In this document: piece after piece, positions 1 through 31,382 of the stretch | Layout of the letters: every line of letters starts with the position of its first letter | Numbering within the stretch: the first letter of the stretch is position 1 | DNA from: a virus | DNA: 31,382 bases | IMG/VR virus record: IMGVR_UViG_3300044655_001388 | Coordinates: 1-31,382 of that record | Strand: one strand, 5' to 3' | Made by a program: the position numbers and the translations under genes | The notes under the pieces: model-generated | Seen by the model: only the letters and a program-made list of their open reading frames with translations | Database searches by the model: none | What the model was told of the DNA's origin: nothing

Positions 1-1
1 G

Positions 2-622
2 CAGGCTCCAACAATAAACAATAATTCATCACAATTTTTTTATGATGAAATAAAAGATAATAAAAAAGGTATTTTACATATAAAATTTGGAGCAGATGGT
101 GGATTAATAAAAAATGCAGATTTTTCTGCTACAGATAATTCAAAAATAGCTAGCGCGTATTATTATGAATCATTAGCAAATAGTGTTTCAAAAGTATTAA
201 TATATTATTATCGAATGAGCATAAATATGATTGGTAATAACACTTTTTCATATAACTCTTATGTCTGCGTACCACTTAAAGCTCTTGGTCTCGAAACCAC
301 AGAAACAGATCCGGGAATCGCAGGTTACTATAGAGTTCTCTCTACAACTGATCAAATTAGTCAAGATTTAACATATGATACAACTGCAGAGTGTGTTTGG
401 ACATATTCACCAGAAATAAATAAAGTTAAAAATCAAGTTACTCCAAATCCAAGTGATAATGGTAAAATCACAGGTCAACTAGATGTAAATGTGAATAGTC
501 CGATAGAATATATTAACAAGTTAATGAGTGATACAACAGATTCCGCGACAAGCAATGGAGTTCCAACTAATGGTCAGTTAGCGAAAAAAGATGATAAAAC
601 TTCTAAAAAATCAGGAGAATAA
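2..622 (+). CDS. Hypothetical virion-type protein, 5'-truncated by the window edge
   Basis: The frame is open from base 2, so the gene starts upstream of the window; the first in-window ATG (215) is internal, not the start. About 206 C-terminal residues are visible. They contain a hydrophobic/aromatic stretch around the YYYR at bases 203-214, then a beta-rich segment with G-[FY]-Y and Y-S-P-E motifs, and end in a polar, Lys/Ser-rich tail. No catalytic motif was seen. The composition (Asn, Thr, Tyr and Ser rich, beta-prone) resembles phage structural or baseplate proteins. It ends 3 nt before the next gene, so the two are probably co-transcribed. The structural role is inferred from composition and position ahead of replication genes; I do not recognise a family. 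Confidence 0.6.
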   Translation, partial: QAPTINNNSSQFFYDEIKDNKKGILHIKFGADGGLIKNADFSATDNSKIASAYYYESLANSVSKVLIYYYRMSINMIGNNTFSYNSYVCVPLKALGLETTETDPGIAGYYRVLSTTDQISQDLTYDTTAECVWTYSPEINKVKNQVTPNPSDNGKITGQLDVNVNSPIEYINKLMSDTTDSATSNGVPTNGQLAKKDDKTSKKSGE

Positions 623-625
623 AAG

Positions 626-1954
626 TTGGGTCAGTTAAAAGATAAATTTAATGCAAGAAAAGATTATGATGTTTATGGTCCATCTTGGTTAGGATTTTCA
701 AAAGATGGAGGTGAGCGTCCTAAATTTTCTTATTCAGATCCAGATTTGCCATCCTTATACGCAGAATACTTTATAGACTCTTGGAACGTAATTCCTCTTT
801 ATGGCAAAGTAGATACTCTTGGCATACCCATTATGCCAAAAATGGGTTTGGTTACTTTTTGTTCTTATACGAAAGACCCAAATAGAGTTTTTTTAGTTCA
901 ACCAGCAATAAATTTTTATAATTCTTTTAGAGAACAATATGAGGATTATTATGCTCTCGGAGCAATAAATAAAAATTCAAAATTCTTTAAAAAGACAATA
1001 CCACCAGTAAAAGGACATATTGATGGAGATGTTGAATATTATAATAAAGTAAAACAGTTATATAATCAATTTTTTAATTACGAGGTTGTAAGTCAAAATT
1101 CAAAATTATCAAAACTGTGGTCAACAAACGCATCTAACAAAATTAAAAATTTTGACGATTTTATTAATGAATTAGAAAACTATATTTCTTTTAATAATTT
1201 ATATTTTACAAGAGCAGGATATGTTGAATCAACTGATTATTCTTTGCTACATTCTGGTTTAGCAGTTGAAATATATAATGGAGATTCTTCAAATGATCCA
1301 TTAAGAGAAGAATTTGTTAATGATGTAAACTTCCCATCTTTTATTGAACTATGTGCAAGAAATAATCTTAAGTTAGACAGAGAAAAACCCTGGAGAGTTT
1401 ACGTTGACGTTAGAACCACTCCAAATAGAAATAATTTTAATAATAAATTTAATATATCTAACTTTCAAAGTAGCATAACACAGTATTTGCCACACTATAA
1501 AAATATTCAAGACTTCTTTGACTTCTATTATGCAAGAGCAATACCATACGATGAAGTTTCTTTTGTTTATTTTCAAGAATTTATAAACCTAATCAATTCT
1601 TTTTATAAATCTTTTATAGAAAGTTTCCCAACTTTTAAATTTTATTCTATAAATGAGTGTGGAAAAGCAACAGTAAAAGAGATTCAAAGAGGTTTAATGC
1701 CTACTTTAAGTGTAGATAAATACCTAGAACTATACTTAAGAATGAGAAATATAGAGTTGAAATATTCTGTTAATAAAGAAAAACTACAGGAACTTACAAA
1801 GCAATCTATTGAATTATACAAAAGTTTAGAAAAAGAACAGGGTTTACAAAATTCAGTTATTTTTGCTGTTAAATATTATACAGACAACATTGGAACCCTT
1901 GCTTATCGCAACCCTTCGCTCTACGAACTTGACGAGAAAGAAAAGATGCCCTAA
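626..1954 (+). CDS. Hypothetical protein, probably late/structural (442 aa)
   Basis: I do not recognise this protein. The TTG start is supported by a good Shine-Dalgarno sequence (AGGAG, 613-617) 8 nt upstream and by direct continuation from the previous gene. The product is rich in Asn, Phe and Tyr, with no signal peptide or clear membrane segment. The N-terminal part contains W-L-G-F and P-x-Y-G-K-V-D turns. The middle is helical with many aromatics (F-F-D-F-Y-Y-A-R), and the C-terminal third has Lys/Glu-rich helices. It continues the operon of the truncated gene before it and ends 9 nt before the polymerase gene. Structural function is a guess from context. Confidence 0.7.
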   Translation: MGQLKDKFNARKDYDVYGPSWLGFSKDGGERPKFSYSDPDLPSLYAEYFIDSWNVIPLYGKVDTLGIPIMPKMGLVTFCSYTKDPNRVFLVQPAINFYNSFREQYEDYYALGAINKNSKFFKKTIPPVKGHIDGDVEYYNKVKQLYNQFFNYEVVSQNSKLSKLWSTNASNKIKNFDDFINELENYISFNNLYFTRAGYVESTDYSLLHSGLAVEIYNGDSSNDPLREEFVNDVNFPSFIELCARNNLKLDREKPWRVYVDVRTTPNRNNFNNKFNISNFQSSITQYLPHYKNIQDFFDFYYARAIPYDEVSFVYFQEFINLINSFYKSFIESFPTFKFYSINECGKATVKEIQRGLMPTLSVDKYLELYLRMRNIELKYSVNKEKLQELTKQSIELYKSLEKEQGLQNSVIFAVKYYTDNIGTLAYRNPSLYELDEKEKMP

Positions 1955-1963
1955 GATGGTGCC

Positions 1964-3142
1964 ATGCTTTTTGAACTAGTTGACTCAAAACAGAATTGTA
2001 ATAGTTGCTTCGTTGATGGAAATATCAGCGACTATGCTTCTTTAGAAAATCCAACGCATACTTGGGATTATTCACCAACATTTGAGAACAGACAAATGGA
2101 ACTTGCCTGCCTTTATGCTGGCACAAAGAATATTGAAGATGCTTGCTCTCACGAACTTAGAGAAAGATACTTGTCTCTTAGATCTCGTTTGAAAGCATTT
2201 ATGAAGTCTTTTATTACAGCACAAGTAAATTTAAAAGAAAATTGCTTCTTTGATCTTGTTCCAATTACTTTTGTTCATGAACTTTTTTCTGTCCGCTCTT
2301 TGATTATGAAAGAGATATTTGAAACAAAGAAAAGACCAGATAATTATGACTTTCTCTACAATCTTAACAAGATGATTTATGAAATCTCTGAAAAGGAGAT
2401 AAAGATTGAGATGAAAAATTTGCCTGTCATTGGAGAGATCCGCAATGCAAGCAAAATGAAGAAGAAAGTTAAATACAACATGTTTGGAACAATTACCGGT
2501 CGTCTTTCGACAGAACAGGATAGTTTTCCAATTCTAACAATGAACAAGAATCTTCGTTGCATTGTTGAGCCGAACAATGATTTCTTGCTGGAACTTGATT
2601 TTAATGCTTTTGAACCAAGAATTCTTCTTGCCCTCAACGGAAAAAAACAACCAAATACGGATCTACACGAATGGAACAAGGACAATATCTTAATTGGAAC
2701 CAGCAGAGACGGAGCAAAGAAGAAGTTCCTAGCATGGATGTATGATGAGAGAGGTACTACTACACTACCCCCTCTACAAGAGAAGAAGATCAAATTTTTC
2801 TATGATAAAAATCTTGTAAAGAGTAAATACTATGATGGTTGCTTGGTTAAAAACCATTACGGCAGAGAAATAAAAGCAGACAAAGAACACGCCTTAAATT
2901 ACATCATACAGAGCACCGCTTCTGACTGCTTCTTGCGGAGAATGGTTGAGGTAAATAATCTCTTAAAAGGTAAGAAATCCTTTGTTAAATTCTTGATTCA
3001 CGACTCAGTTGTGATTGATATGTCTGTAGAAGAAAAGAATCTTGTAAAAGATATATGTAATGTGTTCTCGAACACAGACTTTGGTAAATTTATGATTACA
3101 AAAAAGATTGGTAAAAATTATGGAGATATGAAAAAACTATGA
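1964..3142 (+). CDS. Family A (Pol I-type) DNA polymerase, polymerase domain only
   Basis: The C-terminal half carries the family A signatures: T-G-R-L-S at 178-182; motif A with catalytic Asp212 followed by F-x-x-F-E-P-R; motif B R248-x3-K252-x7-Y260; a Q-S-T-A-S-D segment (about 316-321) matching the Pol I 'Q-G-T-A-A-D' helix; and motif C H346-D347-S. Asp212 and Asp347 would bind the two metals. At 392 aa it is far shorter than E. coli Pol I or T7 gp5. The first ~160 residues show no DEDD 3'-5' exonuclease motifs, so proofreading is absent or supplied elsewhere. The position matching Pol I Phe762/T7 Tyr526 is Leu256, which is unusual. It overlaps the next gene by 4 nt and heads the replication block. 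Rhodothermus phage RM378 also has a polymerase separate from its exonuclease, as far as I recall. Confidence 0.88.
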   Translation: MLFELVDSKQNCNSCFVDGNISDYASLENPTHTWDYSPTFENRQMELACLYAGTKNIEDACSHELRERYLSLRSRLKAFMKSFITAQVNLKENCFFDLVPITFVHELFSVRSLIMKEIFETKKRPDNYDFLYNLNKMIYEISEKEIKIEMKNLPVIGEIRNASKMKKKVKYNMFGTITGRLSTEQDSFPILTMNKNLRCIVEPNNDFLLELDFNAFEPRILLALNGKKQPNTDLHEWNKDNILIGTSRDGAKKKFLAWMYDERGTTTLPPLQEKKIKFFYDKNLVKSKYYDGCLVKNHYGREIKADKEHALNYIIQSTASDCFLRRMVEVNNLLKGKKSFVKFLIHDSVVIDMSVEEKNLVKDICNVFSNTDFGKFMITKKIGKNYGDMKKL

Positions 3143-3963
3143 ATGTTCTTGGACTTGGTAAAGGCGGTTGTTCTATCGCTGATTTGTTCTCTCAGTATCC
3201 AGAGTACAAGGTTTTCAAAGCAGATGCTGGAATAAAAGGTAAAAATTGTCTTACAATTCCACAATGTTCTTCGATCGAACAATATGAAGAGAAACTACCA
3301 GAGTTTAAACAACTCTCAAAGTTAAAAGGAGAGACTCTATTTGTTATTTGTGGTGGCGGAAATGTATCAGGAGCAACCCTAAAACTACTAGAGCAGGTAA
3401 AACATACAGAAATAACAATTCTTTATATTCGTCCAGATCCGAACCTTATCTCGGCAGAAATAGCAATGAAAGATAAAGTTACTTTTGGCATTCTACAGGA
3501 ATTTACCAGGAGTAGCTTATTTAAGAAAATGATTCTGATCTCAAATTCTCAGGTTGAAAATCTACTTGGTGGATTATCGGTAATGGAATATTATGATAGT
3601 CTAAACAAGGTAATTGTTTCGACTCTCCACATGACAAATTACCTCTTGACAGCAAATAATGTCTTTGGTAAGATGTCAGCGGAAAGAGACTTGGACAGAA
3701 TTTCTACTATTGGCATCGTAAACAACGAAGACGGAACAGAGAGTTATTTATATAACCTTGATTCACCAAGGCAAAAAATATTTCTCTATGCTATTAAAGA
3801 GAGTGACTTGACAACAAACAAAGAGTTGATTAAGATGATTCAACAGCAGACGAAAAGTTCGTACTCTGGTACAGAATTGGATATTTCATACAAAATCACA
3901 ACGACAAACTATGAATCCAATTTTGTTTACATTATTTCAAATACCAACATTATACAACAATAA
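3139..3963 (+). CDS. Possible tubulin/FtsZ-fold protein (candidate)
   Basis: A 274-aa protein with features reminiscent of the tubulin/FtsZ GTPase domain. There is an N-terminal G-x-G-K-G-G loop after a beta strand (residues 5-10, like the T1 loop). A K-A-D-A-G follows strand 2 (28-31). A glycine loop C-G-G-G-N-V-S-G-A (71-79) sits where tubulins have GGGTGSG, after the hydrophobic strand L-F-V-I. Asn156 lies in a helix where the guanine-contacting Asn is expected. The catalytic T7 loop (NxDxx[DE]) is not clear; E-R-D-L-D-R (182-187) is the nearest match and ends in Arg. Its start overlaps the polymerase stop (ATGA), and gp32 follows 11 nt later. Phage tubulins (PhuZ, TubZ) exist but are usually larger. 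A Rossmann-like nucleotide-binding protein is the alternative. Confidence 0.45.
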   Translation: MNVLGLGKGGCSIADLFSQYPEYKVFKADAGIKGKNCLTIPQCSSIEQYEEKLPEFKQLSKLKGETLFVICGGGNVSGATLKLLEQVKHTEITILYIRPDPNLISAEIAMKDKVTFGILQEFTRSSLFKKMILISNSQVENLLGGLSVMEYYDSLNKVIVSTLHMTNYLLTANNVFGKMSAERDLDRISTIGIVNNEDGTESYLYNLDSPRQKIFLYAIKESDLTTNKELIKMIQQQTKSSYSGTELDISYKITTTNYESNFVYIISNTNIIQQ

Positions 3964-3974
3964 AGGAAAAAACA

Positions 3975-4724
3975 ATGGCTATTGACATTAAAAAAATGCG
4001 TGAAAAACTAAATAACCTCAATAACAAAAGTGGCGCAAAAGGTAAGACCACACAATACTGGAAACCAGTTGATGGTGCGGATTCAACCATCCGTATTCTT
4101 CCAACTGATGACGGTGATCCTCTAAAGGAGTTCTATTTCCATTATCTTCGCACCGAGAAGAAGTTTCAGAGTGTTCTATGTCCAAAGAAGAACTTTGGTG
4201 AGAACTGTCCAATGTGTGATCTCGTTTCCAAACTCTACAAAGAGGGCGACGAGGAAAGTCGTAAGCTCGCCAAGGATATGACTGCCAAGCAGAGATTTTT
4301 CTCTCCAATCATCGTTCGCGGTGAAGTTGAGAAGGGTGCCCAAATCTGGGGATACTCCAAGACCATCTACGAAGAACTACTCAAGTTGATGCTCAACCCT
4401 GAGTATGGCGATATTACTGACACTGACGAAGGTTTGGACTTGGTTGTGTCTGTGTCTAAAAAGTCAGGTAAACTCTATCCCGAGACCAGTTTGACACCAA
4501 AACGTAAATCTTCTCCTCTTGCTGACAAGAAAGAGACAATTACCGAACTAGTTAATCATGGAACTGATTTCGACTCGTTGTTCGAGCGAAAAACAGCAAG
4601 TCAAGTTGCCGAGATCCTTGATGAATTCCTTAATGGACCGAGCGATGAAGGAGGTGATCCCACCAATGCTACGGACGATGGCGGTCAAGATTTAGATTCC
4701 GCCCTTAAAGATCTTAATGTTTAG
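3975..4724 (+). CDS. 32: Single-stranded DNA-binding protein, T4 gp32 type
   Basis: Coats single-stranded DNA during replication, recombination and repair. The zinc site matches T4 gp32 closely: His followed 13 residues later by Cys, then Cys 9 later, then C-x2-C (H-x12-C-x8-C-x2-C, about residues 56-81), next to aromatic OB-fold strands (F-Y-F-H-Y). The basic N-terminus (K-K-M-R-E-K-L, residues 6-12) fits the cooperativity region. The C-terminal ~30 residues are strongly acidic and end in D-L-D-S-A-L-K-D-L-N-V, the part that in T4 contacts polymerase and helicase partners. At 249 aa it is somewhat shorter than T4 gp32 (301 aa). Codons here end in C/G more often than in neighbouring genes, as expected for a highly expressed protein. 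A terminator/promoter element follows directly. Confidence 0.93.
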   Translation: MAIDIKKMREKLNNLNNKSGAKGKTTQYWKPVDGADSTIRILPTDDGDPLKEFYFHYLRTEKKFQSVLCPKKNFGENCPMCDLVSKLYKEGDEESRKLAKDMTAKQRFFSPIIVRGEVEKGAQIWGYSKTIYEELLKLMLNPEYGDITDTDEGLDLVVSVSKKSGKLYPETSLTPKRKSSPLADKKETITELVNHGTDFDSLFERKTASQVAEILDEFLNGPSDEGGDPTNATDDGGQDLDSALKDLNV

Positions 4725-4727
4725 CAC

Positions 4728-4756
4728 TTGACTAATTGGGGTTGGTAGGGTAAAAT
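4728..4756 (+). promoter_or_regulatory. sigma70-type promoter for uvsX, -10 in terminator loop
   Basis: TTGACT (4728-4733), a 17-nt spacer, and TAAAAT (4751-4756). The -35 starts 3 nt after the gp32 stop codon. The -10 fills most of the loop of the hairpin at 4739-4766, so RNA started here (about 4763) would lack the left arm and not terminate. Confidence 0.8.
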
Positions 4757-4771
4757 CTACCAACCCTTTTT
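4739..4771 (+). terminator. Intrinsic terminator after gp32
   Basis: A perfect 10-bp stem (GGGTTGGTAG, 4739-4748, with CTACCAACCC, 4757-4766), an 8-nt loop and a T-run. It ends the transcript from 1964-4724 and contains the -10 box of the next promoter in its loop. Confidence 0.9.
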
Positions 4772-4784
4772 ATTTGGAGACAAA

Positions 4785-5939
4785 ATGGCAAACGTAAAAA
4801 AGAAAGATAAAGAAACAAAAGGCAGAGTGTCTATTCAACAAATGAGAGATATTCTCAACAAAAAGGCTGGCGCGGTGGTCGCATACAGTCTAGAAGAGTC
4901 TAATCCAACTGATGTAGATGAATGGATTCCGACAGGTTCTCGATGGTTAGATTCTATTATCTGTAAAGGTAAGATCTCTGGTATTCCAATGGGCAAGATT
5001 GTTGAACTTGCTGGTTTGGAAGCAGCAGGTAAATCTTATATGGCAGCACAAATCGCAGCACATGCACAACAAAAGGGTATTGACGTAGTCTATTTCGATT
5101 CAGAGTCTGCAATCGCTTCAGACTTCATGGAGAAGGTTGGTTGTGATCTATCCACTCTACTTTATGTTCAGGCAAGATCAGTTGAGTTTGTGTTAGAAAC
5201 AATTGAAGAACTTCTCGCAAACAACCAAAATAAGATGTTGTTTATTTGGGACTCGATTGCATTTACACCAACAGAGACAGACGTAGAGGGAGACTTCGAT
5301 CCACAATCATCAATGGCAGTCAAACCGAGAATTTTATCAAAAGCATTCTCGAAACTGATTCAACCTTTGGCAAATAGCGGCAGCACCCTGCTCTGCCTCA
5401 ACCAGTTGAAAACAAACATCACCAGAAGCCCGCAAGAGGCCCTTCTAAACCCGTATTTTACTCCAGGCGGTAAAGCCTTGGCTTATGCTTATTCTCTTCG
5501 CATTTGGCTCACAGCGAGAAAAGGAAAGGCAAGTTTCATTCTTAATGATGCTGGGTTCAGAATTGGTAATGAGGTCAAAGCAAAGATTGAGAAGTCCAGA
5601 TTTGGTACACAAGGTCGAGAATGTACATTCAAAATTCTTTGGGGTGGTGACGACATTGCGATTCAAGATGAAGAATCTTGGTTTGAGGCAATTAAAAACT
5701 CTGACAAACTAAAACAATCTGGTGCTTGGTATACTTTGGTATTTGAAGACGGAAAAGAAGTTAAGTTCCAATCAAAAGATTGGATTGACAAGTTAAAAGA
5801 CAAAGAGTTTAGAGAACAAGTATTAAGATTGATGGATAAAGAAGTAATCCAGAAGTTCGATTCAAGAGAAGGAAATGCTAAGAACTTCTACAATATCGAC
5901 GGAGAGGATGAAGAAGAAGTAGAACTTGATGAAGAATAA
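4785..5939 (+). CDS. uvsX: UvsX/RecA-type recombinase
   Basis: An ATP-dependent strand-exchange protein that forms filaments on ssDNA cleared of gp32; in T4 it drives recombination-dependent replication and repair. The core shows Walker A G-L-E-A-A-G-K-S (77-84, K83), catalytic Glu107 in F-D-S-E-S, Walker B M-L-F-I-W-D (151-156) and the L-N-Q-L motif after L-L-C. The N-terminus is Lys-rich and the C-terminus ends in an acidic tail, as in RecA/UvsX. At 384 aa it is close to T4 UvsX (391 aa). It has its own sigma70-type promoter directly upstream and a GGAG Shine-Dalgarno sequence. A second terminator/promoter element follows the stop, so it is a one-gene early transcription unit. Confidence 0.95.
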   Translation: MANVKKKDKETKGRVSIQQMRDILNKKAGAVVAYSLEESNPTDVDEWIPTGSRWLDSIICKGKISGIPMGKIVELAGLEAAGKSYMAAQIAAHAQQKGIDVVYFDSESAIASDFMEKVGCDLSTLLYVQARSVEFVLETIEELLANNQNKMLFIWDSIAFTPTETDVEGDFDPQSSMAVKPRILSKAFSKLIQPLANSGSTLLCLNQLKTNITRSPQEALLNPYFTPGGKALAYAYSLRIWLTARKGKASFILNDAGFRIGNEVKAKIEKSRFGTQGRECTFKILWGGDDIAIQDEESWFEAIKNSDKLKQSGAWYTLVFEDGKEVKFQSKDWIDKLKDKEFREQVLRLMDKEVIQKFDSREGNAKNFYNIDGEDEEEVELDEE

Positions 5940-5945
5940 TCTTGC

Positions 5946-5975
5946 TTGACAAGAAGCCCAAGGTTGGACTATAAT
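5946..5975 (+). promoter_or_regulatory. sigma70-type promoter upstream of the 6009 gene
   Basis: Consensus TTGACA (5946-5951), an 18-nt spacer and consensus TATAAT (5970-5975). It starts 6 nt after the uvsX stop. The -10 lies in the loop of the hairpin at 5957-5989. It should drive the 6009-8599 operon. Confidence 0.88.
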
Positions 5976-5995
5976 GGTTCCACCTTGGGTTTTTT
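5957..5995 (+). terminator. Intrinsic terminator after uvsX
   Basis: CCCAAGGT (5957-5964) pairs with ACCTTGGG (5982-5989). GG/CC extends the stem past a one-base bulge, and TTTTTT (5990-5995) follows. The -10 box of the next promoter is in the loop. Confidence 0.88.
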
Positions 5996-6008
5996 ATTAG
6001 GAGTTGAC

Positions 6009-6284
6009 ATGTCCGATATACACCGAAAACAACTTGAAAATCTTGGAAGCATAAAAGTTACAAAGATTAAAGAAAAGAAAGATGGATCAGCAAAGATCAC
6101 TTTCAGTGTTAGTGAAGACTTCATAAGGTCTTACAATGAACTTTATCATCTGGCAGAATGGGATCAGAAACACTTTGAGCAAACAATGATCTCTGCTGTT
6201 GGAGAAGCAATGGTAAAAGAAAGCAGAAAGAACGAACAAGACCCTGATTTTCTGTGGTCTCTTCCAAAGGATAATAATGAGTAA
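6009..6284 (+). CDS. Small hypothetical replication-operon protein (91 aa)
   Basis: The ATG at 6009 is chosen because AGGAG (5999-6003) lies 5 nt upstream. The longer open frame from 5946 begins inside the promoter -35 and runs through the terminator, so it is not credible. The product is a small, mixed-charge helical protein beginning M-S-D-I-H-R-K-Q, with a basic beta-prone stretch (K-V-T-K-I-K-E-K-K, about residues 16-24) and a C-terminal helix rich in Glu, Lys and Asn. There is no Cys, membrane segment or known motif. It is the first gene of the unit that also encodes the FEN nuclease (overlap 8 nt) and helicase, so an accessory replication role is plausible but unproven. Confidence 0.75.
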   Translation: MSDIHRKQLENLGSIKVTKIKEKKDGSAKITFSVSEDFIRSYNELYHLAEWDQKHFEQTMISAVGEAMVKESRKNEQDPDFLWSLPKDNNE

Positions 6285-7248
6285 TATATTAATAATTGAT
6301 GGATTAAATCTATTTTTCCGAGCATATATGATGGATCCCTCACTTGGTCCAAATGGTCAACCAACGGGAGGAATTAAAGGTACATTTAAAATGATGCAGA
6401 AACTTATTCGGGAAAACAATCCTGACAAGATTTATTTCTGCTGGGATGGCCCTAAGTCAGCAATTCGTAGGCGAGCAGTAAACAGCAACTATAAGGAAGG
6501 GCGAAAACCTATTCGTCTAAATAGAAATTTTGGTGATCTCACCGAAGAAGATGAGAAGCAAAATCGTTATTGGCAATACGGTAGAGTAGTAGAATATTTG
6601 AACCAAATGCCGATCGCTCAGATCTATCTTGATTTTGTAGAAGCAGACGATGCTATTTCGGTTCTCTGCCGTGAATTGTCGGCAGATAAAAAGACAATCG
6701 TGTCTAACGACAAAGACTTCTTGCAACTCTTAGATCCAAATACCTTTCTATATCGTCCATGTAAAGAAGAAATTTACGATGTAGAAAAAGTAGTAGGCGA
6801 ATATGATATTCATCCAACAAATTTTGCTTTAGCAAGAGCAGTTGTTGGAGATGCCTCGGATAATTTACCGGGAGCAAAAGGTGTTGGTCTAAAAACAATG
6901 GCAAAGAAGTTTCCACAACTTAAAGAAGAAAAGTCTGTGATGTTGACGGAAATCTTCGACATGTGTAAGAATGACCCAAAGCCAATGAAGATTCACGAAT
7001 CAATTCTGGAATCAGAGAAACTTATTAAAGACAACTATGATATGATGCAACTTTATGCTCCCTCTCTTTCTATTGATGTGAGAGAGAAAATTCGTGGCAT
7101 CATTGATGAGTATCCTGTTGGGTTTAATAAAACCAATCTTCGCATGATGATGATGCAAGATGGAACTGGTAATTTCTCTTGGACAGAATTGTTTTCAAAT
7201 CTAAATATGATTTCAATAACATCGAAGGTAAAGAATGAGCAACAATAA
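6277..7248 (+). CDS. rnh: 5'-3' exonuclease / RNase H (FEN family, T4 rnh type)
   Basis: A metal-dependent 5' nuclease that removes RNA primers and flaps. In T4 the counterpart acts with gp32 on Okazaki fragments. Visible motifs: I-I-D-G-L-N near the N-terminus (Asp8 as first metal ligand); W-D-G-P with a following Arg/Lys-rich arch segment (R-R-R-A-V-N-S-N-Y-K-E-G-R); V-E-A-D-D-A; S-N-D-K-D-F; and G-D-A-S-D-N-L-P-G-A-K-G-V-G, a helix-hairpin-helix DNA-binding region with two acidic ligands. At 323 aa it fits T4 RNase H (305 aa). It overlaps its upstream neighbour by 8 nt and the helicase gene by 14 nt. Because the family A polymerase in this window lacks a 5' nuclease domain, this protein probably supplies that activity. 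Confidence 0.93.
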   Translation: MSNILIIDGLNLFFRAYMMDPSLGPNGQPTGGIKGTFKMMQKLIRENNPDKIYFCWDGPKSAIRRRAVNSNYKEGRKPIRLNRNFGDLTEEDEKQNRYWQYGRVVEYLNQMPIAQIYLDFVEADDAISVLCRELSADKKTIVSNDKDFLQLLDPNTFLYRPCKEEIYDVEKVVGEYDIHPTNFALARAVVGDASDNLPGAKGVGLKTMAKKFPQLKEEKSVMLTEIFDMCKNDPKPMKIHESILESEKLIKDNYDMMQLYAPSLSIDVREKIRGIIDEYPVGFNKTNLRMMMMQDGTGNFSWTELFSNLNMISITSKVKNEQQ

Positions 7249-8599
7249 TCAATTAGACTTCTCAAAGTTTGGTAAATCTTTCCAAGAGAAACTCGCACAA
7301 TTGATGTTTTCAGATCGGCAATTTGCTGATCAACTCAGAGAGGTTCTTGACCTGAACTTCTTTGAGTTAAAGTATTTGCAGTTGTTCTGTAAGAAGTTAT
7401 TTGATTACAGAGACAAGTATGATATGTATCCGTCAGCCAACATTATGTCCACAATCTTGCGGACAGAACTGGAAGACGACAATGATGCTCTAAATAAGCA
7501 AGTAAGAGATTACTTTGCTCGTATCACGGCATCACCAGAAATTGATGATGAAGATTATATCAAGGACACTTCACTTGATTTCTGCCGTCGTCAAAAAATT
7601 AAGGAAGCCCTTGTTAAGTCTGCTGGACTTATGAATAAGTCGAACACTCTTGATGAGATTGGTGTCATTGTAACCTCCGCTCTTAAACTTGGTACGGACA
7701 ACAACTATGGGTATGATTACAAACTTGATTTTGAAAAAAGATTCATGCTCAAAGAGCGCAATCCAGTTTCTACTGGATGGGAAAGAGTGGACAAGATTAC
7801 TCAAGGTGGGCTTGGAAGAGGAGAGTTGGGTGTTGTTATTGCTCCAACTGGCGCTGGTAAGTCTATGGCCTTGGTTCATCTTGGAGCTATGGCAGTTAAA
7901 GCTGGCTTACAAGTCGTTCATTACACTCTTGAACTCTCCGATACAGTTGTGGCAAGTCGATATGATTCTTGCTTAACTGGAGTACCACTTAAAGATCTAA
8001 TGGATCAAAAAGAATATATTCTTGAAGAAGTTAAGAATGTCAAAGGTAAACTAATCATTAAAGAATATCCAACAAAGTCAGCAAGCACTTCTGTAATTAA
8101 GAATCATCTAAAGCGTGTTGTATCGGCAGGACAAAAGGTTGATATGATTATTGTTGACTATGGCGATCTTCTCAATCCGACTGTGCGCTACAAAGAAAAA
8201 AGAACAGAACTGGAAACTATCTACGAAGAATTACGAGCAATCGCAATGGAATTTATCTGCCCAGTGTGGACTGCTTCACAAACAAATCGTTCTGGTTTAA
8301 ATGCAGAAGTTGTTACAATGGAATCAATCTCGGAGGCATTTAACAAGTGTTTCGTAGCCGACTTTATCTTCTCTGTATCAAGAACAGTAGATGATAAGAA
8401 AACTAACTCTGGTCGTATCTTTATTGCAAAGAACCGTAATGGCCCAGACGGAATTGTAATGCCACTTTATATGGATACTGCGATTGTTAAGATGGAAGTG
8501 CTCGAAGATCAAAAGGAGGAAGATGTAATCCAAACAAAAATCAAAAAACCAAGAAACAAGAAACAGGAAATTTTTGAGAAGTTCAGGACTCCAAAATGA
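7235..8599 (+). CDS. 41: DnaB-type replicative helicase (T4 gp41 type)
   Basis: A hexameric 5'-3' helicase of the fork. The N-terminal ~170 residues are helical, followed by the RecA-like motor: S-T-G-W-E-R-V-D (179-186), Walker A A-P-T-G-A-G-K-S (203-210), catalytic Glu233 in T-L-E-L-S, Walker B I-I-V-D-Y-G-D (305-311), and the T-A-S-Q-T-N-R sensor segment (about 346-352). The C-terminus is Lys-rich. At 454 aa it is near T4 gp41 (475 aa). I see no primase in this window, and the helicase N-terminus has no zinc-binding or TOPRIM motif. The start overlaps the FEN gene by 14 nt, which suggests translational coupling. It is the last gene of the early unit started at 5946. Confidence 0.94.
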   Translation: MSNNNQLDFSKFGKSFQEKLAQLMFSDRQFADQLREVLDLNFFELKYLQLFCKKLFDYRDKYDMYPSANIMSTILRTELEDDNDALNKQVRDYFARITASPEIDDEDYIKDTSLDFCRRQKIKEALVKSAGLMNKSNTLDEIGVIVTSALKLGTDNNYGYDYKLDFEKRFMLKERNPVSTGWERVDKITQGGLGRGELGVVIAPTGAGKSMALVHLGAMAVKAGLQVVHYTLELSDTVVASRYDSCLTGVPLKDLMDQKEYILEEVKNVKGKLIIKEYPTKSASTSVIKNHLKRVVSAGQKVDMIIVDYGDLLNPTVRYKEKRTELETIYEELRAIAMEFICPVWTASQTNRSGLNAEVVTMESISEAFNKCFVADFIFSVSRTVDDKKTNSGRIFIAKNRNGPDGIVMPLYMDTAIVKMEVLEDQKEEDVIQTKIKKPRNKKQEIFEKFRTPK

Positions 8600-8605
8600 T
8601 TTGAT

Positions 8606-8613
8606 ACTATTTA
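8606..8613 (+). promoter_or_regulatory. ACTATTTA candidate late promoter (copy 1)
   Basis: ACTATTTA in the context TACTATTTACTA, with 22 nt between its end and the ATG at 8636, just after the helicase stop. It is one of seven matching elements that precede late-type genes. No sigma70 -35 is present. Confidence 0.65.
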
Positions 8614-8635
8614 CTAGTACATTGAGGAGAAATCT

Positions 8636-9364
8636 ATGGAAGCTAAGTTTTTAAGAAAAATTATTTTAGAAGAACTAAAAAAAGTTTTAAAAGAAGTTGA
8701 TTACCCAGATATTCCAGGATCAGAACCGGGACAAACAAAGAGTCCTTATCAAAAAGGTGCGACATCTAGAACGTCGAGACCAGCGATTAGTCGAAACGCA
8801 GTAGAAATTATGAAAATTCAAAGAGCTTTAAGAAAAATAATGGGAGAAGAATATAGAAGTTCTTGGCCCCAGGTTAATGGTAAACTAGATAAGCGTACAA
8901 GCAGACTTATAAAAATACTTTATCCAAGATTAAACCTTGATAAAATTACAAATTTCAGAGCTTTATCTGCGGTTTTCGAACAGAGAGTTCAAAGAGGTGG
9001 TACATCAATAGCTGGAGAAACTTTTGATCAAATTCTTGATAAAGCAGTTGCTGCAGCGGAGCAACGAAGAGCAAGTGCTTCTGCTGGAATGGGTAAAGAT
9101 ACAGAAATTACCGCCGATTCACCAATGCCCACTAATGATTCAGGTCTACCAAAATCTCCTGATGATGTTTATGTACCGTTCACCGATAAAGAAACAATGG
9201 ATAAAATGATTGGACCAAAAAAAGGATTTACCAGAGACCCTGATGCATTAAAAGATACTGGTCCTAAAAAAGGAGAAGAAGAAGATATTAAAGTTAACTT
9301 ACAAGATCCAATGAAACAAGAAGCATTAGTTAGAGCAATCAGCAAACTTCTCAAAAAACTCTAA
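8636..9364 (+). CDS. Putative virion cargo protein with N-terminal capsid-targeting-like helix
   Basis: I do not recognise the body of this 242-aa protein. Its first 20 residues (M-E-A-K-F-L-R-K-I-I-L-E-E-L-K-K-V-L-K-E) form an amphipathic helix ending L-K-E. They align position by position with the start of the 12655 gene (L6, K8, I9-I10-L11, E13, K15, L18, E20). In T4, such a leader followed by cleavage after [LI]-x-E marks proteins packed in the prohead. Residues ~55-110 are basic and helical. The C-terminal third is disordered, rich in Pro, Asp, Lys and Gly, and ends in a helix K-L-L-K-K-L. The candidate late element and a GAGGAG Shine-Dalgarno sequence precede it. A head-internal role is inferred. 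Confidence 0.72.
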   Translation: MEAKFLRKIILEELKKVLKEVDYPDIPGSEPGQTKSPYQKGATSRTSRPAISRNAVEIMKIQRALRKIMGEEYRSSWPQVNGKLDKRTSRLIKILYPRLNLDKITNFRALSAVFEQRVQRGGTSIAGETFDQILDKAVAAAEQRRASASAGMGKDTEITADSPMPTNDSGLPKSPDDVYVPFTDKETMDKMIGPKKGFTRDPDALKDTGPKKGEEEDIKVNLQDPMKQEALVRAISKLLKKL

Positions 9365-9365
9365 C

Positions 9366-9394
9366 TTGACAATCAATTACAATTAAATTATACT
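9366..9394 (+). promoter_or_regulatory. sigma70-type promoter for the ribonucleotide reductase gene
   Basis: TTGACA (9366-9371), a 17-nt spacer and TATACT (9389-9394), starting 1 nt after the preceding stop codon. No hairpin accompanies it. The 28-nt leader before ATG 9422 includes the AGAGG Shine-Dalgarno sequence. Confidence 0.85.
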
Positions 9395-9421
9395 AACTGA
9401 CACTACACAACAGAGGTCTTA

Positions 9422-11278
9422 ATGGATGTTTCACAAAAAATTTTAAGCGATATCACTCATCACATGAAGTATGCTCGCTTTATGAAAGATGAGTTTAGAA
9501 GAGAGCAATACGAAGATACAGTTAAAAGAAATATGGAGATGCATATTAAGAAGCATCCACAACTAGAGCAAGAAATTAGACAAGCATACGAATTTGTATT
9601 TGATCGCAAAGTTCTTCCCTCAATGAGATCAATGCAATTTGGCGGAAGACCAATTGAAGTTAATCCAACAAGAATTTTCAATTGTGCTTTCGTTGCGATT
9701 GATGATGTAAGAGCATTTAATGAAGTCATGTTCCTTCTTCTTGGTGGAACTGGTGTTGGATATTCAGTTCAAAAACACCATGTTGAGAAACTACCAGAAC
9801 TTCATAAACCAAATCCAAAGAGAACTCGTCGTTTTTTGATTGGCGATAGCATTGAAGGTTGGGCAGATTCAATCAAGGCTTTAATGAGATCATATTTCGA
9901 AGGAGGATCAAAGGTCGTATTTGACTTCAGTGATATTCGTCCAAAAGGAGCAAGACTAGTTACTGCTGGCGGTAAAGCACCTGGTCCTCAACCACTTAGA
10001 GAATGCCTACTTAAAGTAGAAGGTATTTTGGAGAGTAAACAAGATGGAGATAAACTTGAACCAATTGAAGTACACGATATTGTCTGCCACATCGCAGATG
10101 CAGTATTGGCAGGAGGAATCCGTCGTTCTGCTCTTATCTGTTTATTTAGCGCAGATGATGACGAAATGATTTCATCCAAGTCTGGTCACTGGTGGGAAAC
10201 TGCTCCACAAAGAGGTAGAGCAAATAACTCAGCAGTTATTCTAAGACACAGAGTAACCAAAGATTACTTTATGGATCTATGGGCAAGAATTAAAGCATCT
10301 GGAGCGGGTGAACCAGGAATATTCTTTACAAACGATAAAGAATGGGGAACTAATCCATGCGCCGAGATCGCTCTTCGTAGTAATCAGTTCTGTAATCTAT
10401 GCGAGGTAAATGTTAGCGATCTTGAATCCCAAGAAGATTACGAGGCAAGAGTCAAAGCTGCCGCATTTATTGGAACACTTCAGGCAACTTATACTGATTT
10501 TCACTATCTGCGCGATGTTTGGCGTCGTACAACAGAAAAAGAAGCTCTACTTGGCATTGGCATGACTGGTATTGCATCTAATAAAGTTCAAAAGCTTGAC
10601 ATGAAAAAGGCTGCAAAGGTTGCCGTAGAAGAAAACAAGCGTGTTGCTGGCATACTAGGTATTAATCCCGCTGCTCGCGTAACTACAGTAAAGCCTAGTG
10701 GTACTACTTCTTTGATCTTGGGTACTAGTAGTGGTGTCCATGCTTGGCACAACGACTATTACATTCGTCGTATCCGTGTCGGTAAGAATGAAGCTATCTA
10801 CTCCTACCTACTACAAAATCATCCAGAGTTGGTAGAAGATGAATACTTCCGCCCACATGATACAGCAGTAATTTCTGTTCCACAAAAGGCTCCAGAAGGT
10901 GCTACTATGCGAACGGAAACCGCCCTAGAAATGCTTGAAAGAGTTAAGGACATTCATAGTCGCTGGGTAAAACCAGGACACATTAAAGGTCAAAATACTC
11001 ACAATGTTTCTGCAACAGTTTCAGTTCGTCAAGAAGAGTGGCAAGAAGTTGGAGATTGGATGTGGGAGAATAGAGATTCTTATACAGGTCTAAGCGTCCT
11101 TCCTTACGATGGTGGTACTTATAAGCAAGCTCCGTTTGAGGATTGTGATAAAGAAACTTTTGATAGATTGTTTGAATCACTCAAAAACGTTGATCTATCG
11201 CAGATTTTTGAGACAGATGACGAAACAAACTTACAAGCAGAATTAGCTTGTGCTGGTGGCGCTTGCGAAATTAAATAA
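9422..11278 (+). CDS. nrdJ: Class II (adenosylcobalamin-dependent) ribonucleotide reductase, monomeric type
   Basis: Reduces ribonucleotides to deoxyribonucleotides using a B12-derived radical, feeding phage DNA synthesis. The active site N-P-C-A-E (311-315) carries the thiyl Cys313, with Asn311 and Glu315. The redox pair is Cys88 (in F-N-C-A-F) and Cys324, exactly 11 residues after Cys313 as in the Lactobacillus leichmannii enzyme (408/419). The C-terminus keeps the external-thiol pair C610/C615 (C-A-G-G-A-C). No separate R2 subunit or activase was seen, which fits class II. At 618 aa it is shorter than the 739-aa Lactobacillus enzyme. It has its own sigma70-type promoter. Electrons could come from the thioredoxin-like protein at 27403. 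The host must make or import B12. Confidence 0.94.
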   Translation: MDVSQKILSDITHHMKYARFMKDEFRREQYEDTVKRNMEMHIKKHPQLEQEIRQAYEFVFDRKVLPSMRSMQFGGRPIEVNPTRIFNCAFVAIDDVRAFNEVMFLLLGGTGVGYSVQKHHVEKLPELHKPNPKRTRRFLIGDSIEGWADSIKALMRSYFEGGSKVVFDFSDIRPKGARLVTAGGKAPGPQPLRECLLKVEGILESKQDGDKLEPIEVHDIVCHIADAVLAGGIRRSALICLFSADDDEMISSKSGHWWETAPQRGRANNSAVILRHRVTKDYFMDLWARIKASGAGEPGIFFTNDKEWGTNPCAEIALRSNQFCNLCEVNVSDLESQEDYEARVKAAAFIGTLQATYTDFHYLRDVWRRTTEKEALLGIGMTGIASNKVQKLDMKKAAKVAVEENKRVAGILGINPAARVTTVKPSGTTSLILGTSSGVHAWHNDYYIRRIRVGKNEAIYSYLLQNHPELVEDEYFRPHDTAVISVPQKAPEGATMRTETALEMLERVKDIHSRWVKPGHIKGQNTHNVSATVSVRQEEWQEVGDWMWENRDSYTGLSVLPYDGGTYKQAPFEDCDKETFDRLFESLKNVDLSQIFETDDETNLQAELACAGGACEIK

Positions 11279-11285
11279 CTATTTA
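11278..11285 (+). promoter_or_regulatory. ACTATTTA candidate late promoter (copy 2)
   Basis: ACTATTTA in the context AACTATTTACTA, beginning at the last base of the reductase stop codon, with 23 nt to the ATG at 11309. Confidence 0.62.
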
Positions 11286-11308
11286 CTACAAGTAAGTGGA
11301 GAAATGCG

Positions 11309-11509
11309 ATGGAAATGAGAGACCTTTTTATGCTTGGTTCCTTTATTCTAACAATATTGGGAACTTCCTGGAAACTTCATACGGAAATATCTACAATCAA
11401 AATAACACTAGAAAGGTTGGCAACAAGATTTGAAGATGTTGCTAAGTTAGAAAAAAGAATTGACCGCCTTGAAAAGAAAGTATTTCATTTAGACAACGAA
11501 GACAATTAA
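11309..11509 (+). CDS. Small membrane-anchored coiled-coil protein
   Basis: A 66-aa protein with an N-terminal hydrophobic segment (about residues 6-20: L-F-M-L-G-S-F-I-L-T-I-L-G) followed by a charged heptad-like helix ending K-L-E-K-R-I-D-R-L-E-K-K-V. The layout (short N-terminal anchor and periplasmic or cytoplasmic coiled coil) resembles small lysis-accessory or inner-membrane phage proteins, but no family is identifiable. Translation may begin at ATG 11309 or at the in-frame ATG two codons later; a GTGGAG Shine-Dalgarno sequence lies upstream. It is a single-gene unit, led by a candidate late element and closed by the terminator/promoter at 11514-11564. Confidence 0.72.
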   Translation: MEMRDLFMLGSFILTILGTSWKLHTEISTIKITLERLATRFEDVAKLEKRIDRLEKKVFHLDNEDN

Positions 11510-11513
11510 CCAC

Positions 11514-11542
11514 TTGACAGCAATACCTCCCCGAGCTACAAT
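11514..11542 (+). promoter_or_regulatory. sigma70-type promoter upstream of the 11579 gene
   Basis: TTGACA (11514-11519), a 17-nt spacer and TACAAT (11537-11542), 4 nt after a stop codon. The -10 lies inside the left arm of the hairpin at 11533-11560. The expected start site (about 11549-11550) is at the beginning of the right arm. Confidence 0.83.
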
Positions 11543-11564
11543 GACTCTACATTGTGGCTCTTTT
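11533..11564 (+). terminator. Intrinsic terminator fused to a promoter
   Basis: An 11-bp stem, 11533-11543 with 11550-11560, including one G-T wobble; a 6-nt loop; then TTTT. It ends the 11309 transcript. Confidence 0.85.
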
Positions 11565-11578
11565 CATTTGGAGGAAGT

Positions 11579-11821
11579 ATGAGTGAGAAAACAAAAGAAG
11601 AAAGAATTGTTGATTATGTTATGTCTGTCGCCGCGTTAGACGATGCTATGAAACCTTATAAAGAGCAGAAGGCAGAATTACGCAAGTCTTATCTAGAAAA
11701 CAAGTGGTTGACCAAAGATGAAATCAAGACTGCTCTTAAAGCATATCGTCTTCGCAAAGACAAAACTGATATTGATGAATTAAATCAAATGTTTGACATG
11801 ATGCCAGACGAGGAGGATTAA
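11579..11821 (+). CDS. Small helical protein, possibly GapR/DUF2312-like
   Basis: The ATG at 11579 is preferred because GGAGGA (11570-11575) lies just upstream; an earlier TTG in frame sits inside the terminator hairpin. The 80-aa product is helical: a long N-terminal helix (about residues 6-40, V-A-A-L-D-D-A-M...Y-K-E-Q-K-A-E-L-R-K-S-Y), a short W-L-T-K-D-E linker, and a second helix A-L-K-A-Y-R-L-R-K-D-K. This order resembles the DUF2312/GapR family, in which a long helix is followed by a helix with R-x-R-K, and which binds overtwisted DNA. The likeness is judged by eye only. It overlaps the GroES-like gene by one base (TAATG) and shares the early promoter at 11514. Confidence 0.72.
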   Translation: MSEKTKEERIVDYVMSVAALDDAMKPYKEQKAELRKSYLENKWLTKDEIKTALKAYRLRKDKTDIDELNQMFDMMPDEED

Positions 11822-12084
11822 TGGAGTTCACGCCAGCAGAAGGATACATTTATATTAAAGAATCACAAGAGGAAGAAGAGGTAAACGGCAACTTTGCTTG
11901 GGGAAGACCAAGCGGAGATTTGACTGCTGTAAAAGTTCTCGCAAGCGATCCAAAGACAAGGACATATATAAATGGTGATACTGTAATCGTTATTACAACA
12001 ATGATTCAAGAGTTTGAATACAAGAAGAACAAATTTAAAATCTGTCCATCAACGGCAGTAATCGGCAAAATCCACGAGGAATAA
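11821..12084 (+). CDS. Putative GroES-like co-chaperonin (T4 gp31 analogue)
   Basis: An 87-aa protein of GroES size and strand order. It has an N-terminal P-x-x-G-Y-I-Y-I-K strand followed by an acidic run, then a Gly/Pro-rich flexible stretch (V-N-G-N-F-A-W-G-R-P-S-G-D, 21-33) where GroES has its mobile loop. Next come A-V-K-V-L-A (36-41), N-G-D-T-V-I-V-I (51-58), a strand F-E-Y-K-K-N-K-F-K-I (65-74) and the terminal A-V-I-G-K-I, matching the GroES pattern (V-A-V-G, G-D-x-V, E-Y, D-I-L-A). F25-A-W27 would be the GroEL-contacting hydrophobic tripeptide. A phage GroEL begins at 31151, so a matched pair is possible. Sequence identity to GroES is low. Confidence 0.55.
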   Translation: MEFTPAEGYIYIKESQEEEEVNGNFAWGRPSGDLTAVKVLASDPKTRTYINGDTVIVITTMIQEFEYKKNKFKICPSTAVIGKIHEE

Positions 12085-12596
12085 TGAATATCTTTGCAAT
12101 TGAAGGTGATGAAAAAACCGGACACATTGATTGGTATATGTCCGGTAGAACACAGGATAATCTGCGAACAGTTAAAATGCTTCTTGAAAGCACACAACTA
12201 CTTTCTTCTGCCATGCACCTAAATGGTATGGAAGGATGCTACAAACTTAATCATGCCAAGCATCCTTCCACACTATGGACAGCAGAGAGTTCGGACAACT
12301 GGGTGAATCTCTACATTCATGCTATGGCGCTCAATCAAGAATACGAGGAGCGATTTGGTAAAGAACATAAATGCAAACCTCGTCTGCTGGAGATGCAGAG
12401 TAAGGTAGACCTAAAGAAGTTCCCAACTTCTTCGCCAACTCCTCTTAAACTTGCTATGCCGGAAGAATTTAAATCACTCAATCCAGTTAAATCTTATCGA
12501 GATTTTTATTCTACCAAAGATAAAATGAGGTATCCAAAAGATAAAATTCCAGATTGGTTTACGGCAAGACGAAAAATTCCCTTTGTAATTGTATGA
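12084..12596 (+). CDS. Conserved phage protein of unknown function (170 aa)
   Basis: The pattern of this protein resembles a family common in T4-like marine phages: M-N-I-F at the start; V-K-M-L-L-E-S-T-Q-L-L-S-S (residues ~30-42); H-P-S-T-L-W-T-x-x-S-S-D-N-W (about 60-73); Y-E-E-R-F-G-K-E-H-K; L-A-M-P-E-E-F; and S-Y-R-D-F-Y. Homologues are sometimes labelled DNA glycosylase-like, which I cannot confirm from motifs. Conserved His and Trp residues suggest an enzyme. It overlaps the GroES-like gene by one base (TAATG) and ends the early operon that begins at 11579. No membrane segment is present. Confidence 0.7.
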   Translation: MNIFAIEGDEKTGHIDWYMSGRTQDNLRTVKMLLESTQLLSSAMHLNGMEGCYKLNHAKHPSTLWTAESSDNWVNLYIHAMALNQEYEERFGKEHKCKPRLLEMQSKVDLKKFPTSSPTPLKLAMPEEFKSLNPVKSYRDFYSTKDKMRYPKDKIPDWFTARRKIPFVIV

Positions 12597-12622
12597 TTAA
12601 TCTACTTTTTGATAAAATACAA

Positions 12623-12630
12623 ACTATATA
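12623..12630 (+). promoter_or_regulatory. ACTATATA variant of the candidate late promoter (copy 3)
   Basis: AACTATATA differs from the other copies at one position. It sits 24 nt before ATG 12655, matching the spacing of copies 1, 2 and 5. Confidence 0.5.
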
Positions 12631-12654
12631 TTTTAGTCAGAAAGGAGACAAAAA

Positions 12655-12930
12655 ATGACAGACAATCAACTCAAAAAAATAATTTTAAATGAAATAAAAA
12701 ATTTGTTAAATGAGCAAAGCGAATCGGATGTAAATGCTAATCTACAAACCCTTGTACAAGGTGCTAAATATCTAAGAGATAGACTTAAATCAGATCCGAG
12801 AGCAAGTGGTGTATTGTCTGCAATCGACAGTCTTATTAGGAAAGCATATCCACAATATGAACAAATGTTAAATAAACAATCTGCAGGACAAGCTGGGTAT
12901 AATCCAGAAACTGGTAAAAAAATTCCTTAA
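12655..12930 (+). CDS. Small putative virion cargo protein with capsid-targeting-like leader
   Basis: A 91-aa protein whose first 20 residues (M-T-D-N-Q-L-K-K-I-I-L-N-E-I-K-N-L-L-N-E) repeat the amphipathic leader of the 8636 gene and end L-N-E at 18-20. The remaining ~70 residues hold one helical domain (N-L-Q-T-L-V-Q-G-A-K-Y-L-R-D-R-L; S-A-I-D-S-L-I-R-K-A) and a short Gly/Pro-containing tail. No catalytic residues stand out. AAAGGAG provides a strong Shine-Dalgarno sequence. It forms a single-gene unit between a late-type element and the terminator at 12951-12992. Cleavage after L-N-E would release a peptide of about 70 residues inside the head; this is inferred. Confidence 0.7.
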   Translation: MTDNQLKKIILNEIKNLLNEQSESDVNANLQTLVQGAKYLRDRLKSDPRASGVLSAIDSLIRKAYPQYEQMLNKQSAGQAGYNPETGKKIP

Positions 12931-12950
12931 TATATACTTTTGATAATACT

Positions 12951-12992
12951 AAAACCCTATACACAAAATGTGTATAGGGTTTTTGTTTTTTT
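12951..12992 (+). terminator. Strong intrinsic terminator
   Basis: ACCCTATACAC (12954-12964) pairs with GTGTATAGGGT (12970-12980) around AAAAT. A/T pairs extend it to about 14 bp, followed by a long T-rich tract. Confidence 0.92.
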
Positions 12993-12997
12993 ATAAA

Positions 12998-13005
12998 ACT
13001 ATTTA
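12998..13005 (+). promoter_or_regulatory. ACTATTTA candidate late promoter (copy 4)
   Basis: AACTATTTAGT directly after the terminator T-tract, 32 nt before ATG 13038. Nothing else in this gap resembles a promoter, so transcription of the long 13038-17334 unit has to restart here. Confidence 0.68.
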
Positions 13006-13037
13006 GTTTGGTGGCTTTTTGCTTTGGAGGATCCTAA

Positions 13038-13388
13038 ATGAAACTACCTATTGTTATTGAAGATTCTTGGGTCCCTGGTTTTCTATCCAAATTTGCCAAT
13101 GCAAATTTTATTGCTAACTCTTTCGCAATCTTTATTTTCTTTCGTGGAAAGATAATTGAAAAAACTTGGCGACATGAAATGATTCATTACAGACAACAAA
13201 AAGAGTTATTCTTTGTTGGTCAATGGATTTTGTATGCTTATTATTATCTCGTTTGTCTTTACAAGCACAAAGATAGATATAAAGCTTATAGAGAGAACCC
13301 ATTTGAAAAAGAGGCTTATGCCAATGACACTGATCCAACCTATTTAATTAAGAGAAAAAAGTACGCTTGGAAAAATTACAGAGGATAA
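13038..13388 (+). CDS. Small membrane-associated HExxH (zincin-like) protein
   Basis: A 116-aa protein with the zinc-protease motif H46-E47-M-I-H50, within W-R-H-E-M-I-H-Y-R-Q-Q. A hydrophobic/aromatic stretch follows (about 57-74, F-F-V-G-Q-W-I-L-Y-A-Y-Y-Y-L-V), and then P-F-E-K-E-A-Y-A-N-D (88-97), whose Glu could be the third ligand. Small bacterial proteins with the same order (HExIHxRQQ, hydrophobic stretch, FEREAYxNE) are known to me as uncharacterised. A second hydrophobic segment (about 20-36) may also enter a membrane. It is first in the late operon, with GGAGG at 13026-13030. A lysis, entry or maturation role is possible; proteolytic activity is predicted only from the motif. Confidence 0.75.
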   Translation: MKLPIVIEDSWVPGFLSKFANANFIANSFAIFIFFRGKIIEKTWRHEMIHYRQQKELFFVGQWILYAYYYLVCLYKHKDRYKAYRENPFEKEAYANDTDPTYLIKRKKYAWKNYRG

Positions 13389-13391
13389 ATA

Positions 13392-16163
13392 ATGGATAAC
13401 CAACAAGTCCCAAAAGCGGACAGCAAATTCCAGAAAATAGCAAGAAAAAATCATAGAAAATGGAAGATTCGCTTACTATCAAAAGGCGGTCAAAAAGCCG
13501 ATAGTGGTGGTGGACCATATAGTAAAAAACCAGATTATAATAGAGCAAAGTCTGCCCCTCCTGGATTTGGTGGTTCATTAGAAGAAGCAGAACAACTTGA
13601 TGAAGTTATCAGAAAGAAAGATGGAAAGTATTGTTTGTTTTCTAAAAAAACAAACAGAAATTTAGGTTGTTATCCAACAAGGGCAGGAGCAATGAAAAGA
13701 GAGAAACAGGTTCAATATTTTAAACATCTCAAAGAAAATCAACATAATGAAATTATTAACGAAGAATTATATCAAACTCTTTTAGAAGAAGGATTCTTAG
13801 ATATGGTTGTTGATGCCATAGGATCAGGATCTACTTGGGTAAAAGACAAATTGTTTTCTCTTCTTGGAGTTAGCGATGAAAAAGAAAAGAAAGGAATTTT
13901 AGGTTTTCTTACTTCTAAACTAGATACGAAGGAAGAAGTTGAGACTGCAGAAAAAAATGAAAAGCAAATAGAACAAGAATTAAAAGATTATATACAAAAA
14001 GAAAAAAATAAAAACAAAGGCAAAAAAGCATTAATATATGGTCATAGTCAAGCCGGAGGAGTTGGTCTTGGTCTTAAGTCTGCACTCAAATCCGTTGGTT
14101 ATGATGTAAATCTTGTTATTAAAAATAGTGCAAATGACAGTCGATTATTGAGAGAGATAGGTGACGCTGGAGATCCAAAACAATATGATAAAGTATATTT
14201 GTTTGTGGGTGGAAATTCTCCATATATTCCAAAAGTAGATTTGATTTCTTCTATGATTAATTTGTTTGGTCCAGAAAAAACGTCAATTGTGCTTCCTCCT
14301 ACGAATATAGACAAATATAAAGTTGCCGACATAGGATCTAGAAACAAAGCAAACAAAGAAGGAATCCTCCAGAGATTCGGAGGAGTAGTAAAAGTTTATA
14401 TTCCGTATGGTCACTCAAATGATTTTTCGGACGGAATACACATGAATCATAATGCTCTTGGAACAAAAAGATTCATACAGGATATTTTTGCTGAAAAACC
14501 AAGCATACCGCCAGAAAAGCAAGGTATTAAAACCACAAGCGCAGTTGTAAAAAATTCTTTAAGCAGAAGGCAAAGAGAGATGGCAGGTTTAATTGAAAAG
14601 AGATTTATTGAAGCAGGATTGTCAAAAAATTTAGCACTAGCTGCTATTGTAAATTCTTATTATGAGTCTAGTTTAAACCCAAGTGTAACTGGGGATCGCG
14701 CCGAGAAAGTTGATGGGCGTTGTGCTAGACAAGTTGAAGAAAAAGAAGGTCCAAAATCTCCATGTGGAGGAGGATTGTTTGGCATTCATTCTTGCGGAGG
14801 TATGGGAGGCTGTAGAGCTACTGGAAATGGTATGTCAATAGAAGATATAAAAGACCCAGAAAAAAGTATTTCAACAATGATAAATTATATAAAAAGAAAA
14901 GGATTTGATAAGAAAAACTTAGAAAATTCTGTTGAAGATATAACTTATAATTTTTGTTACAGTTTAGAAGTTCCTAAAAATAGATTGATTAAATGCAGAA
15001 ACAGAGCCAATTCTGTTTCACAAGTTCTTGAAATGTCTAATTTAACTGAATCTAAAAAAATTACAATCAAGTTTGGTCAACAATTAACAGAGGGCAAGAC
15101 AAAAGGTAAAGAAGATCGTTGTACTCGTATAGCAAAGAGCAAATATGATGCTTGGCCTTCTGCTTATGCTTCTGGTGCTGTTGTTAAATGTCGTCAAGGC
15201 AAGATCTGGAAGAACATAAAAGAAGAGGAAGAATTAGACGAGACAAAGAAAAAAGCAAAACACGTCGCGAAGAAAGCGTTAGCATTGTGGCTTGCTGGTT
15301 CAACTGCGACAACCCCTCCGCCAGATGCAACAAAACCAGTAAAAAAAGCTTCTACATCTAAAGATGAAATAAAAGAAGAGTGGTCTGATTCTGAGAGAAA
15401 GAAGAGAAAAGCAAACTGTTCCAATCCAAAAGGCTTCACAATGAAGCAGTTCTGCAAGAATCAAAGAACAAAATCGAAAGAAGGTCAAAAGAAAAATGAA
15501 GAAATTCAGCTAAATGAAAAATGCTGGGAAGGTTATACTCAAAAAGGCATGAAAACAATGTTTGGAAAAAAATATCCAAACTGTGTAAAGAAAACAAACG
15601 AAGCAAAAGATCCAAAAGTTGGAACAGGTAAAAAACCAGAAGGTTCTGATCGTCGCTTATACACTGACGAAAATCCAAAAGATACTGTAAGTGTAAAATT
15701 TTCTACAGCAGAAGATATAAGAGATACTTTATCAAAAGAGTCTTTTAAATCAAAACCACATGCTCGTCAATCACAAATTATTAATCTTATTCACCAAAGA
15801 GTTCGTGCTGCTTACGAGAACGCTAAAGATCCAGAGGTTAAGTCCAGATTGAAAATTGCTCTTGATTATGCTGAAAAAAGAAAAGAGGCATCCAAGAAAA
15901 AGACAGAAGCAATGAAAGAGCTTGATGAGCGTAAACTTGGCAAACCTTCCAGCGAAACCAATTTAGGCGATTGGTTTAAAAGAAAAGGTGCCCCCGGAAA
16001 AGGCGGTGGCTGGGTAGATTGTAACACTTGTCGTGATGGAAAATGTAAGCCATGTGGCAGACAAGAAGGTGAAAAAAGAAGCAAATACCCTCGTTGCCGT
16101 CCAACACCTTCACAGTGCAAGGGCTATAAGAGAAGAGGCGATAATCTTCAAAAAGAGGAATGA
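13392..16163 (+). CDS. Large mosaic virion protein with SGNH-hydrolase and lysozyme-like domains
   Basis: A 923-aa mosaic. Residues 1-62 are basic (R-K-N-H-R-K-W-K-I-R-L-L-S-K-G-G...A-P-P-G-F-G-G); 74-112 is a small K-Y-C-L-F-S repeat-type module. Residues 212-366 resemble an SGNH hydrolase: G-H-S219-Q, G-G-N275 and D347-G-I-H350. Residues 390-530 resemble a phage tail lysozyme: A-A-I-V-N-S-Y-Y-E425-S-S-L-N-P and G-L-F-G-I-H. Short Cys/Lys-rich modules follow: W-P-S-A-Y-A-S-G-A-V-V-K-C (588-600), N-P-K-G-F (678-682), C-W-E-G-Y...F-G-K-K-Y-P-N-C (711-731), and a final C-x2-C/G-R-x-E-G-E-K-R-S-K-Y-P region (877-909). L/I-x-E sites (122-124, 131-133, 551-553, 565-567, 707-709, 844-846) lie between many modules, as if for prohead-protease processing. 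Modules of this type recur in T4-like marine phages. It overlaps the dismutase gene by 4 nt. Confidence 0.8.
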   Translation: MDNQQVPKADSKFQKIARKNHRKWKIRLLSKGGQKADSGGGPYSKKPDYNRAKSAPPGFGGSLEEAEQLDEVIRKKDGKYCLFSKKTNRNLGCYPTRAGAMKREKQVQYFKHLKENQHNEIINEELYQTLLEEGFLDMVVDAIGSGSTWVKDKLFSLLGVSDEKEKKGILGFLTSKLDTKEEVETAEKNEKQIEQELKDYIQKEKNKNKGKKALIYGHSQAGGVGLGLKSALKSVGYDVNLVIKNSANDSRLLREIGDAGDPKQYDKVYLFVGGNSPYIPKVDLISSMINLFGPEKTSIVLPPTNIDKYKVADIGSRNKANKEGILQRFGGVVKVYIPYGHSNDFSDGIHMNHNALGTKRFIQDIFAEKPSIPPEKQGIKTTSAVVKNSLSRRQREMAGLIEKRFIEAGLSKNLALAAIVNSYYESSLNPSVTGDRAEKVDGRCARQVEEKEGPKSPCGGGLFGIHSCGGMGGCRATGNGMSIEDIKDPEKSISTMINYIKRKGFDKKNLENSVEDITYNFCYSLEVPKNRLIKCRNRANSVSQVLEMSNLTESKKITIKFGQQLTEGKTKGKEDRCTRIAKSKYDAWPSAYASGAVVKCRQGKIWKNIKEEEELDETKKKAKHVAKKALALWLAGSTATTPPPDATKPVKKASTSKDEIKEEWSDSERKKRKANCSNPKGFTMKQFCKNQRTKSKEGQKKNEEIQLNEKCWEGYTQKGMKTMFGKKYPNCVKKTNEAKDPKVGTGKKPEGSDRRLYTDENPKDTVSVKFSTAEDIRDTLSKESFKSKPHARQSQIINLIHQRVRAAYENAKDPEVKSRLKIALDYAEKRKEASKKKTEAMKELDERKLGKPSSETNLGDWFKRKGAPGKGGGWVDCNTCRDGKCKPCGRQEGEKRSKYPRCRPTPSQCKGYKRRGDNLQKEE

Positions 16164-16696
16164 TGATAAAAATAATACTTGAATCAAAAAAGAAATATGT
16201 CCAAGTTCCTCTACCTGTAAAAAAGACAGATCTTGAGCCTGTTATGTCTTCTGACACAATTGATTACCACTATGGTTCGCTTTACAAAGGTTATGTCGAT
16301 AAAGCTAACAAAGGTGTAGGTGGTGAGTTTCAAAAAGCAGGAGCTTTTCTTCACAACATTTGGTTCTCTCAGTTCAAGAAACCATCAAATCAAAAACCAG
16401 ACGGTTTATTTCTTGAGCTTGTAAATAGAAAATATGGTTCTTATGCTTCTTTTCAAAAAGAACTCAAAGAAGTCGCAATGAAAATTCAAGGTTCTGGTTG
16501 GGTTTACACGGATAAGAACGGCAATATAAAGACCATTGCAAACCACGAAATAAAACCAGACATTATCTTATTAATTGATTGGTGGGAACACGCTTGGGCA
16601 TTAGATTATCAGGCAGATAAAGAAGAGTATTTAGACAACATTTACAAAGTTATTGATTGGAATGTTATAAATGCTCGTTTAGCGACGGAGAAATAA
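16160..16696 (+). CDS. Fe/Mn superoxide dismutase with short N-terminal extension
   Basis: Converts superoxide to peroxide and oxygen. All four metal ligands are present: His37 (D-Y-H-Y-G), His65 (F-L-H-N-I-W-F), Asp140 and His144 (D-W-W-E-H-A). Also present are the G-S-G-W segment (111-114), the N-terminal L-P-V...L-E-P motif and D-Y...Y-L-D-N-I-Y-K-V-I-D-W near the end. Gly61, four before His65, is as in MnSODs; the outer-sphere Gln of MnSOD is replaced by His129 (A-N-H-E). At 178 aa it is slightly shorter than bacterial enzymes. The first 8 residues (M-M-I-K-I-I-L-E) end in I-L-E, a possible prohead-protease site. It starts inside the stop of the mosaic virion protein, so it is co-expressed with late genes. 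Confidence 0.92.
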   Translation: MMIKIILESKKKYVQVPLPVKKTDLEPVMSSDTIDYHYGSLYKGYVDKANKGVGGEFQKAGAFLHNIWFSQFKKPSNQKPDGLFLELVNRKYGSYASFQKELKEVAMKIQGSGWVYTDKNGNIKTIANHEIKPDIILLIDWWEHAWALDYQADKEEYLDNIYKVIDWNVINARLATEK

Positions 16697-17334
16697 TGTC
16701 TTCTTCAAACATAAATTTACCTCAAACAAAAGTTTGGATTCGTGGCGATGCGTGGGGAAACTCAAAGGAAGAGTTTGATGAAGCTTGGCTTGTTTCGGTT
16801 AGAGCATTGAGAGGTGGACCTTTATGCTTCCAAGTGTTTGTTCCAAGATACTCTGCTTGCTATGATAAAATACCTATTCAGTGTTTATACTGGAAACTAC
16901 CAGAACTTGGAGTTAGACATTATAGAATGAGTGAACTACAAATGTGGGAATCTATTTCTGGTGAAATAGAGTTTTGGAGAAAAGAGCTTTTAAAAGAATG
17001 TGAAGTTGCAATCAGAATAGAAAATAAAACATTCACCAAGGGACATTACTGGTTTACCATAGATTTTATTCCAGAAAAAAGAGGATCAGGCTATTATGAT
17101 GTTGGTTGTTCCTCTGTGTTGGAAGAACATAAAGAAGGAAATGTAATAAGATTACACAATGGTCAAATAGCTGTTTATCCAAATAATAGAATTAAATGGC
17201 TAGAAGCGAGCTTGTCCACAGAAGATTCTTTATATTCAATCCCGCCTTGGAGCGTCGCAGAAGACATCAAGTGGTTAGAAGAATGGAAACAGATAGATAA
17301 TAATTTATATGGTGATGAGGATTGGTATTATTAA
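16696..17334 (+). CDS. Hypothetical protein in late operon (212 aa)
   Basis: I do not recognise this protein. ATG 16696 is chosen because it overlaps the dismutase stop (TAATG) and has an upstream GGAG; the in-frame ATG at 16657 would add 13 residues inside the dismutase gene. The product is rich in Trp, Tyr and Glu, with W-I-R-G-D-A-W-G-N (about 14-22), a beta-rich middle (C-F-Q-V-F-V-P-R-Y) and an acidic, aromatic C-terminus ending D-E-D-W-Y-Y. There is no signal peptide, membrane segment, known catalytic motif or L-x-E leader. It is the last gene before the next candidate late element. The charged/aromatic surface would suit a protein-protein interaction role, but this is speculation. Confidence 0.7.
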   Translation: MSSSNINLPQTKVWIRGDAWGNSKEEFDEAWLVSVRALRGGPLCFQVFVPRYSACYDKIPIQCLYWKLPELGVRHYRMSELQMWESISGEIEFWRKELLKECEVAIRIENKTFTKGHYWFTIDFIPEKRGSGYYDVGCSSVLEEHKEGNVIRLHNGQIAVYPNNRIKWLEASLSTEDSLYSIPPWSVAEDIKWLEEWKQIDNNLYGDEDWYY

Positions 17335-17337
17335 TAA

Positions 17338-17345
17338 ACTATTTA
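17338..17345 (+). promoter_or_regulatory. ACTATTTA candidate late promoter (copy 5)
   Basis: AACTATTTAGTA begins 3 nt after the preceding stop codon, with 22 nt to ATG 17368. The context is nearly identical to copy 4. Confidence 0.67.
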
Positions 17346-17367
17346 GTATAATTGTAGGAGAGTAACA

Positions 17368-18261
17368 ATGAGAGTTGAGAAATGGGATATTTTGATGCAC
17401 CGCCTTCTAACAGAAAAGAAGGAAAAAGAAGAAAAAGCAAGCAAATCGAAAGGTTCAAAGCCAGATTTTCTTGATTTAGATAAAGACGGTGATACTTCTG
17501 AACCAATGAAGAAGGCATCAAAAGAGTCGGGTGGTAAAAAAGAAACAAAATCCAAGAAAGGAAAAGGCAAGATCCCTCCTCAACTAAAAATGCACATCAA
17601 GAAAAAGAAAAACAAACTTGATGAAGCAATTGAGAGACTAGAAAAAATTCTTTTTGAACAACACGATCTTCAAGAATATGGAGAAGATAAACACCCTGAT
17701 ATTGAAGACGACGATGATGATTTTGATGCTGATGATCTGCCATCCTATGGTGAAGAAGACTTTGGTGATTATGGCGAAGAAAGTATGAGAAAATTTGCTC
17801 AAAAATCAAAAAATTTTGCAGATAAATACACCGAAGAAGATGACTATGAAGAAGAGGAAGAAGAAGATTACGAAGACGAAGATGATTTTGAAGATGATGA
17901 TGATATGGAGGACGAAGAAGTTGAAGATGATGATGATATGGATTTAGATGATGAAAATGATATGGAAGAATATCTAACCGAAGCAGAGGTTAAGAAAAAA
18001 CAACCACGACTTGGTAAAGTAACTCGTAATCCATCCGGCTCAAAAAAAAAGTTTCACGTCTACGTTAAATGTGGCGGAAGAGTAAAGAAGATCTCATTCG
18101 GTGATCCAGGATTATCAATTAAAAGAGATTCTGCTGCCCGTAGAAAGAACTTTAGAGCAAGACATAAGTGTGATCAACCAGCAGGAAAAGATCGTTGTAC
18201 AGCGAGATATTGGTCTTGCTATCAATGGAGAGCAGGAAAGAAGGTTGAAGGCGAGGAGTAA
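17368..18261 (+). CDS. Putative head-internal protein: tagged N-terminus, acidic centre, basic C-terminal module
   Basis: A 297-aa protein. The leader ends L-L-T-E (LTE at 14-16). Next is a Lys-rich part with a calcium-loop-like D-L-D-K-D-G-D segment (about 36-42), then an extended Asp/Glu tract (about 108-205). The C-terminal ~75 residues are a basic, Cys-containing module (K-F-H-V-Y-V-K-C-G-G; A-A-R-R-K-N-F-R-A-R-H-K-C-D; R-Y-W-S-C). I recognise this module from virion or prohead-associated proteins of marine T4-like phages. The acidic/basic arrangement is like that of scaffold-core or DNA-condensing internal proteins. It heads a late operon with 18261 and 19118. Function is inferred; the acidic tract is low-complexity. 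Confidence 0.75.
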   Translation: MRVEKWDILMHRLLTEKKEKEEKASKSKGSKPDFLDLDKDGDTSEPMKKASKESGGKKETKSKKGKGKIPPQLKMHIKKKKNKLDEAIERLEKILFEQHDLQEYGEDKHPDIEDDDDDFDADDLPSYGEEDFGDYGEESMRKFAQKSKNFADKYTEEDDYEEEEEEDYEDEDDFEDDDDMEDEEVEDDDDMDLDDENDMEEYLTEAEVKKKQPRLGKVTRNPSGSKKKFHVYVKCGGRVKKISFGDPGLSIKRDSAARRKNFRARHKCDQPAGKDRCTARYWSCYQWRAGKKVEGEE

Positions 18262-19115
18262 TGAAACAACTTCTTGAAAATTGGAATAGATTTATCTTAA
18301 AAGAAGCTTCGTACCGCCAAGTTATGGAAAGATTTGGTAGTTCAAAGTTTCTTAAATCTTCCGAATTTAATCAAGTTGACCCAGAAGAGGCAAAGCAAAA
18401 GATATTAGAAACTGTACCAGAGAACTTTGATGTTCAAGAAAAAGCAAATTATCTGGATTGGAGAATCTCAACCTTTATCAAGACTGGTAAATATGAAGGT
18501 CCATCTGCTGAAATCGTCAAAAGATATTATGAGATTAAGTCTGACGAAGGCAAGAAGAAACTCCTTAACAAAATTAACATCTCAGATATAAACTCTGTTG
18601 AAGAATTTGAAGAGATCGTCTATAATGCTGAAGGATCTCTTGGAGAAAAAGAGAAGAGTAGAAAAGAAGAAAGTACATCTGGTGAAGGTCAAAATCTTGT
18701 TTATGAAGATGATAATTGGAAAGTATATCTTCCAGAAACCAAAGGAGCATCTGTTGCCCTATGTCGTGGACCAAACCCAGACGGAATCAAGGGTAAATCA
18801 ACCAGAGCAAAATGGTGTACTGGTGTGTTGACAAGAAAGTATTATGAGGTTTATCATAAACCAGATAATCCTCTGATTATTTTTATTTCTAAATCTGATC
18901 CCGCTGAGAAATATCAACTTAGTTATTTTGGAATTTCAAGCGAATCTCCGTTCTGGAATCCAAATGATCCTGAAAAACCAGAATTTAAAAACAACAGAGA
19001 CAAAGACATTACAGGAACGGATGTATTTTCGGAACTAAATAATATAGTAGCAAGTCTTGAAGATAAACTTCCAGAGAGAGTTGTTAATAAAGCAAAAAAA
19101 TTTGCAGGAATGTAA
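18261..19115 (+). CDS. Putative virion cargo protein, WCTG-containing family
   Basis: A 284-aa protein. The first 15 residues (M-K-Q-L-L-E-N-W-N-R-F-I-L-K-E) have the 'N-W-x-x-F-[IL]-x-E' form common at the start of T4-like marine phage proteins, and end L-K-E. The middle is helical and charged. The C-terminal half has a likely globular domain: W-K-V-Y-L-P-E-T-K-G-A (about 153-163), R-A-K-W-C-T-G (about 187-193), P-L-I-I-F-I-S-K and E-K-Y-Q-L-S-Y-F. I recall the W-C-T-x / E-K-Y-Q pattern from uncharacterised phage proteins; the conserved Cys may be functional. It overlaps the previous gene by one base and is followed 2 nt later by 19118. Confidence 0.72.
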   Translation: MKQLLENWNRFILKEASYRQVMERFGSSKFLKSSEFNQVDPEEAKQKILETVPENFDVQEKANYLDWRISTFIKTGKYEGPSAEIVKRYYEIKSDEGKKKLLNKINISDINSVEEFEEIVYNAEGSLGEKEKSRKEESTSGEGQNLVYEDDNWKVYLPETKGASVALCRGPNPDGIKGKSTRAKWCTGVLTRKYYEVYHKPDNPLIIFISKSDPAEKYQLSYFGISSESPFWNPNDPEKPEFKNNRDKDITGTDVFSELNNIVASLEDKLPERVVNKAKKFAGM

Positions 19116-19117
19116 AA

Positions 19118-19462
19118 ATGAACTTTAAAGATATAAACGACAAATGGAAATCCTTCTTGACTGAAAATGCTTTCAAAGAAGATAAACTTGTCAAAAAAGA
19201 TAAGAAAGAAAAAGTTAAAGATAAAAAAGGCAAAAAGAAAGAATTAATTGTTTCCGAAGAAGATGATGTAAATGAATGGGAAGAATTTGAAGAAGCCGTA
19301 ATTAATGAACCATCTGGCGCTGGTGTAAATAAAGCAATAAACTCCGTAGAAGAAAATGAACCACTAGAAGAAATGTCTGCCATGTCCGGCGGAGCAGTTC
19401 AGGGTTTTGCTGGTAATGCTTTTGGAACTCCTGTTAGAAGAAGAAAAAAGAGAAGACATTGA
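19118..19462 (+). CDS. Small putative virion cargo/scaffold protein with tagged N-terminus
   Basis: A 114-aa protein beginning with M-N-F-K-D-I-N-D-K-W-K-S-F-L-T-E, which ends L-T-E at 14-16 and shares the W-K-x-F-L-x-E form with its neighbour. A Lys/Asp-rich unstructured segment follows, then an acidic helix (N-E-W-E-E-F-E-E-A) and a Gly/Ala-rich tail (M-S-A-M-S-G-G-A-V-Q-G-F-A-G) ending in an Arg/Lys-rich R-R-R-K-K-R-R-H. The S-A-M-x-G-G-A-V tail resembles tails I have seen on small T4-like phage virion proteins. No enzymatic motif. Its stop codon overlaps the -35 of the thyX promoter. A basic end could bind packaged DNA. Confidence 0.7.
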   Translation: MNFKDINDKWKSFLTENAFKEDKLVKKDKKEKVKDKKGKKKELIVSEEDDVNEWEEFEEAVINEPSGAGVNKAINSVEENEPLEEMSAMSGGAVQGFAGNAFGTPVRRRKKRRH

Positions 19463-19487
19463 CAACAACAATAACTTGTCGTATCAT
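19459..19487 (+). promoter_or_regulatory. sigma70-type promoter for thyX
   Basis: TTGACA (19459-19464), a 17-nt spacer and TATCAT (19482-19487). The upstream stop codon TGA lies within the -35. No terminator hairpin is associated. The leader GAGAGGTCTTATG nearly matches that of the reductase gene. Confidence 0.82.
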
Positions 19488-19510
19488 AGACCCAAACTTA
19501 GAGAGGTCTT

Positions 19511-20206
19511 ATGAAAGTTAGTTTAGTTTCCTATACAAAACCAGCAGGTATATTAGAAGATACAGATATAACCACCCCTACTGATCTGGTGGCATATTGT
19601 GCTCGCGTATCAAACCCAACAAATCAAATGAACTCCGCAACTTCCGAGAAGTTGATTAAGTATCTAATCAAGAATAAACACTGGTCTCCGTTGGAAATGG
19701 TTGATGCTACAATAGAGATTGAAACAACAAGAGATATTGCTCGTCAGATTCTTCGCCACCGATCATTCTCTTTCCAAGAGTTCTCACAGAGATACTCCGA
19801 TGTATCTCATTTGGGAGATAGCAAAGAATTTGATTCCTTCTTTGATTATTCAGAGTTAAGACTTCAAGATACAAAGAACAGACAGAATAGTGTTGAGACA
19901 GACGATCAAGCATTAAAGAATACTTGGATTATGTATCAGAAAGAAGTTATGAGAGTATCTCAAGAGGCTTATGTTTGGGCAATTAAACATGGAGTAGCAA
20001 AAGAAGTTGCTCGTAAAGTTCTACCAGAAGGTTTAACCAAATCTCGTATGTATATGAAGGGTTCATTAAGATCCTGGATTCACTACCTAGAGGTTCGTGG
20101 GGAAGGTTCAGGAACACAAAAAGAGCATATGTTGGTAGCAAACGAAATAGCGAAGATTATTGCAGAAATATTCCCGGTATCAGAGGAATTAAAAAATGAA
20201 ATATAA
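19511..20206 (+). CDS. thyX: FAD-dependent thymidylate synthase ThyX
   Basis: Makes dTMP from dUMP using methylene-tetrahydrofolate and FAD/NADPH. The defining R-H-R-x7-S motif is R82-H-R84...S92 within Q-I-L-R-H-R-S-F-S-F-Q-E-F-S-Q-R. Other conserved parts are L-I-K-Y-L-I-K-N-K-H-W-S-P-L-E (about 48-62, the helix and His/Ser before the motif), A-R-K-V-L-P-E-G-L (about 166-174) and the R-S-W-I-H-Y-L segment with R-x-x-x-x-x-Q-x-E (about 187-203) that binds substrate. Length 231 aa is typical. It is the first gene of an operon running to DnaE and is led by its own early promoter. With the reductase and dUTPase it forms the dNTP supply set. Confidence 0.95.
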   Translation: MKVSLVSYTKPAGILEDTDITTPTDLVAYCARVSNPTNQMNSATSEKLIKYLIKNKHWSPLEMVDATIEIETTRDIARQILRHRSFSFQEFSQRYSDVSHLGDSKEFDSFFDYSELRLQDTKNRQNSVETDDQALKNTWIMYQKEVMRVSQEAYVWAIKHGVAKEVARKVLPEGLTKSRMYMKGSLRSWIHYLEVRGEGSGTQKEHMLVANEIAKIIAEIFPVSEELKNEI

Positions 20207-20390
20207 AAAGATCTATGAAGGTAATGTAATTCTAACAACCACAAGTCTAACAGAACTTTTAAAAAATGTTCCGTCCGATGTTAAAATGGAAGAATTAAAA
20301 ATCATTCCAGTATTTAATGTATTAGGAAGCGGAGGAACAGAGTTGGTTGGTTTTCGACTCGTAGCATACAGACAAGATGGAGAGTCTTAA
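20196..20390 (+). CDS. Small hypothetical protein (64 aa)
   Basis: A short protein coupled to thyX (11-nt overlap) with AGAGG upstream of its ATG. It has a beta-hairpin-like N-terminus (Y-K-K-I-Y-E-G-N-V-I-L), a central helix (L-T-E-L-L-K-N-V-P) and a C-terminal G-S-G-G-T-E-L-V-G-F-R-L-V-A-Y strand pair. No motif, Cys or membrane segment. The overlap with both neighbours, and a sequence that is ordered rather than shadow-like, support a real gene. Function unknown. Confidence 0.62.
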   Translation: MKYKKIYEGNVILTTTSLTELLKNVPSDVKMEELKIIPVFNVLGSGGTELVGFRLVAYRQDGES

Positions 20391-21246
20391 GAATCATATT
20401 TATCAGTTTGACGAGGTGGTGGTTGGTTTAACAACCACTTCTCTTTTGTATTCTTACATCTTTAATCTTCCTATTGTCTATAAACATAAAACCACCCCAA
20501 GATTCTTTGAGTTTATCGACAACTCTGTTAATCTTACCAAAACTGGTTTGCTGAAAGAGAACAAACAACTTAACTTTCCAAAAGGAAAACTTGTTAAGTC
20601 CTACTCGAAGAAGAGAGTTATGGATCATTTATATATGATTCAGTCTCTATGCGGAAACATACCGATCAAAGATGTAGCAGATTTAAGAGTCGATGAAGAA
20701 GAAAAGATCTTAAAGATTACCACAAAGAATCAACGACTATTCCGTTACAAATTTAATAAACTAAGAGTGTTCGATACAAGAGGGTTGGAGTTCTTACAAC
20801 CAATCGGGGAATCAATAGAGAAGCATTATGTATTAGACGAGTTCAAGATTAAAATGAAGAACGATAAGTTTTATCATGTAATCCAAAGAGGCGGGGACTT
20901 TCCGAGAAACATTTATATTTCTTCCGATAAGAAACGATTAATGTCTCACTCTTTATTAACTCCCGGAGAAATGGCTTTACCAGACTTCTCTTCTTTCTTT
21001 ATTCAGAAATCAACAGAGAGAGAATTAGAGAATCATGGAATCAAAGCAAAGTTGGAATGGGTTAAGAGACACTACGAGGATAAAGATAAAGACACCTACG
21101 AAGAGAAAGATTGGTTGATCATAGACCAGAGGGACGAAGAAGAAGTATGGAAGGATCGCAAAATAAATACATATCACACATGGTTGGGATCGTTCCGATC
21201 CAGAATGGTCCAACGAATGATGGACTCCCTTGGCCAAAATGTTTAA
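20377..21246 (+). CDS. Conserved T4-like phage protein of unknown function (289 aa)
   Basis: The N-terminal segment F-D-E-V-V-V-G-L-T-T-T-S-L-L-Y-S-Y-I-F-N-L-P-I (strand, glycine turn, helix) resembles a nucleotide-binding beta-alpha unit. It matches a family I recall from marine T4-like phages without assigned function ('Y-D-E-x-V-I-G-...-L-x-A-x-x-Y-A'). The middle has F-F-E-F-I-D, basic helices and alternating strands (K-I-L-K-I-T-T-K). The C-terminus is charged, with W-V-K-R-H-Y-E-D-K-D-K-D. It overlaps 20196 by 14 nt, and the next gene starts within its last ~100 nt. The two genes probably act together. No catalytic residues could be assigned. Confidence 0.75.
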   Translation: MESLKNHIYQFDEVVVGLTTTSLLYSYIFNLPIVYKHKTTPRFFEFIDNSVNLTKTGLLKENKQLNFPKGKLVKSYSKKRVMDHLYMIQSLCGNIPIKDVADLRVDEEEKILKITTKNQRLFRYKFNKLRVFDTRGLEFLQPIGESIEKHYVLDEFKIKMKNDKFYHVIQRGGDFPRNIYISSDKKRLMSHSLLTPGEMALPDFSSFFIQKSTERELENHGIKAKLEWVKRHYEDKDKDTYEEKDWLIIDQRDEEEVWKDRKINTYHTWLGSFRSRMVQRMMDSLGQNV

Positions 21247-22067
21247 CACCATTATACAACAACTATACTGCCCTTCATCGTAGTGTTCTTGAGTGCGCAA
21301 TGGCGGGTTGTTCTTCTATCTGGGTAATAACTGAAAAAAGATATATACCACTTATGAAAGCAGTTGTTGGTTGTTATGTTGAAGATCCAATTCTTGCTCA
21401 ATTACCTGTAGAGTTCAAAGATAATTTCTCAATGAGGATTCCAATATGGTATACTTCGTTACCAGTCAGAGATTTAAAGCGAAGAGAATGTTATGGAAGA
21501 ACAATCTTAGCGGGAGCAGAGTATGCAACAAGAGTGGCAAATGGTTTAAGTGAAAACCTAAAACCAGGAAAGTTTTATGTTTCTTTCCCCGAGTCTGTCT
21601 ATTCTCCCTGGGTTCTACAAAAAGATAGAAAGAAGATTAAGAGTTCAGATAAAAATTTCTTTATCACCCATGAAGGTAAATCAATAAAAGATGGATTGCC
21701 TCTTGGATTCACAATGTTTAAAGAAGATTTTGACAGATACAAACTCGATTTTAAATCGAGAGATCAAGGATCGTGGATGGGAGAGACACTCAAAGATCTT
21801 AGACGAAGACCAATAGAAGAGAGGAATTTGGCCTCTAAACTCACCCTTGACGAAATATTCAGGTCTGCTACACTAGAGGGGTCAGTCCTTAGAGAACTCA
21901 TAGTTTATTCCAATATCTCAACTTGGGATGGATATGTTAAGTATCTTACAAAAGGACACTTCTACAAAATGCCAAAGAAAGTCAAGTATTTCAGGTATAA
22001 TAAAATGAAAAACCTAGAAGAAAGACCAATACAAACAGGGGATTATGAACACGATGACCAGAACTAA
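21147..22067 (+). CDS. Nucleotidyltransferase-like conserved phage protein
   Basis: The N-terminal region I-S-H-M-V-G-I-V-P-I...W-P-K-C-L-T-P-L...A-L-H-R-S-V-L-E-C-A-M-A-G-C-S-S-I-W-V-I resembles the sugar-nucleotidyltransferase fold (strand, G-rich turn, P-K-x-L-x-P-L, helix, A-G-x-x-x-I-x-V-V). The Mg-NTP signature G-G-x-G-T-R is absent (P-I-Q-N-G-P-T-N instead), so activity may be lost or altered. The C-terminal part is basic and ends E-H-D-D-Q-N. The start is uncertain: ATG 21147 is used, ATG 21180 keeps all the conserved part, and ATG 21111 is also in frame; none has a strong Shine-Dalgarno sequence. It overlaps the preceding gene by up to 100 nt. I recall homologues as uncharacterised in T4-like phages. 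Confidence 0.7.
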   Translation: MEGSQNKYISHMVGIVPIQNGPTNDGLPWPKCLTPLYNNYTALHRSVLECAMAGCSSIWVITEKRYIPLMKAVVGCYVEDPILAQLPVEFKDNFSMRIPIWYTSLPVRDLKRRECYGRTILAGAEYATRVANGLSENLKPGKFYVSFPESVYSPWVLQKDRKKIKSSDKNFFITHEGKSIKDGLPLGFTMFKEDFDRYKLDFKSRDQGSWMGETLKDLRRRPIEERNLASKLTLDEIFRSATLEGSVLRELIVYSNISTWDGYVKYLTKGHFYKMPKKVKYFRYNKMKNLEERPIQTGDYEHDDQN

Positions 22068-22347
22068 AGATGAAATGTATGCAATAGCGAAAGAAACTTA
22101 TAGTCATTTATCGTCAGGAGATCTACAAGAACTAGACCTACCTGATGTATTTGATTTGCTCTCCACTCGCCAGAAAGAGTTGTTTATGAACTTCTTCTCT
22201 TTGGCGGAGCAGAGTTTCAGAGAAGAACTAGATCCGAAACTAGAGTCTGAATTTATCAACGAAGTAGAAAGAGAATTAGGATTTACCGGCGGAGAAACGG
22301 TAGAAGATATTATTCACCGTATGAATGTAAAGATTTGTAAGTTTTAA
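22045..22347 (+). CDS. Small hypothetical acidic protein (100 aa)
   Basis: An acidic, helical protein: A-I-A-K-E-T-Y-S-H-L-S-S-G-D-L-Q-E-L-D-L-P-D-V-F-D-L-L-S... and a long second helix, E-L-F-M-N-F-F-S-L-A-E-Q-S-F-R-E-E-L. Translation may begin at ATG 22045 or 22054; AGGGG at 22037-22041 is rather close to the first. It overlaps the preceding gene by 23 nt and ends 8 nt before dnaE, so it belongs to the thyX-dnaE operon. A polymerase accessory role is possible from position only. Confidence 0.7.
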   Translation: MNTMTRTKDEMYAIAKETYSHLSSGDLQELDLPDVFDLLSTRQKELFMNFFSLAEQSFREELDPKLESEFINEVERELGFTGGETVEDIIHRMNVKICKF

Positions 22348-22355
22348 GGAGTTTT

Positions 22356-25300
22356 ATGGGAATCAAGTTTGTAAATTTACACGGCCATAGTTGTTTCAGT
22401 GTGTTCGATGGACTTGGTTTCCCGAATGAACACATTGATTTTGCTTATGGTAATGGAGCAGATGCTCTTGCGTTGACCGATCACGGCAACATGAATGGTT
22501 TGTCTTATCAAGTTCTTCACACGAAGAAGATGAAGGCAGAAGGAAAGAACTTTAAACCAATCTTTGGTGTCGAGTCATACTTCATTCCATCCATTCCAGA
22601 ATGGAAAGAGGCATACGATAAATACAAAGAAGAAAAGAAGTCAAAGAAAAACGACGATGAAGAATCCGGAATTGTCGTAGAAGATGAAGAAGAATCAAAG
22701 AAGGATGAAAAGAGTTTCATTAACTTTCGTGCTCACTTGGTTCTTCTTGCTCAAAACCAGAAAGGTCTATCAAATATTTTTCAGTTGGTTTCCAAGTCTT
22801 ACAATCCAGGAAACTTTTATCGGTTTCCTCGTCTAGATTATGAAATGCTTAAGCAACACAGCGAGGGTGTTATTGCCCTGACTGCTTGCATGGGCGGTCC
22901 TTTGTCTAAATGCTTCTGGCAACACAAAGACGAAGGCGAAGAAAAGGTTCTGGAAGAAATGACCAAAGTTGTCAAGAACTTCAAGGCAATTCTTGGTGAT
23001 CGTTTCTATTGTGAACTACAGTGGAATGCTTATCATGAGCAACATGAGATTAACAAATTGGTAATCAAGGTTGCCAAAGAAAACGGTGTTAAACTTGTTT
23101 CCACTTGCGACTCTCACTATCCTCGTCCTGATCTGTGGAAAGAGCGAGAAATCTACAAGATGCTTGGATGGTTGGGTTCAAAGAATATGTCTTTGGATTC
23201 TCTTCCATCAAAGCGTGAAGAACTGATGTCTGAACTCTATCCTAAGAATGGACAGCAGATGTGGGACGCTTATAAAAAGTATTCCACTCAGACATTTAAC
23301 GAGTATGATGACGATCTTGTTCGCGAGTCGTTCGAGAATACTTGGAAGATTGCTCACGAACAGATTGAGGAGTTTCTACCGGATACAACGGTTCGTCTAC
23401 CTTCTTTCGTTGTTCCAGAGGGTAAGACAGACGTTCAGGCTTTGATTGAATTATGTTCCTCCTCTATGAGAAAGAAAGGCTTGGACAAAAACCGCGAATA
23501 CATCGAAAGACTTAAAGAAGAACTCACTGTTATTAAAGACCGTGGTTTCTGTAAGTATTTCTTGACGATGAAAGCGATCGCTGATAAAGCCGTTGAGAAT
23601 CAACTTGTTGGTGCTGGTCGTGGTTCGGCGGCGGGTTCTCTTGTATCTTATCTTCTGAATATTACTCAGATTGACCCAATCAAGTATGGTCTTCTGTTTA
23701 GTCGCTTCCTGCAAAAGAATGCCAAGGATTACCCAGATATTGACTATGACACAAGCGATCCAATGACGCTGAAACAAATGTTGATTGAAGAGTGGGGTCA
23801 AGATTCGGTTGTTCCAATCTCAAATTGGAATACTCTACAACTTCGTTCTCTAATTAAAGATGTTGGCAAGCTTTATGGTATTCCATTCACGGAGGTAAAT
23901 GATACAACTTCTGTCATGGTTAAGGAAGCAACTGCTCCTGCCAAAGAAAGACATGGTATTACTGCTGGTGTTTACACTCCAACATTTGAAGAGTGTTTGG
24001 AGTTCTCAACAACCTTACAGAAATTTCTTGCCAAATATCCAGAGGTCGGCAAGCATATTAAAGCATTACAAGGTCAAGTAAGATCCGCATCAAGACATGC
24101 GGGTGGAGTTATTGTATCGGAGAACATTTCACACTTCATGCCACTAATTAATAGTGGTGGAGTAACTCAAACACCTTGGAGCGAGGGACAGAATGTTAGA
24201 CACTTGGAACCTCTTGGGTTTATTAAGTTTGATATTCTTGGCCTCGCAACTCTTCGTATTATTGAGAATACGATCCGTAGAGTCCTCATTAAACAAGGTA
24301 ATGCAAACCCCACCTTCAAAGACATCAAAACCTTCTACGAACAGAATCTCCACCCGTCAACAATAAACTTTGACGATCAAAAGGTCTATGAACATGTATT
24401 CCATGAAGGACGATGGGCGGCGATCTTTCAGTTCGCTGAGAAGGGCGCTCAAGAGTTTTGTAAACGTGCAAAGCCTCGTAGTATTATTGATCTTTCTGCT
24501 ATTACTTCTATTTATCGCCCAGGTCCATTGTCGGCAAAAGTGGACGAAAATTATGTCACGGCTAAGGAAGATCCGAGTTCAATCAAATATCTACATCCAA
24601 TCGTTAAGGAAATCACAGAAGAAACCGCAGGGTTCCTAATATTCCAAGAACAAATTGCTTTGATTGCTCACAAGTTGGGCAAAGATCTAACTTTGGATGA
24701 AGGTAACTTACTGCGTAAAGTCCTAACCAAGAAAGGCACAGGTAAAGGACACGAGGTTAAAGATGAGATTCACACAAAGTTTATTGAAGGCTGTCTCGAA
24801 AAAGGTATTCAACAAGAAGATGCTCAAAACCTTTGGCAGACATTTGAGTTCTTTTCCGGTTACGGTTTTAATAAGTCTCACGCCGTTTGCTATAGCATTC
24901 TTTCTTATCAGTGTGCATGGCTTCTTACTTATTATTCAAATGAGTGGATTGCTTCATACCTAGACGACGAAAAGGATGATGGTAAATCAAAAGCAATCTC
25001 AATCGTTAAGTCGCTTGGATATGAAGTTGAACCACCAAATGTAAATAACTCTGGCGATCAATGGGAATGCTCAAGCAATGGCAAAACTTTCTATCAACCT
25101 TTGAGTTCAATCAAAGGTCTTGGTGAGAAAGCGATTGAACAGGTAATTAATAATCGCCCATTTAAAACAATTGATGACTTACTTTTTAACGATAAAATTG
25201 CTTACACCAAACTCAACAAAAAAGGTTTGGATGCTCTTGCTAGATGTGGAGCGCTAGATGATCTAATGGATAATCGCTTCACTGGTCGTAAACATTTCTG

Positions 25301-25760
25301 GATGTCTTTCTGCGATGAACGACCAAAAACAAAGAAGAAGTTTGATGCTTATATTGAGCAGTTCAAAGGAGAGGGTGACTTCTCAAGAAATGAAGTGATC
25401 AACAATTGTGTTGAACTTCTCGGATTCTTTCCAGTGACGATGGTTATGAGTCCTCAGTTATACAAAAGATTAGAGGACAGCAATGTTCCATCTATCTCAA
25501 AGTATGATTCAGAACTACAAGTATGCTGGTTTGTTCCAATCTCGTTTGAAACAAAAAGATCTAAGAATGATAAAAACTATTATGTTGTAGATGTTGTTGA
25601 TGACACCGGAAAGACAACTGAGGTTAAGTGCTGGTCTGTTGATACAGAGAAAGATGTGATTTATCTCAATCGTCCTTATGTTGCAAAACTTAATTACGAT
25701 GAAAACTTTGGTGGATTTTCTTGCATAGGAATTTCTAAGAGTTGGAAGATGGTTGGATAG
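22356..25760 (+). CDS. dnaE: DNA polymerase III alpha subunit (DnaE, family C) with intact PHP domain
   Basis: A full-length replicative polymerase of 1134 aa (E. coli DnaE 1160). The N-terminal PHP domain keeps a full set of metal-ligand motifs: H9-x-H11, D42-H43, E73, H127, C178 and D252-S-H254. Intrinsic 3'-5' exonuclease activity is therefore plausible, unlike E. coli DnaE. An acidic/Lys insert (about 90-120) interrupts it. The palm has G-R-G-S (421-424), catalytic D461 and D463 (P-D-I-D-Y-D) and D626 (K-F-D-I-L-G-L). S-G-Y-G-F-N-K-S-H-A is in the fingers, a helix-hairpin-helix (I-K-G-L-G-E-K-A-I) follows, and an OB-like domain ends the protein. AAGGAG precedes the ATG. No beta clamp, tau or epsilon gene was seen in this window. 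Confidence 0.97.
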   Translation: MGIKFVNLHGHSCFSVFDGLGFPNEHIDFAYGNGADALALTDHGNMNGLSYQVLHTKKMKAEGKNFKPIFGVESYFIPSIPEWKEAYDKYKEEKKSKKNDDEESGIVVEDEEESKKDEKSFINFRAHLVLLAQNQKGLSNIFQLVSKSYNPGNFYRFPRLDYEMLKQHSEGVIALTACMGGPLSKCFWQHKDEGEEKVLEEMTKVVKNFKAILGDRFYCELQWNAYHEQHEINKLVIKVAKENGVKLVSTCDSHYPRPDLWKEREIYKMLGWLGSKNMSLDSLPSKREELMSELYPKNGQQMWDAYKKYSTQTFNEYDDDLVRESFENTWKIAHEQIEEFLPDTTVRLPSFVVPEGKTDVQALIELCSSSMRKKGLDKNREYIERLKEELTVIKDRGFCKYFLTMKAIADKAVENQLVGAGRGSAAGSLVSYLLNITQIDPIKYGLLFSRFLQKNAKDYPDIDYDTSDPMTLKQMLIEEWGQDSVVPISNWNTLQLRSLIKDVGKLYGIPFTEVNDTTSVMVKEATAPAKERHGITAGVYTPTFEECLEFSTTLQKFLAKYPEVGKHIKALQGQVRSASRHAGGVIVSENISHFMPLINSGGVTQTPWSEGQNVRHLEPLGFIKFDILGLATLRIIENTIRRVLIKQGNANPTFKDIKTFYEQNLHPSTINFDDQKVYEHVFHEGRWAAIFQFAEKGAQEFCKRAKPRSIIDLSAITSIYRPGPLSAKVDENYVTAKEDPSSIKYLHPIVKEITEETAGFLIFQEQIALIAHKLGKDLTLDEGNLLRKVLTKKGTGKGHEVKDEIHTKFIEGCLEKGIQQEDAQNLWQTFEFFSGYGFNKSHAVCYSILSYQCAWLLTYYSNEWIASYLDDEKDDGKSKAISIVKSLGYEVEPPNVNNSGDQWECSSNGKTFYQPLSSIKGLGEKAIEQVINNRPFKTIDDLLFNDKIAYTKLNKKGLDALARCGALDDLMDNRFTGRKHFWMSFCDERPKTKKKFDAYIEQFKGEGDFSRNEVINNCVELLGFFPVTMVMSPQLYKRLEDSNVPSISKYDSELQVCWFVPISFETKRSKNDKNYYVVDVVDDTGKTTEVKCWSVDTEKDVIYLNRPYVAKLNYDENFGGFSCIGISKSWKMVG

Positions 25761-25778
25761 TATTTAAGAAATCTACAT

Positions 25779-25786
25779 ACTATTTA
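25779..25786 (+). promoter_or_regulatory. ACTATTTA candidate late promoter (copy 6)
   Basis: TACTATTTATTAG in the 56-nt gap after dnaE, 30 nt before ATG 25817. CGAGGAG supplies the Shine-Dalgarno sequence. No terminator hairpin was seen between dnaE and this element. Confidence 0.66.
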
Positions 25787-25816
25787 TTAGTGAATCTTTT
25801 CGAGGAGAACTAATAC

Positions 25817-26632
25817 ATGGCAAGTGGACACAGAAAAAGAAAAGCAGCCGCATTAAGACTTGATGTTTTAAATCCAGCAGGATTAACAAATGTATCCGAA
25901 GCAGATCGTGGAAACACAACTAATCAAAATAATCTCATTAACATAGCAACTTACTCAAGGGATGGAGTTACCCCTACTTTTACAGCTGGTTCTACTACAT
26001 TATTAAATAATGTTGTAGCAAATGCAGATGGTGCTTGGACAAAAGCAGGATTAACTGGCGAATCAACAAATACTGGGGTTTTCCTCGGAACATCGTTGAG
26101 TGGAGCGGTTGGTATAACAGCTACAACTAAACATTATTATTTTCCAGCTGTTGGAGGATTACAAACAAACTTATCTGGCGCAAACGGTGTATCGGCTCCA
26201 GTTATTGTTTATTCTAATGATGGTCCGCAAGCAGGTTATGTTCCTTATTATTTAGGTGGTAGTACTGCAACTAGTTCAATTAAATTCGGTTCTCAAATCA
26301 CCGGCGCTGGTTCTGCAACTCACGTTATTGTTTATGTTGGCGGAGAGTTAGAAGCGTCTGATAGAATTAGAATTATGAAGGCGTCTGATGGTTCGTTGTA
26401 CGGAACAGTGCCATATATGATAGGTACAAACATTACAACTGGCTCAACTAGTCCAACGATTGTATCTGGTTCAGAATTAAGCGGTTATTCATATAGAAAA
26501 GCCTTTTTCCTTACAAAAGCCTCAATAAATACCGCACAAGGATTTATACTAGAATTCTCGTCCTCTGCCAGAACATCAACTACACCAGTTGCTGGCGTAT
26601 TTGTGGCAATCTCTTCTGGCACTTATGCGTAA
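25817..26632 (+). CDS. Virion structural protein (beta-rich, fibre- or decoration-like)
   Basis: A 271-aa protein with a basic N-terminus (M-A-S-G-H-R-K-R-K-A-A-A-L-R) and then long stretches rich in Gly, Ser, Thr, Ala and Val with a beta pattern: T-A-G-S-T-T-L; S-G-A-V-G-I-T-A-T-T; G-S-Q-I-T-G-A-G-S-A-T-H-V-I-V-Y-V-G-G-E-L. There are no Cys residues and no catalytic motif. This composition is typical of phage surface or tail proteins. It is a single-gene unit, led by the candidate late element and closed by the hairpin at 26659-26688. The exact location in the virion cannot be told. Confidence 0.75.
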   Translation: MASGHRKRKAAALRLDVLNPAGLTNVSEADRGNTTNQNNLINIATYSRDGVTPTFTAGSTTLLNNVVANADGAWTKAGLTGESTNTGVFLGTSLSGAVGITATTKHYYFPAVGGLQTNLSGANGVSAPVIVYSNDGPQAGYVPYYLGGSTATSSIKFGSQITGAGSATHVIVYVGGELEASDRIRIMKASDGSLYGTVPYMIGTNITTGSTSPTIVSGSELSGYSYRKAFFLTKASINTAQGFILEFSSSARTSTTPVAGVFVAISSGTYA

Positions 26633-26636
26633 TTAG

Positions 26637-26665
26637 TTGACAAATTAGTTCTCTTATGATAACCT
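26637..26665 (+). promoter_or_regulatory. Possible sigma70-type promoter for dut
   Basis: Consensus TTGACA (26637-26642), 4 nt after a stop codon. At N17 the -10 would be TAACCT (26660-26665), which keeps T-12, A-11 and T-7 only. It is weaker than the other early promoters but in the same arrangement with a hairpin. Confidence 0.5.
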
Positions 26666-26694
26666 CCATAGACAACTATGGAGGTTATTCATTT
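26659..26694 (+). terminator. Hairpin between the structural gene and dut: terminator and/or RBS-sequestering
   Basis: A perfect 13-bp stem (26659-26671 with 26676-26688), loop ACAA, followed by TCATTT, a poor T-tract. The right arm contains GGAGG (26680-26684), the only Shine-Dalgarno sequence for dut. It may therefore end upstream RNA weakly, and it would also block dut translation on read-through RNA. Confidence 0.7.
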
Positions 26695-27153
26695 ATGGAC
26701 AAGATTTATGTTAAGAAACTAAAACCAGAAGCAATCTTACCAACAAGAGCAAACCCTTCTGATGCTGGAGCAGATGTTTATTTTTGCAGTCACGAACCGC
26801 TGACGATCGCTCCTGGAGAGTCTGTATTGCTTGGGACTGGTCTACAAGTCGCAACACCAATTGGTTATGTATGTGAAGTTAAAAACAGGTCTGGTATGGC
26901 ATACAAGAAAAGTTTGGTTGTTGGTTCGTGCGTAATTGACTCTGGATATTCTGGAGAAGTTAAAATCAATCTTCACAATATCGGAAGAGAAGTAAGAACA
27001 ATTGATCCTTTTGAGAAAATTGCCCAACTTATTTTTTATCAAGTCAATCTACCAACATTTGAATGTTTACCAAGCGAAGTAGATCTTTATCTTCATACCC
27101 CAACTGTATCCAGTAGAGGTGAATGTGGGTTTGGATCAACAGGAAATAAATAA
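26695..27153 (+). CDS. dut: dUTP diphosphatase (trimeric dUTPase)
   Basis: Hydrolyses dUTP to dUMP, keeping uracil out of DNA and feeding ThyX. The conserved motifs are S-D-A-G-A-D-V (motif 1), R-S-G-M (motif 2), V-I-D-S-G-Y-S-G-E-V-K (motif 3, with the catalytic Asp), a Q-L-I-F segment (motif 4 area) and the C-terminal R-G-E-C-G-F-G-S-T-G (motif 5, the P-loop-like arm). ATG 26695 is the start because GGAGG lies 10 nt upstream; an earlier in-frame start would run through the hairpin. At 152 aa it has the normal length. It heads a compact operon, 26695-28309, and overlaps the next gene by one base. Confidence 0.95.
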   Translation: MDKIYVKKLKPEAILPTRANPSDAGADVYFCSHEPLTIAPGESVLLGTGLQVATPIGYVCEVKNRSGMAYKKSLVVGSCVIDSGYSGEVKINLHNIGREVRTIDPFEKIAQLIFYQVNLPTFECLPSEVDLYLHTPTVSSRGECGFGSTGNK

Positions 27154-27422
27154 TGAGCAACGCAACAAGGAAAATACAAAGACAAAAAGCAGTTGAAGCA
27201 AAGAAAGAGGTGGAAAAAGAACTTACCAGCAAGATTGGTATGTTTGGAAGACTGCCTGATGAATGTTCTGCCTGCCAAAAACCTTTTGATAAAAAGTCAA
27301 AAGAGATGGCGCAGACTTGGGTGGTGGTAGTTCGCAGTGAACAGAAACTAGTTAGGTTGTTCTGTCCTGAATGTATAGACAAAGTAAAGGAGTTTTTACC
27401 AGATGAAAACGAAGAAACTTGA
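27153..27422 (+). CDS. Small zinc-ribbon protein of unknown function
   Basis: An 89-aa protein with a Lys/Glu-rich N-terminal helix, then C-S-A-C (38-41) and C-P-E-C (about 71-74) around a beta-rich W-V-V-V-V-R stretch, giving a four-cysteine zinc ribbon. The surrounding R-L-P-D-E-C-x-x-C-x-K-P-F-D-K-K and R-L-F-C-P-E-C pattern is one I recall from T4-like marine phages, always without function. It overlaps dut by one base and the thioredoxin-like gene by 20 nt. It could bind nucleic acid or a partner protein. Confidence 0.78.
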   Translation: MSNATRKIQRQKAVEAKKEVEKELTSKIGMFGRLPDECSACQKPFDKKSKEMAQTWVVVVRSEQKLVRLFCPECIDKVKEFLPDENEET

Positions 27423-27732
27423 TCTGCTTAGATTTAAAAGCAAAGTTGATAAAAACATTCCATTTATTGTAAAGTTCAAGAGCGATGGTTGTCCAATCTG
27501 TGTTGATCTTGAACCAGATTTCCAAGCAGTTGCTCAATCATTCCCACAGTTAGGCTTCTACGACGTAGATATAAACGAAGAGGAAGACCTAGCAGATCTT
27601 TTTATTGAAGACGGAGTTCCGACACTTTATTACATTAAAGGAAAACACTTCAAAGAATTACCATATCCTCAAAATGGATTTGACAAAGATTCTCTAACCT
27701 CAGTTATCAAAGATATTTTAAATGGAAAATAA
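27403..27732 (+). CDS. Thioredoxin-like protein
   Basis: A 109-aa redox protein with active site C30-P-I-C33 in F-K-S-D-G-C-P-I-C, the cis-proline segment G-V-P-T-L-Y-Y, and the strand-helix order of a thioredoxin (K-F-K strand before, D-V-D-I-N-E strand after). The CPIC site differs from the CGPC of classical thioredoxin and from the CPYC of glutaredoxin. The likely job is to reduce the C-terminal cysteine pair of the phage class II ribonucleotide reductase (9422); this is inferred. It overlaps both neighbours (20 and 11 nt), so it is in the dut operon. Confidence 0.88.
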   Translation: MKTKKLDLLRFKSKVDKNIPFIVKFKSDGCPICVDLEPDFQAVAQSFPQLGFYDVDINEEEDLADLFIEDGVPTLYYIKGKHFKELPYPQNGFDKDSLTSVIKDILNGK

Positions 27733-28060
27733 AAAACTATCAGAAAATTACCAGAAAAGAATTGTTGTTAATCTCTCTGAATATGAATACGGAGAGTTTA
27801 TGGCAAATCTTAAATATGAAAACGTTAATCATCCCGCTAAATTAGTTCGCTTCTTCATAGAACTTTATTTAGCGGGAGACAAAGACGTTAGAAGTATTGT
27901 AGAAAGTTATAAACAAAAAAATAAAATTGCTGGTAGAGCAAAAAAAGATTATATTATTAAACAAGAGACGCTTGCCAAGAATACCGAAAAGTTATATAAT
28001 CTAAGTGAAGATGACATAGATGATATTTATGATCTGCTTGACGAAGACTTTCCAGACTGA
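27722..28060 (+). CDS. Probable ribbon-helix-helix DNA-binding regulator
   Basis: A 112-aa protein with an N-terminal pattern typical of MetJ/Arc/CopG folds: a strand K-R-I-V-V-N-L-S (about 12-19), helix Y-E-Y-G-E-F-M-A-N-L-K-Y, a short turn N-V-N-H-P and helix A-K-L-V-R-F-F-I-E-L-Y-L. The strand residues Arg13, Val15 and Asn17 would contact DNA in a dimer. The C-terminus has a Lys-rich helix and then an acidic tail (S-E-D-D-I-D-D-I-Y-D-L-L-D-E-D-F). It lies directly before the sigma-region-4-like gene, so the two may form a regulatory module for the early-late switch. RNA binding is also possible. Confidence 0.68.
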   Translation: MENKKLSENYQKRIVVNLSEYEYGEFMANLKYENVNHPAKLVRFFIELYLAGDKDVRSIVESYKQKNKIAGRAKKDYIIKQETLAKNTEKLYNLSEDDIDDIYDLLDEDFPD

Positions 28061-28066
28061 GGTATA

Positions 28067-28309
28067 ATGAATTGCGACGAAATCTGTGAGAAAACAAATA
28101 CTCCCTGTGATATATCTGATTGTAGAAACTATATAGATTATAAAGATGATCTAAATTGTGTATTGGTTTGTACAAGAAAAAACGGACCTTTAACTCTTGA
28201 AGAAGTTTCTAAACGACTCGGAGTATCTTATGTTCGCATAAAGCAGATTGAAGAAAAGGCAATGTCAAAGATAAAATCAAATGTGCGAAATTGTGATGAG
28301 GTCATTTAG
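28067..28309 (+). CDS. Small sigma-region-4-like HTH protein with N-terminal cysteine cluster
   Basis: An 80-aa protein. The C-terminal ~36 residues read like sigma70 region 4: G-P-L-T-L-E-E-V-S-K-R-L-G-V-S-Y-V-R-I-K-Q-I-E-E-K-A-x-S-K-I, matching the T-L-E-E-V-G...R-I-R-Q-I-E-x-K-A-L pattern that binds -35 DNA. The N-terminal half has six Cys (3, 7, 14, 19, 31, 35), probably a metal site. No region 2 (-10 binding) is present, so alone it cannot be a full sigma factor; it could be a co-activator or half-sigma acting with another phage factor. It ends the dut operon and sits directly before a copy of the ACTATTTA element. Confidence 0.78.
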   Translation: MNCDEICEKTNTPCDISDCRNYIDYKDDLNCVLVCTRKNGPLTLEEVSKRLGVSYVRIKQIEEKAMSKIKSNVRNCDEVI

Positions 28310-28319
28310 TTTTTTCGAT

Positions 28320-28327
28320 ACTATTTA
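28320..28327 (+). promoter_or_regulatory. ACTATTTA candidate late promoter (copy 7)
   Basis: TACTATTTATTATG, 26 nt before ATG 28354, with AAGGAG as Shine-Dalgarno sequence. The context is nearly identical to copy 6. Confidence 0.66.
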
Positions 28328-28353
28328 TTATGATTTCTTAAGGAGAAACTATA

Positions 28354-29292
28354 ATGGCGAAACGTAAAGATTTACTTTTAACAGAATCAACAACAATGAG
28401 AATGATGGGACTTGCTGGTATTGGTTCCCTAGCAAATCCGTTTTTGAGAGAAGGCGCGAATGTAGATACAGCAGAGGATCCAAATAGTGTTGACTTTGAT
28501 ATGGACGACATGGGTGACATGGATGACATGGGCGATGTTGACATGATGGAAGAAGGTGAAGAGCTAGATGAAATGTATGGCGAAGAAGACTCAATGATGG
28601 AAGAATCATACGAAGAAGAGATGGAAGAAAATCTCTATGAAGGCGAAGAAGACCTAGAAGAAGCAAAGAAAAAACCACATGGCGATGGTGATGATAGTGA
28701 TGATTATGAAGAAGACGAAGATCTAGAAGAAGCAAAGAAAAAAGAAAAATGCCCACACTGCCATAAAATCCACGAAGGAGATTGTGGGGCGATGAAGGAA
28801 AGTATTCGTAGAAGCATGAGTAGATTAAAGAGACTTCTAGAACAAGCAGAAACCGATGCGCCACCACCACCAGCAGCAGAACCACCACCAGCAATGGAAG
28901 GTGGAGATCAAATGGAAGCAAAGATTAAAGAGTTCGTAAAGAAACTTGGTGAATTAGTACAAGAAACACTAGGCGTGGAAGTTAAGGTTGAGGAAGAAGG
29001 TGAAGAAGAAATGGAGCCAGCAGAAGGCGGAGAGGGCGAAGAACCAGCAGGCGCATCACCTCCACCACCAGCCGCTCTACAAGAGGCAATTGACCGCCTA
29101 GTTAATAAAGTTGCTCTCAGAGTTAAGGCTCGTTTAATGGAAGCAAAGAAAGATCCAAAAGCTGCAGCAAAAGCTAAGAAAATGATGAAAGAAAAGCAAA
29201 TGGCTGCAAAGAAAAAAGAGAAAGAAGAAGCTGCCAAGAAAAAAGAAATGATGATGAAGAAAAAGAAAGCAGCAATGGCTAAGAAGAAATAA
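28354..29292 (+). CDS. Putative prohead core/scaffold or head-internal protein, low-complexity
   Basis: A 312-aa protein. The N-terminus M-A-K-R-K-D-L-L-L-T-E-S-T-T-M-R-M-M-G-L-A has an L-T-E site at 9-11. 'L-x-E-S-T-x-R-x-x-M-K-L-A' starts recur in head proteins of T4-like marine phages, as I recall. The centre is Asp/Glu/Met rich (D-D-M-G-D-M-D-D-M-G), with two copies of D-L-E-E-A-K-K-K, and a C-P-H-C-H-x5-C zinc-like knot. Pro/Glu-rich linkers and a coiled helix follow, and the C-terminus is almost pure Lys/Ala/Met. Alternating acidic and basic helices suit a scaffold core removed by the prohead protease. It has its own candidate late element and is closed by the terminator at 29321. Confidence 0.75.
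   Translation: MAKRKDLLLTESTTMRMMGLAGIGSLANPFLREGANVDTAEDPNSVDFDMDDMGDMDDMGDVDMMEEGEELDEMYGEEDSMMEESYEEEMEENLYEGEEDLEEAKKKPHGDGDDSDDYEEDEDLEEAKKKEKCPHCHKIHEGDCGAMKESIRRSMSRLKRLLEQAETDAPPPPAAEPPPAMEGGDQMEAKIKEFVKKLGELVQETLGVEVKVEEEGEEEMEPAEGGEGEEPAGASPPPPAALQEAIDRLVNKVALRVKARLMEAKKDPKAAAKAKKMMKEKQMAAKKKEKEEAAKKKEMMMKKKKAAMAKKK
28651..28743 (+). repeat. Direct repeat encoding D-L-E-E-A-K-K-K
   Basis: Two 24-nt copies (28651-28674 and 28720-28743) differing at one base, 69 nt apart, inside the low-complexity protein. Each encodes an L-E-E followed by a Lys-rich run, a potential L-x-E cleavage site. Confidence 0.8.
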
Positions 29293-29320
29293 GCAGGTAA
29301 GCAATCTCCAAGAAATCAAG

Positions 29321-29356
29321 TGAAGCCCAGCCTAAAAACTGGGCTTCATCTTTATT
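29321..29356 (+). terminator. Intrinsic terminator after the 28354 gene
   Basis: TGAAGCCCAG (29321-29330) pairs perfectly with CTGGGCTTCA (29339-29348) around CCTAAAAA, followed by TCTTTATT. No clear promoter follows before 29386, so that gene may depend on read-through. Confidence 0.82.
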
Positions 29357-29385
29357 AAGAACCTAATTACTCCAGAGGTAAAACA

Positions 29386-30687
29386 ATGAATCTTGAGAAG
29401 TTAATTGAAAAACATTTCGCTCCAAAAAAAGGAAACGAATTGTTAATTGAAATGATTGAATCAAAATTGAATGAGCAAGCATTTGGTCCAATTTATTCAA
29501 AATCAAGAATAAATCTATTATCAGGAGATCCAGATACAGAAGCATATAGAGAATTGCAATCATTATTCTCCGGATTGTTTAAAGGTCAAGGTGAGTTATT
29601 ATCTGATCGTTTATCAACCGTTAATAGTTTCTTAACCGCTGACAAAGCACAGGTAAAGAGTTTTCCAATTAATGTTGCGTTTTCATCGATATTGTTAATT
29701 CAAGAACTTAAAGAAGCGCTTGAAAAACTAGAGGCAAGTTCTGCCGGTTTCCAAATGGAAACAATTATTGCACAAATCATTCAAGGTTCAAAATTAGCAA
29801 ATAACTCAATTGTTGACGTTATTAAAGTTCAAAAGTCTTCCGGCGGAGAAGAATTTGTGAGAGATTATTCAATAAAAACTTTATCAGCAACCAGTTTAAA
29901 AATCAAAGGTAGTTTTTTAAATCTCTGTAAGAAATTTGCTAATCTTGATAGAAACGAAGAATATGAGTATTTAATTATCACAAAAGATGTTAAAAATGGT
30001 ATTTATAGATTTTATGAATGGGTCTTACCATATGAAAACTTTTTTACGCAAATAACTTATCCAAAAGGTTTTCTTGAGGCTGGTGGAAACAATGGTAATT
30101 TTATTTTTAAAGATGGCGTAGATTTAAATGCAATTAACAAATTAATACAGAAAGAAGGACTAAGTCTAAAGATTTCTTCGAATCAAAATGTTTATTATTT
30201 ACACTTCCCGGTTTTAACAGAAAGAGAATCTGATGCTATTTTGAGCAGAATACAATCAGGATATGAGAACAACACTTACAGAAATGCCGGAGAGGCAATG
30301 GTCGATAGGTTTAGGAATCTACAATTTATAGAAGACAACAAAGACTTATTTACAAATGCTGATTCTTTTTCACTAGAAACTCAATTTAGTATATCAAAAG
30401 GTGTTATCGATGCAAACATAAAAGGATCCGAAGCTTTAATAGGAGAATTTAATTTATCAGACGAAAGATTGCAACAAATTTCAAATGAGTATCAAAAAAC
30501 TCTTGTTGGTAAAATGAATCAAATTCTTAAGGACAACCAAGAAGTGCTATCAAGCATGAACTCATATTTTTCAACAATGAATAAAGAAAGCGCAGAAAAT
30601 ACATTTCAAGCGATGACAAAGGTTAGAAAAGGATTTAGACAATTCACAACCAAAGCAACACCTGGAGTATCTGACTCGGAAGGATAA
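29386..30687 (+). CDS. Putative virion-internal protein with possible nuclease-like core
   Basis: A 433-aa protein that I do not recognise firmly. The N-terminal ~30 residues are helical and end K-L-N-E (LNE at 28-30), in line with the head-targeting pattern, though longer than in other members. A core segment has F-Q-M-E125-T-I-I-A-Q-I-I-Q-G, I-V-D144-V-I and Y-S162-I-K164-T-L-S-A-T-S-L-K-I-K-G-S-F. This spacing resembles PD-(D/E)xK nucleases (E, D, x-x-K), with Ser in place of the second acid. The C-terminal half is helical (Q-E-V-L-S-S-M-N-S-Y-F). AGAGG provides the Shine-Dalgarno sequence. It follows the terminator at 29321 and precedes the DUF192 gene by 3 nt. Confidence 0.72.
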   Translation: MNLEKLIEKHFAPKKGNELLIEMIESKLNEQAFGPIYSKSRINLLSGDPDTEAYRELQSLFSGLFKGQGELLSDRLSTVNSFLTADKAQVKSFPINVAFSSILLIQELKEALEKLEASSAGFQMETIIAQIIQGSKLANNSIVDVIKVQKSSGGEEFVRDYSIKTLSATSLKIKGSFLNLCKKFANLDRNEEYEYLIITKDVKNGIYRFYEWVLPYENFFTQITYPKGFLEAGGNNGNFIFKDGVDLNAINKLIQKEGLSLKISSNQNVYYLHFPVLTERESDAILSRIQSGYENNTYRNAGEAMVDRFRNLQFIEDNKDLFTNADSFSLETQFSISKGVIDANIKGSEALIGEFNLSDERLQQISNEYQKTLVGKMNQILKDNQEVLSSMNSYFSTMNKESAENTFQAMTKVRKGFRQFTTKATPGVSDSEG

Positions 30688-30690
30688 ATA

Positions 30691-31221
30691 ATGAAAAAAA
30701 AGATCTTGACAAAACCATTTGGTCATGTTAGCATAGGTTCGAAGCATTATGTTGTGGAAGTTGCTATGGATGATCAATCTCGTCACAAAGGACTTTCCAA
30801 GAGACATAATCTTGACGAAGGACTCGGCATGTTATTTGATATGCCAAAGGAAGATGTTCATTCTTTCCAAATGAAAGAAACATACATACCGCTTGATATG
30901 GTATTTATTGGAAAATACGGACAGATTGTTGATTACATACCAAATGTTCAACCACTCACCGCTGGACCATATTCCCCAAAAGAGAAGTGTAAGTTTGTTT
31001 TGGAAGTTAGAGGGAACGATTTAAAGGACGAAATAAAAGAAAAAGCTCTTGCAAAAATGAGATTCTTTGATACAATGGAGAAGGCTCAAGCATACAGAGA
31101 TAAAAGAATGCTTCAAGAGCAGTTAATACATTACTTAAATGAGGCGATTAATGGCGAAGGCATACGAAGGAAACAAGATTCTTCAAGAAAAAGTTCTAAA
31201 CGGAGTGGAAAAACTCTCTAA
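30691..31221 (+). CDS. DUF192 protein
   Basis: A member of the DUF192 family, small beta-barrel proteins of unknown function. Recognised by V-E-V-A-M-D-D-Q-S-R-H-K-G-L-S-K-R (28-44), G-M-L-F-D-M-P (46-52 area), F-Q-M-K-E-T-Y-I-P-L-D-M-V-F-I (about 59-73), G-Q-I-V-D-Y-I and a final L-E-V-R-G. Bacterial members usually have a signal peptide; none is seen here, so the protein is probably cytoplasmic or virion-borne. A C-terminal extension (about 115-176) is helical, contains Y-L-N-E, and ends in an Arg/Lys/Ser-rich tail. The last 71 nt are shared with the start of groEL in another frame. Confidence 0.88.
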   Translation: MKKKILTKPFGHVSIGSKHYVVEVAMDDQSRHKGLSKRHNLDEGLGMLFDMPKEDVHSFQMKETYIPLDMVFIGKYGQIVDYIPNVQPLTAGPYSPKEKCKFVLEVRGNDLKDEIKEKALAKMRFFDTMEKAQAYRDKRMLQEQLIHYLNEAINGEGIRRKQDSSRKSSKRSGKTL

Positions 31222-31382
31222 CATTGTAAGTTCTACCCTTGGACCTGGTGGTAGAAATGTAATCCTACAACAAAAAGATAAAAGACCAATCATTACAAAG
31301 GACGGAGTAACCGTTGCTCGTTTTGTTGATTTTGAAGATCCATTTGAAAATGTTGGAGCACAGATTCTCAAGCAAGTCTCGG
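31151..31382 (+). CDS. groL: Phage GroEL-like chaperonin, 3'-truncated by window end
   Basis: The first 77 residues match the GroEL N-terminus: an I-L-Q-E-K-V-L-N-G-V-E-K-L start, T-L-G-P-G-G-R-N-V (ATP-site loop; GroEL T-L-G-P-K-G-R-N-V), I-T-K-D-G-V-T-V-A-R (GroEL I-T-K-D-G-V-S-V-A-R) and F-E-N-V-G-A-Q. The open frame runs off the window, so apical domain and length are unknown. ATG 31151 is chosen for GAGG at 31141-31144. It lies 71 nt inside the DUF192 gene, so the two are translationally coupled. Chaperonins are uncommon in phages; this one may fold phage proteins together with the GroES-like product at 11821. Confidence 0.92.
   Translation, partial: MAKAYEGNKILQEKVLNGVEKLSNIVSSTLGPGGRNVILQQKDKRPIITKDGVTVARFVDFEDPFENVGAQILKQVS

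Follow-up and report, generated by a model that had tools for sequence, protein, structure and literature searches.

The replication operon of an uncultured marine virus lineage with T4-type capsids contains a short gene for a divergent member of the tubulin/FtsZ superfamily, and this gene, which we refer to as the short tubulin gene, is a core gene of the lineage. For identity and role together, the best explanation is a minimal tubulin that scaffolds replicating phage DNA; we hold this account with moderate confidence, which averages a near-certain identity and a much less certain role. The gene and its surroundings in the analyzed stretch of 31,382 nucleotides (the window) are as follows.

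1964-3142, + strand: upstream neighbor, a short family A DNA polymerase (polA) of 392 residues (PF00476, E = 7.2e-11)
3139-3963, + strand: short tubulin-superfamily gene, 274 residues (AlphaFold2 model, Foldseek and VIA matches, at least 185 relatives)
3975-4724, + strand: downstream neighbor, a gp32-like single-strand DNA-binding protein (PF08804, E = 1e-17; phrog_1192, E = 9.7e-30)
4738-4767, + strand: terminator-like hairpin after gp32, with a 12 bp stem and a T-rich tail, the likely end of the operon

Start and end of the short tubulin reading frame are exactly those of the original prediction, and its ATG overlaps the stop codon of polA (ATGA). A scan of IMG/VR with the single sequence as query identified 7 relatives, and a scan with an alignment as query at least 185. 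There were no relatives among 50,697 phage records, and a conserved-motif scan of GTDB genomes did not find any either. Conservation was counted in an alignment of 47 diverse members, in which ten positions are invariant (G7, E47, L81, L84, L119, Q120, E121, R124, S125 and Q273). Among the close relatives that were compared, dN was 0.11-0.26 while dS was saturated at 1.6-3, which indicates strong purifying selection and hence a functional gene.

In order to obtain the fold, an AlphaFold2 model of the window protein was built with the 47-member alignment (pLDDT 93.9, pTM 0.91). In this predicted structure, the elements follow the order S1-H1-S2-S3-(short helices)-S4-loop-H4-S5-H5-S6-H6-long H7-S7-S8-H10-S9-S10, which is the tubulin/FtsZ order. 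Each of the 50 best matches listed by Foldseek in the PDB was an FtsZ or a TubZ (lowest E = 3.5e-13, probability 1.00), and the 50 rows listed by VIA consisted of CetZ, TubZ, FtsZ or tubulin throughout, with Z-scores of 20.8-24.2 over nearly the whole model. VIA alignments over residues 1-274 gave Z = 24.2 and rmsd 3.0 for CetZ (3zid, 253 aligned residues), Z = 23.8 and rmsd 3.2 for TubZ (4ei7, 270 aligned), and Z = 22.9 and rmsd 3.5 for FtsZ (2r6r, 263 aligned), scores that are near ties. In BFVD, the viral proteins matched best were phage tubulins, including an FtsZ from an uncultured Caudovirales phage. A second model took the most divergent clade as its seed (L064, 34 sequences) and agreed with the first (pLDDT 93.7, Foldseek E = 2.2e-12, Z = 23.1 to CetZ), and the two-domain tubulin/FtsZ fold with the long central helix H7 was present in both. 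The N-terminal domain of the protein is of the GTPase type, and the C-terminal domain is small. Structure prediction had been suggested as a check, one that would count against a tubulin if it confidently gave a different kind of fold, for instance a plain Rossmann fold; the result was tubulin.

Some viruses of the lineage also encode a second, canonical tubulin, which we call type B. Among 12 records with the short tubulin gene, PF00091 was found elsewhere above its cut-off in 3 and below it in a fourth. The following type B genes are named by locus.

L108:1039-2073, L109:1033-2082 and L111:988-2028, - strand: type B tubulin genes
L129:5959-7032, + strand: type B tubulin gene beside gp23
L118:1315-2427, - strand: more divergent type B gene of about 371 residues, whose sequence matches short tubulin genes of two other records

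Type B proteins are typically about 344 residues long, contain the signature GGGGGTGS and an invariant T7 pattern D234-x-x-D237, and match CetZ (3.2e-10) and PF00091 (best E = 5.5e-8). At least 189 type B loci occur in IMG/VR, and none was found in the phage records searched. By its sequence, the protein of L118 links the short tubulin and type B families. All 7 type B records of at least 127 kb contain the short gene. Conversely, four genomes of 183-193 kb (G001, G002, G004 and G005) contain the short gene with no detectable type B, suggesting that type B is apparently not needed. No type B gene was seen in the window record, an absence that is uninformative at 31 kb.

Sequence homology was assessed by profile comparison. 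With hhalign, the 47-member alignment matched a profile of FtsZ and type B tubulins with E = 1.4e-7 (probability 94%, score 60.9, 183 columns), and 20 column-shuffled profiles scored at most 19.1 and a reversed profile 19.2. Comparison with type B alone gave E = 1e-6. Eight FtsZs alone gave P = 0.0078, which became 1.4e-7 when the type B tubulins were added; with PhuZ there was no detectable profile match (P = 0.25). In a tblastn-type search, one type B protein matched inside two short tubulin genes with values of 5.8e-6 and 4.4e-5 (G013 34303-34491 and G017 21615-21794, within genes L067 and L011). Comparison of single sequences with E. coli FtsZ gave a best E of 0.02, too weak a match to settle the question. 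No family of PHROG, Pfam or NCBIfam exceeded its cut-off for the short tubulin. PF00091 did not match the window protein and matched 2 of 47 members below its curated cut-off (best E = 0.01); a Pfam cut-off is a library threshold and not a biological feature. TIGR00065 (ftsZ) matched 5 of 47 members, with a best E of 2.8e-4, and two traced members gave 0.015 and 0.096; these matches form no part of the case for homology. The profile comparisons provide statistical support for sequence homology to the tubulin/FtsZ superfamily. Together with the two confident models, they bear out the tubulin/FtsZ-like identity proposed originally, and we regard membership in the superfamily as nearly certain. 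Since the fold and the homology were found but the strict sequence motif was not, we classify the protein as a divergent member of the superfamily rather than as a canonical tubulin or FtsZ. A plain Rossmann protein of the NAD type (TrkA-N/saccharopine dehydrogenase type) with tubulin-like motifs by chance, hinted at by weak matches to TrkA_N (7/47 members, best E = 0.0027), Sacchrp_dh_NADP (5/47, best 0.0011) and KtrA (E = 0.0026), has a negligible probability, being contradicted by the full-length matches of both models to tubulins, H7 and C-terminal domain included, and by a profile score far above the shuffled controls.

The elements of the protein that bear on nucleotide binding and subunit contacts map to the window as follows.

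3151-3180, + strand: T1-like loop GLGKGGCSIA (residues 5-14; family consensus G-L-G-x-A-G-C-N-I-A), aligned to FtsZ GVGGGGGNAV
3352-3375, + strand: T4-like loop GGGNVSGA (residues 72-79), a degenerate tubulin signature, aligned to FtsZ GGGTGTGA
3493-3513, + strand: family hallmark LQEFTRS (residues 119-125) at the end of helix H5, with L, Q, E, R and S invariant (47/47)
3544-3546, + strand: N136 at the T6 position (E. coli FtsZ N165), placed by alignment and present in 41/47 members
3580-3651, + strand: long central helix H7 (residues 148-171) with Y152 and N156 (E. coli FtsZ F182 and N186), from DSSP, conservation and alignment
3652-3699, + strand: region in place of the T7 loop and helix H8 (residues 172-187), from both models and conservation
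3700-3960, + strand: C-terminal (activation) domain (residues 188-274), from model and conservation

Three motifs had been noticed in the original prediction, and each recurs across the family. The N-terminal G-x-G-K-G-G loop (G5-L-G-K-G-G10) follows strand 1, with G5 in 45 of 47 members and G7 in all. K8 is found in just 17 of 47 and is therefore not a P-loop lysine; position 12 of the same loop is S in the window protein and N in 23/47. The C-G-G-G-N-V-S-G-A loop (C71-A79) follows a hydrophobic strand (residues 65-71) and retains G72 in 45/47 and S77 in 40/47 members. Across the family it reads G-[SGA]-[GS]-x-[IV]-S-x-A, so that the strict signature [SAG]GGTG[SA]G is absent (GGGNVSG in the window protein), with the family loop degenerate but aligned. 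The asparagine expected at a guanine-contact position of a helix is N156 (45/47), and position 152 is Y, H, F or W in 44/47. Residues N165, F182 and N186 of E. coli FtsZ are guanine contacts in established FtsZ structures, and judging from the alignment, these positions (the T6 asparagine, and the aromatic residue and asparagine of H7) are kept in the short tubulin. Conservation across 47 diverse homologues argues that the motifs are more than chance, and the predicted nucleotide pocket appears to be retained. Binding of a guanine nucleotide is probable, although the affinity may be low or absent, because the glycines of the T4 signature are partly lost (GGGTGTG to GGGxxSG).

The other side of the canonical active site is gone. 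H7 (residues 148-171) and S7 (residues 188-194) are separated by 16 residues that contain neither a helix nor a conserved acid, indicating that T7/H8 is absent. The T7 loop had been described as degenerate, and the catalytic acids have indeed disappeared; the description was an understatement, however, since T7/H8 is missing altogether in the two models and across the 47 members. In tubulin protofilaments, T7/H8 completes the active site of the neighboring subunit. The subunit contact in protofilaments of phiKZ TubZ, tubulin and FtsZ is formed by T7, the base of H8, and S9 (PMC3678025). The C-terminal tail is absent as well, with the protein stopping 0-8 residues past the invariant Q273 in the 47 members. 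The predicted absence of T7/H8 makes a non-hydrolyzing protein plausible, and we consider it highly probable that there is no canonical hydrolysis; GTP binding without such hydrolysis is the likely state predicted for the short tubulin. Filament formation cannot be assumed, because the loss of T7, H8 and the tail removes the known longitudinal contacts. The most conserved stretch of the protein is LQE[YF]TRS, which has no counterpart in FtsZ. From the fold topology, H5 is expected to end on the face opposite the nucleotide, which would make LQE[YF]TRS a candidate contact surface.

Comparison with known systems places these losses in context. PhuZ/phiKZ TubZ of the chimalliviruses (for example 201phi2-1) is, like the short tubulin, a phage-encoded tubulin fold, and a role in organizing replicated phage DNA may be a further likeness. 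However, PhuZ keeps the GGGSGS signature and T7/H8, whereas the short tubulin has neither T7/H8 nor a tail and belongs to a virus with a T4-type capsid. PhuZ requires an acidic C-terminal tail in order to polymerize (PMC3678025), and no tail of this type was present in the 47 members. TubZ of Bacillus plasmids and phage partition systems shares the fold (Z = 23.8, 4ei7) but differs in possessing T7/H8 and a C-terminal tail, which is reported to be needed for TubZ assembly dynamics (PMC5322520). TubZRC-type iterons were not found at positions 1500-5200, and no TubR-like neighbor was recognized in the operon, where polA and gp32 are the flanking genes. With FtsZ the protein shares the fold and the aligned T1, T4, T6 and H7 positions, whereas it lacks the NxDxxD T7 loop, H8, any counterpart of the GAGANP segment, and, in all 47 members, the C-terminal conserved peptide and linker. 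Archaeal CetZ gave the best structural score, tied with TubZ; relative to CetZ the losses are the same, and no link to an archaeal host was seen. Type B of the same lineage is homologous and occurs in some of the same genomes, but has the canonical GGGGGTGS and D-x-x-D T7 and adjoins gp23 in the locus examined. The short tubulin is thus not a member of FtsZ, PhuZ or TubZ, since it lacks the T7/H8 and the tails by which these are defined.

PhuZ and TubZ are phage tubulins already known, and to our knowledge the known phage tubulins are filament-forming GTPases of nucleus-forming jumbo phages or of partition systems. Two distinct jumbo-phage FtsZ/tubulin representatives have been described, with cyanophages listed as having no tubulin homologue (PMC7824862), and the marine jumbo-phage tubulins reported are of the phiKZ type (PMC9123017). 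In the open-access literature searched, there was no report of the short tubulin family. Within this literature and the collections searched, the expectation that such a gene would be new for a T4-like phage holds.

The predicted location between polymerase and gp32 proved to be general, as polA and gp32 flank the short tubulin gene in every informative locus. In the examined loci, as far as the contigs extend, the operon reads polA - short tubulin - gp32 - recA - exonuclease - DnaB - RNR, and nine more records, located by way of type B, also keep polA - short tubulin - gp32. The synteny with polA and gp32 is evidence of linkage, not of function. The capsid is of the T4 type, since gp23 was found in 11 of 12 records tested; despite this capsid, the replication genes of the lineage (family A polymerase and DnaE) are not those of T4.

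Several other features of these loci were noted. Motif C of the family A polymerase is HDS instead of the usual HDE, and the polymerase role of the product of 1964-3142 may therefore be unusual. The window virus also encodes a DnaE-type polymerase III alpha (22356-25760). Three related loci of one sub-clade carry an extra gene of about 143 residues before gp32, placed between short tubulin and gp32 at L005:6895-7326 and L006:6891-7328 (143-145 residues). A perfect match to a sigma-70-type promoter (TTGACA-18-TATAAT) lies at 5946-5975 of the window, immediately past the recA-like gene. Because the TTG start of the reading frame 5946-6284 falls within this match, that start is probably wrong. 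A related operon was found in two cultured phages, Microcystis phage Mel-JY01 and Flavobacterium phage immuto, and both lack the short tubulin. The Mel-JY01 gene before gp32 (L102:12406-13692) is not a tubulin and matches the S-adenosylmethionine lyase family PF23780 (E = 4.4e-10); annotated as hypothetical, it is a possible counter-defence gene. A search of the Mel-JY01 genome with a type B protein found nothing. In immuto, the two small genes between polA and gp32 had no tubulin match.

The findings suggest that the protein is of the cytoskeleton type and is connected with the replication of viral DNA. We propose that the short tubulin, made together with the polymerase and the single-strand DNA-binding protein, would bind guanine nucleotide without hydrolyzing it by the canonical cross-subunit mechanism, and would act as an assembly unit, slow or static, or as a GTP switch. 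The invariant LQE[YF]TRS surface would replace T7/H8 as the main contact with a partner or with itself, and the protein would scaffold or position replicating phage DNA, performing a job like that of PhuZ or TubZ by different means. In our judgement, scaffolding or positioning as the role, taken by itself, falls a little short of an even chance.

A phage partner is favored over a host target because of the replication operon, the core status, and the family-specific invariant motif. If the target were nevertheless in the host, the protein might be an antagonist of division, a T7-less FtsZ mimic that caps the ends of host FtsZ protofilaments via its intact nucleotide face and so stops the host from dividing while infected. 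With the nucleotide side kept but T7/H8 missing, a tubulin fold should be able to take on just one neighbor. Several near-complete genomes encode the short protein with no second tubulin found, so that only the host could supply a tubulin partner in these cases. Inhibitors of division, however, are mostly encoded by small accessory genes, whereas the short tubulin is a core gene inside a replication operon; LQE[YF]TRS without an FtsZ counterpart and the very low pairwise similarity to FtsZ also speak against mimicry. Even with the precedent of phage FtsZ inhibitors, namely lambda Kil (PMC3961180), T5.008 (PMC10714956) and T7 Gp0.4 (PMC13423816), we consider an antagonist unlikely.

The invariant polA/gp32 neighborhood would also suit a nucleotide switch in the replisome that is not cytoskeletal, a monomer or dimer on the tubulin fold regulating the polymerase or the single-strand DNA-binding protein. 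The lack of a tail and of T7/H8, and an invariant patch absent from filament-forming tubulins, are consistent with such a switch. We know of no precedent of this kind for a tubulin fold, however, and assign the switch a low probability. An alpha/beta-like mixed polymer, in which type B gives the catalytic acids, would make use of the GGGGGTGS signature and invariant D234-x-x-D237 of type B, and would fit the presence of the short gene in all seven long type B records. This co-occurrence may, however, just reflect the core status of the short gene, the two genes lie in separate modules (replication and capsid), and the four genomes of 183-193 kb manage with no detectable type B, leaving a mixed polymer very unlikely.

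Scaffolding of replicating DNA by a minimal tubulin is thus the reading that we retain. A tubulin relative that has lost the element for catalysis and longitudinal contact is found in the core replication operon of a large uncultured lineage with T4-type capsids, raising the questions of what a tubulin fold does without T7/H8, whether replication sites are positioned by a cytoskeleton in phages of ordinary size, and why some of these viruses have two tubulins. As a small protein with fixed motifs, the short tubulin is directly amenable to bench work. Tentatively, and with more doubt than conviction, we suggest that a widespread ocean virus lineage with T4-type capsids may use a catalytically stripped tubulin in its core replication machinery, with an assembly surface based on LQE[YF]TRS and sometimes beside type B. 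If true, this would be a new mode of function for the tubulin superfamily, in which hydrolysis is not the driving force and the protein is connected with the replisome.
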